Positions 1-64,000 of a stretch of 64,000 nt of DNA are shown in pieces. Numbering within the stretch: the first letter of the stretch is position 1; each line of letters begins with the position of its first letter. A program made the translations under genes and the position numbers. This DNA comes from Alysiella crassa DSM 2578 (GTDB taxonomy: Bacteria; Pseudomonadota; Gammaproteobacteria; Burkholderiales; Neisseriaceae), in NCBI RefSeq assembly GCF_000745955.1, contig NZ_KN050786.1, forward strand, positions 135,266 to 199,265, given 5' to 3'. The notes beneath the pieces were generated by a model. That model had not been told where the DNA came from and made no database searches. It saw only the letters and a list, made by a program, of their open reading frames with translations.

Positions 1-2575
1 TTTGTGCAGCTTCAATCATGGCTTGCTTGCTAATTAACGCATTTTTTTCGGCGACGGAAAGATGTTTCAGGCTGCCTGATTCCGTTTCATACTGCAAACG
101 CGCCAATTCCGTGCTTTTGCCTATCATAGCGTGTTTTTGCGCTAAAATTTGCATTTGCTCGTCAGCCATTTGTTTGTATTTTTCATGTGTGGCTGCTTCA
201 TCGGCGGCGCGGGCTTTGGCTAATTCGCTGTTTTGCTGCTCTTTGGTCCAGCTTGCAAATTCAGGTCGGCTGCGCAAATCGCGCTCGTTTTCAATTACAC
301 GGTGCTTGCCATTGGCTCGCAATTCGCGTTCAATTTGGGTGCGTAATTGCTTGTGAGCATTTTGTTCAAGATATTGTTCATAATCTGATTTTTTGGGGAT
401 TTTTGCCGACATATCCCACTTTTCATATAGACCTGCTGCGCTTGAACTATCCAAGCTGCCTACACCTTTCCCACCAAATTGCTGTTGCAATTTATTGGCT
501 TTGCCGACCCACATACCTGCAAACTGGCGAGCTGTCATACTGGTACGACCACCATTTTGCAACACTTGCGCTTGCGCCCGACCACGCGACATAATTGTTG
601 CCAACGCGTCCACCACATTCATATCAGGATTAGATAACAGGGCTTTGGCTCCACCCCAGCCCTGTTGATGACCCAAATAATATTCACCAGCCGTTAAATC
701 ACGCCCTAGCTTTTGACGCAAACTGGCACTTGCCCGAGCATGATGTTTTCTGACAGCGTGAAATGACGTTGCCAAATCCATTGCACCAGCACGGCTGACA
801 CCGTAGTCCTTGAAAAATTGGGGCATGATTTGAAAATGCCCCGTTGCACCCGAACTTTCGTTAATCAAATCGTTACCGCTTCGGCTTTCAATTTGATACA
901 GAGCCAACCATTTCGCAGGGTCTTCACCTGATTGCTTGGCTAATTCATACAAACGTTTTTGGTTTGACGACAAACGAGCCATTGGTGTACCACGATATGC
1001 TGACTGTTTTTCCCGCTCCGCCGCTTTGCGCTCCTTATCCTGTTCCGCTTGGATTTTTTCATTTATGCTTGCTTTTTGGGCTTTTGCCCATTTTTCGGCA
1101 TCTGCAATCGTTTTTTTATCGCCACCTGCACGCACATTGGCTAAATCCTCATCAATTTTTTGCAATTCTTGGCGCAATTTGGCAATGGCAGGCAAAGCAC
1201 TTTCCGCGCCACGCCGTAAATTGTCCATTGATTTAACGGCATTTTCATTGATAAGTTGTTTGGCGCGTTTTTGTTCACTTAATTCTTCTTCAACGCGCAT
1301 TTCACGCTTGAGCATGGCGATTTTTTCATTATTCGCCGCGCGTTCTTTGCTCATGTCCACGCCAAATTCGGCTTCAGTGCGGCTTAAATCGGCGTTTGCG
1401 CGTTCTAATTTGGCAATTTGTTCCGAAAAAGTGCTGTCGCGCCCCCATGATTTCATCACTTCCCATGCGCCACTGGATTCTTCTTTGATGTTTTTCCAAA
1501 CGCGTTCAATCCAACCCAAATTCTCGGTTACTTTTTTCGCCATGTCCGCCGTTTCGTCTGCGTACAATTTTTGCACCAAACGCACCGCCTCTTGCTCTTT
1601 CCCCTGTTCTTTCAAGGCAGTAACTTGCGCGTACACATCTGCCGTCATGGATTTGTATTTGCCCGACAATTCCACCACCGCTTTCACGGGGTCATCGCCG
1701 ATTTTGGTAAATTCGCCCACCAATTCAGACACATCTTTGCCTGTGGCTTGGCTCATCAGCGACACAGACGTGGCAAAATCCGCGTAATCATCACGCGCAA
1801 TTCTGCCTTCCGCCGCAAACGCCATCACCGCCTCACGCGCTGCCGAAAAGCTGCCTGTGGTGCCGCCAACGGTATCTGCGACCACCTGTAAACGGTCAGC
1901 AGTGATGCCCGCTCGGTCGCCCGAAAGGGTCAGTACGTTTTCAAATTCTCGCCCCTCTTTCGCGCCAGCGTACATCGCATAGCCCACCGCGCCAATCGCC
2001 CCCACCGCGCCCGCCATCGCCAACTTAAACGGCGAAATGCTGGCGGCGATGCCCTTAAACATATTGCCAAAGCCACCAAAACTATCACGCATTTGACCGC
2101 CTTGTTGGATTGCAATCAAAAACGGACTTTGTCCACCAGCAAGCTGGGTTACAATGTCCGTCATTTGCGCGGGCATGGTACGCAAAGCGGCGTTGTATTG
2201 GCCCTGCGAAATCGTCAGCCCATCGGTCTTTTTTCGCAAACTATCAAGCTGGTTCAACATCGGCGTTAAATGCCCAACATCAACGCCGCGCTGTTTTGCC
2301 AAACTCTCGTAATATTGACGGCTGCCACGCTCCCCCGCTTGCAGCAGGGCGATTTCGCGCTGTAAAGCCAACTCAATGCTGCGACTGGCTTTAGCTTGCT
2401 TTTGCGCGGATTTTTCGGCGGCTTCGCCCACGCTGTTCAGGCTGCCTGCGGCTTGGCTGCCCGAGCGTTGCGCGGTTTGCGCCAAATTGTTCAGGCTGCG
2501 TTCCGCTTGTTGCACGCCACGCGCCACGCCACTCGTGTCTGCGCTGATTTGGATAATGCTGTTGTTTTCACTCAT
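1..2575 (-). CDS. Phage tail tape measure protein (3' end outside window)
   Basis: The frame stays open from an ATG at 2575 to the window edge, so at least 858 residues are encoded and the C-terminus is missing. The N-terminal part has the lambda-H-like tape-measure pattern (MTDIVTQLAGGQSPFLIAIQ, then a glycine/alanine-rich hydrophobic stretch GAVGAIGAVGYAMYAGA), followed by long charged helical segments. Near residues 540-640 there is a lytic-transglycosylase-like segment (LYQIESRSGNDL, then TGHFQIMPQF). Such proteins set tail length and often carry a peptidoglycan-cutting domain for DNA entry. The ATG overlaps the stop of the preceding frame as ATGA, so translation is probably coupled. A DUS lies inside the coding region near 2440. 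Confidence 0.9.
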   Translation of the reverse strand, partial: MSENNSIIQISADTSGVARGVQQAERSLNNLAQTAQRSGSQAAGSLNSVGEAAEKSAQKQAKASRSIELALQREIALLQAGERGSRQYYESLAKQRGVDVGHLTPMLNQLDSLRKKTDGLTISQGQYNAALRTMPAQMTDIVTQLAGGQSPFLIAIQQGGQMRDSFGGFGNMFKGIAASISPFKLAMAGAVGAIGAVGYAMYAGAKEGREFENVLTLSGDRAGITADRLQVVADTVGGTTGSFSAAREAVMAFAAEGRIARDDYADFATSVSLMSQATGKDVSELVGEFTKIGDDPVKAVVELSGKYKSMTADVYAQVTALKEQGKEQEAVRLVQKLYADETADMAKKVTENLGWIERVWKNIKEESSGAWEVMKSWGRDSTFSEQIAKLERANADLSRTEAEFGVDMSKERAANNEKIAMLKREMRVEEELSEQKRAKQLINENAVKSMDNLRRGAESALPAIAKLRQELQKIDEDLANVRAGGDKKTIADAEKWAKAQKASINEKIQAEQDKERKAAEREKQSAYRGTPMARLSSNQKRLYELAKQSGEDPAKWLALYQIESRSGNDLINESSGATGHFQIMPQFFKDYGVSRAGAMDLATSFHAVRKHHARASASLRQKLGRDLTAGEYYLGHQQGWGGAKALLSNPDMNVVDALATIMSRGRAQAQVLQNGGRTSMTARQFAGMWVGKANKLQQQFGGKGVGSLDSSSAAGLYEKWDMSAKIPKKSDYEQYLEQNAHKQLRTQIERELRANGKHRVIENERDLRSRPEFASWTKEQQNSELAKARAADEAATHEKYKQMADEQMQILAQKHAMIGKSTELARLQYETESGSLKHLSVAEKNALISKQAMIEAAQ

Positions 2576-2886
2576 TTTTTATCCCTGTGGAAAATATCCA
2601 ATGCCGCCGATTCGCAAACTTGAATTTGCGCTAAAAGTTCAAGTTTTCTTGATTTTTCAATACCTTGTAAATCCATTAACTTGAACAAAACGGCATAATC
2701 CAAGCCCACCGCGCCGCCAAAGCCCATTCGCCATTGACTGCTCATTTGTTGAAACAATTCAACCGCTTGCCAATGGTGCGCCCATACTTCTGTTTGATTA
2801 TCCGCCAAATCCGCCAAAGTCAAACCCCAAGCTGCAAGGGCTTGGGGGTCAGGTTTTGCAAACAGGGCTTCAACGGCGGCGATTAG
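2572..2886 (-). CDS. Frameshift extension of the tail assembly chaperone (G-T type)
   Basis: This frame has no convincing start of its own: the nearest candidate is a TTG at 2823. It is open without interruption from the slippery site at 2886-2892 down to a TGA at 2572-2574. Read through a -1 shift, the upstream chaperone continues as LIAAVEALFAKPDPQALAAW and then LADLADNQTEVW, adding 104 residues. The 83-residue part resembles the small DUF1799-type phage proteins found immediately before tape measure genes. In lambda the analogous G-T fusion binds both the tape measure and the tail tube protein during tail assembly. Gene order here (tube, chaperone, extension, tape measure) fits that role. 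Confidence 0.75.
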   Translation of the reverse strand, partial: LIAAVEALFAKPDPQALAAWGLTLADLADNQTEVWAHHWQAVELFQQMSSQWRMGFGGAVGLDYAVLFKLMDLQGIEKSRKLELLAQIQVCESAALDIFHRDKK

Positions 2887-3194
2887 TTTTTTCCAGCTGC
2901 TTTGTAATATTCTGCTTCATATGCTTTAAACAGCAAAAAAGCGGATTGTGGATAGTTATCAAATAAAATCATCAAATTATCCTGATTAAATGGCGCATCA
3001 ATGTCCCAACCCGTTACCATTTCTTTGCCAAATTCGCGGTACACAATACCGTCATCAAACATTTCCGCCAATTTTGTTTGTGGCAAATGCTTGACCGTGA
3101 ACAACACATCTTCATTTTCCAATTTCCCCGCCACAGGCACGGAAACCAATAATTCAAAAGTGGGATTGGGGTTTAATTTTAATTTTGATGTCAT
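2883..3194 (-). CDS. Phage tail assembly chaperone (G-like)
   Basis: A 103-residue protein beginning MTSKLKLNPNPTFELLVSVPV. An upstream TTG at 3251 would add 19 residues that run through a DUS; the ATG at 3194 with GAAAG upstream is the better start. The size, the position between tail tube and tape measure, and the frameshift site at its 3' end all point to the short chaperone form. It would coat the tape measure protein during tail assembly and is not expected in the finished virion. The conclusion rests on gene order and the frameshift more than on sequence similarity. Confidence 0.7.
   Translation of the reverse strand: MTSKLKLNPNPTFELLVSVPVAGKLENEDVLFTVKHLPQTKLAEMFDDGIVYREFGKEMVTGWDIDAPFNQDNLMILFDNYPQSAFLLFKAYEAEYYKAAGKN
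2886..2892 (-). promoter_or_regulatory. Programmed -1 ribosomal frameshift site
   Basis: Read on the minus strand the heptamer is A AAA AAC, in the X XXY YYZ phase of the chaperone frame, and it is followed directly by the TAA stop of that frame. Slipping back one base joins the chaperone to the downstream frame. Both frame and position match the known frameshift of siphophage tail chaperones. Confidence 0.75.
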
Positions 3195-3273
3195 GATTTT
3201 TCTTTCAAATAAATGGGGTAAAAAAAATTTCAGGCAGCCTGAAAATGTCAAAGCATTTCAGACCACCCGAAAA

Positions 3274-3915
3274 TCAATAACGCACAGGTTTGGCTGCCAA
3301 AGCATAAGACAAACTTACCGCCATCACATTACCTTTTTCCAAAGTAGGGACTTCGTTTAATGACGGATAACCGTTGTATACAATTTGTCCACCGTTTTTC
3401 AAATCAATGCGTTTAGGCATAGTACCACCTGTTTCACTTGCGGCTTTGGCGGCTTTGTAACCTGGCAAATTTGGGTCATCGGCAATGGAATAAGTCGCAC
3501 TCATAGCGGATACTGTAGTAGGAATTTGCCGTTCAAAGTCTTCATTTAAAAAGCCAAAAGTGGCATATTGTTGTTCACCGCCTGAAAATGACACGCTTAA
3601 AATTTGTGTGATTTCTGTGAAACCTGTTACTTTGCGGAAACTGCCTACACCCGTTGCAGCAGGGTATTTTTGAGCATCACGCGCGTCCACGCCCAAAATT
3701 TTAAAGGAGTTGGCATCAACCGTTTCCACTTTCACGCAACGTTCATTGGTTAAGCTCCAGCCAGACTGAATCACCACAAAATCGCCCGTTGTCAAACCAT
3801 GCCCTGTACAAGTGGCAACAGGTGGGTTGGCGTTTGTGATGGCTGTGATGTTTTTGGCGGTGGCTAAACCGTTGCCAATGTGGACGGTTGAACCGTCTGC
3901 TAAACCGACTGCCAT
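3274..3915 (-). CDS. Phage major tail tube protein
   Basis: A 213-residue protein starting MAVGLADGSTVHIGNGLATA. The N-terminal region contains an Ig-like or beta-rich segment (CTGHGLTTGDFVVIQSGW), and the C-terminal half looks like a tail-tube fold (RIDLKNGGQIVYNGYPSLNE). It would polymerise into the hollow tail tube of a lambda/HK97-type siphophage. It follows the tail completion genes and precedes the chaperone, the standard order. A DUS lies in the 23-bp gap downstream and another in the upstream gap. Confidence 0.8.
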   Translation of the reverse strand: MAVGLADGSTVHIGNGLATAKNITAITNANPPVATCTGHGLTTGDFVVIQSGWSLTNERCVKVETVDANSFKILGVDARDAQKYPAATGVGSFRKVTGFTEITQILSVSFSGGEQQYATFGFLNEDFERQIPTTVSAMSATYSIADDPNLPGYKAAKAASETGGTMPKRIDLKNGGQIVYNGYPSLNEVPTLEKGNVMAVSLSYALAAKPVRY

Positions 3916-3966
3916 AAGACAATCCTTTCTTTTTAAATAAATTAATCAAATGGCAGCCTGTTTTTT

Positions 3967-4131
3967 TCAGGCTGCCTGAATCAATCTTTTGAAGTTTTTG
4001 GCAAGATTGCAGCCAATTTTGATAGGTTGCCAATTCACGCTTGGCGCGATTTTGTCTTCGGGGTCAGCACGCGCCAACACGCCCTGCCAAGACACGATTT
4101 GGCGGCGCAAAAATTCGGTCAAATAGCCCAT
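3967..4131 (-). CDS. Small phage protein, 54 residues
   Basis: The open frame starts ATG (MGYLTEFLRRQIVSW) three bases after the TGA of the upstream tail completion gene, consistent with translational coupling, and sits inside the morphogenesis operon. The middle is RADPEDKIAPSVNW. The stop codon and the last three residues (QAA) are supplied by a DUS, which reads CAG GCA GCC TGA. I do not recognise the family. Position between the tail completion and tail tube genes suggests a minor structural or assembly role. Confidence 0.6.
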   Translation of the reverse strand: MGYLTEFLRRQIVSWQGVLARADPEDKIAPSVNWQPIKIGCNLAKNFKRLIQAA

Positions 4132-4134
4132 GAT

Positions 4135-4479
4135 TCACTCCACAAACAAAAAATCTTGTCGCATGCCGCGCCAATCCGTGTCCACATCATGCACCGACAC
4201 CGCCGCGCCCACATTGGCGCATTCAGGCAGCCTGAAAAGCAGGCTTTCAATTTGCTGGCTGGTTTGAATAGCGGTAACACGGTTTGCCGCCCACACCGTG
4301 ATTTGTATGCGAATTTCATAGCCGCCAGCCGTTTCACGGTCTAAAAACAGCTTACCAGCCCCACCCACACGCGAAATAATCGCAAGTGGCGGCTTGGCTT
4401 GCGGCGGGGCAAAATCGTGGTAAACAGGAAATTCCGCGTTGATTTGCTTGATTTGTTGAATGATTTTTTTCTCAATCAT
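4135..4479 (-). CDS. Phage tail completion / minor tail protein (DUF3168 or gpU-like)
   Basis: A 114-residue protein, MIEKKIIQQIKQINAEFPVY, with alternating strands and helices and the segment GGYEIRIQITVWA. The length and the position between a gp10-like protein and the tail tube match the tail terminator of siphophages, which caps the tube so that it can join the head. Its ATG overlaps the preceding stop as ATGA. A DUS is translated in frame as FRLPE. Family assignment is by context and general pattern. Confidence 0.6.
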   Translation of the reverse strand: MIEKKIIQQIKQINAEFPVYHDFAPPQAKPPLAIISRVGGAGKLFLDRETAGGYEIRIQITVWAANRVTAIQTSQQIESLLFRLPECANVGAAVSVHDVDTDWRGMRQDFLFVE

Positions 4480-4943
4480 GCTTGTGCCACCGCTCTTTTA
4501 ATCGTGTCTATAATCAGTTGTTCCGCTTGTGCTTTTTTCGCGTCATAAGCAGGGCGAACAAAAGGATTGGGCGGAACGCGAACCGTGCCATACTCCACCA
4601 TGTGCGCGTAGGGGACATAACCCAGCGCAGACGAATTTTTGCGCCACGAAATCACATAAGTTTCGCGTTGCCCCTGCATTGATTTGTCGTCAGCGTGCTT
4701 GATGTAGATTGATTTTTTCAGGCTGCCTGATTCAAACCAATATTTCTGACCAGCCGAGCCGTCTTTTTTGCGTTTGCTGTAAAACCAATGCCCCTGCTCG
4801 CTGACAGGGGCGCGGCTTTGCGCTTCAAGGTAAACCATACGTGCGGCGCGATACACAGCAGGGCGCAAGGCTTCTTGTACCGCATTTTCAATATTTTCAA
4901 GCTGCCGAAAAGCGGCGGAAAAATCGCATTTAATTGATAACAT
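4476..4943 (-). CDS. HK97 gp10-like phage protein
   Basis: A 155-residue protein with the HK97-gp10 pattern: an N-terminal helix (LRPAVYRAARMVYLEAQSRA), SGSLKKSI in the middle, and the conserved end PYAHMVEYGTVRVPPNPFVR. Proteins of this family act at the head-tail junction or in tail completion. It overlaps the next gene by four bases and starts five bases before the adaptor gene ends. A DUS is translated in frame as SGSLK. Confidence 0.85.
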   Translation of the reverse strand: MLSIKCDFSAAFRQLENIENAVQEALRPAVYRAARMVYLEAQSRAPVSEQGHWFYSKRKKDGSAGQKYWFESGSLKKSIYIKHADDKSMQGQRETYVISWRKNSSALGYVPYAHMVEYGTVRVPPNPFVRPAYDAKKAQAEQLIIDTIKRAVAQA

Positions 4944-4947
4944 TTGC

Positions 4948-5265
4948 TTATTCCACTTTCAAACACACTAAATCGGTAAAATCCTTGTGTTGATAATCAT
5001 GCAACACCGCGTCAATCTGATAAATTTCGCCCCGATAACGCACCTGCATACCCGATTGAATTTGCTCATTAAAGCGTATGCGTATGCTGGCTTTTACGCT
5101 TTCGGTTTGCGTGTCCGCTTTAATCGCTTGGCTGCCTGAAACATGGCGGATATTTGCCCACAGGCGCAAAAAAAACGCCCATTCTTGGACGTTTGCGCCT
5201 GTTTCATCTTGCACCGCGTGAAAACGCCAAATTTCCACGCGGTTTTTAAGTGAACCTGCTTGCAT
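4948..5265 (-). CDS. Phage head-tail adaptor (joining) protein
   Basis: A 105-residue protein with the Phage_H_T_join pattern: RVEIWRFHAVQDETGANVQEW at the start, SVKASIRIRFNE in the middle and VRYRGEIYQIDAV near the end. It would form a ring bridging the connector and the tail. It begins the distal half of the head-tail operon, separated from the connector gene (7203-7499) by the inserted KilA-N and lipoprotein genes. Confidence 0.85.
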   Translation of the reverse strand: MQAGSLKNRVEIWRFHAVQDETGANVQEWAFFLRLWANIRHVSGSQAIKADTQTESVKASIRIRFNEQIQSGMQVRYRGEIYQIDAVLHDYQHKDFTDLVCLKVE

Positions 5266-5355
5266 AATGATTACCTTTTTAGCGGAAAATTTACCAATTA
5301 AGAATAAAATCCTAATTAAACAAAATCAATTAGTTATAGCAATAGATTGAAGAAA

Positions 5356-5384
5356 CCACCTATACGGTAATAAAGTATAGGTGG
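5356..5384 (-). terminator. Hairpin terminator after the KilA-N gene
   Basis: A 10-bp perfect stem (CCACCTATAC/GTATAGGTGG) with a nine-base loop lies 15 bases past the KilA-N stop codon. On the minus strand it is followed by TTTCTTC, so termination may be partial. Confidence 0.6.
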
Positions 5385-5398
5385 CTTCCATTTTTCGC

Positions 5399-6354
5399 TT
5401 AACTTAAGCGGGCTTTTTTCACATTTTGCGCCATTTCAAACACCATAAATGCTAAATTATTGATTTGCATGGTTACATGATGTAAGGTGCTGGTATTGGT
5501 AGCATCAAATTCATCACTTTTAATAGCCAAAGTAACCATTAAATCAAATACATCTTTCAACTCCATAGCGTCCTGAATAGCATCTTCATAGCTCAAATCT
5601 GTTTCGCCAGCACCGTATTGATACAGGAATGTGCCAATATTGTGGTCTTTTTGCTTGGGTTCTGGCAACCTGAACGCAGCACTTTTATCTAATGCCGTAT
5701 CCAAAAACTCGCCAATCATGCTCTTTTCATCTCGGCTTAATCGGGTAAAGGTTGGTTTGGGCTTTTCTCCATGCCTTAATGGATTATAAGTTAATAAACT
5801 TTCTGCAAAAAAGGAAATGGCACGTCCAAATTCTTCTTGTGTAAATTGAGTAATATCGCGTTCACCAAAAGACACTTTAGCGGCACCAAACATAGAACGC
5901 ATTAAGTCCATCATATCATAATGCGGGTGGACACGCGCAAATTGGAAACACAAATGCGGCAACAACGCAACTTGCTCATGGCTAATTTTGTTAGATTGCA
6001 CAGAGTGTTTTCCGTTTAACATATTTTCAATTTGTTCATCGCACCACACGGCAAATTTGGGATTGAGCCAACGGGCAAAATGAATGGCTAATTTGGGGTG
6101 TAACCATGTGCCTTGTTCGTGGGATAAACCACCTTGTTTGACGATAACTAATTGATTTTGTTCCGTTGGGATTTTTGTCCTAACGCTCAAATGTTCTGCC
6201 AAAGCTGCGATATATTCTTGAGTTTGTTCGGTTTTTAAATAATCTTTTGGGATTTTATTAAAATACTTGGCAACCGCCGTTGCATTCAAAAAGCATCACC
6301 GCTAAACAAAACGGGAACGGTCTCAAAAGACAGGGTTTGAATTTGAGTGTTCAT
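5399..6354 (-). pseudogene. KilA-N domain antirepressor-like protein with a one-base frameshift
   Basis: The natural start is ATG 6354 (MNTQIQTLSFETVPVLFSGDAF), but that frame reaches TGA after 22 codons. Removing one base from a run of T (A5 at 6288-6292 on the plus strand; six would restore the frame) explains it: the next frame continues LNATAVAKYFNKIPKDY without a gap and runs 295 residues. The KilA-N core is visible (GGLSHEQGTWLHPKLAIHFARW, then CDEQIENM). KilA-N proteins bind DNA and often act as phage antirepressors. The run may be a true mutation, a slippage switch or a sequencing error. A DUS is translated as FRLPE at the domain boundary. Confidence 0.75.
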
Positions 6355-6360
6355 TTTAAA

Positions 6361-6600
6361 GTTCCTAATGTAAGTTGGAAATCCCGACCTAACACCAAAT
6401 AGGGCGGGCAAACTGGCGGATTGGCGTACCGTCCACTAGGTAACGGCGTATCTTGCGATACTCCGCCAGCTTACCCATAAAATTGGTAACTTTAAAATGC
6501 AACAAAAGAACCGCACAAGGACGGCTTTGAAGCCCAGTGATAAACGGAACGCCAATTCCGCACGACTGATTGAAGTCGTATCGGTATATTAGCGATACTT
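6361..6600 (-). ncRNA. Structured leader upstream of the KilA-N gene, candidate C4-type antisense RNA
   Basis: This 240-bp stretch has no gene but is rich in paired segments on the minus strand. It contains hairpins CGACT/AGTCG, CGGAA/TTCCG and GGCT/AGCC, and an 8-bp long-range stem (CTGGCGGA/TCCGCCAG, plus-strand 6413-6420 with 6462-6469) that encloses GTATC-GCAA-GATAC. It ends just before the KilA-N start. C4 antisense RNAs of phage P1 and many prophages occupy the same place upstream of antirepressor genes. The match to that family is inferred from position and folding only. Confidence 0.45.
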
Positions 6601-6654
6601 TTTTTTGGTGTCAATCTTAATTTCAAAAGGGTGGAAAAATTTCCACATATAAAA

Positions 6655-6690
6655 AACCGCCATGTTTGTAACATAGCGGTTTTTTTGGGT
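6655..6690. terminator. Bidirectional rho-independent terminator
   Basis: The hairpin AAACCGC..GCGGTTT with an inner CATGTT/AACATA stem has T-runs on both sides. It lies 16 bases past the stop of the lipoprotein gene and insulates that gene from the KilA-N leader. Confidence 0.8.
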
Positions 6691-6705
6691 TCAGGCTGCC
6701 TGAAA

Positions 6706-7107
6706 TTATTTAGGTTCAATGTAAGGGAATACCATGCCACGAAAGCCAATTTCAATGTGATTGACTTTATTTGCCTCAATTCTGACTTTACGCATAGCAG
6801 GCGAAAATCCCTGTGTGCCACATAAGCCGTTACCTTGTGGGTCGGTTATCACACTGAATAAACTGCTTCCAGTAGGCAAGTAAACAGTTACCTTTTCGCC
6901 AGCCGCCATTCGTGCAATCAACGTTTCTTCGTACATTACACCTACATGGCACGCTGCACCCATAAATTGATTAAGGCGCGTAATTTGCACGGTGGCATGA
7001 TTGGCTTGTGGTGTTTGGTATGCTAACACACGCTCGCTAGGTGTGGTATTTGATGTTGCCGCGCAAGCGGATAGCAGCAAAGCAGCGAGTAATACAGGGA
7101 CTTTCAT
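6706..7107 (-). CDS. Prophage lipoprotein, function unknown
   Basis: A 133-residue protein with a clear lipoprotein signal: MKVPVLLAALLLSAC, lipobox LSAC with Cys15. The mature part is compact with two later cysteines (AACHVGV and LCGTQG). It ends in its own terminator and sits between the connector and the KilA-N module, away from any morphogenesis role. Such cargo genes in prophages often alter the host envelope, for example by blocking superinfection. No function can be assigned from the sequence. Confidence 0.75.
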   Translation of the reverse strand: MKVPVLLAALLLSACAATSNTTPSERVLAYQTPQANHATVQITRLNQFMGAACHVGVMYEETLIARMAAGEKVTVYLPTGSSLFSVITDPQGNGLCGTQGFSPAMRKVRIEANKVNHIEIGFRGMVFPYIEPK

Positions 7108-7202
7108 TTTCGTTAAATCCTGTTAATTTAAAGAAAATGAATTGTAAAGAAAATGGATTATTTTGGCTAGTTTTCAACCCAAAATAACCCAAATCCACTT
7201 CA

Positions 7203-7499
7203 CTACAAACCAGCGTGTTTGCGATACTTATCCAGCAATTTATGCGCGGCAACGGGTACGCCGTTTTGGTCTTCACGGTGGGCATACCGCCATGAAAAAA
7301 CCAGTAAAATTGCCGTCTGAATATCCGCATTCAAAATCACGCCGTCTTGCTCGCCTTTTTCCTGCTCACTGGCAAAAAGTGGCGTGTTCAGATATTCACG
7401 GCAATGCGCGATTGCACCCTGCAACAACAATTCCAGCAATGGGTCTTCATCATTGCCGTCAATTCTGGCGTGCAACTTGGCGATTTCCAGCGTAACCAT
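7203..7499 (-). CDS. Phage head-tail connector (gp6-like)
   Basis: A 98-residue mostly helical protein of the Phage_connect_1 type: TLEIAKLHARIDGNDEDPLL, then AIAHCREYLNTPLF and ILLVFSWRYAHRED. It would form the ring below the portal. Its ATG shares one base with the upstream TAA (TAATG), which suggests coupled translation. The rest of the head-tail operon resumes only at 5265. Confidence 0.85.
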   Translation of the reverse strand: MVTLEIAKLHARIDGNDEDPLLELLLQGAIAHCREYLNTPLFASEQEKGEQDGVILNADIQTAILLVFSWRYAHREDQNGVPVAAHKLLDKYRKHAGL

Positions 7500-7783
7500 T
7501 AGCTTTGCTCGCTGTTTACGCCGTCATTGGGCTGCTCGCCATCGGGCGTGTCGCCATTTTCGCCATTGCTGGACTGCTCGCCGTCATCTTGTTTGGGCGG
7601 ATTGTCGTCATTGGCGGGCGATTTGGGCGGTTCGGCTTGATTGCGCTTACTTTCTTTGTTGGGCAATGCCCCAGCTTCACGCGCCGCGTCTTCAAGCTCT
7701 TTGGGGCAGTCATCGCCTTTGGCGTAATCAACTGGGTAAAATGCGCCATTTGGCACACCGCGAAAGGGTTTAATCAGTTTCAT
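7499..7783 (-). CDS. Small phage head protein with disordered acidic tail
   Basis: A 94-residue protein starting MKLIKPFRGVPNGAFYPVDY. The first 45 residues look folded and the rest is a low-complexity tail of Pro, Asn, Asp, Glu and Gln. A longer reading from 7855 would pass through a repeat and a DUS and is rejected in favour of the ATG at 7783. It sits between the capsid and connector genes, where small accessory head proteins occur. The family is not recognised. Confidence 0.65.
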   Translation of the reverse strand: MKLIKPFRGVPNGAFYPVDYAKGDDCPKELEDAAREAGALPNKESKRNQAEPPKSPANDDNPPKQDDGEQSSNGENGDTPDGEQPNDGVNSEQS

Positions 7784-7799
7784 ATTGATTTTCCTTAAA

Positions 7800-7848
7800 A
7801 TATTCGTAGGGTGGGTGCTTGCACCCACCATTTCAGGCTGCCTGAAAA
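7800..7848. repeat. Partial GGGTGGGTGC palindrome with DUS inside the prophage
   Basis: The stretch CGTAGGGTGGGTGCTTGCAC followed by a DUS matches the repeats near 46940, 53048 and 58883. It fills the gap between the capsid and the small acidic protein, showing that a host dispersed repeat has invaded the phage operon. Confidence 0.7.
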
Positions 7849-7855
7849 ATGGCAA

Positions 7856-9094
7856 TTACGCCGCAATTTTCAGCAAACGCATGGCTTCGGGATTGCTCAC
7901 GCCACCGCCCACGCGCTTGGTGGTGTAAAACTGCACATAGCCTTTTTTCGTCAAATTATCCCGCAAAACCGAAACGCCCTTGCGGTCTAAAATCATGTAG
8001 CCGCGTTTAAAATCACCAAAAGCAATCGGCAAAGCATTGGCTGCCACATCAGGCATTTCTGCCATTTCAACAACGGGATAGCCCAACAAAGTGCTAGGCT
8101 GTCCTGCTTGCAAACTGGGCTGCCAAATGGGGTTGCCGTCCGCGTCTTTGAGCTTGCGGACAACAGCAATGGTATTGCGGCTCATCAAAAATTGGGCATT
8201 TTGCGCGTAAATGCTGGGCAAGCTGTACACCAAATCAATCAAACCATCGTAAGTGATTTTATTGGCATCACCGCTTTTCACAACTTTAATCGCGCCCAAC
8301 GGGTGCTTGGTGGCATTTGTGCCACCTTCCGCATAAGTCAGCAAACCCGTTGGCTTGCCGTTTTCGCCATCGCCTGTAAAAAAGGCTTTATTTTCTTGCA
8401 GGGTAAATTCATTCTGCACTTCGGTTGCCAAAAATTGCCCCAAATCAATCTCGGCATCGTCCAAAATCTGCTGTGTAGCAGATGGATTGGCATAAACTTC
8501 GCCTGTTTCAAATTTCAGCGTTTTAAATGTGGGGGTGTTGGTATTGGGGCGTTCGTCCGTTTCTCCCACCCAACCGCTTGTTGAGCCATGCAGGTTGTAC
8601 AACTTTTCAAAAGTCGGCTTGCTGGTCGGCTGAACAAAGAAAACCTGACGGGCAGGCGAAAACTCTTGCAATTTATCGGTAATCGTTCTGTCCCACTCGG
8701 TCGGCACAAGATAACCGCCGTTGCCATTGTCCGATTTTTTCAATTCACTGTGAATGTCGCCCATGCGCATATAAGCCAAAATCGCGTCATGCGCGGCTTT
8801 ATCTGCCGCATTCGGGCTGCCCACACCGCCATTCAGTTGCAAGGCAGCAATCTGTTCCGACAAGCTGTTGATGGTCTGTTCGCTTTGCGCCAACTGTGTT
8901 TTCAGTGCGTTCACGGTTTCGGTATCAGCCGCTTTGGCGATTTGTTCTTTCAATGCGCTGATTTCATTGTCTTTACTGGCTTTCAATTCATTGATTTTTG
9001 CCAAAATTTGCGCCACGCCATCATCTTCATTGGCTTGTGCAAACACGGCTTGCAAACCGCGTGAAATGGGTGCTTTTGTGATGTTTTTCATCAT
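7856..9094 (-). CDS. Phage major capsid protein, HK97 fold
   Basis: A 412-residue protein. Residues 1-110 are a coiled-coil delta domain (INELKASKDNEISALKEQIA) that acts as an internal scaffold and is removed by the prohead protease. The capsid domain follows (GGYLVPTEWDRTITDKLQE, FKTLKFETGEVYANPSATQQ, AFFTGDGENGKPTGLL). The end has the usual GDFKRGYMILDR and FYTTKRVGGGV. Its ATG lies one base after the protease stop with GGAG upstream. An ATG three bases later is an equally plausible start. Confidence 0.95.
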   Translation of the reverse strand: MMKNITKAPISRGLQAVFAQANEDDGVAQILAKINELKASKDNEISALKEQIAKAADTETVNALKTQLAQSEQTINSLSEQIAALQLNGGVGSPNAADKAAHDAILAYMRMGDIHSELKKSDNGNGGYLVPTEWDRTITDKLQEFSPARQVFFVQPTSKPTFEKLYNLHGSTSGWVGETDERPNTNTPTFKTLKFETGEVYANPSATQQILDDAEIDLGQFLATEVQNEFTLQENKAFFTGDGENGKPTGLLTYAEGGTNATKHPLGAIKVVKSGDANKITYDGLIDLVYSLPSIYAQNAQFLMSRNTIAVVRKLKDADGNPIWQPSLQAGQPSTLLGYPVVEMAEMPDVAANALPIAFGDFKRGYMILDRKGVSVLRDNLTKKGYVQFYTTKRVGGGVSNPEAMRLLKIAA

Positions 9095-9095
9095 G

Positions 9096-9935
9096 TTAAT
9101 GCTCCAAAGAGTTTAATTGTTCAAGAATTTTGGAATAGTCAGCGCGTGGCTTGACCAAAGAAGAACCGACCGCAGCGCGTGGCATGGGGTCGGCTTTGTA
9201 ATTTTGCAAAATTTGGCGCGATTGGCTGCGGCTCAAACCTTGGGCGCGTAGGGCTTGTTCAATTTGCGCCTTGGCTTTGCGTTGGGCTTGATTTGGGTCG
9301 GGTTCGGTTTTCACTTTTTCAGGCAGCTTGCCTGTGGCAAAACCCTGCTCAATCGCGTTTTCCGCATTGAGCCAAGTTTCCGCGTCCATCATTTTCACGA
9401 TGTCGGCGTGGTCTTTGCCCGATTGCGTGGCATACAAATTCGCCATTGCACCGTCAATCTCCGCCATCAGGTCCATGGATTGCTGCAAATCCACGCGGTT
9501 GCCTACACAATAGCCCCAGCAGTTGTGTATCATCATAAACGTGCCTTCGCCCATCAAAATCTCATCGCCAGCCATGGCAATCACGCTGGCTGCGCTTGCC
9601 GCATCGCCCAACACCTGCACCGTGATTTTATGGGGGTGGGCAATCAGCAAATTGTAAATCGCAATGCCATCAAAATAGCTGCCACCGGGGGAATTGATGT
9701 TCACGACCACATCGCCCTTACCTTGCAAAAATTCGGACACGGCAGACGGTGTAATGGGTGTTGGTGTGCCGCTCCAATCATCGCCCACAATGCCATACAG
9801 TTCCAAAACATTGCCGTCCGATTGGGCAGCGCGTGGCGTTTCAGGTTGCCAATGCGCCAGCGCGTCTTCGCGTGGGTCAAAATTGATGTTTTTGCTTTGT
9901 TTGGCTTGGATTTCAGGTAATTTTTTAATGCTCAT
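9096..9935 (-). CDS. Phage prohead protease, ClpP type
   Basis: A 279-residue serine peptidase of the ClpP/crotonase fold. The oxyanion segment is NINSPGGSYFDGIAIYN, the nucleophile lies in GDAASAASVIAMAGD and the histidine in FMMIHNCWG. It would remove the capsid delta domain during head maturation. The start MSIKKLPEIQ at 9935 is preferred over a non-ATG start at 9965. It overlaps the preceding small gene by 11 bases and abuts the capsid gene. Confidence 0.9.
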   Translation of the reverse strand: MSIKKLPEIQAKQSKNINFDPREDALAHWQPETPRAAQSDGNVLELYGIVGDDWSGTPTPITPSAVSEFLQGKGDVVVNINSPGGSYFDGIAIYNLLIAHPHKITVQVLGDAASAASVIAMAGDEILMGEGTFMMIHNCWGYCVGNRVDLQQSMDLMAEIDGAMANLYATQSGKDHADIVKMMDAETWLNAENAIEQGFATGKLPEKVKTEPDPNQAQRKAKAQIEQALRAQGLSRSQSRQILQNYKADPMPRAAVGSSLVKPRADYSKILEQLNSLEH

Positions 9936-10161
9936 TGCTGTTTTCCTTTTCAGGCTGCAAATCATTCATTTTTTGGATAAACGCTTGCACATCAGGGTCA
10001 TTTTGCCAACATTTCACAAGGTCAAACGATGGCTCAACGTATTCCAAACCGCTCAAATCACGCAATTCCACTTCGTTTTTGTCGTTTTCATCGGCAAGCA
10101 CCAACATCAGCTTACCCAAACGAATGTGTCTGACCACATCGCCTTTTTCAATCAGATACAT
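9925..10161 (-). CDS. Small phage protein between portal and protease
   Basis: A 78-residue protein, MYLIEKGDVVRHIRLGKLML, ending in a charged segment QPEKENSNEH. It overlaps the portal gene by 14 bases and the protease gene by 11, so it is clearly part of the head operon. I do not recognise the family. The beta-rich first half (DVVRHIRLGKLMLVLADEN) could be a small SH3-like barrel, but that is a guess. Confidence 0.7.
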   Translation of the reverse strand: MYLIEKGDVVRHIRLGKLMLVLADENDKNEVELRDLSGLEYVEPSFDLVKCWQNDPDVQAFIQKMNDLQPEKENSNEH

Positions 10162-11377
10162 TGTCTTTATCCTTGTTTTTACTGTTGTTTTGCTGCGGTA
10201 ATTTATCCGCCTCGGGGTCGTCCATGCGCGGAAAATCGGTTTTTTCGCGCACTTCGTTTTGCGTCAGCCAGCCTTTCGCTCCACCGCTCCCCAAAGCCTT
10301 ACTGAAATAAGCCGCTTGTTCTTCGGGCGAGCCGCGCAAAATCGCGTCTGCATTGAATTTAAACGACAAATCGCGCTGCTCACTGGGCGACAACAGCGCA
10401 ATTTGCAAAGCCTGTTCCCACATCGTAAAAATCGGCAACAGGCTGTACTTGTGAAAAAACAAACCAAGCTGCGAAATGCCACTGCCCCAGCTTGTGTCGT
10501 CCATCATCAACAGGGGGCGCGGCACGCCAAACAATCGGGCGACTTCCTCAATTTGGTGGTTGCGCTGTTCAAGGTGTTGGGCATCGCTTGCGCTGTTTGC
10601 CCACTTTTCCGCTTTCAAGCCCTCTTCCAAAATCATGAAATCGCCAGCATTTTCAACACCCTTGTGTCGTTTTGCCATGCTGTCCAGCAAACGGTTGTAG
10701 GCGTTGTCGCTCAATTTATTGGGCGTGGACAAAGCCCCACCAGCCAGCACCCCATTTTTAAACAGGTTTTCAGCCGCATTTTCCGCGTCAAAGGCAATCC
10801 CTAGGGCTTTGGCTGCCAATTTAATGCGCGATACGCCCACAATGCCGTCTTCGCTGACATCGCGCAGGTGCAAAACATCTTTGCCGTCCAGCACCACAAT
10901 GTTGCCTTTTTTGCTGGTAACGGTGTATTTGATTGAAAAATCATCATTTTGTTCCACCTGCACCTGATTGGGGTGTATGGGGTGCAACGCCATGACTTTA
11001 CCGCCCACACCGCGCACAATCTTGGCATAAGCATTGCCATACAACAAAACCCATGATTGCATTAAGGTTTTGAATGTATAAGCAGTTTGGTAGGTGTTGG
11101 GCTGGTATTTGAGCAGATAAAAAGCAGGGTGGTTTTGTGCGGTTTGCTTGCTTTCGCCGCGCTCAATCAGATTGAGCGGCAACATACCCACCGTTTGTGA
11201 AATCAAACTCACACAGCGCAACACCGCCATATTGCTTAAAGCCTTGCGGTCGCGGACTTGTGCGCCAATCTGCCCCGAACGGATAAATTCCAACAGCGCA
11301 GGGTCGTTTAGCCCATTGAATTTTTGGCTGTCGTTTTGCGAGCGTGGGCGGCGTGGTGTTTTTTTGTGTTTTGCCAT
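10148..11377 (-). CDS. Phage portal protein, HK97 family
   Basis: A 409-residue protein with the HK97 portal pattern: ALSNMAVLRCVSLISQTVGMLPL near the N-terminus, SWVLLYGNAYAKIVR, GVSRIKLAAKALG, VARLFGVPRPLLMMDD and PIFTMWEQAL. Twelve copies form the ring through which DNA enters and leaves the head. The basic N-terminus (MAKHKKTPRRPRSQ) is disordered. It is followed by overlapping small and protease genes and preceded by an inserted lipoprotein gene. Confidence 0.95.
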   Translation of the reverse strand: MAKHKKTPRRPRSQNDSQKFNGLNDPALLEFIRSGQIGAQVRDRKALSNMAVLRCVSLISQTVGMLPLNLIERGESKQTAQNHPAFYLLKYQPNTYQTAYTFKTLMQSWVLLYGNAYAKIVRGVGGKVMALHPIHPNQVQVEQNDDFSIKYTVTSKKGNIVVLDGKDVLHLRDVSEDGIVGVSRIKLAAKALGIAFDAENAAENLFKNGVLAGGALSTPNKLSDNAYNRLLDSMAKRHKGVENAGDFMILEEGLKAEKWANSASDAQHLEQRNHQIEEVARLFGVPRPLLMMDDTSWGSGISQLGLFFHKYSLLPIFTMWEQALQIALLSPSEQRDLSFKFNADAILRGSPEEQAAYFSKALGSGGAKGWLTQNEVREKTDFPRMDDPEADKLPQQNNSKNKDKDNVSD

Positions 11378-11433
11378 TGTCTTGTCTCAAATCATTTTAG
11401 CTACGCTGAACTTCGTTTCAGGCTGCCTGAAAG

Positions 11434-11727
11434 TCAGCGTTCATCACTAACGGGACTTTTACCAACCCAATGTGAGCCAATTTCTGTAATGCCAATTCCC
11501 GAAATGCCAATAAATTCTTTTCCTGTTTTATTGTCTTTAATCAAGTAGATACCGCGATTGTTTTGGTATGCAAGGTCATCATGAAAACGGGCAATGCGCG
11601 TTACCTTAACGCGTCCTTGGTTCTCCATTTCTACCTTTTTTTGTTCTTTAAGCCTCGCGCTCTCGGCTTCAATTTCACCGCAAGCTGCCAACATCAACAA
11701 ACTGGTTAAGATAATCAAAAATTTCAT
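11434..11727 (-). CDS. Prophage lipoprotein inserted between terminase and portal genes
   Basis: A 97-residue protein with a lipoprotein signal (MKFLIILTSLLMLAAC, lipobox LAAC with Cys16) and a short mature part ending IGISGIGITEIGSHWVG. It interrupts the normal terminase-portal order and is flanked by DUS on both sides. Like the lipoprotein at 6706-7107, it looks like a cargo gene affecting the host envelope. Function unknown. Confidence 0.75.
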   Translation of the reverse strand: MKFLIILTSLLMLAACGEIEAESARLKEQKKVEMENQGRVKVTRIARFHDDLAYQNNRGIYLIKDNKTGKEFIGISGIGITEIGSHWVGKSPVSDER

Positions 11728-11779
11728 ATTTAATCCCTTTCAAATTTTTTATTTCAGGCTGCCTGAAATCAACGGCGTT

Positions 11780-13468
11780 TTAAATCATGCGAATACCGCG
11801 CGTTTCATACACACTTTCCTGTGGCGCGGCAGGATTAAGCGACATCAAATGCACCGCATTAAACAATGCCATAAGCGGGTCAATTTTCGCGCTGCCGCTT
11901 GCCTGTTTTGTGATTAAAATGCCATTGGCGCGTGCTTCGGCTCGGGCATTGCCCACCACCCAATCCATCATCGGGCGATTGCCGTGTTTCAGGCAGCCTT
12001 CCGCCAATTTGCGCTCCGTGGTTTTGATTGCGCCACCCAAACGCCAACCCTGCGACACGCCCACCGTTTGCGTTTCGGCAATGCCTTGTTCCAGCAGCGC
12101 GTCCAAAATCGCGCCTACGCCGCTCGGGTCCAGCCCAATTTTGTCCAACAAGCCCATTTGGTTGATTTGGGCGCAAATGGCGGCAATGTCTGCCGTGTCT
12201 TCGCCTATGCGGTTTACCAGCGTTAAATCGCCCTGTTTGGCAAAATCGTGCAATTTGCTGGCAATCTCCTTGCGCCTTTGCAACACAGATGGGTGCGCCC
12301 AAGCGTGGTGCCACGCCCACCATTCACGCGGATTGGCTTTGTTGCGCCCCACCACCGCCAAGCCCAGTAAATCGTCCAATCCACCACCGTCTATGCCCAC
12401 CGTTACCACTTCACTGTTTTCCAGCACATCATTCAGGCTGCCTGAAACCAAAGTCCCCTGTTGCTGCCAAAATTCCGCGCCAGCCCAATAATTTGCCGTC
12501 AGCGACAAACCAATCGGCACATTCAAGTGTTTTGCCATAAAGCGGCGCACGGCAATGTCATTGTCCTGTTTCGCGGTCTGATACTCGCCCAGCAAAAAGG
12601 CTTCCGAAACGGAAGCCCCTAGGTTTGGATTGGTAATGTAAAAATTTTCAGGCAGCAAATGTTCCCCATTTTCAATCATCTCATCGGGAAACTCATACAA
12701 AACAGGCAAAAAGCGTTTGTTCTCCACTCTGCCGTCTCGCACATCGCGGGCGCGTTTGAGCAAATCGGCAAACACACCGCTTGGGGCTTCGTCCGAATGC
12801 GTGGACAAATAAATCACAAAGCCCTCGGGGCGCGAAGCCAAACCGCCTTTTGCTTCCACAAACATATCTGCTGCGCGTGGTCTTTTGCCAAACAGCCATA
12901 CTTCTTCAATCAACACACCCGTCCCCTTAATGCCTGAAACGGTGTCGCTTTCGGCTGCCAAAATTTTCAGCGTTGCGCCTTTCAGTTGATGGCGGATTGT
13001 GCGCGTGTGTTCGCTGATTTTGAACAGGTCCGACAATTCGGGGTCGGCTTTAATCATCGCTTGAACAGGCTTGAAACTGTTGTTTGCCACTTCAACTGTG
13101 GGGGCGATGATAAAAAATTCGGCTTCATGCCGCCAATTCAAAATCAACGCCGTAAGCATAATCCCTGCCGAAATGGTGGATTTGGCGTTTTTCTTGCTGA
13201 TTAACAAGAAAAATTCTTGGATTAGCCGTTGCCCTGTTTCATGATTGTACGCGCCAAAAATCGCCCCGACAAAATCGTAAACCCATTGGCGCGTGATGTC
13301 GCCAATTTTGGGAACACCCGCCACGTCCGCCAATACCAATTCTTTGAACACGCGCAAGGCGAGTTCCGCTTGTTCAGGGTAAATGGCGGGGCAGGGTACG
13401 AGCGATTGTTTGGTGCGTATGCGTTGCTGCCAATCGGGGCAAGCTGTGGTGTAGTGTGGGTGGCGCAT
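11780..13468 (-). CDS. Phage terminase large subunit
   Basis: A 562-residue packaging motor of the Terminase_1/HK97 gp2 type. The ATPase domain holds a variant Walker A (LISKKNAKST), Walker B with its catalytic acid pair (TGVLIEEVWLFG) and the coupling motif YLSTHSDEA. The nuclease domain begins at VTVGIDGGGLDDLLGLAVVG with metal-binding acids. It would drive DNA into the head and cut concatemers. It starts one base after the small subunit stop. A DUS is translated as SGSLN before the nuclease domain. Confidence 0.95.
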   Translation of the reverse strand: MRHPHYTTACPDWQQRIRTKQSLVPCPAIYPEQAELALRVFKELVLADVAGVPKIGDITRQWVYDFVGAIFGAYNHETGQRLIQEFFLLISKKNAKSTISAGIMLTALILNWRHEAEFFIIAPTVEVANNSFKPVQAMIKADPELSDLFKISEHTRTIRHQLKGATLKILAAESDTVSGIKGTGVLIEEVWLFGKRPRAADMFVEAKGGLASRPEGFVIYLSTHSDEAPSGVFADLLKRARDVRDGRVENKRFLPVLYEFPDEMIENGEHLLPENFYITNPNLGASVSEAFLLGEYQTAKQDNDIAVRRFMAKHLNVPIGLSLTANYWAGAEFWQQQGTLVSGSLNDVLENSEVVTVGIDGGGLDDLLGLAVVGRNKANPREWWAWHHAWAHPSVLQRRKEIASKLHDFAKQGDLTLVNRIGEDTADIAAICAQINQMGLLDKIGLDPSGVGAILDALLEQGIAETQTVGVSQGWRLGGAIKTTERKLAEGCLKHGNRPMMDWVVGNARAEARANGILITKQASGSAKIDPLMALFNAVHLMSLNPAAPQESVYETRGIRMI

Positions 13469-13469
13469 T

Positions 13470-14063
13470 TCAGTTCAACAGGCTCATTTGGATTGGTTGT
13501 GGCGCGTCCAATGCTTTAAAGCGGCTGCTTTGTCCAGCATTGCGGGCGCGTTCTAATTCGGTTTCTTTTTTGCCCTGGTCGCCCACTTTGCCGTGAACGA
13601 ATGGCAGCAGGGCTTTGGCGGAATCTTGCTGCTCTTTGCTCAACCGAATAATCCCCAGCATGGATAGCTCCAAGCGGTCTTTCGGGTCAAGCTGGTTGTA
13701 TTGTTTGCCCTCAAATTCCACGATTTTGCCACGAAAAATAACGGGCTTTTCAATCTCCACCGTGCCGATGACCTGTTTCATCATCACAACGTATTCATCA
13801 GGCGCGGTGGGCGTGGGGGTTTCGCTGGTTTGTGGTGGTGGATTTTGGGGTGTGGCTGGCGATGGCTCGGCTTTCAGGCTGCCTGAAAGCGGTTCGCCTT
13901 TCATTTCCGCGATTAGGCGGATTATTTCAGGGTCTTTCGCCAAGCGGCTACCTGCTTGGCTGGAGGTTTCGGCTTTGTAGCCCGCCAAAATCGCGGCTTC
14001 TTTGTTGCTTTTACCCGCCACGACTGCGGCGGCGAATGCGCGGTATTTTTCTTCTTTTGTCAT
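13470..14063 (-). CDS. Phage terminase small subunit
   Basis: A 197-residue protein. The N-terminal DNA-binding helix-turn-helix is clear (MTKEEKYRAFAAAVVAGKSN, KEAAILAGYKAETSSQAGSR), as in other terminase_2-type small subunits. A Pro/Thr-rich linker of about 30 residues follows, starting with the DUS-encoded SGSLKAEPSP, and then an oligomerisation part. It recognises the packaging site and loads the large subunit, whose gene follows directly. Confidence 0.9.
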   Translation of the reverse strand: MTKEEKYRAFAAAVVAGKSNKEAAILAGYKAETSSQAGSRLAKDPEIIRLIAEMKGEPLSGSLKAEPSPATPQNPPPQTSETPTPTAPDEYVVMMKQVIGTVEIEKPVIFRGKIVEFEGKQYNQLDPKDRLELSMLGIIRLSKEQQDSAKALLPFVHGKVGDQGKKETELERARNAGQSSRFKALDAPQPIQMSLLN

Positions 14064-14227
14064 GTGTCGCCTCCTTTCTGTGTGGGCGGTTTCAGGCTGC
14101 CTGAAAATGGGGAAAGATGAATGAAATTCATGATGTTAAATGTTTAACTTTAACACATTTTCAGGGGGATTTTTTCTGCGAATGGGAGTACGGGCGGTGT
14201 CCGCAGGCAAGCCCTGCCAGACTTTTG

Positions 14228-14539
14228 CTACCCCCACCCCATTTGACTTTCATTCGCGGTTTTTACCTTGTGGCAATCGGTACAAAGCGTTTGCAAATTA
14301 CCCAAATCGTCCGTTCCGCCACGCGCACGGTTGATAATGTGGTCGGCACACAGGTTTTCAGGCAGGCAAACACGCTGGCAATGACGACAAGTGTACTTAT
14401 CGCGCAACAAAACCTGCTCACGCAACCGCCGCCAAGCCCGACCACCACGACCTTGCCCCCAATTTTCAGGCTGGCTGCCTGAAATTCGGTTTGATGGCGC
14501 AACCGACAAGCGCGATTTGACTGTTTTTAATCTTGCCAC
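14228..14539 (-). CDS. Phage HNH endonuclease
   Basis: A 103-residue protein with a complete HNH motif: CRHCQRVCLPENLCADHII, then NRARGGTDDLGNLQTLCTDC and H. HNH proteins beside terminases in HK97-like phages act with the terminase in packaging cleavage. I chose a GTG start at 14539 (VARLKTVKSRLS) because phage HNH proteins usually begin with this basic segment. Longer readings to 14641 are possible. It lies 165 bp before the terminase small subunit gene. Confidence 0.8.
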   Translation of the reverse strand: MARLKTVKSRLSVAPSNRISGSQPENWGQGRGGRAWRRLREQVLLRDKYTCRHCQRVCLPENLCADHIINRARGGTDDLGNLQTLCTDCHKVKTANESQMGWG

Positions 14540-14666
14540 AACACAAAATCCCAAAGCAAAACCGCCGTGTTGCACAAAGCAAACGGCGGTTTGGTTAATC
14601 TGCATCTTTGGCTTAATCGCATTTAAGCCAAATTTTTGCACATTTTGATGTTAAAACCCTACAAAG

Positions 14667-15071
14667 TCAAGCGCGATTAACAAGATTTTTAACAAAATCA
14701 TCATCAAGAATTTGTTTTAACGATAAATTTAAATTTCTTTCATACCCCTTCAAACTGATAGACATTAACTCCGCTTTCTTTTTTTGTGAGCAACTCAACA
14801 AAAACTCACAAAAAATGGTCTCACGCCTGCGATTTGGTAAGTGTTCAATCAGACAATCCAGCCGATAAAAAATTGGATTGTGCTGTCGCTTTTGGCAAAT
14901 GCCCAACGGCTCAACCGAGCCAAAACCACTGCCACCGCCAACATCGCCCGACATCAAGCGATAAATCAAATTTGGGGGCGACAAATACTCATGTGTGATT
15001 TCAATGTTTTTTTTCCACTTTGCCCAGCCTGTAAGCAGGGCACGAACTGCCAACAAATTGTCTTTTGTCAT
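14667..15071 (-). CDS. Possible Q-like late antiterminator
   Basis: A 134-residue protein, MTKDNLLAVRALLTGWAKWK, with a glycine-rich centre (GDVGGGSGFGSVE) and a helical C-terminal half ending LKQILDDDFVKNLVNRA. The arrangement of a W-rich N-terminus, a middle LDCLIEHLP and a HTH-like end resembles lambdoid Q proteins (PF06530 type). The place just upstream of the late operon supports this. Similarity is weak, and it could be another small early regulator. Confidence 0.45.
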   Translation of the reverse strand: MTKDNLLAVRALLTGWAKWKKNIEITHEYLSPPNLIYRLMSGDVGGGSGFGSVEPLGICQKRQHNPIFYRLDCLIEHLPNRRRETIFCEFLLSCSQKKKAELMSISLKGYERNLNLSLKQILDDDFVKNLVNRA

Positions 15072-15188
15072 TACTCAAATCCAAAGCAATGACCCTTAAA
15101 ACCTGATAGCCCTGTCATTATTGCAAGGCTTTTATTTTCAATTCAGGCAATTATAAAGTTTTTCATGCTGCCTGAAAATAGATAATCC

Positions 15189-15465
15189 ATTTGGACAGAT
15201 TTAGACAACATTTTTCCATTTTTTTGACTGTTTTTTTCCTTTAAAAACATGATTTAGACAATCTTTCCAATTTGGACAGTATTTAAAATTGTTTATAGAG
15301 AATAAAAAATAAAAAAGCAAAATAGAATAAAAAGCGCGAGAACAAAATATTCTCGCGCACGGATTAAAAACTCTGTCCAAATTGGAAAGATTGTCTAAAT
15401 CATGTTTTATAAGTATTTTTTGCTTGGAAAAATGGTGTCTAAATACTGTCCTAATCCGTCCAAAT
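15189..15465. repeat. Iteron-like array with a 36-bp perfect inverted repeat; candidate phage replication origin
   Basis: The 10-mer ATTTRGACAR occurs four times in one direction (15189, 15199, 15252, 15270) and five times, some imperfect, in the other (15373, 15391, about 15436, 15446, 15456). The inner four copies lie in a perfect 36-bp inverted repeat, 15244-15279 with 15373-15408, around an AT-rich 93-bp core. The array starts five bases after the primase-helicase stop. P4 alpha protein binds similar repeated sites in its origin and crr regions, so an origin is likely, though an extended terminator or operator is possible. Confidence 0.6.
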
Positions 15466-15469
15466 GACA

Positions 15470-18412
15470 TTATAATGCAGGCAAATGAGGCAAATGAATA
15501 CTTGCTGCTTTATTGAAAGCGACTACTTGCTTACCCAAATATTCTGCTATTGTGATAAGCTCCCCATGCGAGCCAGAACGAGCAGTATGCGCCGTATTAG
15601 GTTCAGGATATTTTTCGCCATCAATTTCAGAGTGTGGCAACACAAAAACATCAATTTTTTTTGTATCCCATTCCAATTTACATTGTGTACGATAAACACG
15701 TTCAAATTTACAAGCAATTGAATTGAAAAATTTATCTTGCGACATTTTGAATGTTTTTGTGTAATCACACCACCACACATAAACCGCCCACAAGTCTTTT
15801 TTACGACATGAAACAAATGGCAAATTTTCAATTTCGCCATTTTTCCATGCTTCATAGAATGCTTCCCAGCTTTGCCTACTCAACCCAATCATGCGCTGCT
15901 TGATTGGGGTCATGATTGGCTTACTATGGGGGGTAAACTTGCGCCAGTTTCCATCATTATCACTATAAAACAAAGGTAGTGCATGGAGAAATTCAGCAAA
16001 TACAGACAACCCACCATTTTCTATTTCAGCCATTAAACGCTCGTGTGCCTCTTCTGAATATTTTTCTTTGCAATGCATCGTCATAAAACGGCGGTCATTG
16101 GTTTCCATCGGGATTGAACGGGCATCATTAGAGTTGATGACATAGCTGTTGAAATCACTAAATTCCTGTACATCTCGCCCTTTGTTTTCAATCATAATGG
16201 TTTCGCCTGAAATCATGTCTTTCAACTTACCAATTACGTTCATGCGCTCATCAGACGGCGCAATTTCTTCAAAAACAGTCATAAGTGCAAATTTCAGTGA
16301 TGAATTAAAACGGCTTTCTAACGCATTCTGGTTTAATTTACGATAATATTTGGTAAATAAACCTTTTAGCACCTTGTCTGCAAATGTAGATTTCCCGACA
16401 CCTTGCACTTCTGAAATAAAAACCAATGTAGTAGGTGGTTTTTCATGAGGAAAACGCAAACGGCACGCCAACCAACACAAAACCCAGCGATAAACACGCA
16501 TGGACACCTCGCCATTACCTGAACATAAATGCCAAATTAAGCCTAAAATTTCTTGGCAGCCTGAAAATTTAGGATACATTTCATGCAATAAAGTTTTCTC
16601 GGGCATTTCAGGTAGTTTTTCAAATTCAATATCAAAACCATTGAACTTATTGATGTATGACACATTTTTATTGCCATCATCATCTTCATAATAAGAAATA
16701 CCAACAGGCAATTTCGGGTCAAACACATAATTGCTAATTGGGCATACCAAGCGAGCAGGTGATTTTGCCCAATCTTCAAATTCTTCAGGAATGGCTGCTT
16801 TAACTGCCGCCAAGCTCACCACGTCATCTAATTTGATGTCGTAAGCATCAGTTGTGCCGTCCAAATAAATGTAACGATTCAATATGTTGGCAAAATCACG
16901 ATTTTTTGCTTTAGCTTCCAAAACCAATTTGCTGCTTAACATTTGCGCCTCAAATTCAGGCAGCCTACGTTGATTTTTGTGGTAGGTCCAGTTCAAAACC
17001 GCGTCTTTGGTAAAAATTTTCTCTAATTGACGGCGCGATAAAGTTTCACCTGTTACTAAATTAATGGCTTTTTCTTTTTGCCCAATCGCTGCATAATTTT
17101 CAAGCAAATGATTTAATAAGTTGTCTTGTGGTGGTAAGTTGCCAAATTCTTCATCATTTACCGCGTTTTCGCCCTGTGTTTGCCCCGCAAACACCCCAAT
17201 AGGCTGTGTGTGCGCCCCTGAATTTTCCAACATTTTAACAGATTCATCAGCGCACACACTCCTTTTTTCTGAATGCGCGAAAACTCTTGCAAAATCAGCT
17301 TTTAAGTCTGCAAAATCAATCAGCCAATCGCCCATATTTTGCCAACTCAAAATATCATGCGGTGGCAATTTCGCGTAAATGCCTTCTTCCAATGCGTCTG
17401 TAATGTCGTAGCCATCAGGCAACACACCTACATCGGGCAGCTTCACAAACGCGCAATCGCAACCCAATTCGGTCAATTTTTCAGCCACACCCATCATGGC
17501 TTTCATGCCGCCCTGCTTGTATTTGTGCAAAAATGGCGCATTGTCTTCCGTCATACCTGATTGAATTTGCTGATTATTGGGTTTAATGCGTTTGCTGTCT
17601 GCGTCTGCCCATAAAATCACGCGTCGACCCGCGAGCGGCGACCAGTCTGATTTGTCCCACGCATTGCAGCCGCCATGCCATGTTACTGCCACTACACCCA
17701 ATTCAGCATAGTGAGCAGCTTGTTTGCATTTTTCCCCTTCCACGACCAGCACGATTTTATCTGGATTTTGCGCCAAGACTTCCAAACCATAAAGCGGGCG
17801 CAAACCGTCCCAGCATTTGTATTGCCAGCCGTTTGTGTTTGTTTTACTGTCGTGGCAAAACGTGTATGGCAAATCCACTTTGCGACCGTCCGAGCCGATA
17901 AACCGACCCACGCCACCCAAAATACGCCCCTGTTCATCTCTGAAAACGTGTTTCATAACAGGGTATTCGCCTTTTTTATCATTGCGATATTTATGAAAGA
18001 AAGTCATTGACTTTAAAGCATAATCAGGCACAGGCACAATCGGCGTAAAGCGGTTTTCAGGCTGCTTTTTGACAGGTTCGGGCAAAGGTTTCGCTGTGAA
18101 TGTTTTGCCGTTTTCGCTTACCGACAAACCCAACGCGTCTGCCATCAATTCTTTGGCTTCTACAAACGAGCAGCCATACACCGCCATTACCAAATCAAAC
18201 GGGCTTGCGCCATCAGGCTGGCATTGGTTACAAATCCAAGTGCCTGAATTTTTATGATTGGTATAGCGGTAGCGGTCTGTACCGCCACAATTTGGGCAGG
18301 GCTGATGTTTGCCATTCAACAAATCATTTGGCACACCTACGCGCTCTAACAAAGTCGTCCAATTGCCGCCTACGGCTTGCTCAATGTCTTGTTTTGAGAT
18401 TTTATTATTCAT
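15470..18412 (-). CDS. Phage primase-helicase, P4 alpha type
   Basis: A 980-residue three-domain replication protein. The N-terminal zinc finger is CPNCGGTDRYRY..CNQC. The Toprim-like primase core holds VLVVEGEKCKQAA and VILWADADSKR. The C-terminal superfamily 3 helicase has Walker A EVQGVGKSTF, Walker B ALMTVFEE, sensor YVINSND and an arginine finger NDRRFM. It would prime and unwind phage DNA. The ATG at 18412 is preferred to a TTG two codons earlier. It follows a terminator-like hairpin and the Cro-like gene, and is followed immediately by the repeat array that may be its origin. Confidence 0.95.
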   Translation of the reverse strand: MNNKISKQDIEQAVGGNWTTLLERVGVPNDLLNGKHQPCPNCGGTDRYRYTNHKNSGTWICNQCQPDGASPFDLVMAVYGCSFVEAKELMADALGLSVSENGKTFTAKPLPEPVKKQPENRFTPIVPVPDYALKSMTFFHKYRNDKKGEYPVMKHVFRDEQGRILGGVGRFIGSDGRKVDLPYTFCHDSKTNTNGWQYKCWDGLRPLYGLEVLAQNPDKIVLVVEGEKCKQAAHYAELGVVAVTWHGGCNAWDKSDWSPLAGRRVILWADADSKRIKPNNQQIQSGMTEDNAPFLHKYKQGGMKAMMGVAEKLTELGCDCAFVKLPDVGVLPDGYDITDALEEGIYAKLPPHDILSWQNMGDWLIDFADLKADFARVFAHSEKRSVCADESVKMLENSGAHTQPIGVFAGQTQGENAVNDEEFGNLPPQDNLLNHLLENYAAIGQKEKAINLVTGETLSRRQLEKIFTKDAVLNWTYHKNQRRLPEFEAQMLSSKLVLEAKAKNRDFANILNRYIYLDGTTDAYDIKLDDVVSLAAVKAAIPEEFEDWAKSPARLVCPISNYVFDPKLPVGISYYEDDDGNKNVSYINKFNGFDIEFEKLPEMPEKTLLHEMYPKFSGCQEILGLIWHLCSGNGEVSMRVYRWVLCWLACRLRFPHEKPPTTLVFISEVQGVGKSTFADKVLKGLFTKYYRKLNQNALESRFNSSLKFALMTVFEEIAPSDERMNVIGKLKDMISGETIMIENKGRDVQEFSDFNSYVINSNDARSIPMETNDRRFMTMHCKEKYSEEAHERLMAEIENGGLSVFAEFLHALPLFYSDNDGNWRKFTPHSKPIMTPIKQRMIGLSRQSWEAFYEAWKNGEIENLPFVSCRKKDLWAVYVWWCDYTKTFKMSQDKFFNSIACKFERVYRTQCKLEWDTKKIDVFVLPHSEIDGEKYPEPNTAHTARSGSHGELITIAEYLGKQVVAFNKAASIHLPHLPAL

Positions 18413-18461
18413 AATCAACTCTCTAAAATTTCAGGCTGCCTGAAAAAAGGCAACAAAAAGA

Positions 18462-18492
18462 CCTGCCCCCCCCAATTCAGGGATTGGGCAGG
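18462..18492 (-). terminator. Terminator between the Cro-like gene and the primase gene
   Basis: A strong minus-strand hairpin CCTGCCCAAT..ATTGGGGGGGGCAGG is followed by TCTTTTTG. It could stop transcription from the early promoter until antitermination, or in the prophage state. Confidence 0.65.
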
Positions 18493-18545
18493 CATAAAAT
18501 CCAGCAGGGTCAAAAAATGGCTGGAACAGGGTAAACTTAAACTAT

Positions 18546-18740
18546 CTACTCATTTTCCATCTGCATAATAGATTGATGATATTCAAAAATCTCTTTATGC
18601 CGTCTTGAAAATGGGGTCTGATTTAACCCTGCGATAATGCGGCTGATGGTTGGTTGAGGGACTTTGGTTGCAATGCTAATTTCATGCTGACTTTGTCCTA
18701 AATCAATGAGTTCATTAAGTAATTGTTGTGTGGTTTTCAT
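18546..18740 (-). CDS. Cro-like helix-turn-helix regulator
   Basis: A 64-residue protein consisting of a single HTH: LLNELIDLGQSQHEISIATK then VPQPTISRIIAGLNQ. It is divergent from the CI-like repressor with 157 bp between them, the usual arrangement of a lysogeny switch. It is the first gene of the minus-strand lytic operon. Confidence 0.8.
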   Translation of the reverse strand: MKTTQQLLNELIDLGQSQHEISIATKVPQPTISRIIAGLNQTPFSRRHKEIFEYHQSIMQMENE

Positions 18741-18804
18741 AAGAAATTCCTTGTCTCGCTAAATCAATGCAAATATGATAATTCATTTTTAAATTACAGT
18801 CAAT

Positions 18805-18850
18805 TCAATAACGAATTATTTAATGCGGTTATTGATACGTTACCGTATCA
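18805..18850. promoter_or_regulatory. Operator region of the lysogeny switch
   Basis: Two palindromes lie between the divergent regulators: TGATACG-TTAC-CGTATCA (18833-18850), perfect over 7-bp arms, and TCAATAAC/GTTATTGA (18805-18812 with 18828-18835). They overlap and probably bind the CI-like and Cro-like proteins in competition. Confidence 0.6.
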
Positions 18851-18897
18851 TTGAGCTTTCATTTAGAGCATTTTTGACTGAATAAAAAGGTTTTATT

Positions 18898-19581
18898 ATG
18901 AGTACTCAAAAAATTAGTGTTGCGGGAAAAAATTTAGCTTATTTGATGGAGAGGCAAGGTTTTAATGCAACATCATTAGTAGCTGAAATTAAAAAAGAAA
19001 ATCCAAATTCAAAAGCAAATCAACCAACGCTTTTTAGAATTATCACAGGAGAGACCGAAGACCCAAAAGAAACCAGCTTACAGCCATTTGCGGATTATTT
19101 TGGCGTAGAAGTTGCAGATTTGAGAATGAGAGATTTAACAACTGCCAGCCATTCTAATACTTTACCAATCATGGGCTTACACGGTAGAATACCAATTATT
19201 GATTGGAAAAATATTCAAGATTGGATTTCTATGGAGCATAATGCAATAACAATTCAAGAATGGCGAAGTACAACACGGCGGCACGGCAAAAATACATTTG
19301 CCTTAAGGGTGGCAGGTATTAGTATGTTAAATTATGGGCATCGTGAATCATTTGAAGATAATGATGTTATTTTAGTAGACCCTGATAAAACTGCGGTAAA
19401 TGGCAGTCTTGTAATTGTACAAATTGATGACACAAAAGGATTTACTTTTAGAAAGTTATATATTGAAGGTGATAAAATGTATTTATACGCATTAAACCCC
19501 AACTGGAATCCGTTAATCATGGAATTAAACGATTTCAGTATGATTAAAGGTGTTGTTTTTGAAAAACAAGTTGATTTTTAA
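18898..19581 (+). CDS. CI/LexA-type prophage repressor
   Basis: A 227-residue protein with an N-terminal HTH (GKNLAYLMERQGFNATSLVA, QPTLFRIITGETEDP) and a C-terminal S24 peptidase-like domain. The catalytic Ser lies in RVAGISMLNYG and the Lys in FTFRKLYIEGDK. It should hold the prophage silent and self-cleave during the SOS response. No Ala-Gly or Cys-Gly bond is visible in the linker; the nearest candidate is MGLHGRIP. It is preceded by AAAAGG and followed by a terminator. Confidence 0.9.
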   Translation: MSTQKISVAGKNLAYLMERQGFNATSLVAEIKKENPNSKANQPTLFRIITGETEDPKETSLQPFADYFGVEVADLRMRDLTTASHSNTLPIMGLHGRIPIIDWKNIQDWISMEHNAITIQEWRSTTRRHGKNTFALRVAGISMLNYGHRESFEDNDVILVDPDKTAVNGSLVIVQIDDTKGFTFRKLYIEGDKMYLYALNPNWNPLIMELNDFSMIKGVVFEKQVDF

Positions 19582-19594
19582 ATTCGCTTTATAA

Positions 19595-19633
19595 TAAAAA
19601 ACCCGCTCTTATGCTTCAAGAGTGGGTTTTTTT
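19595..19633 (+). terminator. Rho-independent terminator after the repressor
   Basis: An 11-bp stem AACCCGCTCTT/AAGAGTGGGTT is followed by TTTTT, 14 bases past the repressor stop. Confidence 0.9.
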
Positions 19634-19680
19634 ATTGTTAATTCAATCTATTAATTCAGTTTTGAATTAAATTATCCAAT

Positions 19681-19716
19681 TCTGTATTGAATTTTGTAAT
19701 TCAATATCGTATCATT
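19681..19716 (+). promoter_or_regulatory. Second operator-like region upstream of the plus-strand block
   Basis: The palindrome TTGAATT-TTGT-AATTCAA (19687-19704) is followed by CGTATCATT (19708-19716), the same half-site found in the lysogeny switch at 18844. The repressor may therefore also act on the genes that follow. Confidence 0.5.
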
Positions 19717-19756
19717 CGGGCATTGCATTTATTTCAATTAAATAAGGTAGCCTGAA

Positions 19757-20056
19757 ATGGAAAGTATCGTAATCCAAATCCACCCATTAAAAAACATCGC
19801 ACACAAGCCGATTGCCGTAGCAGAATTTGTCCCCGAACGCAAAGGCTTAGCATTTTGGCGGCGCGGCAAAGATGGTTTGTTTAGTGAATACCCCTTGCGC
19901 CCGTGCGACACGCTCAAAGAAGCGCGAACCTATATTCAACGCTGCTATTTCAACGACAAAGTGGCAACTGAAGCGACCGCATCGCGTAAAAGTAAACCGC
20001 GCCTATCGTCAGTCAAAATCAAAAAAACACAACCCGATTTATTTCAGGCTGCCTGA
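19757..20056 (+). CDS. Unknown early prophage protein, 99 residues
   Basis: It starts MESIVIQIHPLKNIAHKPIA and contains FVPERKGLAFWRRGKDGLFS, a basic Ser/Lys-rich C-terminal part and ends DLFQAA, where a DUS supplies the last three residues and the stop. It is the first gene of the plus-strand block after the repressor. The family is not recognised. The basic composition would fit a nucleic-acid-binding role, but no motif proves it. Confidence 0.65.
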   Translation: MESIVIQIHPLKNIAHKPIAVAEFVPERKGLAFWRRGKDGLFSEYPLRPCDTLKEARTYIQRCYFNDKVATEATASRKSKPRLSSVKIKKTQPDLFQAA

Positions 20057-20090
20057 AACCCATTTTTTAACTTTTTTTGGAGTATGAATC

Positions 20091-20768
20091 ATGACCCAAA
20101 CTCAAATTTCCGTTAGCTCATCAACCGAGCCTGTTGCAATCAACGAAGACGACCGTGTTCATTTCAGCATTGCTCAAATGCAAAGCACACGTTTGGCAGA
20201 AGTAAAAGCTGCTTTCCCAGCTTGTCAAAATATTTTGTCTTTATTGCAACATTTGCATAGCGATTGCGCCGACCCTGAAGCTGCTACTATTTGCACACTA
20301 GAATGGATTGCAGGTGCATTGCGTGCCGCGCCCATTCAAACGCATATCGCGTTTTGTGATGGACAAGGCGCAGGTAAAACATTGTTTACCCAAGTGATTT
20401 TAAAGCCCATTTTTGGCAACAAAACGCGACTGGATATTAATGGAGCATACCTGCCTTATTTGCAATTTATTGATGAATTGCAAGGCGATTTTTACAAACA
20501 AATGGAAGAGAAAATTTTGGCTACGCCCAATACCAAATTCTACGATGGCAAGGCTTCTGCCCTGATTTTTCAAACAAATTTGCACATTCCACCATGCCCA
20601 TCAAATCGTATTGTGCGTATTGCGCGCTGCAAAACGCCGTTGCCTTACGATTTGTTTAGTGAAGTTATGAGCGAAATTGAGGGCAAGGGATTGATGACAT
20701 TTGCAGATTTATTACATCAAATCCGCCCCGATACGCTCCCATTGCCCAATTTAAACGCGATTTACTAA
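20091..20768 (+). CDS. Stripped-down SF3 helicase-like ATPase, paralogue of the phage primase-helicase
   Basis: A 225-residue protein with no primase part. Motifs in order: Walker A DGQGAGKTLF (about residue 88), Walker B YLQFIDELQGD, sensor ALIFQTN, arginine region SNRIVRIARCKTP, and a C-terminal EIEGKGLMTFADLLHQI. Each has a counterpart in the helicase domain at 15470-18412, including EIENGGLSVFAEFLHAL at the end. It lies on the opposite strand, next to the repressor, so it may be expressed in the lysogen. Its role is unknown; interference with incoming phage replication is one possibility. Confidence 0.75.
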   Translation: MTQTQISVSSSTEPVAINEDDRVHFSIAQMQSTRLAEVKAAFPACQNILSLLQHLHSDCADPEAATICTLEWIAGALRAAPIQTHIAFCDGQGAGKTLFTQVILKPIFGNKTRLDINGAYLPYLQFIDELQGDFYKQMEEKILATPNTKFYDGKASALIFQTNLHIPPCPSNRIVRIARCKTPLPYDLFSEVMSEIEGKGLMTFADLLHQIRPDTLPLPNLNAIY

Positions 20769-20830
20769 CCCAAAATCAAAAGCAGCCTGAATTTTCAGGC
20801 TGCCTGAAACCCCACCCAAAGGAAAAAATC

Positions 20831-21028
20831 ATGACAGACTTTCTGATTTGGTATTTCAATTTAACTGCATTACAAGCCGTTGAATTTATGTTTAAAGCAT
20901 TGTTATTGATGATTTTATTTAGTTTGCCTGTGATTGCAGCATACGCGGTATTTCGCCGTTTTGTCCACGCCCAAAACCATTCAGACAGCCTGAAAACCCA
21001 TTCTGAATTTGCGGAAACTGAATCATGA
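20831..21028 (+). CDS. Small single-pass membrane protein
   Basis: A 65-residue protein with one strong hydrophobic segment (FMFKALLLMILFSLPVIAAY) and a polar tail carrying a DUS-encoded SDSLKT. Its stop overlaps the ATG of the next gene as ATGA, so the two are translationally coupled and probably work together. Function unknown. Confidence 0.7.
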   Translation: MTDFLIWYFNLTALQAVEFMFKALLLMILFSLPVIAAYAVFRRFVHAQNHSDSLKTHSEFAETES

Positions 21029-21921
21029 GCTTAAAAGAAAAATTTGCCGCGAAAAAAGCCAAAAAAGAAAACGACTGGGCGCGTAAACAAAGCAAAACCA
21101 TCATTACAGGCAAACCACGCACAGGTCGCACAGCCCATGAAATCGCTGCTTTCCGCAAAATGCGCGAAATGGAACGCGAGCGGCTGCAGAGCGGTACGCC
21201 ACACAGCGAAGCGGAAATCGCCGAAATCGCAGCCGAAAACCGCTTTGCGCTCGCCCAAATTCGCAATGGCGAAAATCTGATTCACGCCATTGGAAATTAT
21301 GAAAAATTGGCGCGAAATATGATGGTATTCGCTAAACTGTTTGAAAGTAAACGGCTTTTACAGATTTGTGAAACCGCGCAGACAGCCTTAAAGTGCCAGC
21401 CTATCGCTACCATGCCCCTGATTGAATTGGACGAATGGACACAAGTGTTTATGCGCGAACTGATTAGCAAGGAAGCGGCGGATATTGTTAGCCAATACTG
21501 TACGGCGGTTCAAATGGCTCTGTATGTGATTGATTATAATAAACATGGAATCAAAGTATTGGACGCGATGAAAGCCATTCAAAAAGGTGCAAGCAGTCGC
21601 ACGCTCGCCAAGGAATTCGGGCAGCCTGAAACGCAATTTCGCAAACTGATTTTGCAGGCTGCATTGGATTTATACCGTGTCGCAGAGTGCATTGTGCATT
21701 TAGACCCGCCGACAAAAATAGCTGATTTACGCACAGAAACATGGGACAAAGCCACAGACAGTCAATTTTTGATGGAATTTTTGCATAAATCCAAAAACTT
21801 ATGGCTGCTTCCATTTGAACACCGCACGGGCATCAGCATAATCAATCACGAAAAATTTGTAGCAGATATTTTGGCGATTGAATATTTGAATAATCATCTA
21901 ACTTATTCATTTTCAGAATAA
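21025..21921 (+). CDS. Unknown prophage protein, 298 residues
   Basis: The N-terminal 45 residues are very basic (MSLKEKFAAKKAKKENDWAR). A charged helix (RKMREMERERLQSGTPHSEA) and a long helical body follow. The middle contains AIQKGASSRTLAKEFGQPET, which could be a resolvase-like helix-turn-helix. It is coupled to the membrane protein before it. I do not recognise the family. The gene is conserved-looking, without stops or odd codons. Confidence 0.7.
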   Translation: MSLKEKFAAKKAKKENDWARKQSKTIITGKPRTGRTAHEIAAFRKMREMERERLQSGTPHSEAEIAEIAAENRFALAQIRNGENLIHAIGNYEKLARNMMVFAKLFESKRLLQICETAQTALKCQPIATMPLIELDEWTQVFMRELISKEAADIVSQYCTAVQMALYVIDYNKHGIKVLDAMKAIQKGASSRTLAKEFGQPETQFRKLILQAALDLYRVAECIVHLDPPTKIADLRTETWDKATDSQFLMEFLHKSKNLWLLPFEHRTGISIINHEKFVADILAIEYLNNHLTYSFSE

Positions 21922-21937
21922 TTTTAAAGGGGTAAGC

Positions 21938-22213
21938 ATGAGAAACAGAACCCAACTCAGCACCGCATTTATGCTTGCGCTTCGTTATCAAGATACGATT
22001 ATCCCGCTTGCCGATGTGTGCAGCGATTATTTAACGCATTTATCGCTTAAAACAGCAAAAGAACAAGCTGCGGCACAAACGCTGCCATTCCCTGCATTCA
22101 AAGCTGCGAATAGTCAAAAAGCCGAATACTTTGTTTCCATTGAAGATTTGGCAATGTGGATTGACGCGAAAAAAGCCGAAGCCAAGCGCGAATGGGAAAA
22201 GGTCAATCATTAA
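21938..22213 (+). CDS. PrtN-like regulator, possible excisionase
   Basis: A 91-residue protein resembling the pyocin activator PrtN family: STAFMLALRYQDTIIPLADV, CSDYLTHLSLKTAKEQAA, then PFPAFKAANSQKAEYFVSIE and DLAMWIDAKKAE. The fold is a winged-helix like AlpA/excisionase. It ends convergently with the integrase, the normal position for a directionality factor. It could also be a transcriptional activator. Confidence 0.7.
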   Translation: MRNRTQLSTAFMLALRYQDTIIPLADVCSDYLTHLSLKTAKEQAAAQTLPFPAFKAANSQKAEYFVSIEDLAMWIDAKKAEAKREWEKVNH

Positions 22214-22214
22214 A

Positions 22215-22253
22215 TTCAGGCAGCCTGAAATTTTGGTTTCAGGCTGCCTGAAA
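22215..22253. terminator. Inverted DUS pair between prtN-like gene and integrase
   Basis: Two uptake sequences in opposite orientation separated by six bases form a 15-bp stem between convergent genes. Inverted DUS commonly act as terminators in Neisseriaceae. Confidence 0.75.
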
Positions 22254-23417
22254 TCATTTTTGCGCCATGGCAAACGCCATCGCCTCATCAAAATCTAGCC
22301 GATTCGGGCGTGGTCGCGTTGCCATGTTTACATATCGCTGCAAAGTCTTCCAATTTTGATGTAGCGTGATTTGTTGCATTTGTGGCACGGTCAAGCCATT
22401 TTCTGCGAGCCGCGTTGCCCCCTCATGCCGCAAATCGTGAAAACATAAATCTTGAATATTCAAAGTCTTGCAAGCAGTTGTGAATGCTTTGCTAATGGCG
22501 CGTGGGTCGCCACCAATTAAATAATCAGGCGATAAACCCAGTTTCGCCATGCGCCCACGAATTTCACTGCTCGCCAGCGTATCAATCACGGTTAATGTAT
22601 CATCGCGCACTAAAAATGTATGATGATTGCCTTTGCTGCCGCGCGGGTGTTTCATGTCGCGTACCAGCCATTCTTGATGTTCTCGGTCAAAATCAGCCCA
22701 TTCTAGGCGACAAATTTCCCCTTCACGGCGGCATGAGTAAATCGCAAACCAAATAATTAAGTGCATTGGATACTTACATCGCCCCCAGTGTTTTTGCCAG
22801 CTTTGGTAGAAATACGCGGTTAATTGTAATAGCTCGTCGCGTGTTGGTAAACGTGTCCGCTCGTCGGCGCGACTAATCAGGCGACTACGGCGCAAGCCTT
22901 CTATTGCCATATCCAAATTTTGCCAATCTACCGCCAATCCCCACACAAAATAAGCGTGTTTTATTAAAGCGCGTAAATGGTGCAAATCATGCTCTACGGT
23001 TGCGCCCTTTACTGCTAAAATTCCCTTTTCAGGCTGCCCATTGCGCCGCAAAATGGCAAATTCGGCAATATCCGACCGCCGCAAACGATTGAGCCGAATA
23101 TCGCCAATCGGAAAATTTGCCATAAATTCAAGCGTTGATGATTTGGTTCGTCCGAATTGCCCTTCATGTTCTTGATTGTAGCGTTGTATTGCTTCGCGCA
23201 AAGTAGGGAAAACTTCACTTTTTCGTTTGCCGTCCAATAAAATATCGGGATTGGCTTCAATTTCTGCTTCGCGCCTTTTCAACCAAGCAACCGCAAGAAT
23301 ACGTTTACTGAATGTTCGGCTCTCGCTAAAATTGGGATAACCTATTTTTTGTATGCGAATTTGGGCGCGGTAAACAATTTCGCCCGATGGATTTTTTCGT
23401 TTGATGATACTGCCCAT
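22254..23417 (-). CDS. Phage tyrosine integrase
   Basis: A 387-residue recombinase. The catalytic residues are visible: Arg in IYSCRREGEICRLEW, His and Arg in LCFHDLRHEGATRL, His in ITLHQNWKTLQ and the Tyr in LQRYVNMA. The N-terminal part is an arm-binding domain (MGSIIKRKNPSGEIVYRAQI). I prefer ATG 23417 to the listed upstream start. It marks the right end of the prophage. No attachment-site repeat could be identified because the left end is outside the window. Confidence 0.95.
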   Translation of the reverse strand: MGSIIKRKNPSGEIVYRAQIRIQKIGYPNFSESRTFSKRILAVAWLKRREAEIEANPDILLDGKRKSEVFPTLREAIQRYNQEHEGQFGRTKSSTLEFMANFPIGDIRLNRLRRSDIAEFAILRRNGQPEKGILAVKGATVEHDLHHLRALIKHAYFVWGLAVDWQNLDMAIEGLRRSRLISRADERTRLPTRDELLQLTAYFYQSWQKHWGRCKYPMHLIIWFAIYSCRREGEICRLEWADFDREHQEWLVRDMKHPRGSKGNHHTFLVRDDTLTVIDTLASSEIRGRMAKLGLSPDYLIGGDPRAISKAFTTACKTLNIQDLCFHDLRHEGATRLAENGLTVPQMQQITLHQNWKTLQRYVNMATRPRPNRLDFDEAMAFAMAQK

Positions 23418-23627
23418 TTTACACCTGTTTTCCTGTTCAAAAATGGTGTAAATATGGTACATGAAATATCCCCGAATATCCTTTTAAGTCGCTGAATATC
23501 GGTAAATATCGCCTAATTTTTTTGAATAATGTGTAATTAAAACAACATAGTTATTGAAAATAAACGAGAAATCTCTTTACACTCGCGGCTATGTGCGCTG
23601 GGGAAGAGATTAGTTGGTCGGTTCAAG

Positions 23628-23734
23628 TATAGTGAATTCAATTTAAACCAGTACAGCGTTGCCAGCTCCCTTATGTACTATGTGTACACGGCGGTCGCTG
23701 TCGCCTTGTCCTGATTTAAATTGAATCCACTATA
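23628..23734. mobile_element. Correia-type repeat element, 107 bp
   Basis: The element starts TATAGTGAATTCAATTTAAA and ends TTTAAATTGAATCCACTATA. Inside are CAGTACAGCGTTGCC, GTACTATGTGTACACGGCGG and TCGCCTTGTCCTGA, all diagnostic of the Correia elements of Neisseria. The length equals the internally deleted class of about 104-108 bp. The ends are imperfect (GAATTC against GGATTC). It lies between the integrase and the toxin gene. In Neisseria such elements carry promoters and RNase III sites. Confidence 0.85.
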
Positions 23735-23762
23735 TAAATTAAATTGCAGCCTGAAAATTATT

Positions 23763-23912
23763 TTTCAGGCTGCCTTTCAGTACACGATAACTATATGTAG
23801 GGTGCGTATTACGCACCAAAATACCCAATATTTTTAATGATTTGATGCGTGGTACGCACCCTATATTTTGAGTGTTGGTAAAAATTGTCGTGTACTGTAA
23901 GGCTGCCTGAAA
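23763..23912. repeat. DUS-bounded palindromic cassette, copy 1
   Basis: Order: DUS, TTCAGTACACGATAA, TAGGGTGCGTATTACGCACC, spacer, GGTGCG..CGCACCCTA, AATTGTCGTGTACTG, DUS. The outer CAGTACACGA/TCGTGTACTG parts are inverted, so the whole unit is a large hairpin. Confidence 0.8.
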
Positions 23913-23944
23913 CCGCTTTGTTTTTCATAGCAAAGCGGTTTCAT

Positions 23945-24241
23945 TCACTCATCATTATGCAAACGATTTTGCGCGGTATCGTATACCGCATTGCGTTCAC
24001 GTTTGCCAACCGAAATCACGCTAACCACAATCACGTTATCATCAACATGATACACCAAACGATAACCTGCGCGGCGCAATTTAATTTTGTAGCAATCAGG
24101 CATATTGTGCAAAGCAGCAGATGGCACACGCGGATTTTCCAAACGCCTTGCCAACACATTTTTAAATTGTTGCTTAATGCTGTTGTCCAATTTATCCCAT
24201 TCGCGCTGTGCTGATGGGTAAAATGCCAGTTCATAGCTCAT
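23945..24241 (-). CDS. RelE/ParE-family toxin
   Basis: A 98-residue protein with the RelE pattern: LAFYPSAQREWDKLDNSIKQ, LENPRVPSAALHNMPDCYKI, KLRRAGYRLVYHVDD and VISVGKRERNAVYD. Such toxins cut mRNA on the ribosome; ParE relatives act on gyrase, but KLRRAGYRLVY followed by GKRER is RelE-like. It overlaps its antitoxin by 11 bases. Confidence 0.85.
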   Translation of the reverse strand: MSYELAFYPSAQREWDKLDNSIKQQFKNVLARRLENPRVPSAALHNMPDCYKIKLRRAGYRLVYHVDDNVIVVSVISVGKRERNAVYDTAQNRLHNDE

Positions 24242-24482
24242 CTAAATTTACCTTGACACTTTTTTCGTTGTTCATGCGCTGGCGCACGATTTCGGCATCT
24301 TCCAAGTCTTCCAAATAATCCATTAATTGCTCATAATAAGCGGCTGGCACCAAATAGGCTTCGGGGCGATTGTGGTTCAACACCGCCACTGCGCCCACTG
24401 CTTCATTTATGATAGTGGCATAATTGCGTTTTAAATCAGTAACACTCACAGCATAATCGGCTAAAACGGCATTCATCATCAT
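24231..24482 (-). CDS. Phd/YefM-family antitoxin
   Basis: An 83-residue protein: VSVTDLKRNYATIINEAVGA is the DNA-binding and dimer part, VLNHNRPEAYLVPAAYYEQL the family signature, and the acidic C-terminus binds toxin. The pair should repress its own promoter. It is transcribed first, as usual for type II systems. The DUF-like arrangement is that of stbDE/relBE modules. Confidence 0.85.
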   Translation of the reverse strand: MMMNAVLADYAVSVTDLKRNYATIINEAVGAVAVLNHNRPEAYLVPAAYYEQLMDYLEDLEDAEIVRQRMNNEKSVKVNLDEL

Positions 24483-24561
24483 TGCTCCTATTTGAAAAAT
24501 AATGCTTTATTTTATGTCTAATTTCATGTGTTGAACAGTGTTTTTTTAGGTGCTAAAGATG

Positions 24562-24692
24562 TTCAGGCTGCCTTTCAGTACACGATAAAAATAACAGTAG
24601 CGCATCAAATTTACCACAATATTTAAATTATTCAGCGTACTTGGTGCGCACGGCGCATCCTACATTTTCTACACTTTCAGGCAGCCTGAAAA
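24562..24692. repeat. DUS-bounded palindromic cassette, copy 2 (degenerate)
   Basis: It begins with DUS and CAGTACACGATAAAA and ends with a DUS, and has the inner GGTGCGCACGGCGCATCCTA arm. The left inner arm is largely lost and the right TCGTGTACTG arm is missing. Confidence 0.65.
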
Positions 24693-24694
24693 CC

Positions 24695-24731
24695 AAAAAA
24701 CACACGGAAAACGGTATTCCGTGTGTTTTTT
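24695..24731. terminator. Terminator downstream of apt
   Basis: A perfect 15-bp stem AAAAAACACACGGAA/TTCCGTGTGTTTTTT with a seven-base loop. T-runs occur in both directions. Confidence 0.9.
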
Positions 24732-24738
24732 AATTTAA

Positions 24739-25299
24739 TTACATCGCCCCATCATTTTGCAACAGCGTAAATAGGGGAACGTGATTTTCGCGGATTTTTT
24801 TGCCGCCGTCCAAATCGGTAAATTCCAAAATCGCGCAGGCTTCCACCACATTGCCGCCCAATTTGCGAATCAGCTCCACGCCCGCCAACATCGTGCCGCC
24901 TGTCGCCACCAAATCGTCCACCAGCAAAACGCGGGCGGCTGGTTGAATTGCGTCTGTGTGGATTTCTACGGTGGCGTTGCCGTATTCCAGTTCGTAGGTT
25001 TGCGAAATGGTTTCATAGGGCAATTTGCCTTTTTTGCGAATGGGGACAAAACCCACGTTCAATTGATACGCCAACGCCGCGCCAATAATAAAACCACGCG
25101 CGTCCAAACCCGCCACCACATCAATTTTCTGCCCCATATAACGATAAGTCAGCAAATCCACCAGTAAACGGAAATATTCTGGGCTTTGCAACACGGTGGT
25201 GATGTCGTGAAACAAAATGCCTTCTTTGGGGAAATTGGGGATTTTGCGGATTTTTTCGGCGAGCGCGTCCACGCCCATCACGTCTGGGTGATACATCAT
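24739..25299 (-). CDS. apt: Adenine phosphoribosyltransferase
   Basis: A 186-residue purine salvage enzyme converting adenine and PRPP to AMP in the cytoplasm. The PRPP-binding motif is [18 protein letters not shown]. Other family segments are [18 protein letters not shown] at the N-terminus and [14 protein letters not shown] in the middle. It follows thrB on the same strand with a 29-bp gap containing a DUS, and ends in a strong terminator. Confidence 0.95.
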
Positions 25300-25328
25300 T
25301 TTGTTGATTTTCCTTGTTAATTTGGTTT

Positions 25329-26252
25329 TCAGGCTGCCTGAAAGGTTTGCAATAAATCACGGAATACATTGGGGTCTTTGATAAACGTCAATTCCCCTGC
25401 GGCTGGAAAATGAAAATCCAGCAAACGCGACACCCAAAAACGCACACAAGCGGCGCGATGGGCGGTGTTTAAATAGGTTAATTCGTCTGCGGTAAGTGGG
25501 CGTACGCTTTGGTAACCGTCCATAAAGGCTTGTTTTAATTGCGTATCCAATTTATTGTTTGCCAAACGCGCCCAATCGTTTACCGCAATCGCCAAATCAT
25601 AAACGAAGCTGCCTTGACACGCATAATAAAAATCAATAAAACCAGCCACTTGTTCGCCATCTAATAAAACATTGTCTTTAAACAAATCGGCGTGAATAAT
25701 GCCACTTGGCAAATGATGGTCTGGGTTTTGCGCTAAAAATTCAATTTCTTTATTTAATAAATCAAGGTCTTGGGAATCTAAATAGGGAGCTAATTTGGCT
25801 GCGCTGGTTGTCCACCAATCGGCGTGGCGTGGGTTGTCCATTTTTTCAGGGAAAGTTGTGCCTGCCAAGTGCATTTTGGCTAACATTGCGCCCGTGCTGT
25901 GGCATTGTGCGGTGGTGGGGCTGGCGGTGTCGCGTCCGCTTAATTTGCTGACGATACAGGCGGGTTTGCCTGCCAATTGTGCGTCAAATTGTCCGTTGAT
26001 TTGGGCGATGGGGGCGGGGCAAGCCACACCGTTTTCGCTTAAATTTTGTTTTAATTTAAGAAAAAAGGGCAATTCGTGCGCTTGCAAGGCTTCAAACACG
26101 GTTAAAACGTAAGTGCCTGATGTGGTGTGCAAAAAATAATTGCTGTTGGTGATGCCTTGTGCGATGCCTTGCAGGGATTGAAATTCGCCGATGGCGTAGT
26201 GTGTGAGCAGTTGGCGCATTTCATCGTCAGATACGCTGGTGTAAACGGACAT
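25329..26252 (-). CDS. thrB: Homoserine kinase, ThrB of the APH-fold type
   Basis: A 307-residue kinase with an aminoglycoside-phosphotransferase fold, which phosphorylates homoserine in threonine synthesis. Visible motifs: [20 protein letters not shown] (nucleotide loop), [15 protein letters not shown] (catalytic) and [14 protein letters not shown] (metal). The start [12 protein letters not shown] at 26252 is the usual one. The longer reading from 26282 runs through a DUS. The protein ends LLQTFQAA with a DUS supplying the stop. Confidence 0.95.
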
Positions 26253-26355
26253 ATTGGGCTGCCTGAAAAAAGGGTTAATCAAATCAATGAATAAATTTTA
26301 ACAAATTTCAGGCAGCCTGAAACGCTTTTTTTCGGTTTTCAGGCTGCCTGAAATA

Positions 26356-26485
26356 TGTTCCCTCCCTCGTCTGGCGGGGGAGGGCTAGGGTGGGGGTGGT
26401 TCGTGGAGTAAGGTAAGTGTCTGTTTATCCAAAAATTTCCCCCACCCTAACCCTCCCCCATTGAAGACGGGGGAGAGGACAGATG
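26356..26485. repeat. GC-rich palindromic repeat (GGGGGAGGG type)
   Basis: Two arms with TTCCCTCCC, GGGGGAGGGCTAGGGTGGGG and the reverse CCCCACCCTAACCCTCCCCC, ending in GGGGGAGAGGACAG. It is the same family as the cores at 34540-34660 and 48745-49020. A DUS lies just before it. Confidence 0.8.
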
Positions 26486-26501
26486 GATGAAAATTGAAAA
26501 A

Positions 26502-27116
26502 TCAACCTTCCCATTGCCAATGGTTTTTCCATGCGCCAATCACGGCGTTGGGGTATTTGTCGCTGCCCAAACTGCCGTTATAACGCGCTAATGCATTGCG
26601 GATATTGCCATTTTCTAAATTATTGTATTGGCGCAAAATGGTGCAGCCGTAACGCAAATTGGTACGCACATCAAATAGGTTATGGTTTTCCTTGCCAATG
26701 TATTTTTGCCAAAACGGCATGACTTGCATTAAACCTTTTGCGCCCACGCCACTGACCGCGTATTGGCGGAAACCGCTTTCCACTTCAATCAAGCCGAGAA
26801 TGAGTTGTACGTCCAAATCGGCGCGGGTGGCTTCGTATTGAATATAGGTAAGCAAACGGCGGCGTTCCAATTCGCTGCCTTTGACAAATTGCGACAGGCG
26901 CACCGACATTTCATTGAGCCAGCGTTGTCCGTCCGCCGCATGGGCAAACACCAAACGCGGCGGGCTGGCGTGATCCACCGAGCTACGCATCACGCTGGCA
27001 ACGTCATCGGCGAGCGTTTCTTCGCGTTGTGCGCCAGCGAGCGCGATGTGGGGAAAGGCAAGGGCTGCGCTGCCTGAAATCAGCAGGTGGCGGCGAGTCA
27101 GGTTGATTGTGTTCAT
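26502..27116 (-). CDS. Lytic transglycosylase with twin-arginine-like signal
   Basis: A 204-residue exported protein. The N-terminus INLTRRHLLISGSAALAFPH carries a twin-arginine signal. The SLT domain shows LGLIEVESGFRQYAVSGVGA with the catalytic Glu, KGLMQVMPFWQKYIG, and ALARYNGSLGSDKYPNAV. It would cleave peptidoglycan glycan strands in the periplasm during growth or complex assembly. No close family name can be given. Confidence 0.85.
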   Translation of the reverse strand: MNTINLTRRHLLISGSAALAFPHIALAGAQREETLADDVASVMRSSVDHASPPRLVFAHAADGQRWLNEMSVRLSQFVKGSELERRRLLTYIQYEATRADLDVQLILGLIEVESGFRQYAVSGVGAKGLMQVMPFWQKYIGKENHNLFDVRTNLRYGCTILRQYNNLENGNIRNALARYNGSLGSDKYPNAVIGAWKNHWQWEG

Positions 27117-27250
27117 TGTGATGATTTTTCTGCTTAAATGGAAAACAGGGATAATTTTAGCGTTTTTCAGGCAGCCTGAAAAGTGATTTTTTATATAAAA
27201 TCAATAAAATAGCTAATATGAAAATCCGTTCAATATGGGCAATTCATGCT

Positions 27251-27544
27251 TTAAGCAAATGCGATTTTTTTCAAATACATACCCAATCCATACAATATTA
27301 CGCCACCGCCGCCCAAAATAAAAAACACCACGCCTTTTTTCCGCGCATTCGGGCAAGCCCAATACACCGCCAAACTGAAACTGAAAAACAATGCCACCGC
27401 CACCCATTTCATTTGTGGCGTGTTGCTGTAGCGGTCAAGCGTATAGGTTTCGGTGAGCATAACGTACATTTGCAGCAGCACCGCCGACACCAGCAACACA
27501 ATTCCACTTAATAAACAAAGCAATGCCCAATCTAAAGTTGTCAT
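27251..27544 (-). CDS. Three-helix inner membrane protein, unknown
   Basis: A 97-residue protein from MTTLDWALLCLLSGIVLLVS. Hydrophobic segments lie at about residues 5-27, 48-65 and 72-93 (VVFFILGGGGVILYGLGMYL). The longer reading to 27607 includes repeat sequence and is rejected. It is flanked by a cassette repeat and stands alone. Function unknown. Confidence 0.7.
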   Translation of the reverse strand: MTTLDWALLCLLSGIVLLVSAVLLQMYVMLTETYTLDRYSNTPQMKWVAVALFFSFSLAVYWACPNARKKGVVFFILGGGGVILYGLGMYLKKIAFA

Positions 27545-27558
27545 CTTGTTCTCACTTT

Positions 27559-27664
27559 TTTCAGGCTGCCTTTTTTGTAGGGTGCGTATTACACACCAAA
27601 ATGCCATGTTATTTGAATCATTTGGTGCGTGGTACGCCCCCTACGATTTTCAGGCAGCCTGAAA
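27559..27664. repeat. DUS-bounded palindromic cassette, copy 3 (short)
   Basis: DUS, GTAGGGTGCGTATTACACACC, spacer, GGTGCGTGGTACGCCCCCTA, DUS. The CAGTACACGA arms are absent. It separates hemE from the membrane protein gene. Confidence 0.75.
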
Positions 27665-27668
27665 ATAT

Positions 27669-28736
27669 TTATTGTTGATGATACTGGCGCGACAATTCAT
27701 GCACCGCGTCCACCAAAATTTTGGCGTGTTCGGGGTCGGTGTGTTGGTTGATGCCGTGTCCCAAATTGAAAACGTGTCCTGTGCCGTGTCCAAATTCGCC
27801 CAAAATGCGGCTGACTTCGGTGCGGATATTCTCGGGCGAACCAAACAGCGCGAATGGGTCAAAATTGCCTTGCAAAGCGACTTTGTTGCCCACACGCGCT
27901 CGGGCTTGTGCCAAATCGGTCGTCCAATCCAAGCCCAACGCGTCTGCGCCACAATCTGCCAAATGTTCCAGCCACTGACCGCCGCCTTTGGTAAACACAA
28001 TCACAGGCACTTGGCGACCTTCGTTTTCGCGTTTTAATCCGCTTACGATTTGTTTCATGTATTGCAAGCTAAACTCACGGAATGCGGTGTGGCTCAACAC
28101 GCCACCCCAAGTGTCAAAAATTTGTACTGCTTGTGCGCCGTGTGCGATTTGCTCGTTCAAATAGGCGGTTACGGCTTGGGCGTTCACGTCCAAGATTTTG
28201 TGCAGCAAATCGGGGCGGCTGTACATCATGGATTTGATGGTGCGAAATTCTTTGCTGCCACCGCCTTCCACCATATAGCAAGCCAAAGTGAACGGGCTGC
28301 CTGAAAAACCAATCAAAGGCACACGCCCATTCAAAGCCTTGCGAATGGACGCCACCGCGTCAAACACATAGCGCAAATTCTCCATATCAGGCACACGCAA
28401 CTGGCTCACAGCTTGTTCATTTTGAATGGGATTTTGAAACTTTGGTCCTTCGCCCGCTTCAAAATACAAACCCAAACCCATTGCGTCTGGCACGGTCAAA
28501 ATGTCGGAAAACAAAATCGCCGCGTCCAAATCAAAGCGTTCAAGCGGCTGAATGGTTACTTCGGTTGCCAATTCGGTGTTTTTGCACAAATCCAAAAAAC
28601 CGCCTGCTTGGGCGCGTGTTGCGCGGTATTCGGGCAAATAGCGTCCTGCTTGGCGCATCATCCAAATGGGGGTGTATTCAACGGGTTGGCGCAACAGGGC
28701 GCGTAAGAAAGTATCGTTTTGTAAAATGTTTGCCAT
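27669..28736 (-). CDS. hemE: Uroporphyrinogen decarboxylase
   Basis: A 355-residue cytosolic enzyme of haem synthesis that removes four carboxyl groups from uroporphyrinogen III. The signature [16 protein letters not shown] lies near residue 23, [17 protein letters not shown] in the middle, and [18 protein letters not shown] carries the second family pattern. The end [20 protein letters not shown] is typical. Full length for the family. Confidence 0.97.
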
Positions 28737-28806
28737 AAGGGTAACTCGTTTGATGGATAAATTTTGTTGGATAGTTAAAGTAGCGTGATTATATAGTTAA
28801 AATGGG

Positions 28807-28966
28807 TTTCAGGCTGCCTTTTAGTACACGACAAGAATAACAGTAGGGTGCGCACGGCGCACCAATCACAACACAATATTTAAATGATTCAGTCATTTGG
28901 TGCGCACGGCGAACCCTACATTTGGGCGATTGGAAAAATTGTTGTGTACTGTCAGGCAGCCTGAAA
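28807..28966. repeat. DUS-bounded palindromic cassette, copy 4
   Basis: Complete unit: DUS, AGTACACGACAA, GTAGGGTGCGCACGGCGCACC, ATGATTCAGTCATTTGGTGC, CGAACCCTACA, TTGTTGTGTACTG, DUS. It lies between the divergent hemE and ybiT and must overlap or neighbour their promoters. Confidence 0.8.
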
Positions 28967-29026
28967 TGTTTAAATATGTTAAAATCCGCCCCAATTTTTA
29001 ATCACACCAAATTCAAGGAAAAACAC

Positions 29027-30655
29027 ATGATTTCTACCAATAACATCACCATGCAATTTGGCGCAAAGCCTTTATTTGAAAACGTTTCCGTGAAATTTGG
29101 CGAAGGCAACCGCTACGGCTTAATTGGCGCAAACGGTTCAGGCAAATCCACGTTTATGAAAATTTTGGGCGGCGATTTGGAGCAAACAAGCGGCGAAGTG
29201 GCGATTGAACACGGCGTACGCTTGGGTAAATTGCGCCAAGACCAATTCGCCTACGAAGAAATGCGCGTATTGGACGTGGTGTTGATGGGACACAGCGAAA
29301 TGTGGGCGGCGATGACCGAACGCGATGCGATTTACGCCAACCCAGAAGCCACCGATGAAGATTACATGAAAGCGGCTGATTTGGAAGCAAAATTTGCCGA
29401 ATACGATGGCTACACCGCCGAAGCCCGAGCAGGCGAATTGTTGCTGGGCGTGGGCATTGAAGAGAATTTGCACAACGCCACCATGGCGGAAGTCGCCCCT
29501 GGTTTTAAATTGCGCGTGTTGCTGGCGCAAGCCCTGTTTTCCAAACCCGATGTGTTGCTGCTGGACGAGCCGACCAATAACTTGGACATCAACACCATTC
29601 GCTGGCTGGAAAATATGTTAAATCAATATGATAGCACCATGATTATCATCAGCCACGACCGCCATTTCCTGAACGAAGTTTGCACCCACATGGCGGATTT
29701 GGACTACAACACCATTACCATCTACCCTGGTAATTACGATGATTACATGTTGGCAAGCGCACAATCACGCGAACGCGCTTTGAAAGACAATGCCAAAGCC
29801 AAAGAAAAATTGCAAGAATTACAAGAATTTGTGGCGCGATTTTCTGCGAATAAATCCAAAGCGCGTCAAGCCACTTCGCGCTTGAAACAGGCGGACAAAA
29901 TCAAGGCGGAAATGGTGGAAGTGAAACCTTCTACGCGCCAAAATCCCTATATCCGCTTTGAAACGGACGAGAAAAACAAATTGCACCGTCAAGCGGTGGA
30001 AGTGGAAAACTTGTCCAAATCTTTTGATAACACTTTGTTTGAAAAATTGAATTTCATTTTGGAAGCAGGACAGCGTTTGGCGATTATTGGCCCAAACGGT
30101 GCGGGTAAATCCACTTTGTTGAAATTGCTGGCTGGGGCGTTTGACGCGCAATATTCTGATGTGCAAGCCGATTCAGGCAGCATTAAATGGGCTGAAAAAG
30201 CCACCATCGGCTATTATCCTCAAGACCACGAAAACGATTTTGACGTGGAAATGGATTTGACCCAATGGATGCGCCAATGGGGACAAGAAGGCGATGATGA
30301 GCAAGTGATTCGCGGTACTTTGGGGCGTTTGCTGTTTGGCGGCAACGATGTGGTCAAGCAAGTGAAAGTGTTGTCGGGTGGCGAAAAAGGGCGCATGCTC
30401 TACGGTAAGTTGTTGCTTTTGAAACCGAATGTGCTGATTATGGACGAGCCAACCAACCACATGGACATGGAAAGCATTGAATCGCTGAACATGGCTTTGG
30501 AAAAATACAAAGGCACCTTGATTTTTGTGTCGCATGACCGCCAGTTTGTGTCGTCTTTGGCTACGCAAATCATTGAGTTAGATGGCAAAGGTGGCTATGA
30601 ATATTATCTGGGCGATTATGAAAGCTATTTGGATAAAAAAGGTTTGAACGGCTAA
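29027..30655 (+). CDS. ybiT: ABC-F ATPase, YbiT type
   Basis: A 542-residue soluble protein with two ABC domains and no membrane part. The N-terminus [20 protein letters not shown] and the segment [20 protein letters not shown] closely resemble E. coli YbiT. Walker A motifs are [10 protein letters not shown] and [10 protein letters not shown]; Walker B motifs [12 protein letters not shown] and [12 protein letters not shown]. The linker between domains is basic and helical. ABC-F proteins bind the ribosomal E site and help translation. Start ATG 29027 has AAGGAAAAAC upstream. Confidence 0.93.
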
Positions 30656-30674
30656 ATACCGTGTGAATAAAAAA

Positions 30675-30713
30675 TAGGCAGCCTGAAACGGAAAATCGGT
30701 TTCAGGCTGCCTA
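30675..30713 (+). terminator. Inverted DUS terminator after ybiT
   Basis: An inverted uptake-sequence pair forms the stem AGGCAGCCTGAAAC/GTTTCAGGCTGCCT, 19 bases after the ybiT stop and before the convergent small secreted protein gene. Confidence 0.8.
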
Positions 30714-30730
30714 ATTGATTGATTAATTTA

Positions 30731-31015
30731 TTATTTGCAAGAAATACCCAACATTTTCTCGCCCGACAATTTAACCGTGCAAACAGTCGCATTGCTGCCT
30801 GAAATTTTCGCATTGTCGCCGTCTTTGGCGATGGTCAAAGGCTCTTTCACGCCCATTGCCATAGCAGTTTTGGCGATGTTTTGTGTTAATGCGGCGGGCA
30901 AATTGGCGGTATTGCTGGCGATTTGTGGTTCTTTTTCGGCGGCAAATGTGTGTGCGCTCGCACCCAAAGCTAATACAGCAATCATTTTAATCATTGATTT
31001 TGTGAAGTTTTTCAT
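30731..31015 (-). CDS. Small secreted protein, unknown
   Basis: A 94-residue protein with a Sec signal peptide (MIKMIAVLALGASAHTFA, cleavage after TFA). The mature part of about 70 residues has two cysteines near the end (ATVCTVKLSGEKMLGISCK) that may form a disulphide. Nothing in the sequence identifies the family. Confidence 0.7.
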   Translation of the reverse strand: MKNFTKSMIKMIAVLALGASAHTFAAEKEPQIASNTANLPAALTQNIAKTAMAMGVKEPLTIAKDGDNAKISGSNATVCTVKLSGEKMLGISCK

Positions 31016-31086
31016 GGTTTACATTCCTGTGTGTTTGTTTATTTTCTACCCACACTATACTGTACTTTGTGATATTTTGGGAATAT

Positions 31087-31605
31087 TTAACCTAATTTGC
31101 ACAAAAAATTACCTAACTGTTGTTTTACCGCGAATGTGTTTGTCAGCAAATCTTCGTGCGCCGCGCCCAATAAATCGCATTCCATCAATAAGATATGCTT
31201 AGGGCGGCTACTATGCAAGCTGGCGCGAATGCAGGCAGCCTGAAAGGGAATATTGTGTTTTTTGGCGAATGTGGCAGCGCGTTGATTAGCTAATTTCAAT
31301 ACGGGTAACTGACTGATTTCCATATGAAATATACGCACATTCAGCACCAAAATGCGTGCAGCAAACCAATCGGCTTCTTCCGTGAAATGTGTGGGGCTGG
31401 GCTGGTTGAAATCGTGGCGTTGTGCGGCAATCAGGGTGGCGATGGCACGAATTTCGGGCAACATGGCTTCGCAAATACTGTCGGGGTGTGCAAAAGGGGC
31501 AGCGAGCAAATCGGTGCGATGAGCATTGCCATTGGTAATCAAGCTGCATTTGCGCAACGCGGTTGGTATTGGATGGTGTGGGATAATTTGGGGCAATGCG
31601 TTCAT
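31087..31605 (-). CDS. Unknown protein behind a Trp/Tyr leader and attenuator
   Basis: A 172-residue soluble protein, MNALPQIIPHHPIPTALRKC. It contains four spaced cysteines (KCSL, ICEAM, AACIRAS, MECDLL) and a helical centre FAARILVLNVRIFHMEISQL. A DUS is translated as QAA near residue 120. I do not recognise the family. The leader upstream (promoter, 23-codon leader peptide rich in Trp and Tyr, terminator) predicts expression when charged tRNA-Trp or tRNA-Tyr is scarce, so a role connected with aromatic amino acids is a reasonable guess only. Confidence 0.65.
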   Translation of the reverse strand: MNALPQIIPHHPIPTALRKCSLITNGNAHRTDLLAAPFAHPDSICEAMLPEIRAIATLIAAQRHDFNQPSPTHFTEEADWFAARILVLNVRIFHMEISQLPVLKLANQRAATFAKKHNIPFQAACIRASLHSSRPKHILLMECDLLGAAHEDLLTNTFAVKQQLGNFLCKLG

Positions 31606-31672
31606 GATGTTGTCCTTGCAATTTTAAATATTTGGGATTTTTAAATTGCGGCGGCAATCATGTTGCACGAAT

Positions 31673-31705
31673 AAAAAAAACCGCCGCAAATGAATTTGGG
31701 GCGGT
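31673..31705 (-). terminator. Attenuator terminator
   Basis: The minus-strand stem ACCGCC/GGCGGT, extended by CAAAT/ATTTG after one mismatch, is followed by eight T. It lies 26 bases past the leader peptide stop and 68 bases before the downstream gene. Confidence 0.85.
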
Positions 31706-31730
31706 CGGATGGAGACATAAACAATGAAGT

Positions 31731-31802
31731 TTACGCGCACACAATATCGTACCGCACCGAGATGCGATACCAATACCAAGCGTGTACACGAATTGTCTTC
31801 AT
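31731..31802 (-). CDS. Leader peptide rich in Trp and Tyr
   Basis: A 23-codon frame: MKTIRVHAWYWYRISVRYDI then VCA and TAA. Codons 9-12 are TGG TAT TGG TAT, and a third Tyr is at codon 18. AAGGATAACAACC precedes the ATG. With a strong promoter upstream and a terminator hairpin downstream it has every part of a transcription attenuator. Confidence 0.75.
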   Translation of the reverse strand: MKTIRVHAWYWYRISVRYDIVCA

Positions 31803-31843
31803 GGTTGTTATCCTTGAAAGAATGGGAAAAAATGATGTAGCTA

Positions 31844-31873
31844 ACTATAGTGGATAGAATGTGGCATTGTCAA
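31844..31873 (-). promoter_or_regulatory. Strong sigma-70 type promoter of the leader
   Basis: On the minus strand TTGACA (31873-31868), an 18-bp spacer and TATAGT (31849-31844). The -35 is a perfect consensus. The leader peptide ATG is 42 bases downstream of the -10. Confidence 0.8.
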
Positions 31874-31896
31874 GCTTTTTTTCAGGCTGCCTGAAA

Positions 31897-31968
31897 TTAA
31901 TTAAATAAGTCCATAATCCATTGGACAAATTTCAGCAACAACGCCACGAGTTCATACAAACCTTCCAC
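31897..31968 (-). CDS. Possible 23-residue amphipathic peptide
   Basis: Directly after the UbiX stop (TAA GTG, no gap) a GTG frame reads MEGLYELVALLLKFVQWIMD then LFN and TAA. A GGGG run lies about eight bases before the GTG, within the UbiX end. The peptide is hydrophobic with regularly spaced charges, like small membrane-active peptides. It is too short to be certain. Confidence 0.35.
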   Translation of the reverse strand: MEGLYELVALLLKFVQWIMDLFN

Positions 31969-32874
31969 TTACACGCCCCATTTAGGCATTAAAGCGTGGG
32001 GAATGTACAATTGGTCTAAAATACGCGCCACAACAAAATTTACCATATCATCAATGGTTTGTGGTTTGTTGTAGAAACCTGCGGCAGGTGGTAAAATCAC
32101 GCAGCCGTTTTGCGACAATTTCAGCATATTTTCCAAATGAATGCTGGAAAGCGGCGTTTCGCGCGGCACAATTACCACAGGGCGGCGTTCTTTGATGGAC
32201 ACATCGGCGGCGCGTTCAATCAAATTTTCAGACAAGCCGTGTGCAATTGCGGCAATCGTACCCATGCTGGCAGGGCAAACCACCATTGTGTCCGCCACAT
32301 TATTGCCTGAAGCAATCGGCGCAAACCATTCTTCACGCCCAAACACGCGCAGTTGTTCTGGGGAAACTTGATATTTTTGGCACAACATTTTTTGTGCGTC
32401 AGTAGGATTAGTGGGTAACTGCAAATCCATTTCTTGCGCGGCAACGACTTGGGCAGCCTGCGAATACACCAAATAAACACGTTTACCTGCTTTCAATAAT
32501 TCTTCCAGCAAACGCACGCCATAGGGCATACCCGATGCACCTGTGAATGCCAATGTAACGGTTTGAATGCCAGAAGATTGTGAATGCTCAACTGTGGAGG
32601 CAGCCTGAAACGTACCGATGGGCGCAACAAATTCGCCGTTTTCATGATTAAAATCCATCCAACCTGTTGGTTTATTCATGCCTTTTTCTAATTTAGCAGC
32701 CATACGATCGCCAATATTCAATTGCTGACCGTTGGGTTTCACGGTTTTAGCGCGTACTTGATAAAGGTAAGCGGGTTTGTCGTAACCACATTTTTTGGCT
32801 AATTTGGACACGCCACCTGCTTCACGAATGAGTTTTTCAAAATTGGCAAAACGATTATCTTGAATATCAGACAT
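31969..32874 (-). CDS. ubiX: Flavin prenyltransferase UbiX with N-terminal helix-turn-helix domain
   Basis: A 301-residue fusion. Residues 1-75 look like a phage-repressor HTH (FEKLIREAGGVSKLAKKCGY, ending LEKGMNKPTGWMDF). Residues 107-300 are full-length UbiX: VTLAFTGASGMPYGVRLLEE, ADTMVVCPASMGTIAAIAHG, ERRPVVIVPRETPLSSIHLE and VILPPAAGFYNKPQTIDDMV. UbiX makes prenylated FMN for UbiD in ubiquinone synthesis. No internal ATG could start a free UbiX. The linker FQAAST is encoded by a DUS. The frame is continuous, so the fusion looks real. Confidence 0.85.
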   Translation of the reverse strand: MSDIQDNRFANFEKLIREAGGVSKLAKKCGYDKPAYLYQVRAKTVKPNGQQLNIGDRMAAKLEKGMNKPTGWMDFNHENGEFVAPIGTFQAASTVEHSQSSGIQTVTLAFTGASGMPYGVRLLEELLKAGKRVYLVYSQAAQVVAAQEMDLQLPTNPTDAQKMLCQKYQVSPEQLRVFGREEWFAPIASGNNVADTMVVCPASMGTIAAIAHGLSENLIERAADVSIKERRPVVIVPRETPLSSIHLENMLKLSQNGCVILPPAAGFYNKPQTIDDMVNFVVARILDQLYIPHALMPKWGV

Positions 32875-32994
32875 AGTGTTTCCTAAATAAAAAAGAAAAT
32901 ATATATTTGTTTAATAAATAAAGATGGTTAAAAAATGAGGTTTCAATCCTTAATTTAATTATAGCATATTGTTTTAAAAAATATAAATTTATTG

Positions 32995-33011
32995 TTTTTT
33001 TTTTTTTTTTT
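32995..33011. repeat. 17-base T homopolymer
   Basis: An uninterrupted run of 17 T (A on the minus strand) lies 121 bases upstream of the HTH-UbiX start in an AT-rich stretch. Runs of this length slip readily and could vary promoter spacing. Confidence 0.8.
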
Positions 33012-33060
33012 CAATGACTTATTTTTTGGGGTGGGTGTTGAATTATATTTAATATATGAA

Positions 33061-33092
33061 ACAGGCAGCCTGAAATGTTTTTAGGCTGCCTG
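33061..33092 (-). terminator. Inverted DUS terminator after argG
   Basis: The inverted pair ACAGGCAGCCT/AGGCTGCCTGT forms a hairpin 19 bases past the argG stop. Confidence 0.7.
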
Positions 33093-33110
33093 TGGTTTAA
33101 TTAATTGAAA

Positions 33111-34478
<1,368 letters not shown>

Positions 34479-34486
34479 TCAGGCTG

Positions 34487-34702
34487 CCTTGCAGTAAAGG
34501 ACAAAAATCTTTCAGGCTGCCTACAATCTGTTCCCTCCCATGCTGGCGGGGGTTAGGGTGGGGGTGGCTCGTTGATTTTCAGAAAAATAAATTTGTTTTC
34601 ATAGATTTTCCCCCACCCTAGCCCTCCCCCGTTATGGACGGGGGAGGGGACAGATAGCTGGTAAAATTAAAAATTGTCGTGTACTAAAAGGCAGCCTGAA
34701 AA
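34487..34702. repeat. DUS-bounded cassette with a GC-rich palindrome core, copy 10
   Basis: Outer parts are DUS, GCAGTAAAGGACAA and AATTGTCGTGTACT, DUS, as in the other cassettes. The core, however, is the TTCCCTCCC/GGGGGAGGGG palindrome seen alone at 26356. It shows that one frame accepts different cores. Confidence 0.75.
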
Positions 34703-34915
34703 ACAGATTGAGACTATAAAACGCTATTATTGTCTGAATTGTTCTATTCGTAAAGATTGGTTTACATAAGTGATTTTCAGGCTGCCTGAAAAATTAGGCA
34801 CATAAATTGCTTGAATTATTTATATAATCAATATGATGATATGATTTTTGCTTGAGAAATTTTGTGTTTTCGCGCAAAATATCGTTTCCAAACTAGCCAT
34901 CAGGATGCGCCCATT

Positions 34916-35647
34916 ATGACAACCCACATTGATAATGTAATTGAAAAACAGCTTGTATACATGATGAGTGATGAACAAGCGGTTTTGCTTGCCTATGCTG
35001 AACAGGGTGACGAAGTGTTGATGATTGATGAAACAGGGCAATCCATTTACGATGCTGCCGCTTCTGCCGATGAAACAGGTGCATGGATTTTTTTAAGCAA
35101 TGCGATTAATAGCGACAGCATGTATAGCGATTGGCAACAAAATCCGTCTGTATCGCACGATATGCCCGATGATGTGGCTTTAGGTGTGCCTGAAAAATCA
35201 GAGCAAATGAGTTTGACGACCAAATGGTTGTTAGGCAGTTTGGCGACCATGGGTGCGTTTGCTTTAGGGGCAGCAGCAGATGGTGGTGGTCATCACGATG
35301 AAACAGATATTGTGCCACCCATGAATTACTCCGTGCCACAACCCAAAGCTTTAGTAAGACAATTTTCCGCCGCCGAAAACCCCATTAATCCAAATGAACG
35401 CGCCCCTGTAGTACAAGCAGAAGAGCCCCAAGTCGCTCCATCTGCGCCCGAATCCACAACGCAAAGCGAGCCATTATTGAATTTGGCGCAGGGCAGCAAA
35501 ACATCGGCTTTGTTGGCAACAGATTTGGATTTATTAACCACATTGCCCGAAATAAATGAAACGGTGCGTTATGCTGAACAATCTTTGAATCCATTGGCAG
35601 ATGTATTGGGCGATTTGGATAATAAAAGCGTGGGCAATGTGATTTAA
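34916..35647 (+). CDS. Unknown protein with one membrane-like segment, possibly adhesin N-terminal remnant
   Basis: A 243-residue acidic protein from MTTHIDNVIEKQLVYMMSDE. A single hydrophobic stretch lies at about residues 102-120 (TKWLLGSLATMGAFALGAAA), followed by DGGGHH and a disordered Pro/Glu/Ser region. The segment GQSIYDAAASADETGAW and the later WLLG..ADGGG resemble the start of very large Bap/RTX-type adhesins, whose repeats would follow. Here the frame simply ends. It may be a stand-alone protein or the remnant of a lost adhesin. Start ATG 34916 has AGGA upstream. Confidence 0.55.
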   Translation: MTTHIDNVIEKQLVYMMSDEQAVLLAYAEQGDEVLMIDETGQSIYDAAASADETGAWIFLSNAINSDSMYSDWQQNPSVSHDMPDDVALGVPEKSEQMSLTTKWLLGSLATMGAFALGAAADGGGHHDETDIVPPMNYSVPQPKALVRQFSAAENPINPNERAPVVQAEEPQVAPSAPESTTQSEPLLNLAQGSKTSALLATDLDLLTTLPEINETVRYAEQSLNPLADVLGDLDNKSVGNVI

Positions 35648-35669
35648 ATAAAATTTATATAATTCATAT

Positions 35670-35711
35670 AATTCAGGCAGCCTGAAAATCAATTTTCAGG
35701 CTGTCTGAAAT
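35670..35711. terminator. Inverted DUS between convergent genes
   Basis: CAGGCAGCCTGAAAA and TTTTCAGGCTGTCTG face each other with a short loop. One copy has a base change (CTGTCT). It separates 34916-35647 from the transporter gene. Confidence 0.65.
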
Positions 35712-35717
35712 TTTTTT

Positions 35718-37133
35718 TTATTTCAACAAGGCAATCGCCGCCGACCCCACCGTTAAATACACCACCGTATTCAACAAGGTAATCAAACCGCCATACCAAT
35801 AAATCTCACGCGTTTGCAAATAGCCACTTCCCACAAACAACACATTCGCGCTTGAACCTTGTGGCGTGATACACGAATTAAAATTGGTCGCCATCAACAA
35901 CATCATCGCCAACATGGTGCCGTCCACCCCAGCATTCAAACCAACACTTAAAAATACGGCAAACAATGCCATCATTTGCGCCGTTTGGCTCACGAAAAAG
36001 TAGTGAATCAACACATAACCCACCACCAGCGAAATATACACCACCGTTGGCGATAAACCCGCCACTTCATTCGCCAAAATATTGCCCAGAAACGTCATAA
36101 AACCTGTGGCATTCAAACCAGCACTCAAAGCATACAACAAAGCAAACCAAATAAACGTAACCAATGCCGTGCCTTGTTGTTTCAAATCCTCATCGGAAAA
36201 TGCTTTGCCAATCAATAAAATCGCCAAACCTAAAAACGCTACTGCCGTGCGCTCCACCAAAATTACGCCGTCTAATAATTGGTTTAATTGGTCGGTAAAT
36301 GCCCAACCCAATACGAGAAACACAAATACCCCAGCCGTTAATTTTTCCATGTGCGACATTTTGCCCAATTCCGCCAAACGCTGTTTTGCTATTTCGGGTG
36401 CGTTGGGGGTATTTTTGATTTCGGGTGGACAAATTTTGTAAATAAAATAAGGAAGTATCGCAAAACCAACCATAGATGGTATCACGGCATAAATAAACCA
36501 GTCGCCATAACTAATTTGTATACCCAAATCGCCCGCCATTTTCGCTCCCGCTAAATTGGCAGCCATTGCGGTGATCCACATGGTAGATGAAATACTCAAG
36601 CCACCCATAGACACCATCATCAGATAATTACCCAAACGTTTACGCGTGGCTTCATCGGGATTGGATTGTGCATCATGCGCCAAAGATAGGGCAATCGGGT
36701 ACAATACGCCTGAACGCGCTGTATTACTGGGAAAAGCAGGGGCAATTAACATATCAGTAGCCATAATCGCATAGCCCAGCCCCAAACTGGATTTGCCAAA
36801 CCATTTAATCATATACAGCGCAATGCGTTCCCCTAAACCCGTTTTAATCACCACGCTGGAAATCAGGAAAGCAATAATAATCAATAAAATAAAACTTTCA
36901 GAAAAACCAGCAAAAGCGGCTTTGGTAGACAGAGTGTTACTCATAATGACCACCACAGTCGCTAAAATAGATGCAGCAAGAATAGACGTGGCTTCCAGCA
37001 CAATCAACGCAATCGCACTCAAAAAGGCAATGGCAATGTGCCATGCTTCAGGTTTCAAACCTGTGGGCGGTGGTGTGAACCACAAGACGGTGGCAATCAG
37101 CAGCACCAGTATGAATTTAATGGTATTTTTCAT
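35718..37133 (-). CDS. DASS-family anion symporter (SLC13 / CitT type)
   Basis: A 471-residue inner membrane protein with about 12-13 helices. Family signatures: ATDMLIAPAFPSNTARSGVL (SNT motif) and ATNFNSCITPQGSSANVLFV (second SNT-like motif, here SSAN). These hairpins bind Na+ or exchange substrate. Likely substrates are di- or tricarboxylates such as succinate, 2-oxoglutarate or citrate, which cannot be told apart from sequence. It is monocistronic. Confidence 0.88.
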   Translation of the reverse strand: MKNTIKFILVLLIATVLWFTPPPTGLKPEAWHIAIAFLSAIALIVLEATSILAASILATVVVIMSNTLSTKAAFAGFSESFILLIIIAFLISSVVIKTGLGERIALYMIKWFGKSSLGLGYAIMATDMLIAPAFPSNTARSGVLYPIALSLAHDAQSNPDEATRKRLGNYLMMVSMGGLSISSTMWITAMAANLAGAKMAGDLGIQISYGDWFIYAVIPSMVGFAILPYFIYKICPPEIKNTPNAPEIAKQRLAELGKMSHMEKLTAGVFVFLVLGWAFTDQLNQLLDGVILVERTAVAFLGLAILLIGKAFSDEDLKQQGTALVTFIWFALLYALSAGLNATGFMTFLGNILANEVAGLSPTVVYISLVVGYVLIHYFFVSQTAQMMALFAVFLSVGLNAGVDGTMLAMMLLMATNFNSCITPQGSSANVLFVGSGYLQTREIYWYGGLITLLNTVVYLTVGSAAIALLK

Positions 37134-37243
37134 GTTTGCTCCAAAATTTTTTGTAAATAATCTATATTTGTGTACGCTGTCATCTGTTTCAGGCAGCCTG
37201 AAAAATATTACGCCTAATTACATCAATCAGTCATCAAAATTTT

Positions 37244-38281
37244 ATGAATAAAGTGAATCATAAATCAGAAATAATTGAACAATTAAAACATTTTCGTTTA
37301 ATTTTGTCGCCCATGGCAGGGATTACCGACAAGCCATTCAGGCAGCTTGCCAAACAACACGGCGCAGACTACACCGTCAGCGAAATGCTGACCAGCGACC
37401 CGACTTTACAAAACACGCGCAAAACCACGCAACGCAGCGACCATTCGGGCGAACAAGGCTTGATTGCCGTACAAATCGCAGGCAGCGACCCCGCGCAACT
37501 TGCCGCCGCCGCGCAATTTCATGTGGGGCAGGGCGCACAAATCATAGACATCAACATGGGTTGCCCCGCGAAAAAAGTCTGCAATGTGCTGGCAGGCAGC
37601 GCATTGTTGCAAAACGAAAAATTGGTAGATGATATTTTGAATGCGGTGGTACAAGCCGTTGATGTGCCAGTAACTTTGAAAACGCGCTTGGGCTGGGACG
37701 ATGAACACAAAAACATCATGACCATTGCGAAAATGGCGGAACGCGCTGGGATTGCCGCGCTTGCCATTCACGGTCGCACGCGCACACAAATGTACAAAGG
37801 CGAAGCGCAATACGATTTAATCCGCCAAGTGAAACAAGAACTTCCCATACCCGTATGGGCGAATGGCGACATCGCATCGCCACAAAAAGCCGCGCAAGTG
37901 TTGGCGGATACAGGTGCGGACGGCATTTTGATTGGGCGTGGGGCGCAGGGCAATCCGTGGATTTTTGGTGATGTGAAATTTTATTTGGAAACAGGCACTT
38001 TGCCGCCACCTTTGCCGTTTCAGGCAGCCTGCGACACGATTTTGGCGCATTTACGCGCCATGCACGATTTTTATGGCGAAGTCGGTGGCGTGCGGATTGC
38101 GCGTAAGCACATTGGCTGGTATTTGGCGAATTTGCCCGATGGCGAAGATTTTCGCAAACAAATCAATAAAATAGATCATGCCAATCAACAATTTGACACG
38201 CTGGCTGAATTTTTGCGCCAACAAAGTGAACAATTTGAATTTTGGCAACGGGACTATTTTCAGGCTGCCCATTTGACTTGA
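37244..38281 (+). CDS. dusB: tRNA-dihydrouridine synthase, DusB type
   Basis: A 345-residue flavoenzyme that reduces uridine in the tRNA D loop. Motifs: LSPMAGITDKPFRQLAKQHG, IDINMGCPAKKVCNVLAGSA with the catalytic Cys, IHGRTRTQMYKGEA and GADGILIGRGAQGNPWIF. A DUS is translated as PFQAACDT at residues 264-271 and another, slightly degenerate, as YFQAAHLT at the very end. Both lie outside the active site. Its closest fit is DusB rather than DusA or DusC. Confidence 0.9.
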   Translation: MNKVNHKSEIIEQLKHFRLILSPMAGITDKPFRQLAKQHGADYTVSEMLTSDPTLQNTRKTTQRSDHSGEQGLIAVQIAGSDPAQLAAAAQFHVGQGAQIIDINMGCPAKKVCNVLAGSALLQNEKLVDDILNAVVQAVDVPVTLKTRLGWDDEHKNIMTIAKMAERAGIAALAIHGRTRTQMYKGEAQYDLIRQVKQELPIPVWANGDIASPQKAAQVLADTGADGILIGRGAQGNPWIFGDVKFYLETGTLPPPLPFQAACDTILAHLRAMHDFYGEVGGVRIARKHIGWYLANLPDGEDFRKQINKIDHANQQFDTLAEFLRQQSEQFEFWQRDYFQAAHLT

Positions 38282-38340
38282 TATTATCTTTTATGAGATA
38301 ATTTAATAATTAATTAAAATCAATCATTTGATGGAGTTTA

Positions 38341-39192
38341 ATGATGAATATGGTAAAGAATAAATTTAATCTATTTGAATTTAAATCACTACTATCTATA
38401 TTACTATTTACTACATTGTTTGCATGTGTTGAGCAAAAAGCACAAACCCAATCCACCGACCAAACAGACAAAAAAGCTTCCTCTCCTCAAATCAAGCCAG
38501 CTTCTGCCGCCACAACATCGCAACAAGAAAGCGTATTGGTTGGCACAGAATTGAATTTCCCACCATTTGGTTTTAAAGACCAACAAGGGCAACCTACTGG
38601 TTTTGAAGTGGATTTATTAAAAGAAATTGCACAAGTGGAAAATTTAAATTTGCAATTTGTGCCATTGCAACGCGATAAATTCGTTGAAGGTTTGCAAAGT
38701 AAACAGTATCGCCTTGCCACCGCCGCCATTGTGATTAACAAAGAACGCAGCGACCAAGTGGATTTTTCCGATGCCATTTTAAATTATGACCGTGAAATTT
38801 ATTTGTTGGACAATGAAAAAAATCACCATCTGAAAACCGTTGCCGATTTTAAAGGCAAAAAATTGGCAGCCAGCCGTTCATTCAACACGGCGCAAGATAT
38901 TGTGGGTTCGGCAGATAATGTGATTAAAAAGGACACTTTCTATTTGGCACTCAAAGCCATGTATCAAGGCGAGGTGGACGGCACTTTGGGCGACAGCCGT
39001 GTGTTGGAATATTTCATTAAGCAATCGCCTGAAATCAAAACGCGCAAAATTTCATTGGGCGAACAAAAACGTGATTTGGCTTTTGCCGTACAAAAAGGCG
39101 ATGCGGCACTTTTGGCAAAAATCAATCACGGTTTGGCAACCGTTAAAAACAATGGCACTTATCAAAAATTGTTGGAAAAATGGTTTAATTAA
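38341..39192 (+). CDS. Amino-acid ABC transporter substrate-binding lipoprotein
   Basis: A 283-residue family-3 solute-binding protein. Lipoprotein signal: LLSILLFTTLFAC with Cys29. A Gln/Thr/Ser linker is followed by VGTELNFPPFGFKDQQGQPT, GFEVDLLKEIA and RSDQVDFSDAILNYDREIYL. It would capture an amino acid in the periplasm. The permease and ATPase are not adjacent, so the transporter partner is elsewhere. AT-rich codons at the N-terminus stand out against the rest. Confidence 0.88.
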   Translation: MMNMVKNKFNLFEFKSLLSILLFTTLFACVEQKAQTQSTDQTDKKASSPQIKPASAATTSQQESVLVGTELNFPPFGFKDQQGQPTGFEVDLLKEIAQVENLNLQFVPLQRDKFVEGLQSKQYRLATAAIVINKERSDQVDFSDAILNYDREIYLLDNEKNHHLKTVADFKGKKLAASRSFNTAQDIVGSADNVIKKDTFYLALKAMYQGEVDGTLGDSRVLEYFIKQSPEIKTRKISLGEQKRDLAFAVQKGDAALLAKINHGLATVKNNGTYQKLLEKWFN

Positions 39193-39281
39193 ATCATTTA
39201 TTTGAAATGTCTTTCAGGTGGCGTGGCAACGTTCAGGCAGCCTGAAAGCCATTTCTCTTTTTACATTGGAGTATCACAATC

Positions 39282-40487
39282 ATGTCAAACCCCTACCAAG
39301 CCCCCAATGAACAAGGCTTTTTTGGCGAACACGGTGGCGTGTACGTTGCCGAAACTTTAATCCCAGCTTTGCAAGAACTCGCCCAAGCCTATGCCCAAGC
39401 CAAACAAGACCCTGAATTTTGGGCAGAATTTCACCGCGATTTGGCAAACTATGTCGGTCGCCCCAGCCCCGTTTACCATGCGGCAAGGCTGTCTGAAAAA
39501 TTGGGTGGCGCACAAATCTGGCTTAAACGCGAAGATTTGAACCACACAGGCGCACACAAAGTGAACAACACCATCGGTCAAGCCTTGCTCGCCAAACGCA
39601 TGGGCAAAAAGCGCGTCATCGCCGAAACAGGCGCAGGACAACACGGCGTGGCAAGCGCAACCGTAGCCGCCCGTTTTGGCATGGAATGCCACGTTTACAT
39701 GGGCGCAGACGACATTCAACGCCAAGCCCCCAACGTGTTTCGCATGAAATTATTGGGCGCGAACGTGGTCAGCGTGGACAGTGGCAGCCGCACACTCAAA
39801 GACGCGATGAACGAAGCCATGCGCGAATGGGTGGCGCGTGTGGACGACACCTTTTACATCATCGGCACAGCAGCAGGACCCGCACCCTATCCCGAAATGG
39901 TGCGCGATTTCCAATGCGTGATTGGCAACGAAGCCAAAGAACAAATGCTCAAAGCCATAGGCAGGCAGCCTGATGTCGCGGTGGCTTGCGTGGGTGGCGG
40001 CTCAAACGCGATTGGTTTATTTTACCCTTATATTTCAGAAACTTCGGTGCGTTTGGTGGGCGTGGAAGCAGGCGGACACGGTGTCCACACCCCAGACCAT
40101 GCCGCGCCCATTACATCTGGCGCACCGATTGGCGTGTTGCACGGTTTCCGCAGCTATTTGATGCAAGACGAAAACGGTCAAGTATTGGGAACGCATTCGG
40201 TTTCCGCAGGTTTGGATTACCCTGGTATCGGGCCCGAACACAGCCATTTGCACGATATTGGGCGTGTGGAATACCATGCCGCCAATGATGAAGCCGCTTT
40301 ACAAGCCTTTGATTTATTGTGCCAATATGAAGGCATTATTCCTGCGCTGGAAAGTTCACACGCGCTGGCGTGGGCGGTGGAAAATGCCCCAACAATGCGC
40401 AAAGACCAAGTGATTTTGGTCAATTTGTCGGGGCGTGGCGATAAGGATATTAATACTGTTGCGAAATTGAAAAATATTGAGTTGTAA
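39282..40487 (+). CDS. trpB: Tryptophan synthase beta chain
   Basis: A 401-residue PLP enzyme making tryptophan from indole and serine. The PLP lysine lies in [20 protein letters not shown]; the phosphate loop is [15 protein letters not shown]. Other typical segments are [20 protein letters not shown] and [16 protein letters not shown]. trpA is not next to it, as in other Neisseriaceae where trp genes are scattered. A good ribosome site (TTGGAG) precedes the ATG. Confidence 0.97.
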
Positions 40488-40492
40488 AAGTT

Positions 40493-40536
40493 TTCAGGCA
40501 GCCTGAAAGGGGAAAATCCCATTTTCAGGCTGCCTG
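40493..40536 (+). terminator. Inverted DUS terminator after trpB
   Basis: TTTTCAGGCAGCCTGAAA and TTTTCAGGCTGCCTGA face each other across 12 bases, starting six bases after the trpB stop. Confidence 0.75.
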
Positions 40537-40552
40537 ATATTAAGGAAACATC

Positions 40553-42160
40553 ATGTCAAACACACACTTTTTGAAAAATTTGTTGATTTTACTGCTGCCA
40601 GCCTTGTTGGTTGGTGGCTTATTAAGTATCGCTGGCGATAAGGCAGATGGTCTGAAAATTGGTTTATTGTCTCTCTGTGGTGGCGCGGTCATGCTACTGG
40701 CTTATGCCAAACACAGCAAAATTATGGCTTGGATAGCCAGCGTATGGTGGGTATTATTTGTTGCACACAGTTTAATTTTGTCTGCCAGTTGGTTGTGGTA
40801 TGACAGCAGTTTGGACGCATATTTTGTTACTCAATCGCTGGCAAACACCACATTTCATGAAAGTGTGGAATTTTTGCAATTGCACGCTTTCAATTTGGTG
40901 GTGATGATGGCGGCAGTTGTGCTGACTGTATTTGCTTATGTATTTATTTTAAAAAAATACTTCAATCCAAGTTTATATCAACAAGCCAAACGTTGGCACA
41001 AAATCGTGATGTTTATTTTATTGCTCATTGGCGTTGCAGCGTGGGCAATTCGCCCCATTCGCGCACTCTCACCGCCGATTTATTGGCAAACTTATCACCA
41101 TAAAATCAAAGCATTCCGCAATCAAACCGCACAGCATCAAACTTGGCAACAAAATTGGCTCAATCAAGCGCGTGAAAACGGCATTTATGATAATGTGCCA
41201 GCGCAGCAAACCATGGTTTTGGTGTTGTCTGAAAGCTTGACCAGTTTCAATTTAAGTGTGTGCGATTATCCGCGTGAAACCACGCCCGAATTGCACAAAA
41301 GGCTGCCTGAAATCCGTATTTGGTGCAATGCCTATTCGCCTTATCCGTCTACCTTAAATGCGCTCAAAGCCATGTTGACCGATGTGCCTTCTGACAATCC
41401 CGATTTCACTCCCACGCAAAGCCTACAAGCCTATGCTAAACAAGCAGGTTTCAAAACTTTTTGGTTGAGTAATCAAGACGACAGTTATTTGTCTTCTTTA
41501 TTTGGCTCATTTGCCGATGTTGCGGTGTACAACAATAAGCGTAGTGGTCGCAGCAGCGTTGCCAAAGATGCAGAATTGTTGCCACATTTTCAGGCTGCCT
41601 TAAACGATGTTGCACCCAGAAAATTGATTATTGTGCATTTAATTGGCTCTCACCCAAACTATTCGGCGCGTTATTCTGCCGAATTTGCACGTTTCCCAAA
41701 TTCAAATGATGCGGCGGTGGAACAAGCAGTCGCCACACAATTGCAACAAGCCAATGCAGGATTTTGGGTGAAACAGCAACGTGATGATTATGACAACAGT
41801 GTTTTGTATCAAGATTTTGTGTTATCTGAACTATTGAAATCATTGCAGCACAATCAAGCGGCAGTGCGTTCGCTGATTTTTGTTTCGGATCATGGGAATG
41901 AGGTGGGACACGAAAAAGATTTTGCAGGACACAGTCCGAAAACGCGTGCAGGTTATCGTGTGCCGATTGTGATGTGGGACAGCAGAAATATGTTGCCTAC
42001 TGGTGCAGACAAAAATACGCCCATTGATGCGGCACAATTAGATGAAAATGCATTGAATTTAATGGGCATTAAATTAAAAAATGCCAATACAACTGTGATT
42101 TGGCATGAGCAAAATTACCATTTTCCACAGATTCAAAATTTTCCTTATTGGGAAAAGTAA
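40553..42160 (+). CDS. Phosphoethanolamine-transferase-like membrane sulfatase-fold protein
   Basis: A 535-residue protein with four to five N-terminal helices (to about residue 170) and a periplasmic alkaline-phosphatase-fold domain. Motifs: VLVLSESLTSFNLSVCDYPR with a Ser/Thr nucleophile after SE, YPSTLNALKAMLTDV, IVHLIGSHPNYSARY and LIFVSDHGNEVGH for metal binding. This is the pattern of Lpt3/CptA/EptA-type enzymes that decorate lipooligosaccharide or glycans with phosphoethanolamine. The acceptor cannot be determined. Confidence 0.8.
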   Translation: MSNTHFLKNLLILLLPALLVGGLLSIAGDKADGLKIGLLSLCGGAVMLLAYAKHSKIMAWIASVWWVLFVAHSLILSASWLWYDSSLDAYFVTQSLANTTFHESVEFLQLHAFNLVVMMAAVVLTVFAYVFILKKYFNPSLYQQAKRWHKIVMFILLLIGVAAWAIRPIRALSPPIYWQTYHHKIKAFRNQTAQHQTWQQNWLNQARENGIYDNVPAQQTMVLVLSESLTSFNLSVCDYPRETTPELHKRLPEIRIWCNAYSPYPSTLNALKAMLTDVPSDNPDFTPTQSLQAYAKQAGFKTFWLSNQDDSYLSSLFGSFADVAVYNNKRSGRSSVAKDAELLPHFQAALNDVAPRKLIIVHLIGSHPNYSARYSAEFARFPNSNDAAVEQAVATQLQQANAGFWVKQQRDDYDNSVLYQDFVLSELLKSLQHNQAAVRSLIFVSDHGNEVGHEKDFAGHSPKTRAGYRVPIVMWDSRNMLPTGADKNTPIDAAQLDENALNLMGIKLKNANTTVIWHEQNYHFPQIQNFPYWEK

Positions 42161-42238
42161 ATCACAGCGGCTAATGATGTTATGAGGCAATGAGGCAGCC
42201 TGAAAGGACAAAAATCTCGTTTTCAGGCTGCCTGAAAT

Positions 42239-42489
42239 TTAACGTGAGTTTGGGATAGGAAATCCATCAACCATTTATTTTAATGAGTGAATTGTTATAA
42301 TAAACGTAGGTTGGCTCTCTGAGCCGACATCTTTTGAGAACCTGTGTTCGTAATATTGATGGATTGATTTTATTGATAATTTTTGCGAATATATAATCTT
42401 GAAATTTGGGGAATATTGGCTCGGAGAGTCAACTTGCAATTATTTATTTTTATTGAGTTTTTAATTTCCTTATCCCAAATTCACGTTAA
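42239..42489. repeat. Long-TIR element, second family (251 bp)
   Basis: It begins TTAACGTGAGTTTGGGATAG and ends CTTATCCCAAATTCACGTTA, inverted ends like those at 58825-59034. Inside is a segment GAGAACCTGTGTTCGTAATA that matches the separate repeat at 59038, so the unit is composite. It contains no gene. Confidence 0.7.
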
Positions 42490-42594
42490 TTTACTTAATT
42501 GTCTTTATTTAATTGAGTTGAACCAAATGCCAAAATATACAAGGCAGCCTGAAACCAAATCTTCATCTTGTTTTTAATTTAAAGGATTCAGACC

Positions 42595-43752
42595 ATGAGT
42601 ACCGTAGAAATCATCAAAAACAGCGTATTGTCTTCCATGAACGCCCATTTTGAACATTTACACCGCAATCCTGAATTATCGTTTGAAGAAAGCCAAACTG
42701 CCGCTTATATTGCGGAAAAATTAAAATCTTACGGTTATGAAGTATTTGAAAATATTGGGAAAACGGGCGTTGTGGGTAAATTAAGTCATGGCGATGGCAA
42801 AATGGCAATCGGTTTACGCGCTAACACAGATGCTTTGCCGATTGAAGAAAAAATTGATTTGCCCTACAAAAGCCAAGTGGCAGGTAAAGCCCATTTATGC
42901 GGACACGATGCGCACACCACCATGTTGCTCGGTGCGGCGGAATATTTGGCAAAACACAAACCTTTTAACGGCACCATTTACCTGATTTTCCAACCCGCCG
43001 AAGAAATCATGGGCGGCGCGGTTGCCATGTTAAACGATGGTTTATTGGAAAAATTTCCAATGGACGCGATTTTCGGCTTGCACAATATGCCCAGCTTGGA
43101 ATTGGGTAAACTGTATTTGACTGGCGGTGCGATTATGGCGGCGGTGGACAATTGGGAAATCAAGCTCACAGGCGTGGGCAGTCATGGTTCTATGCCCGAA
43201 AAATCCATTGACCCTGTGGTGGCAGGTGCGGCGTTGGTGATGTCATTGCAAACCATTGTGTCGCGCAATGTGGCGGCAAAAGACGCGGCGGTGGTAACAG
43301 TTGGTGCATTTTTGGCAGGACAAGCGGGCAATGTGATTCCACAAGAAGCCATTTTGCGTTTAAGTACCCGCACTTCTCGCCCTGAAATGCGTGAGCATGT
43401 GTTGAACCGCATTCGTGCCATTACCGCCGCTACCGCAGCAGCCTATGAAGTGCAATACGAAATTCAAGAAGGTCAGCCAGGGGCGGTTTTGGTAAACGAT
43501 ACCGAGCATACCGAGCGTGTTTGTGGCATTGCCCAACAATTATTGGGCGCGGAAAATGTGGTGAATCCCGGTCCAACCTTTATGGGCAGCGAAGATTTCG
43601 CTTTCTACGCGCAAAAAATCCCAGCCGTGTACGCATTTATCGGCAATGGCAACACGCCTATGGTTCATCATCCCGAGTATGTGTTTAACCGTGAGAACTT
43701 GTCTGTTGGTGCGGCGTATTGGGTGGCGTTGGCGGAAAGTTATTTGAAATAA
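42595..43752 (+). CDS. M20 family amidohydrolase (HipO/AbgA-like)
   Basis: A 385-residue metal-dependent peptidase. Metal-binding parts: LRANTDALPIEE, HLCGHDAHTTMLLGAAEYLA, IFQPAEEIMGGAVAMLNDGL with the catalytic Glu, and the closing FMGSEDFAFYAQKIP. The insertion domain begins at VGSHGSMPEKSIDPVVAGAA. Relatives hydrolyse hippurate, N-acyl amino acids or N-acetyl-diaminopimelate. The substrate is not certain. Monocistronic, between two repeats. Confidence 0.88.
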   Translation: MSTVEIIKNSVLSSMNAHFEHLHRNPELSFEESQTAAYIAEKLKSYGYEVFENIGKTGVVGKLSHGDGKMAIGLRANTDALPIEEKIDLPYKSQVAGKAHLCGHDAHTTMLLGAAEYLAKHKPFNGTIYLIFQPAEEIMGGAVAMLNDGLLEKFPMDAIFGLHNMPSLELGKLYLTGGAIMAAVDNWEIKLTGVGSHGSMPEKSIDPVVAGAALVMSLQTIVSRNVAAKDAAVVTVGAFLAGQAGNVIPQEAILRLSTRTSRPEMREHVLNRIRAITAATAAAYEVQYEIQEGQPGAVLVNDTEHTERVCGIAQQLLGAENVVNPGPTFMGSEDFAFYAQKIPAVYAFIGNGNTPMVHHPEYVFNRENLSVGAAYWVALAESYLK

Positions 43753-43791
43753 TTTTGTTGATGTCATAATATTTAGGCAGCCTGAAAGATG

Positions 43792-43933
43792 TTTCAGGCT
43801 GCCTTTCAATACACGACAATTTTTACCAATACCCAAAATGTAGGGTGCATACCACGCACCAAATCACTCAAATAATCTGGAATTTTGGTGTCATACCGAT
43901 TATTTTTGTCGTGTACCGTGAAGCTACCTGAAA
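43792..43933. repeat. DUS-bounded palindromic cassette, copy 5
   Basis: DUS, AATACACGACAA, GTAGGGTGCATACCACGCACC, spacer, TTTTGTCGTGTACCGTG, and AAGCTACCTGAAA, a degenerate right DUS. It forms the upstream region of 43957-44583. Confidence 0.75.
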
Positions 43934-43956
43934 TCCCATTTTTTAAAAGGAAAAAC

Positions 43957-44583
43957 ATGAACCTACCCATCAACACCCTTTACTGTATCGGCAGAAATTA
44001 TGTAGAACACATCGCCGAATTACAAAACGAAACCCCCACCGAACCTTTGGTATTTCTCAAACCCAATAGCAGCGTACAATGTTCAGGCAGCCTGAAATTG
44101 CCCGAATTCAGCCAAAATGTGCATTATGAAACCGAATTGGTGCTACAAATTGGCGCGGATTGCGATGACATTGCTCCCGAACACGCCCATACCTTGATTG
44201 CCGCCTATGCGGTCGGCTTGGATTTGACCGCGCGAGACGTTCAAGACATCGCCAAAGCCAAAGGTTTGCCATGGACAAAAGCCAAAGGTTTTCGCGGCGC
44301 GGCGTGTCTTTCCCCTTTTGTCGCGGCGGACAGGCTGCCTGAACACCAAAATATTGAATTTACATTAAAATTAAACGGCGAACTGCGCCAACACGGACAC
44401 ACCAGCCACATGATTTACCCCATTCCCATTTTGCTGGCAGAATTGGCGAAAACCTATGGCTTGCGGCGTGGCGATTTGGTGTTTACAGGCACGCCAGTAG
44501 GGGTAGGGCGATTGCAGTCGGGCGATGTGTTGGAACTGGATTTACAACACGGATTGGCGCAAGCCACATTTACGGTGGCGTAA
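43957..44583 (+). CDS. Fumarylacetoacetate hydrolase family protein
   Basis: A 208-residue FAH-fold enzyme: YCIGRNYVEHIAELQNETPT, LVFLKPNSSVQCSGSLKLPE, VHYETELVLQIGADCDDIA with metal-binding acids, and GDLVFTGTPVGVGRLQSGDV. Small members act as acylpyruvases or oxaloacetate tautomerase/decarboxylases. The start at 43957 follows AAAAGGAAAAAC; a longer reading runs into the cassette repeat. DUS segments are translated as SGSLK and RLPE. Confidence 0.88.
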   Translation: MNLPINTLYCIGRNYVEHIAELQNETPTEPLVFLKPNSSVQCSGSLKLPEFSQNVHYETELVLQIGADCDDIAPEHAHTLIAAYAVGLDLTARDVQDIAKAKGLPWTKAKGFRGAACLSPFVAADRLPEHQNIEFTLKLNGELRQHGHTSHMIYPIPILLAELAKTYGLRRGDLVFTGTPVGVGRLQSGDVLELDLQHGLAQATFTVA

Positions 44584-44691
44584 ATATTCAGGCAGCCTGA
44601 AAATGGAAAAATGGTTGATATATCATTGGTTTGTACACGCGTTGCGCCGCGTACCACGCTGCCCAGCCCACGATGAGCCATTCTTCCCACA

Positions 44692-44854
44692 TTTTCAGGC
44701 AGCCTTTCAGTACACGACAAACAAATGTAGGGTGCGCCGTGCGCACCAAAACCTACCACAATATTTAAATTATTCAGTAATTTGGTGCGCACGGCGCACC
44801 CTACATTTTTGTGATTGGAAAAATTGTCGTGTACTGTAAGAAGGCAGCCTGAAA
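44692..44854. repeat. DUS-bounded palindromic cassette, copy 6
   Basis: The most regular copy: DUS, CAGTACACGACAA, GTAGGGTGCGCCGTGCGCACC, spacer, GGTGCGCACGGCGCACCCTAC, TTGTCGTGTACTG, DUS. Confidence 0.85.
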
Positions 44855-44882
44855 TTCCAAACCATTTGAATTTAAAAAAATT

Positions 44883-44946
44883 TTGTTTGGCTTACTTTCC
44901 CAAAAAGTAAGTCGCCGCGCGGCGATAGAGCGCCCGCCGTAGGCAA
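44883..44946 (+). repeat. Left copy of a 64-bp inverted repeat flanking recN
   Basis: TTGTTTGGCTTACTTTCCCA at its start and CGCCGTAGGCAA at its end. The reverse complement occurs at 46735-46798 with only a few differences. Each copy contains a small CTTACTTT..AAAGTAAG hairpin. Confidence 0.85.
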
Positions 44947-44971
44947 CTTTAATTTTCAGGCTGCCTTGATT

Positions 44972-46633
44972 TTATTTTGCCACCAAATCCAACAATTCAC
45001 GCGCATGGCTACGCGTCGTGTCCGTGATTTTCTCACCGCCCAACATACGCGCCAATTCATCTACCCGCGAATCCGAATCCAATACCTTGATTTCACTCAC
45101 TGTTTGTTCCCCATCGCTGTGTTTGGCGACTTGCCAATGATGTTCGCCACACGCCGCCACTTGCGGCAAATGCGTAACCGCCAACACCTGATGTTTGCCG
45201 CCCAAACTCCGCAACGCACGCCCCACCGTTTCCGCCACACCGCCGCCAATGCCCGTGTCCACTTCATCAAAAATCAAAGTCGGCACTTGCGTATATTGAC
45301 TCGTAACCACTTGAATAGACAAACTAATTCGCGCCAATTCCCCACCCGAAGCCACCTTATTTAATGGGCGCAACTGGCTGCCCTTATTCGCCGCCACCTG
45401 ATACTGCACCTGCTCCAAACCATGCGCCGCAGGACTGGCAGGCAATAATTCAATGTGAAATTTCGCCCCTTTCATCGCCAAACCCTGCATGTGTTGCGTG
45501 GTTTCCGCCGCCAATTTCGCGGCGGCTTGATGGCGTTTGGCGGACAATTTTTGCGCCGTTTCCATATACGCCGCTTCCGTTTGCGCGACCTGTTTTTGCA
45601 GCGCGTCAATATCCGCCGCCGCTTCCAAATCATGCAAGGCAGCCTGAATTTCCGCTAATTTTTCAGGCAACATTTCAGGCTCCACACGATATTTCCGCGC
45701 CGCCGACATCAATTCCTGTAAACGCGCTTCCTTTGCCGCCAACTCATGCGGATTAATTTCCACATCACTCAATACATTGCCCAATAAATGATTGATTTCA
45801 CTCAATTCCGCTTCAATGCTGTCCAACATTTCCAAACTTTGCGCAAAACGCGGCTCCACCCCACCCAATTTATTCAACACGCGCTGACAACGATGTACCC
45901 ACGTCAAAAGCCCATCATCGCCATCTACCAACATTTGCGCTTCGCCAGCCGCCTGCAACAATTCCGCCGCATTCGCCAAACTGTCATGCGACTGATTCAG
46001 CGTTTCCCACTCGCCCGTTTCCAAATTCAATTGCTCTAACTCATTGAATTGCCACTCCAAACGCTCGCGTTCAATCGCCAAATTTTCCGCTTGCGTTTGC
46101 GCGGCAGCGAGCGCACGTTTCGCGTTTTGCCAAGCCTGATAATCCGTTTTGGTTTGCTCAACCAGATTCAGGCTGCCTGAAAAAGCGTCCAATAATTGCC
46201 GTTGCGCCGTTTCCTGATTCAAAGAATGATGTGCATTTTGTCCATGAATATCAATTAATTGCGAGCCAATTGCCTTTAATTGCGCCAAAGTCGCCGCCTG
46301 ATTATTGATAAAACTGCGGCTTTTGCCTTTCGCGTCAATAATGCGGCGAATGGACAATTCCGTTTCCTGTTCTGATAATAAACCTTGTTCACATAATTCT
46401 TTTTGCAAATCAGATAGTTCCGATACATCAAACAATGCCGACAATTGTGCTTCTTTCGCGCCATTGCGCACTTGGCTGTAATCCGCCTTATCGCCCAGCA
46501 GCAGTGCGAGCGCGTCCAGCGTAATGGATTTGCCTGCACCCGTTTCGCCTGTTAGCACGGTAAATCCGCTTTGAAAATCAAGGTTTAATTGTTCCACAAT
46601 CACAAAATCACGCAAAGATAGGGCGAGTAACAT
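44972..46633 (-). CDS. recN: DNA repair protein RecN
   Basis: A 553-residue SMC-like ATPase that acts in double-strand break repair and in natural transformation. Walker A is TVLTGETGAGKSITLDALAL; the C-terminal signature and Walker B are ASGGELARISLSIQVV and PTLIFDEVDTGIGGG. Long coiled coils fill the middle. A DUS is translated as SGSLNLV near residue 150. The gene is framed by the 64-bp inverted repeats. Confidence 0.97.
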   Translation of the reverse strand: MLLALSLRDFVIVEQLNLDFQSGFTVLTGETGAGKSITLDALALLLGDKADYSQVRNGAKEAQLSALFDVSELSDLQKELCEQGLLSEQETELSIRRIIDAKGKSRSFINNQAATLAQLKAIGSQLIDIHGQNAHHSLNQETAQRQLLDAFSGSLNLVEQTKTDYQAWQNAKRALAAAQTQAENLAIERERLEWQFNELEQLNLETGEWETLNQSHDSLANAAELLQAAGEAQMLVDGDDGLLTWVHRCQRVLNKLGGVEPRFAQSLEMLDSIEAELSEINHLLGNVLSDVEINPHELAAKEARLQELMSAARKYRVEPEMLPEKLAEIQAALHDLEAAADIDALQKQVAQTEAAYMETAQKLSAKRHQAAAKLAAETTQHMQGLAMKGAKFHIELLPASPAAHGLEQVQYQVAANKGSQLRPLNKVASGGELARISLSIQVVTSQYTQVPTLIFDEVDTGIGGGVAETVGRALRSLGGKHQVLAVTHLPQVAACGEHHWQVAKHSDGEQTVSEIKVLDSDSRVDELARMLGGEKITDTTRSHARELLDLVAK

Positions 46634-46734
46634 ATTCAGGCAGCCTGTAAAATAAAAAACGGCATTTTAAGTGTATCCGCAAAAATTTGCCACACGATAC
46701 AGTTCACGATAAAAATGTTTACAGCGTTGCAAAT

Positions 46735-46798
46735 TTGCCTACGGCGTGCGCTCTATCACGGCGCGGCGACTTACTTTTTGGAAAAGTAAGCCAAACAA
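46735..46798 (-). repeat. Right copy of the 64-bp inverted repeat flanking recN
   Basis: TTGCCTACGGCGTGCGCTCT to AAGTAAGCCAAACAA, the reverse complement of 44883-44946. The similarity extends outward into an AT-rich CAAACTATTTGAATTT segment. Confidence 0.85.
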
Positions 46799-46870
46799 TC
46801 ATAAAATCAAAAAATATTATTCAAATTCAAATAGTTTGAAATTTTCAGGCTGCCTGAAATATTTTGTTTT

Positions 46871-46980
46871 TTGTGAATGAAATGGTAACGCGAACTCGGG
46901 ATAAGAAAAATTGAATATTCCATGAAAATAAAAGACTTGCGTAGGGTGGGTGCTTGCACCCACGCGTTTTCAGGCTGCCT
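46871..46980. repeat. Half copy of the long-TIR element
   Basis: GGTAACGCGAACTCGGGATA, AAATTGAATATTCCATG and CGTAGGGTGGGTGCTTGCAC reproduce, in reverse, the right half of the element at 58825-59034. It ends in a DUS. The left half is missing. Confidence 0.7.
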
Positions 46981-47004
46981 GAACACGGTAGCCACAACGA
47001 CAAA

Positions 47005-47036
47005 AAACCGCTTATTAAAAAATAAGCGGCTTTTTA
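47005..47036 (-). terminator. Terminator of the tRNA operon
   Basis: Minus-strand stem CCGCTTATT/AATAAGCGG is followed by TTTTTTG, five bases beyond the tRNA-Ala CCA. Confidence 0.85.
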
Positions 47037-47040
47037 AAAC

Positions 47041-47116
<76 letters not shown>

Positions 47117-47123
47117 AAACTAG

Positions 47124-47197
47124 TGGCGAATCAGGGATTCGAACCCCGGACACAAGGATTATGATTCCTCTGCTCTAACCGACTGAGCTAATTCGCC
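47124..47197 (-). tRNA. tRNA-Met (anticodon CAT)
   Basis: A cloverleaf beginning GGCGAATTAGCTCAGTCGGT with anticodon loop ATCATAA and T arm CCGGGGTTCGAATCCCTG. The acceptor stem GGCGAAT/ATTCGCC pairs fully. The genomic 3' end reads ACTA, so CCA must be added. It is most like elongator tRNA-Met; a CAT anticodon modified for Ile cannot be excluded. It lies seven bases before tRNA-Ala in the same transcript. Confidence 0.9.
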
Positions 47198-47214
47198 GTG
47201 TGCTGAAAGCGCGG

Positions 47215-47243
47215 ACTATACGCGCTTATCGGGTTTGAGTCAA
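47215..47243 (-). promoter_or_regulatory. Promoter of the tRNA operon
   Basis: On the minus strand TTGACT, 17-bp spacer, TATAGT, followed by a GC-rich discriminator CCGCGC typical of stringently controlled stable RNA genes. It lies between the tRNA-Met and the end of the oxidase gene. Confidence 0.85.
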
Positions 47244-47247
47244 GCGA

Positions 47248-48633
47248 TTATGCTGTGTTTTTTGGTAACAATTTATTTGGATTGAATAAATTGTGTGGGT
47301 CAAGTTGCGATTTGATGACACGCATGAGCGCGATTTCGTCTGCGCTGCGTACATGGGGCAGCCAATGTGTTTTCAGGCTGCCTATGCCGTGTTCTGCCGC
47401 AATCGTGCCGTGATTTGCCAAAACGTGTTGGTAAACAATTGAATTAACAGCGTCTTCGTATTCATCATACACGCGATTGTCCACAATCGGCAGGAAGCAG
47501 TTATAGTGCAGGCTGCCATCACCTAAATGCCCAAACACAACTAATTGCATTTCAGGGTAATTTTTTTGCAAATCCGCACTACAAGTTTCCACAAAATCAG
47601 CCACTTGGGCAATGGGTACGGCGATGTCATGCTTAATGCTGGCACCCAAAACGCGTTGGCTTTCGGAAATGTTTTCGCGTAAATTCCATAAATTTTGGCG
47701 TTCTTGCTCGGATTGGGCTAATACACTGTTTTCATAGCCATTTTCGTATAAATAGGTCGCCAATAAATCACCTAAATCATCGCGTGGCAGACTGTCGGTC
47801 AATTCAATTAAAACGTGCCATTCGGCGGCGACTGGTTGGCTTAATTTGCTGTATTGGCTGGATAATTCTAATGCGTACGCGCTGATGAGTTCAAAACTGC
47901 ACAAGCGTTCTGCAAATTGATTGCGAATTTGGGTTAATAATTCAACGGCTTGGGCAATGCTGTCCACGCCCACCCATGCGGTTTCGGTGGTGGCGGCGGG
48001 GGCGAATAATTTGAGCGTTGCGCCCGTGATGATGCCGAGCGTGCCTTCGCTGCCGATAAACAGGTGTTTGAGTTCGTAAGCCGTTGTATTTTTGTGCAAA
48101 GGGTGGAGATGGGAAACGATTTCGCCATTGGGCAACACGACTTCCAGCCCGACCACCAAATCGCGCATGGTGCCATAGCGCAATACATTTAAGCCGCCCG
48201 CGTTGCAAGCGATGTTGCCGCCGATTTGGCATGAACCTTCGCTGGCTAAACTCAATGGAAAGAAGCGTTTGGCTTCGGTGGCGGCGGTTTGGATATGGTG
48301 CAAAATGCAGCCTGCGTCCACGGTGATGGTGTTGTCGGCTAAATTAAGGTGTCTGATTTGATTGAGTTTTCCTAAATTTAACACAATGCCGCCATCGGCA
48401 ACGCTGCCGCCCACCAAGCCTGTGTTGCCGCCTTGTGGTGTGATGGGCAGACGATGTTCGCTGCAAAAACGGACGATTTTTTGTACGTTTTCAACGCTTT
48501 GGGGTTGGACGACTAGGCAATTTTCGCTGGTGTAGCGTTTGCGTTGGTCAAGCAGAAAGGCGGTTTGGTCGCTGGGAATTTCGCTGGGGGAAAGAAAGGT
48601 TTGCAGGTGTTCGCGGATTTGAGTGGGGTTCAT
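47248..48633 (-). CDS. FAD-linked oxidase of the D-lactate / 2-hydroxyglutarate dehydrogenase group
   Basis: A 461-residue flavoprotein. The FAD-binding region shows ITPQGGNTGLVGGSVADGGI, ASEGSCQIGGNIACNAGG, LNVLRYGTMRDLVVGLEVVL and GSEGTLGIITGATLKL. The C-terminal cap has VFGHLGDGSLHYN and AEHGIGSLKTHWLP. It oxidises a D-2-hydroxy acid; which one cannot be read from the sequence. The start ATG 48633 is preferred, since the longer frame passes through a DUS. Confidence 0.88.
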   Translation of the reverse strand: MNPTQIREHLQTFLSPSEIPSDQTAFLLDQRKRYTSENCLVVQPQSVENVQKIVRFCSEHRLPITPQGGNTGLVGGSVADGGIVLNLGKLNQIRHLNLADNTITVDAGCILHHIQTAATEAKRFFPLSLASEGSCQIGGNIACNAGGLNVLRYGTMRDLVVGLEVVLPNGEIVSHLHPLHKNTTAYELKHLFIGSEGTLGIITGATLKLFAPAATTETAWVGVDSIAQAVELLTQIRNQFAERLCSFELISAYALELSSQYSKLSQPVAAEWHVLIELTDSLPRDDLGDLLATYLYENGYENSVLAQSEQERQNLWNLRENISESQRVLGASIKHDIAVPIAQVADFVETCSADLQKNYPEMQLVVFGHLGDGSLHYNCFLPIVDNRVYDEYEDAVNSIVYQHVLANHGTIAAEHGIGSLKTHWLPHVRSADEIALMRVIKSQLDPHNLFNPNKLLPKNTA

Positions 48634-48698
48634 GTTCAGGCTGCCTGAAAAATTTAAAATTATAGCGTAAAGTGTGGGTGGAGTAGGGCGGTGGTGTT

Positions 48699-49090
48699 TC
48701 AGGCAGCCTTTCATTACCCTATAAATTTTTGTCTACTGCTCATCTGTTCCCTCTCCTGTGGGCATGGGTATCTACACATCTTTTTGCAATAAAATTAAAA
48801 GGTTATTTGAAATATCAATTCAATAGCCCTTAATTTTAGTTTCAAAATCACGCGTAACACGGCGAGATTTTGTCAGCTTGTTTTGAAATTTTTGTTGAAA
48901 AACAATCAACATAATCTCAAAAAAAGATGTGTAGATACCCATGCCTGTGGGAGAGGGTTAGGGAGAGGGTAAAACTTTCAATGCACCACGATTTTTTCCT
49001 CTCCCAAAGGAGAGGGGGTTAGATTGCTGTATTTCAACGATTTCAGGCAGTATTTCATTTTTTGTAGGGTAGCGAAAGGCAGCCTGAAAC
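48699..49090. repeat. Composite DUS-bounded cassette interrupted by a MITE
   Basis: Outer DUS at 48699 and 49078. The core is the TTCCCTCTCCTGTGGG..GGGAGAGGGTTAGG palindrome with a second CCTCTCCCAAAGGAGAGGGG hairpin. It is split by the 181-bp insertion described separately. It fills the whole gap before 49187; no gene is present. Confidence 0.7.
48763..48943. mobile_element. MITE, 181 bp, with 8-bp target duplication
   Basis: Perfect 23-bp terminal inverted repeats begin CATGGGTATCTACACATCTT. The flanks are both CCTGTGGG (48755-48762 and 48944-48951). Removing element and one flank restores a continuous palindromic repeat. There is no coding frame, so it depends on a transposase elsewhere. 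Confidence 0.9.
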
Positions 49091-49186
49091 CACACTTTTT
49101 GCGGTTTATGTGCCAATTTAATAGCCATTCGCAATTAAATTTTTTATAATTTCATTTTCCAATAATTCAAATCAGAAAGAAACACA

Positions 49187-50272
49187 ATGAATGAGCTGAA
49201 CGCCACTTCGCTAAGTAAACCCACGCATTTTGAAGAAAAAACTTGGCAATTTGAATTTTATGGTGATGCGCGAGAATATTTCAAAATCTGGATTGTAAAT
49301 ATTTTTCTGACGATTATCACCTTGTCCATTTACGCGCCTTGGGCGAAAGTGCGCCGTTTGCGTTATTTTTATGGTAATACGGAATTGGCGGGTCAGGTAT
49401 TTGATTTTACAGCCATTCCTACGCGTATTTTGGTGGGGCGTGCGATTGCGATGGTGTTGTTTGTGGGCGTGTCGTTTGTGGCAGAAGTTAGCCCTGAATA
49501 TTATTGGTTGGCGATGTTGCTGCTGTTTGCGGTGATGCCGTGGTTGCTGCGTTCTACCATGCGTTTTCGGGCGCGGAATACGAAATTTGGCAACAGTCGT
49601 TTTTATTTTTCTGCGACTTTGGGCGAAACGTATGCGATGGCATTGAAAGGTGCGTTGGCGACTATGTTGAGTTTTGGTTTGCTTTATCCTTTGGCGTTGT
49701 ATTGGTTTAAATCATATCAAATCAATCATTTGCATATTGGCGATTTGCAAATGGAATTGAAATCTAAAATTGGCGATTTTTATGCGGCGGTGTTATTGCC
49801 TTATTTTATTATGATAGGTGTGGTGTTTGTTTTTGCGGTTGGACTGGGTTTTTTGGGGGGTATGCTGGGCGGCTTAACGAATGGCGACGTATCCAAAGAA
49901 ACGGTGGGGCAAGGCATATTTGCTTTTGTTGGTTTGATGTATGTGGTGATGTTGGGTTTGTTTGTGCCGCTGACACAGGGTTATTTGTTTAAAACGACTT
50001 GGCAAAAAGTGGAATTGGGCAACAGCCTGATTACCAGCGAATTAAGCCCATGGACATTTGCGTGGATTAAATTCACCAATTATTTGGCGATGATTTGTAC
50101 TTTGGGTTTGTTGCGCCCGTGGGCGGAAGTGCGTTTGTATCGCTATCAGGCGGACACGATGAATGTGGTGTTGCGCGATAATCCTGACGATTTACTGAAT
50201 ATGGCGCAGGAAGACAGCCACAGTATTGGCGAAGAAATGTCTGATGTGTTTGATTTGGATTTGTCTTTGTAA
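49187..50272 (+). CDS. DUF898 membrane protein (YjgN-like)
   Basis: A 361-residue inner membrane protein with about six helices. The DUF898 repeat is visible twice: LTIITLSIYAPWAKVRRLRY near residue 45 and ICTLGLLRPWAEVRLYRYQA near residue 305. The N- and C-terminal ends are polar. The next gene encodes an M48 metallopeptidase; DUF898 and M48 genes are often paired, which suggests a shared, still unknown envelope function. Confidence 0.85.
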   Translation: MNELNATSLSKPTHFEEKTWQFEFYGDAREYFKIWIVNIFLTIITLSIYAPWAKVRRLRYFYGNTELAGQVFDFTAIPTRILVGRAIAMVLFVGVSFVAEVSPEYYWLAMLLLFAVMPWLLRSTMRFRARNTKFGNSRFYFSATLGETYAMALKGALATMLSFGLLYPLALYWFKSYQINHLHIGDLQMELKSKIGDFYAAVLLPYFIMIGVVFVFAVGLGFLGGMLGGLTNGDVSKETVGQGIFAFVGLMYVVMLGLFVPLTQGYLFKTTWQKVELGNSLITSELSPWTFAWIKFTNYLAMICTLGLLRPWAEVRLYRYQADTMNVVLRDNPDDLLNMAQEDSHSIGEEMSDVFDLDLSL

Positions 50273-50356
50273 TCTTAAAAATGATTTTCAGGCTGCCTGA
50301 TTTGTGCAAAATATAAAATATAAGGCAGCCTGAAAACGTATCTCCGAAAAAATATC

Positions 50357-51361
50357 ATGAATTCAATCCCCATTCGTTATTATGACGGCGTGCGCAATGT
50401 GGCGCACACCGCCGAATTGTCCTATGATGGCGAACACATTGCCATTCATTATCAGCAACAAGTGGCTTATTACACGCTCAATGAAGTGGAATACATTGCG
50501 GGGGTTGGGCGAGTTTTGCCCGCTTTGGAATTGCCCAATGACGCGCGGGTGGAATTTCTTTCGGCGGAACTGCCCGACTGGTTGCCACTCAAACATCAAA
50601 AAATGCTCAATCATGTCCAGCATTTTGAGCAAAGTTGGAAATGGGTGGGCATAGGTTTTGTGGTGGTGGCTTTGGTGGTGGTGGGGGTGTTGAAATTTGG
50701 CATTCCGTTTGCGGCGTATCATGTGGCGCACACGCTGCCTGAAAGCACCTTACAAAAAGCAGGCGACCATGCCGAATCTTTAATCAAAGAAAAAATCATG
50801 TCGCCCAGCAAATTATCGGCGCAACGTCAGCAAGAGATTTCTGCTTTGTATTATCAAAAATTAAATCCGAAAAATCCCGCTAAATTATTATTTTTAAAAG
50901 GTGATATTTTTGGGGCAAACGCGCTTGCTATTCCAAATAACACGATTGTTTTGACCGATGAATTGGTGGCATTAGCCAAAAATGACGGCGAACTCATCGC
51001 GGTGTTGGCGCACGAACAGGGGCATTTGAATGAAAAACACAGCCTGCAACAGGCTTTGCGTGCGGTGGGCGTGGGGGTGTTGCTGATGGTGATTACGGGC
51101 GAATCTGATGATTTGTTGAGCAATTTGCCGATTATGCTGGTGAGCGCACAATATTCGCAAACTTTTGAATTGGAAGCCGACCGCCATGCAATTATGGAAT
51201 TGAAGCGTTTGAATATGTCGCCGAAGCATTTGGCGGATATGTTGGGGCGTTTACACGAAAGTCATGACGTGCGCGATGATAATGGCGAGCAATCTAATAA
51301 TTGGTTTGGCAGCCACCCTGTTTTGCAAGAGCGTGTGAAACAGGTGGAGCAGTTTAAATAA
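50357..51361 (+). CDS. M48-family metallopeptidase, membrane anchored
   Basis: A 334-residue protein. Residues 1-90 are a beta-rich N-terminal part (IRYYDGVRNVAHTAELSYDG). One membrane helix follows (VGIGFVVVALVVVGVLKFGI). The zinc motif HEQGH is in IAVLAHEQGHLNEKHSLQQA and the third ligand in FELEADRHAIMELKR. It is coupled to the DUF898 gene with 84 bp between them and followed by radC. Confidence 0.88.
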   Translation: MNSIPIRYYDGVRNVAHTAELSYDGEHIAIHYQQQVAYYTLNEVEYIAGVGRVLPALELPNDARVEFLSAELPDWLPLKHQKMLNHVQHFEQSWKWVGIGFVVVALVVVGVLKFGIPFAAYHVAHTLPESTLQKAGDHAESLIKEKIMSPSKLSAQRQQEISALYYQKLNPKNPAKLLFLKGDIFGANALAIPNNTIVLTDELVALAKNDGELIAVLAHEQGHLNEKHSLQQALRAVGVGVLLMVITGESDDLLSNLPIMLVSAQYSQTFELEADRHAIMELKRLNMSPKHLADMLGRLHESHDVRDDNGEQSNNWFGSHPVLQERVKQVEQFK

Positions 51362-51383
51362 TTTTTTCAGGCAGCCTGAAACC

Positions 51384-52064
51384 ATGAACATCAAAAAATG
51401 GCACGAAACCGAGCGTCCACGCGAAAAATTATTAGAACGCGGCGTGAGCAATTTAAGCGATGCGGAATTATTGGCAATTTTATTGCGCACAGGCACCAAA
51501 GGCAGCAATGCGGTGGATTTGGCGCGGCATTTATTGGCAGAATTTGGCGGCTTGGGCAAACTGATGAACGCCAGCCACACGGAATTATCACGATACAAAG
51601 GCATGGGTTTGGCGGCGTATGCGCAGTTTGCGGCGGTGTTGGAAGTGGGGCGGCGGGTGTTGGGGGAAGAATTGCGCCGTCAGCCACTTTTCCATTCCAC
51701 GCAGGCGGTGGCGGATTATTTGCGTTTGCGGATTGGGCATGAGCGGGTGGAAGTGAGTGTCGCCTTATTTTTAAATCAACAAAATCAATTGATTGCCTGT
51801 GAAGAATTGGCGCGTGGTACGGTCGCCGAGCATACGGTGTATATTCGGGAAGTGGCGAAATTGGCTTTGCAGCACCATGCGTCTGCGATTATTTTCGCGC
51901 ACAATCACCCCGCAGGTTCGGCGCAAGCTTCGCACGAAGACCGTTTATTTACCAATCGTTTACGCGCTGCGCTGGTGTTGTTAGACATTGTTTTGCTTGA
52001 CCATTTTATTGTTACGGCGGAGCAAGTGGTGTCGTTTGTGGAACAAGGTTGGCTGAAGAATTAG
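51384..52064 (+). CDS. radC: RadC-family JAB1/MPN protein
   Basis: A 226-residue protein. The N-terminal helix-hairpin-helix region is WHETERPREKLLERGVSNLS, LAILLRTGTKGSNAVDLARH. The MPN domain carries the zinc motif HNHPAGSAQASHED in IIFAHNHPAG. The biochemical function is not settled despite the name. It starts 22 bases after the M48 gene, with a DUS between. Confidence 0.93.
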   Translation: MNIKKWHETERPREKLLERGVSNLSDAELLAILLRTGTKGSNAVDLARHLLAEFGGLGKLMNASHTELSRYKGMGLAAYAQFAAVLEVGRRVLGEELRRQPLFHSTQAVADYLRLRIGHERVEVSVALFLNQQNQLIACEELARGTVAEHTVYIREVAKLALQHHASAIIFAHNHPAGSAQASHEDRLFTNRLRAALVLLDIVLLDHFIVTAEQVVSFVEQGWLKN

Positions 52065-52086
52065 GATTTTGTGGTATATTTTATGT

Positions 52087-52198
52087 TTTCAGGCTGCCGT
52101 CTTTTAGTTAGTACACGACAAAATTCATGTAGGGTGCGTATTACGCACCAAAATACCAAATGCTTTGAATGATTTGGTGCTGAAAGGCAGCCTGAAAA
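52087..52198. repeat. DUS-bounded palindromic cassette, copy 7 (right part deleted)
   Basis: A degenerate DUS, AGTTAGTACACGACAAAA, TAGGGTGCGTATTACGCACC, then GATTTGGTGC joined directly to a DUS. Everything between the inner right arm and the right DUS has been lost. Confidence 0.75.
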
Positions 52199-52231
52199 CA
52201 AATTCACATCACATAATGAAAAGGACACAAT

Positions 52232-52993
52232 ATGAAAAAAACCTTACTTGCCTTGATGTTAGCCAGCTCGCTTGCCGCTTGTTCGGTGGTGGACAGCGGC
52301 AGCATGAACGCGCAAGCCGCGCAACAATACAGCGCAGCCATGAGCAAAGCCCGAGCTTCTAATGTCGTGGACACCACGTCTAATACCGCCAAACGCGTTC
52401 AACGTGTGTTCCAACGCATGTTGCCCGCCGCCAATGCCGCCAATATGACTGGGCAACCTTTTGCGTGGGAAATGACGGTTATCCGCTCCGATGAATTAAA
52501 CGCGTGGGCAATGCCAGGTGGCAAAATGGCGATGTACACAGGCATTGTGGAAAAACTGAATTTAACAGATGATGAAATCGCCGCCATTGTCGGACACGAA
52601 ATGACCCACGCCCTGTTAGAACACAGCAAAAAAGAAGCCAATCGCAACGTAGGTTTGCAAATTGGCGCGACTTTGGGCAATGCGATTTTGTCCAGCTACA
52701 CGGGCGTGGATACCAGCAGTTTGGTGGGTTTGGCGGCGGATTTGGGTGTGGACAAACCCTTTAGCCGCAGCGCGGAAAAAGAAGCCGATTTGGGCGGTTT
52801 GAAATTGATGGCGCAATCGGGCTACAATCCGCAGGCTGCCATTACCGTGTGGACAAAAATGAATCAGTTTAGCAATAATAATGATGTGGTGTCGGGCATT
52901 TTGTCCACCCACCCCACCAATAATGCGCGAATTAAATTGATTCAAGATGAATTGCCTAATGTTATGCCGATTTATCAAAAAGCAAAAAAATAA
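52232..52993 (+). CDS. M48-family metalloprotease lipoprotein (LoiP/YcaL-like)
   Basis: A 253-residue lipoprotein: MKKTLLALMLASSLAACSVV with lipobox LAAC. Zinc motif HEMTH in IAAIVGHEMTHALLEHSKKE, third ligand in EKEADLGGLKLMAQSGYNPQ, and the closing HPTNNARIKLIQDELP. It is a likely outer-membrane-associated quality-control protease. This is the second M48 peptidase within 2 kb, of a different subfamily. Confidence 0.88.
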   Translation: MKKTLLALMLASSLAACSVVDSGSMNAQAAQQYSAAMSKARASNVVDTTSNTAKRVQRVFQRMLPAANAANMTGQPFAWEMTVIRSDELNAWAMPGGKMAMYTGIVEKLNLTDDEIAAIVGHEMTHALLEHSKKEANRNVGLQIGATLGNAILSSYTGVDTSSLVGLAADLGVDKPFSRSAEKEADLGGLKLMAQSGYNPQAAITVWTKMNQFSNNNDVVSGILSTHPTNNARIKLIQDELPNVMPIYQKAKK

Positions 52994-53044
52994 TTTTCAG
53001 GCTGCCTGAATTGTAGAAATTAACTAATTGTTTTAATAAGTATT

Positions 53045-53165
53045 CTTTCGTAGGGTGGGTGCTTGCACCCACGATTTTACCGTAACCATATTGAGTATTT
53101 GCTTTCAGGCTGCCTGAAACCGCGTGGGTGCAAGCACTCACCCTACGCAAGTTATTCATTTTCAT
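53045..53165. repeat. GGGTGGGTGC palindromic repeat with central DUS
   Basis: CGTAGGGTGGGTGCTTGCAC, a spacer TTTACCGTAACCATATTGAG, a DUS, then GTGGGTGCAAGCACTCACCC. It equals the inner part of the element at 58825-59034 without the long ends. Confidence 0.8.
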
Positions 53166-53190
53166 TACCCTTTTATTTTAGGAAACAAAA

Positions 53191-53703
53191 ATGGCTGTAA
53201 AACTGCATACCAATTTCGGTGTCATCACCCTTGAATTAGACCACGAAAAAGCCCCCGAAACCGCCGCAAATTTTGAACAATATGTGAAAGACGGTTTTTA
53301 CGATGGCGTGATTTTCCATCGCGTAATTAAAGGTTTCATGATTCAAGGCGGTGGCATGGACGTGGACATGAACGAAAAAGACACCCGCGCCCCCATCAAA
53401 AACGAAGCCCACAACGGTTTGAAAAACGATAAATACACCATCGCTATGGCGCGTACTTCCGACCCACACTCTGCCAGCGCACAGTTTTTCATCAACACCA
53501 ATGACAACCATCCTTTAAATTACCGTAGCAGAGAATTGTATGGTCGCGAAGTAGTGCAAGAGTGGGGCTATGCCGTGTTTGGCAAAGTGATTGACGGCTT
53601 TGATGTGGTGGACGCAATTGAAGACGTAGAAACCAAAATTTTGGGCTATCATCGTGATGTACCTAGCGAAATTGTTTTGATTAGTAAAGCAGAAATTGTT
53701 TAA
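53191..53703 (+). CDS. ppiB: Cytoplasmic peptidyl-prolyl cis-trans isomerase B
   Basis: A 170-residue cyclophilin without signal peptide. Active-site segments: [38 protein letters not shown] and [20 protein letters not shown]. It speeds proline isomerisation during protein folding. It ends convergently with lpdA across an inverted DUS. Confidence 0.95.
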
Positions 53704-53723
53704 TTTCAATATATTAAATAATC

Positions 53724-53769
53724 ATCAGGCAGCCTGAAACGAAATTTTGTCGTTTCAGGCTGCCTGATT
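53724..53769. terminator. Inverted DUS between ppiB and lpdA
   Basis: ATCAGGCAGCCTGAAACGA and TCGTTTCAGGCTGCCTGAT form a 19-bp perfect stem between convergent genes. Confidence 0.85.
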
Positions 53770-53779
53770 ATTTACTTAC

Positions 53780-55570
53780 TTACTTCTTTTTGCGTTGAGG
53801 TGGCAAATCGGTACACACGCCCAACGCCACTTCCGCCGCCAAACCAATGGATTCGCCCAAAGTCGGGTGCGGGTGAATGGTTTTGCCGATGTCGGTCGCA
53901 TCGCAACCCATTTCAATCGCCAAACAGATTTCGCCAATCATATCGCCGCCGTTTGGTCCAACGATTGCGCCACCAATAATACGACCGCTTTCTGCGTCAA
54001 AAATCAATTTCGTCATGCCATTATCGCAACCATTAGCAATCGCACGACCCGAAGCCGCCCATGGGAACACCGATTTGGTAATATTCAAACCTTGCGCTTT
54101 CGCTTGCGTTTCGGTTACGCCCACCCAAGCCACTTCGGGCGAAGTAAACGCCACCCCTGGAATCACACGTGCGTCAAAATACGCTTTGTGTCCCGCGCAG
54201 TTTTCCGCCGCAACGTGTCCTTCATGCACCGCTTTGTGTGCCAACATCGGCTGACCCACAATGTCGCCAATCGCGTAAATATGCGGCACATTGGTACGTT
54301 GTTGCTTGTCTACTTCAATAAAGCCGCGTTCGGTTACGGCAACACCTGCTTTTTCTGCGCCAATCAATTTACCATTTGGCGCACGACCTGCCGCCACCAA
54401 TACACAATCGTAGCGTTGAGGCTCTTTGGGCGCATTTTCGCCTTCAAAGGTAACGTAAATGCCGTCTGCTTTGGCTTCTACGGCAACGGTTTTCGTATTA
54501 ATCATAATGCGGTCAAAACGGTGTTCATTGGCTTTTTGCCATACTTTGACCATATCACGGTCTGCGCCTTGCATTAAACCGTCCATCATTTCAACCACTT
54601 CCAAACGCGTACCCAAAGTGCTGTACACCGTCCCCATTTCCAAGCCAATAATGCCACCGCCAATAATCAACATATTTTTGGGGATTTCTTTGAGTGCCAA
54701 CGCGCCTGTAGAATCAATAATGCGTGGGTCTTGCGGAATAAATGGCAAATTCATCACGCGGCTGCCTGCGGCGATAATCGCGTTTTTGAATGCGACCACT
54801 TTTTTCTCGCCTGTTTCGCTGGCTTGCTCGTATTCGCTGCTGGTGGTCAGGGCAACTTCAATGTGGTTCGGGCTGATGAATTGACCATTGCCTTGAATCA
54901 CATCTACTTTACGCGCTTTTGCCATGCCCGCCAAACCTGTGGTCAATTTGCCAATCACCTTGTTTTTATAGCCGCGCAACATCTCCAAATCCACTTCAGG
55001 CTCGGGATATTTAATGCCGTTGGCGGCTAAATGGCGTACTTCGTCAATCACATTCGCATTATGCAACAAGGCTTTAGATGGAATACAACCCACATTCAAA
55101 CACACACCACCCAAAGTTGAATAACGTTCCACAATCGCCACTTTCAGACCTTCATCTGCAGCAGCAAATGCGGCGGAATAGCCACCTGGCCCGCCACCCA
55201 ATACGACAACATCGTATTCAGAATCTGCGCTGCCTGAAAAATTAGCGGCTTGTGGCGCTGGACTGGCGGCTTTTGGGGTTTCGGCTGCGGGAGCAGGTTT
55301 TTCTTCCGTTTTGGGGGCGGACGCTGCTGCGCCAGCTGCTTCAATCACGGCAATCACGCCGCCTTCGGAAATTTTGTCGCCCACTTTCACGTGCACTTCT
55401 TTAACCACACCCGCCGCGCTGGCAGGTACGTCCATAGTAGCTTTGTCGGTTTCCAAAGTAATCAGCGTTTGTTCGGTTTCTACCGTGTCGCCCATTTTCA
55501 CCTCTACGGCGATGATGTCCACATTTTCGTGTCCGCCAATATCGGGAACTTTTAATTCAATTACGCTCAT
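53780..55570 (-). CDS. lpdA: Dihydrolipoamide dehydrogenase with N-terminal lipoyl domain (P64k type)
   Basis: A 596-residue E3 subunit. Residues 1-80 are a lipoyl domain (LITLETDKATMDVPASAAGV, modified Lys in DKA). An Ala/Pro linker follows, then the FAD domain (VVVLGGGPGGYSAAFAAADE) and the redox disulphide GGVCLNVGCIPSKALLHNAN. The C-terminus ends with HPHPTLGESIGLAAE. It re-oxidises lipoamide of pyruvate or 2-oxoglutarate dehydrogenase. The E2 and E1 genes are not downstream here. ATG 55570 is preferred. Confidence 0.96.
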   Translation of the reverse strand: MSVIELKVPDIGGHENVDIIAVEVKMGDTVETEQTLITLETDKATMDVPASAAGVVKEVHVKVGDKISEGGVIAVIEAAGAAASAPKTEEKPAPAAETPKAASPAPQAANFSGSADSEYDVVVLGGGPGGYSAAFAAADEGLKVAIVERYSTLGGVCLNVGCIPSKALLHNANVIDEVRHLAANGIKYPEPEVDLEMLRGYKNKVIGKLTTGLAGMAKARKVDVIQGNGQFISPNHIEVALTTSSEYEQASETGEKKVVAFKNAIIAAGSRVMNLPFIPQDPRIIDSTGALALKEIPKNMLIIGGGIIGLEMGTVYSTLGTRLEVVEMMDGLMQGADRDMVKVWQKANEHRFDRIMINTKTVAVEAKADGIYVTFEGENAPKEPQRYDCVLVAAGRAPNGKLIGAEKAGVAVTERGFIEVDKQQRTNVPHIYAIGDIVGQPMLAHKAVHEGHVAAENCAGHKAYFDARVIPGVAFTSPEVAWVGVTETQAKAQGLNITKSVFPWAASGRAIANGCDNGMTKLIFDAESGRIIGGAIVGPNGGDMIGEICLAIEMGCDATDIGKTIHPHPTLGESIGLAAEVALGVCTDLPPQRKKK

Positions 55571-55641
55571 TTTTAGCCTTTCTTGCATTCAGGTTATGAT
55601 AAAAACGCCCTATTATAACTGATTTTATCGTGAAACTGGGC

Positions 55642-55770
55642 TTCAGGCTGCCTTTAGGGGGCGTATGACGCAGCAAAATGAGAAATGTTTGAATGATTTG
55701 GTGCGTGGTACGCACTCTACTATTTTAGGTGTTGGTAAAAATTGCCGTGTACTGTAAGGCAGCCTGAAAA
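55642..55770. repeat. DUS-bounded palindromic cassette, copy 8
   Basis: DUS, AGGGGGCGTATGACGCAGC (degenerate), spacer, GGTGCGTGGTACGCACTCTA, AATTGCCGTGTACTG, DUS. The left CAGTACACGA arm is gone. Confidence 0.75.
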
Positions 55771-55888
55771 ATGGACGATAAACAAATTCAAATACTTGTA
55801 CACAACACTCAAACAGCCATTGTTTTACCCTTGCAAAACCGTTACATTATCCCCATTTTGCGCCCATCAACTACACACGGAACACATC

Positions 55889-56443
55889 ATGCTTAATCTA
55901 ACCAATCATTTTCTCATCGCCACGCCTGATTTAGAAGACAGCTTGTTTTCAGGCAGCCTTGTGTATATTTGCGAACACACATCAGATGGCGCAATGGGTT
56001 TAATTGTCAATAAACCATCGCCCATAGGCATGGAAATTGTGTTTGCGGGGGCAGGCTGCAAACACATTCCAAAAAAATACATGAGTGAATTTGTGATGAT
56101 GGGCGGGCCTGTGCAGCCTGAACGCGGTTTTGTTTTACACACGCCAGTGGGCAATTGGCAAAGCACTTTAACCGTGAATGAACACAATGGCGTAACCACA
56201 TCACGCGATATTATTGACAGCTTAACCAAAGACGAAACCGTGCAACACGCTTTATTGACCATCGGCTATTCCAGTTGGACGGGCGGACAATTGGAACGTG
56301 AAATCGCGGAAAATTCATGGCTGACCGTTGCCGCCGACAATCAAATTTTGTTTCACACGCCCATTGCCGAGCGTCATCAGGCTGCCTTAAATAAACTGGG
56401 CATTACCCAAACCAATTTAATGAATGGAATTGGTCATGCTTAA
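55889..56443 (+). CDS. yqgE: YqgE/AlgH family protein
   Basis: A 184-residue protein: [40 protein letters not shown] and [15 protein letters not shown] are diagnostic. Function is not settled; the fold is known and the gene is usually next to ruvX, as here. The start at 55889 is preferred; the frame upstream has no sense homology. A DUS is translated as SGSLV. Its end overlaps the ruvX start by eight bases. Confidence 0.93.
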
Positions 56444-56882
56444 ATTACCCAATGGCGGCGCAATGGCGTTTGATTTTGGCGAAACACGAATTGGCGTGGC
56501 GCAGGGTAATGCGGAAATGGCGATTGCACACCCGCTTGCCACCGTTACGGGCAATAGTAATGATGAAAAATTTAATATTATCAATAAATTAATTAAAGAA
56601 TGGCAGCCTGAATATTTCGTGGTGGGTTTGCCCGTCCACGCAGACGGCACGGAACATGAATTGACGGCATTGGCGCGAAAATTTGGACACCGCTTAAATG
56701 CGCGTTTCAGGCTGCCTGTGTATTGGGCGGACGAGCGTTTCAGTTCCTTGTACGCCGAAGAATTGTTGAAACAAGCGCAAGTATTTGGCAAGAAAAACAA
56801 AGCAGTATTAGACCAAGTTGCCGCGCAAGCGATTTTGCAAAGCGCGTTTGAACATGGGGCGTTGGACGTGTTTACGGGTTAA
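56436..56882 (+). CDS. ruvX: Putative pre-16S rRNA nuclease / Holliday junction resolvase RuvX (YqgF)
   Basis: A 148-residue RNase H-fold protein: [20 protein letters not shown] with the first acid, [20 protein letters not shown], and [20 protein letters not shown] with the second. It functions in 16S rRNA 5' processing. The start at MLKLPNGG (56436) is preferred to MELV 12 bases earlier. It overlaps yqgE, so the two are translated together. A DUS is translated as FRLPVYW. Confidence 0.92.
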
Positions 56883-57067
56883 AAATCATTCATAGTTTGG
56901 GGCTAGCGATGGGGTTAGCCCCTATTTATTTGCGTGGATTCACGTTACAATGGCTCCATGTGAGTAATAGCACAATTTTTTCAGGCTGCCGTATAGATAA
57001 CAACAAATTTGTAGTATGAAAAAATTACCATTTATCAAAGAAAGATTTTTTTCAAGGAGATAGCAAA

Positions 57068-58777
57068 ATGATTAATCTTTACGATAAACTGGGTTTGCAT
57101 ATGCTGGCAAATCCCAAAGAAATTGAACGTGCCATACAACAAGCCGCGCAAAAACAAAGTATGTCTATCAATGAATTAAAAAAGACTCGCGAAATTCTAC
57201 TGAATCCCGAAATACGTAAACGCTAAAATGATGCTTTACGCGAAAAATATCCTGAAGCGTATCAACATGCTATTGTTATTATGTGAGCCAAACGTGAAGC
57301 CAAAGAAGCTAAAGAAGCCGAGGCACAGGAATTGGCATTGCAACGCAAAAAACGTCTGATGACTGTTACGGCTATTTGCATTGGTGTGGTAGCGTCCATA
57401 GGACTTTACTGGCATTTTAAGCCGAAAGCCAAATTTGAAGACAAGTTTTTGGCAAAATTACAAAAATATTCTCCACCTATCACAGAATTACAATCTTTAC
57501 CTCAAGTTCCACCAAAATATCACTCGGAAAGTTTAGAGCAGTTTAAGCAATTGCAACATCAATTCCAGCCCAATTACCATCGCCAAAATACTTATTTTAT
57601 TTATGATAGTTGGTTTGATTACGACCCTAAACGTGGTCTGTTGGATACTCAATTCAAATTAACCACTAATTATCCTAATAAACAAATGGATAAAACATTG
57701 CGCCAAGCATTGCAACATATTCAAGCACATTACATTGGGAGAAATGTGCAGCATATTGCATGGTTGGAGAATGGTGTTTTGGTTAATGGTAGTGATGTGT
57801 GGCAAATTTTGAATAATCAAGCCAATTTGCAAGATACTTTGGCGGTGGTAGAAAACCAAAAATTATTTCGTGCGCAAGTTTTACCCGACCGCCGTCATAT
57901 TATGCGTATTGTTGCTACTGCAGCTGAATCTTATGAGAATTATGGTATTGCTCCCCTCCCAGCACGAGCAGCATTGCTTGTGTATGATACACACAGTCGC
58001 CGTGAGATTCGTTTTGATTTTCCCAATGACGTTTTTGATATTAAACGACCAACTTATTGGATGATGCCTTTAAGTATTCGTTCAGATGGGAAATTTGTTG
58101 CGATGGGACATCGATACCCTACAACATTATTTCAATTTCATTATAATTCAACGGGCGGTATCAGCCACATTACTGCTTCAGAATTGAAAGAAACAGAAGA
58201 AAAGATAGCGTACAATCATCAAACTATTGCTAATTATGCCGTTGCCATTTGTATGACAGATGATGCTATTTATTCATTGAAATACAATGGCAAATTGCAT
58301 CAATTTAAACAAAAAGAGGGTACATTAGAAAAAGTATCTCATCTTCGTGGCATTAATCCTGATAGCAGCTATTTTTCACCAGATTGCACTACTGTGATTA
58401 CAGCGCGTCAATGTGCGATTATTGGGACAGAAGAAAGCCGTCCCTGCCACGAAGGGGCAAATGAAAAATGTCTTGGTTTAAAATATTATCATTCTAGAAC
58501 CGATGGCATACCTAAACCCCAACAATATGCTTGTGCGGGTGATAGTAATTGGAGAGATGAACGCGGGCCTAAACAACTTGAACCAAGAGGTGGGGTGTAT
58601 AGCAGATTACTTTGGCATCATCAATACGATGTACAGTCTGGTGTGATGAAAGCAGTAGGTAAGCCATTTAGTGATTATGGTGTGTGGTATCACACACCTG
58701 TTTGGTTGAATCATCAGAATTACTGGTTGCCGATTGTCCCAAGTGATTATGCAATTATCAACACAGGGAAAGATTAA
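57068..58777 (+). pseudogene. Membrane-anchored protein with J-domain-like N-terminus, broken by two in-frame stops
   Basis: The same frame runs from ATG 57068 (INLYDKLGLHMLANPKEIER) to 58777, interrupted only by TAA at 57224 and TGA at 57284. The first 52 residues resemble a J-domain without the HPD triad; the stop falls where J-like domains read KRY-N, so a Tyr codon probably became TAA. After the second stop come a charged helix, a membrane helix (LMTVTAICIGVVASIGLYWH) and a large periplasmic domain with five or more cysteines. The remaining 481-residue frame has no ATG start of its own at 57332 (TTG). The function is unknown. Confidence 0.75.
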
Positions 58778-58824
58778 TTTGTATATTATAAATATGGTAT
58801 TAGCCCCTAAAATAAATGGTTAAT

Positions 58825-59034
58825 TTAACGCGAGTTCGGGATAAGAAATAAATTAAGCATTTGTTTTAATAAAAAATCTGCCGTAGGGTGGGTGCTTGCA
58901 CCCACGAGTTTACCGTAGCATTATTGAGAATTTGATTTCAGGCTGCCTGAAAATGGTGGGTGCGAGCACTCACCCTACGCAAATCATTTATTTTCATAGA
59001 ATTTTCAATTTTTCTTATCCCGAGTTCGCGTTAA
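58825..59034. repeat. Long-TIR element, 210 bp
   Basis: Ends TTAACGCGAGTTCGGGATAA and CTTATCCCGAGTTCGCGTTA are inverted with two changes. Inside are the inverted CGTAGGGTGGGTGCTTGCAC and GCGAGCACTCACCCTACG arms around a DUS. Related copies lie at 42239, 46871 and 53045. Confidence 0.8.
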
Positions 59035-59037
59035 TTT

Positions 59038-59201
59038 AGAACCTGTGTTTTTAAGATTGATGGCTTGATTTTATGGATAATTCTTGCGAATACAAGGCGG
59101 CTTTTCATGCCAATATTGAACATATTGGCGTGGAAAGCCAACGCAGTAGGCGCATGAAGTAGCTATAAAAGCAAGCTATTAAGATTATGAACACAGGTTC
59201 T
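59038..59201. repeat. 164-bp element with AGAACCTGTGTT ends
   Basis: Left AGAACCTGTGTTTTTAAGAT and right AAGATTATGAACACAGGTTC are inverted with two changes. No coding frame. A related left half is inside the element at 42239-42489. It runs directly into the mntP stop codon. Confidence 0.7.
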
Positions 59202-59806
59202 TAATTTAACCAACCCAAATGTTCCACCAAAATAGACACCCCTATCCCCATCAACACCAAACCGCCAAACAATTCCGCCCGTTTACCCACTTTCGCGCCC
59301 AATATTTTGCCCAAACTCATGCCCACTGCCGCCATTATTGTGGTCGCCAAACCAATTGCCAGCGCAGTTCGCCAAATATTCACGTCCAAAAACGCCAAAC
59401 CCACGCCCACCACCATAGAATCAATGCTGGTCGCAATCGCCGTCAGCAACAATATCCCCAAACCATGTTTGCTCGGTGCAGTGGTGGGTGGGCAACCGCA
59501 GTCATTGGGATTACTGGGCGAGCCATGTTCACCAGTCGCAAAACTTTCGCGCACCATACGTATTCCCAAAATACACAATAAAACAAAGGCAATCCAATGA
59601 TCATATTCCGCGATAAACGCTTGTGTGGAATGCCCCAACAACCAGCCAATAAGTGGTGTAATGGTTTCCACAATGCCGAAAATCAGCGCGGTACGAATAA
59701 TGTCCTTTACGCTGGCGTGTTTAATGGCTGCGCCTTTGCAAATGGCAGCAGCAAATGCATCCATTGACATGCTAAATGCCAATAGAATCAAAGCGAAAAT
59801 ACTCAT
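59201..59806 (-). CDS. mntP: Manganese efflux pump MntP
   Basis: A 201-residue membrane protein with six helices. The two inverted halves show LLAFSMSMDAFAAAICKGAA and LTAIATSIDSMVVGVGLAFL, each with the conserved DxxA/DSM acidic residue. A Cys-containing loop (NDCGCPPTTAPSKHG) joins the halves. It exports Mn2+ to relieve toxicity. ATG 59806 (MSIFALILLAFSM) is preferred to the longer frame. Confidence 0.93.
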   Translation of the reverse strand: MSIFALILLAFSMSMDAFAAAICKGAAIKHASVKDIIRTALIFGIVETITPLIGWLLGHSTQAFIAEYDHWIAFVLLCILGIRMVRESFATGEHGSPSNPNDCGCPPTTAPSKHGLGILLLTAIATSIDSMVVGVGLAFLDVNIWRTALAIGLATTIMAAVGMSLGKILGAKVGKRAELFGGLVLMGIGVSILVEHLGWLN

Positions 59807-59903
59807 TTTGGGGTGATTTGTGTTTATGGTTATTATGGTGCGTATTATACGGTTTTCAGGCTGCCTGTCATGGTTTAAAAACCACATTTTTTTAAATACA
59901 ATA

Positions 59904-59941
59904 AAAAATAATTCTCATCTACTAAATAATTCTTATATAAT
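59904..59941 (+). promoter_or_regulatory. Promoter with Fur-box-like sequence upstream of the TonB-dependent receptor
   Basis: TATAAT at 59936-59941 serves as -10. The AT-rich AAAAATAATTCTCATCTAC (59904-59922), with 11 of 19 matches to the Fur consensus by eye, covers the -35 region. Iron control would suit the gene downstream. Confidence 0.4.
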
Positions 59942-59995
59942 ATGGTTTACATTTCTTGACTGATTTTTTCACTTCACAACACAAATATTTATATT

Positions 59996-62158
59996 ATGAT
60001 GAAATTCAATCCATTGACTTTTTGGGTATTGGGTGTGTTTACCAGCTTTCAGGCTGCCGCCCAACACCCCAGCGCGACACAGGAATTAGACACCGTAGTC
60101 GTGAAAGGCAAAGCGCAACGCTCGTTTTCCAAAGCCAGCGATGGCGATTTGCGCGACCATGTAAACTTGGGTTTACTCGGTCGGCAAAACGCGTTTACCA
60201 CGCCGATTACGGTGGTAAATTATGACGAAAAAGCCTTCGCCGACAAATCGCCACGCAATGTGGTGGACGTGATGGCGCAAACTGATGCTTCCGTAATGGC
60301 ATTTGGCGGCGAAACCAATACGCTGCAAGGCGTTTATGTGCGCGGCTTGCAATTGGACGCACGGCAATTTAGTGTGAACGGTTTGGCGGGTTTGTATTCG
60401 GCGTACAGTTCGCCGACGGCGGGTGTGGGCGCGGCGCAATTGATTAAGGGCGCAAGTTCCGCCACAGTTGGCATGGACCCTGAAGGCGCGGTCGGTGCAT
60501 CGGTCAATATTGAAACGAAAAAAGCGGGCAATACGCCAATTAATCAAATCAGTTTGGGTTGGTTTGGCGATTCGCGTTGGCAACCAAGCGTGGATTTTGG
60601 CAGACGTTTTGGTGCAAACCAGCAATTTGGCGCACGAATCAATGCCAAAATGCGTCAAGGCGATACCCCTCGCGATGGTTACGAAGAAGACAGCAAAGAA
60701 GTAGCGTTGAATTTGGATTATCGCGGTGAAAAATTACGCGCCGCCATTGATGGTTTATACGCGAAACGCAAAACCACAGGCGGTCGGGCGCGTGTGCAAG
60801 ACATTCAATTATTTGGTTTCAGGCTGCCTGAAGCGCCAGACGGCAAAATCAATCTCGCCCCACATTGGCAACAACAAAGCACTCAAGACCAATCGGTTAT
60901 GGGGACTTTTGAATACGATGTGGCTGACCGCGTGATGGTGTCGGGTGGTTTGGGACACATGGAATCGCGTTATTGGGGCAATTTTGCAGGCATTGAAATT
61001 CAAGACGGTACGGGCAAATACCGCAATGCCAATTACAATACCAGACAAGGCAGATTTGTCGCACAAGGCGCACAGCCAATGGACTTCCGCTCCCGCACCA
61101 CCAGTGCGAATGTCAAAGCAGTCGGCGAATTTGAAACGGGTGCAATCAGCCACCGTTGGCATGCGGCGTTTGACCATGTGAAGCGTTCCCGCGACCACGA
61201 TACGGGTACGCGTGTGGCGAATGCACTGATGTCTAATTTGAATATTTATCAACCCACATTTGCGCCAGCCCCAACTTTCAGCCCCACCAACACGCAGGGG
61301 CAAAACATCACGCACACAGCAAAAAGTCTTGCCCTATCAGATACTTTGGGCTTAATGGACAATAAAATTCGCCTGACTTTGGGTGGTCGCTATCAATGGC
61401 TGAAACAGGAAAATTTCAACAATGGCAAAACCTTTAAAGAAGACCGTTTCAGTCCCATGCTGTTGGCGGCGTGGCTGCCGAGCCGCGATTTGGTGGTATA
61501 CGGCAACTATATGGAAGATTTGGAACCTGGGGAAATTGATGACGACACAGGCAATATGAATACGCCCCGTGTCAGCAAACAAATTGAAATGGGGGTACGC
61601 AAAAATTGGGGCAATTGGGTTAGCACCGCCAATGTGTTCCAAATCACGCGCCCTGGTTATTACAATGGCGGCGACAAGCAAGGTAGGGAACGCAATCGCG
61701 GCGTGGAATTGAACGCGTATGCCAATTTATTGAATCAAAGTCTGCGCCCCAGTTTCGGTTTGATGTATATGAAAGCCGATGTGCAAGATTTTCCGACTTA
61801 CACAGGCAAATTGCTTACGGGAACGCAGGTGTCTAGCCCGCGCGTGATTGCCAAAGCGGGCATTGAGTGGGATACGCCGTTTGCGCGTGGTTTAACGCTG
61901 AATGCGGGCGTGCAATATTACGGCAAATCTTATCAAGACACGCAAAAACAATATGCTTTCCCGTCCTACACTTTGGTGGACGTGGGCGCGAAATACGCGT
62001 GGAAATTGCCAAAAAACCAAACTGTTACACTTCGCGGTGCGGTGGAAAATGTGTTTAACAAAAATTATTGGCAAGTACAACGCGGACGTTTTGACCGCAG
62101 CTTTGCGGTAGTGGGTATGCCGCGCACATTTTGGGTGAAAGCGGATTATACGTTCTAA
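59996..62158 (+). CDS. TonB-dependent siderophore-type outer membrane receptor
   Basis: A 720-residue receptor. The signal peptide ends FTSFQAAAQ, encoded by a truncated DUS. The TonB box is ELDTVVVKG; the plug has NVVDVMAQTDASVMAFG and VYVRGLQLDARQFSVNGLAG. The barrel ends with the family sequence GAVENVFNKNYWQVQRGRFD and a terminal Phe. A DUS is translated as FRLPEAPDG in a barrel loop. The ligand is probably a hydroxamate-type siderophore but cannot be fixed. No other uptake genes are adjacent. Confidence 0.92.
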   Translation: MMKFNPLTFWVLGVFTSFQAAAQHPSATQELDTVVVKGKAQRSFSKASDGDLRDHVNLGLLGRQNAFTTPITVVNYDEKAFADKSPRNVVDVMAQTDASVMAFGGETNTLQGVYVRGLQLDARQFSVNGLAGLYSAYSSPTAGVGAAQLIKGASSATVGMDPEGAVGASVNIETKKAGNTPINQISLGWFGDSRWQPSVDFGRRFGANQQFGARINAKMRQGDTPRDGYEEDSKEVALNLDYRGEKLRAAIDGLYAKRKTTGGRARVQDIQLFGFRLPEAPDGKINLAPHWQQQSTQDQSVMGTFEYDVADRVMVSGGLGHMESRYWGNFAGIEIQDGTGKYRNANYNTRQGRFVAQGAQPMDFRSRTTSANVKAVGEFETGAISHRWHAAFDHVKRSRDHDTGTRVANALMSNLNIYQPTFAPAPTFSPTNTQGQNITHTAKSLALSDTLGLMDNKIRLTLGGRYQWLKQENFNNGKTFKEDRFSPMLLAAWLPSRDLVVYGNYMEDLEPGEIDDDTGNMNTPRVSKQIEMGVRKNWGNWVSTANVFQITRPGYYNGGDKQGRERNRGVELNAYANLLNQSLRPSFGLMYMKADVQDFPTYTGKLLTGTQVSSPRVIAKAGIEWDTPFARGLTLNAGVQYYGKSYQDTQKQYAFPSYTLVDVGAKYAWKLPKNQTVTLRGAVENVFNKNYWQVQRGRFDRSFAVVGMPRTFWVKADYTF

Positions 62159-62172
62159 TCATTTCCCAAATA

Positions 62173-62208
62173 ATCAGGCAGCCTGAAAAATATTTCAGGC
62201 TGCCTGAT
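62173..62208 (+). terminator. Inverted DUS terminator after the receptor gene
   Basis: ATCAGGCAGCCTGAAA and TTTCAGGCTGCCTGAT with a four-base loop, 14 bases past the stop. Confidence 0.85.
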
Positions 62209-62209
62209 A

Positions 62210-62318
62210 TATAGTCGTAGAAATGAAAATGCAGTATAAAGCGACAACGCCCGCCGTGTACGAATAGTACATGAGAGCGTTAGCAACGCCGTAATGCTTT
62301 TTCAGTTCTGCGACTATA
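62210..62318. mobile_element. Divergent relative of the Correia element, 109 bp
   Basis: Ends TATAGTCGTAGAA and TTCTGCGACTATA. Read in reverse, the inner part is GGCGTTGCTAACGCTCTCAT, GTACTATTCGTACACGGCGG and TTGTCGCTTTATACTG, which aligns along its whole length with the Correia element at 23628-23734. The ends differ from the canonical TATAGTGGATT. Confidence 0.7.
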
Positions 62319-62430
62319 ATGTGAATTTGGGATAGAGATGTTGGCTCGTAGAATCAACCTACGTTTATTATAATTAACTCATTAAAACAAATGGTTAATT
62401 GATTTTTTATCCCGTGTGTACGATGTGCAC
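62319..62430. repeat. Degenerate partial long-TIR element
   Basis: GTGAATTTGGGATAGAGATG, TTGGCTCGTAGAATCAACCT and a final TTTTTTATCCCGTG match pieces of the element at 42239-42489 in order. No gene is present between 62159 and 62699; the space is filled by repeats. Confidence 0.5.
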
Positions 62431-62502
62431 AATATTTTTTGCAATAAAATATTAATATACGTTAGAATCGCGCCCTTTTAAACCAATAGTGGAATCGTTT
62501 TG

Positions 62503-62655
62503 CAGGCAGCCGTACAGTAAACGACAATTTTTCAATCACAAACCATGTAGGGTGCGCCGTGCGCACCAAATGTCTGGAATCATTAAAATATTGTGGTGTG
62601 TTTGGTGCGCACGGCGCTACTGTGATTTTTGTCGTACGAAAAGGCAGCCTGAAAA
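62503..62655. repeat. DUS-bounded palindromic cassette, copy 9
   Basis: Truncated DUS, TACAGTAAACGACAA, GTAGGGTGCGCCGTGCGCACC, spacer, GGTGCGCACGGCGCTACTG, TTTTGTCGTACG, DUS. It lies 45 bases before the permease gene. Confidence 0.8.
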
Positions 62656-62699
62656 ATCATTTCGCTGACTTTTTTATCATTTTTTAAGGATACCCAAAA

Positions 62700-64000
62700 A
62701 TGGCAGAACTCCACACCCAAGCCACCGCCGAAGCAGATTTGGTTTACAAATTGGAAGACAAACCCCCATTCTTTAACTCGCTGGTGAGCGCGATGACGCA
62801 CTTGCTGGCGATTTTTGTTCCCATGATTACGCCCGCGCTGATTGTCGGTAATGTGTTGAAATTGCCCGTAGAAATGACGGCTTATTTGGTATCTATGGCG
62901 ATGGTTGCGTCTGGCATTGGCACTTATTTGCAAGTGAACCGTTTTGGCGTGGTCGGTTCGGGCATGTTGTCGATTCAATCGGTGAATTTTTCCTTTGTGG
63001 GCGTGATGATTTCGCTCGGTTTCTCCATGAAAGAGAAGGGCTTGGACGAAAACACCATGATTTCCACACTGTTGGGCGTGTCGTTTGTGGGCGCGTTTTT
63101 GGTGTGTGGCGCGGCTTGGGCGTTGCCGTATTTGAAACGCGTGATTACGCCCACCGTGAGTGGCGTGGTGGTGTTGCTGATTGGTTTGAGTTTGATTGAT
63201 GTGGGGATTACCGATTTCGGCGGCGGCTTTCATCTGAAAGGCACGGACGAATTTGGCAGCCTGAAATATGTCGGTTTGGCGAGTTTGGTGTTGGCAATCG
63301 TCTTATTATTCAACTGCATGAAACACCCATTGTTGCGTATGAGTGGCGTGGCGGTGGGCTTGATTGTGGGCTACATTGTCGCTTTGTTAATGGGCATGGT
63401 GGATTTTTCGGCGATTAAAAACGCGCCGATTGTTACCATTCCCACGCCATTTAAATATGGCTTTCAATTTGATTTTGCGGCATTTTTGATGGCTGGTACA
63501 ATTTACCTGTTGAGTGTATTTGAAGCAGTAGGCGATTTGACCGCGACTGCGATGGTGTCGGGGCAAAAATACGAGGGCGAAGCATTTCAATCGCGTTTGC
63601 GCGGTGGCGTGTTTGCCGATGGTTTGGTTTCCGTGATTGCGACCGCGCTCGGTTCGCTGCCTTTGACGACTTTCGCGCAAAACAATGGCGTGATTCAAAT
63701 GACGGGTGTGGCTTCGCGTCATGTGGGCAAGTTTATTGCGGTGATTTTGGTGGTGGCAGGTTTGTTCCCTGTGGTGGGGCGCGCGTTCACGACCATTCCC
63801 AGCCCTGTGTTGGGTGGGGCGATGGTGTTGATGTTTGGCTTGATTGCGATGGCGGGCGTGCGCATTATCATGACCAACGGGATTAACCGCCGCGAAGCCG
63901 TGATTGCCGCAACTGCGGTGGGCGTGGGTTTGGGCGTGGCGTTTGAGCCTGATGTGTTCAAATTATTGCCCGAAGTGTTCCGCAATGCGATTGCGGCTGG
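62700..64000 (+). CDS. NCS2 nucleobase:cation symporter (xanthine/uracil permease type), 3' end outside window
   Basis: At least 433 residues of an inner membrane protein are open to the window edge, from ATG 62700 with AAGGA upstream. The N-terminus is polar (MAELHTQATAEADLVYKLED); HLLAIFVPMITPALIVGNVL is the first helix. The NCS2 signature is FAQNNGVIQMTGVASRHVGK, with FEAVGDLTATAMVSGQ before it. The pattern is closest to xanthine or urate permeases such as XanP/UacT rather than UraA, but substrate is not certain. Confidence 0.88.
   Translation, partial: MAELHTQATAEADLVYKLEDKPPFFNSLVSAMTHLLAIFVPMITPALIVGNVLKLPVEMTAYLVSMAMVASGIGTYLQVNRFGVVGSGMLSIQSVNFSFVGVMISLGFSMKEKGLDENTMISTLLGVSFVGAFLVCGAAWALPYLKRVITPTVSGVVVLLIGLSLIDVGITDFGGGFHLKGTDEFGSLKYVGLASLVLAIVLLFNCMKHPLLRMSGVAVGLIVGYIVALLMGMVDFSAIKNAPIVTIPTPFKYGFQFDFAAFLMAGTIYLLSVFEAVGDLTATAMVSGQKYEGEAFQSRLRGGVFADGLVSVIATALGSLPLTTFAQNNGVIQMTGVASRHVGKFIAVILVVAGLFPVVGRAFTTIPSPVLGGAMVLMFGLIAMAGVRIIMTNGINRREAVIAATAVGVGLGVAFEPDVFKLLPEVFRNAIAA

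Follow-up and report, generated by a model that had tools for sequence, protein, structure and literature searches.

Leader-peptide attenuators usually precede biosynthetic operons, transporters or full synthetases. The locus described here raises the question of why a short leader with alternating Trp and Tyr codons stands in front of a single unannotated gene, and what that gene may encode. It lies in the window, i.e., the entire 64,000-nucleotide stretch of the Alysiella crassa DSM 2578 genome that was analyzed. We consider it highly probable that the leader is a trpL-type ribosome-mediated transcription attenuator, whose Tyr and Trp codons govern a single gene for a protein with a fold like that of tryptophanyl-tRNA synthetase (TrpRS) but without the catalytic motifs. 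In other words, a deeply conserved attenuator appears to control just one gene, whose unannotated product seems to be descended from TrpRS or to resemble it.

All parts of the locus are on the minus strand. The promoter consists of a -35 box (TTGACA, 31868-31873) and, after an 18-nt spacer, a -10 box (TATAGT, 31844-31849). A Shine-Dalgarno sequence (AAGGA, 31811-31815) precedes a leader ORF of 23 codons (31731-31802, ATG at 31802) that encodes MKTIRVHAWYWYRISVRYDIVCA followed by a stop. In its middle are the codons TGG TAT TGG TAT (WYWY, 31767-31778), a terminator hairpin with an eight-T run (31673-31680) follows, and the gene for the 172-residue protein occupies 31087-31605. These elements were found exactly where the first-pass annotation had placed them, and trpB at 39282 is, as it had also noted, not linked to the attenuator. 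The window contains 2642 short ORFs of 14-45 codons, and no other one has a run of four W/Y residues including Trp. The folded leader RNA is also unusually stable (z = -5.0; 0 of 200 shuffles equally stable). Genes near the locus include ubiX and argG. The UbiX ORF (301 residues, 31969-32874, minus strand) carries about 100 extra N-terminal residues with a faint carph-isopro domain match (E 0.032), which suggests a possible fused DNA-binding-like segment. The copy counts of AGGCAGCCTGAA (78) and AGGCTGCCTGAA (49), which we take to be Neisseriaceae uptake sequences, are those of a Neisseriaceae-like genome. Near the start of the window, a C4 antisense RNA scored above its gathering score (6400-6482, minus strand); because this RNA family is known from phages, a prophage may lie there.

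The gene for the 172-residue protein is conserved in two bacterial families. Searches with tblastn detected it in 23 of 25 genomes of the family but not in any of 16 further genomes of the order, and 45 of 46 genomes from the genus of one relative have it. Across the class, only 2 of 369 genomes gave a match, namely the genome of origin and one marginal case (E 3e-4). Scanning of contigs added homologues in Neisseria, Snodgrassella, Eikenella, and Stenoxybacter, as well as in the Chromobacteriaceae genera Crenobacter, Paludibacterium, Pseudogulbenkiania, Chromobacterium, and Aquitalea. A normal trpS is present elsewhere in 18 of 19 family genomes searched and in 16 of 17 genomes that carry the gene, the one miss being an incomplete assembly.

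For the protein itself, searches against Pfam, NCBIfam, and PDB sequences and profiles gave nothing significant, in agreement with the first-pass annotation that it is not a recognized biosynthetic enzyme. Neither TIGR00233 nor the Pfam TrpRS family matched it, a faint PHP_C match was below the cut-off of that family, and the sole PDB match below 0.001 was a designed repeat protein. Twelve positions are invariant among 41 sequences of the family, including R53, R63, D79, W80, and R109. The HIGH and KMSKS motifs are each absent from all 41 aligned members but present in 39 of 39 TrpRS sequences. Structure prediction pointed in a specific direction. The AlphaFold2 model of the window protein (pLDDT 87.4) resembles in its fold that of an Aquitalea homologue (pLDDT 80.0; about 27% sequence identity), and the best VIA-align match for both was the gonococcal TrpRS 5tew (Z 10.5 over 143 residues and 12.5 over 155 residues, respectively). 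In Foldseek and VIA-align searches, TrpRS filled nearly all top rows for both models; the lone exception among the matches shown was 3u1v, which is titled as a de novo design. The query-normalized TM-scores are low (0.31-0.46), and in most rows the aligned part starts near TrpRS residue 30-40, past the HIGH motif. A TrpRS fold is thus predicted for the 172-residue protein.

The leading alternative accepts the attenuator but takes the protein to be a Rossmann-like one specific to the lineage, with a convergent likeness to TrpRS; it might then serve aromatic metabolism as an enzyme or a binding protein. This would fit the failure of sequence searches to link the protein to any family. It would also fit the hhalign comparison of the family with TrpRS, which barely exceeds decoys (E about 0.05; about 3% of shuffled decoys score as well) and puts Arg84 of the family at the position of the TrpRS pocket Asp, a residue that we take to read the indole. 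However, the best hhalign register falls on the Trp-pocket helix and is identical for two TrpRS sets, and the models of two distant members select TrpRS almost exclusively. Convergence is therefore considered unlikely. A degenerate relative of TrpRS is supported by structure prediction and weakly by sequence. Given a fold match with weak sequence support, the protein is named here as TrpRS-like in fold and is not filed as a TrpRS. The conservation of this gene family across two bacterial families and its likeness to a degenerate TrpRS go beyond the first-pass annotation.

The leader is conserved together with the gene. Among 56 distinct homologous loci from Neisseriaceae and Chromobacteriaceae, every homologue examined has the same arrangement, with a short aromatic leader ORF upstream in all 56 and a TTGAC-type -35 box in 54. 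An anchored Trp codon is present in 54 of the 56 leaders (the remaining two read FFYYYRW), and it is directly preceded by Tyr in 53 of these 54. Both TAT and TAC occur at the Tyr position, so that the codon meaning, and not the RNA alone, seems to be conserved. In 38 of the 56 loci (e.g., L004, L026, and L041), the -10 box ends only 6-10 nt upstream of the leader ATG, suggesting that the leader peptide is probably translated without a 5' leader; the window locus differs from most relatives in having an ordinary Shine-Dalgarno sequence.

A covariance model built for the leader element, R1, gave one strong match per genome in all 23 family genomes that carry the gene; the two family genomes that lack it (G010 and G018) gave no strong match. 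Elsewhere in the order, matches were weak except at close homologues of the Chromobacteriaceae type (L151-L154). A separate family of the order (f250) has the same kind of leader in four of six genomes, where it precedes a highly divergent protein of 171-182 residues; these leaders (L155, L156, L157, and L166) read YYWYR, YYWWR, or FYWYR. This protein is probably a distant homologue of the 172-residue family, judging from a weak hhalign alignment (E 0.023). Occurrence of the element in front of other genes was also considered, but outside this family and the divergent genes of f250 the R1 matches were weak, none being better than E 1e-6 except one in G664 (E 3.5e-7). These weak matches often come in pairs on both strands, and they are probably terminators. 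In one genus (g7), the region upstream of the full-length trpS (L163, 279-403; G016:C2, near 84780; R1 E 5e-6) contains a terminator as well as a 21-codon ORF that includes a single Trp codon; this is possibly a second Trp attenuator, placed before the real TrpRS gene. No Rfam family, Trp_leader and T-box included, matched the window leader region at gathering score, and the same search over 20 related loci returned none except one tRNA. The best sub-threshold match, RF04312 (trpB motif), reached 24.2 bits against 59 and covered mostly the terminator. No published description of this Trp/Tyr element was found in the open-access literature.

The leader RNA can form the three hairpins expected of an attenuator. 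Folding and covariation place region 1 at 31762-31777, where it overlaps the WYWY codons, and region 2 at 31743-31757, where it serves as both the 3' arm of the 1:2 hairpin and the 5' arm of the antiterminator. The GCGG core of region 2 (31755-31752) begins 17 nt past the start of the second Trp codon, and the same distance from the Trp codon is kept in 47 of 54 leaders. Region 3 (GACCGCC, 31700-31706), as located by alignment folds, is common to the antiterminator and the terminator, and the 3:4 terminator hairpin extends approximately over 31679-31706. In an alignment of 50 leaders with 500 shuffles, the terminator pairs in 91.7% of cells (covariation 0.233, compared with 0.128 ± 0.011 shuffled; 0/500) and the 1:2 hairpin in 84.0% (0.260, compared with 0.202 ± 0.011; 0/500). 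The antiterminator core GCGG[U/C]:[A/G]CCGC is paired in 46-50 of the 50 leaders, with UA, UG, or CG as the outer pair. Because this helix is nearly invariant, its covariation in the same alignment was not significant. By computation, the terminator and antiterminator are mutually exclusive.

Ribosome stalling was simulated codon by codon, and the nascent RNA was folded at the point where the final terminator arm is still missing. A stall that places Trp in the A site lets the antiterminator form in each of the 54 leaders. In the window leader, it forms only at stalls on Ala-Trp-Tyr-Trp-Tyr (at most 0.13 upstream, and zero from two codons downstream). In these simulations, region 2 is exposed only by stalls on the WYWY codons, give or take about one codon in either direction with an assumed ribosome footprint of 10-16 nt. 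Two computed results count against the switch. First, in the full-length window RNA at equilibrium, a stalled ribosome does not keep the terminator from beating the antiterminator; the switch must therefore be kinetic and depend on the order of cotranscriptional folding. Second, in the absence of any ribosome, the 2:3 pairing is favored in 31% of leaders as long as the final terminator arm has not been transcribed. Taken together, the conserved leaders, covarying hairpins, and stall simulation support the ribosome-controlled attenuator that the first-pass annotation had proposed.

In vivo, such an attenuator would be read out as follows. With ample charged tRNA, the ribosome would clear the WYWY codons and cover region 2, the 3:4 terminator would form, and transcription would end before the gene. 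In a shortage of Trp or Tyr, a ribosome stalled on the Trp or Tyr codons would mask region 1 and leave region 2 free to pair with region 3; the 2:3 pairing would prevent terminator formation, and the 172-residue protein would be expressed.

It could also be that the leader works in trans, through its terminated RNA or its peptide, like rnTrpL and peTrpL of Sinorhizobium, and that the downstream gene accounts for no more than a part of the picture. A short terminated RNA is indeed expected, and most relatives' leaders look leaderless, as reported for the translation of S. meliloti trpL (PMC7298713). Yet the element is linked to this one downstream gene and its conserved geometry fits a cis switch, which makes such trans action quite improbable. 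An ordinary terminator next to a chance aromatic ORF, without regulated attenuation, is very improbable indeed, since the leader, its spacing, and the covarying alternative hairpins are kept across two families, even though terminators with GGCGG stems are common and probably account for the weak R1 matches elsewhere in the genomes.

Under the favored reading of a cis-acting attenuator, shortage of charged tRNA-Trp or tRNA-Tyr most likely induces a catalytically dead protein of TrpRS fold with a putative regulatory role. A regulatory role is proposed rather than a catalytic one, with the protein acting, for example, as a partner of TrpRS, tRNA-Trp, or an aromatic-pathway enzyme. That the protein helps to regulate the supply of aromatic amino acids or their charging, in whatever way, is nonetheless suggested tentatively. 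HisZ, the regulatory subunit of HisG, offers a model for a more specific and somewhat more doubtful proposal. By this analogy, dead TrpRS relatives in most Neisseriaceae and in Chromobacteriaceae might be the trans-acting output of a sensor of Trp/Tyr-tRNA, as regulatory subunits of TrpRS or of an aromatic-pathway enzyme, and would constitute an undescribed aromatic starvation response. Many of these bacteria are host-associated, and the near-universal presence of the gene in the genus of one relative suggests that it may be a basic part of sensing aromatic amino-acid limitation. An uncharacterized gene family thereby gains a concrete inducing condition and testable partners.

The closest known systems differ in what is controlled, how it is sensed, or where it occurs. 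The trpL attenuators of E. coli trp and S. meliloti trpE(G) share a leader ORF whose Trp codons lie in region 1, the 1:2, 2:3, and 3:4 hairpins, and the intrinsic terminator. The element described here differs from them in its mixed Tyr-Trp codons, its absence from Rfam, and its control of an uncharacterized protein of TrpRS fold instead of biosynthetic genes. In Streptomyces avermitilis, leader-peptide attenuation has been predicted or reported before trpS2, an extra TrpRS gene (PMC1262725), and an attenuator of an auxiliary Streptomyces TrpRS gene is attributed to Vecchione and Sello (2010) in a later paper (PMC4787780). The arrangement resembles that before the TrpRS-like gene. However, trpS2 is a TrpRS gene, whereas the protein described here lacks HIGH and KMSKS and a normal trpS is separate. 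The hisZ/hisS* genes of bacilli also represent an aminoacyl-tRNA synthetase paralogue, with predicted control by a His leader peptide (PMC2965389), and thus share the combination of a synthetase paralogue and a leader with cognate amino-acid codons, although they belong to the HisRS family and to another phylum. Finally, anti-TRAP (rtpA) of Bacillus subtilis is a small regulatory protein induced by uncharged tRNA-Trp (PMC11255114). While it belongs to Firmicutes, involves a T-box sensor, and is an unrelated protein, it shares with the present system a response to uncharged tRNA-Trp that yields, as we infer for the 172-residue protein, a small regulatory protein and not an enzyme.
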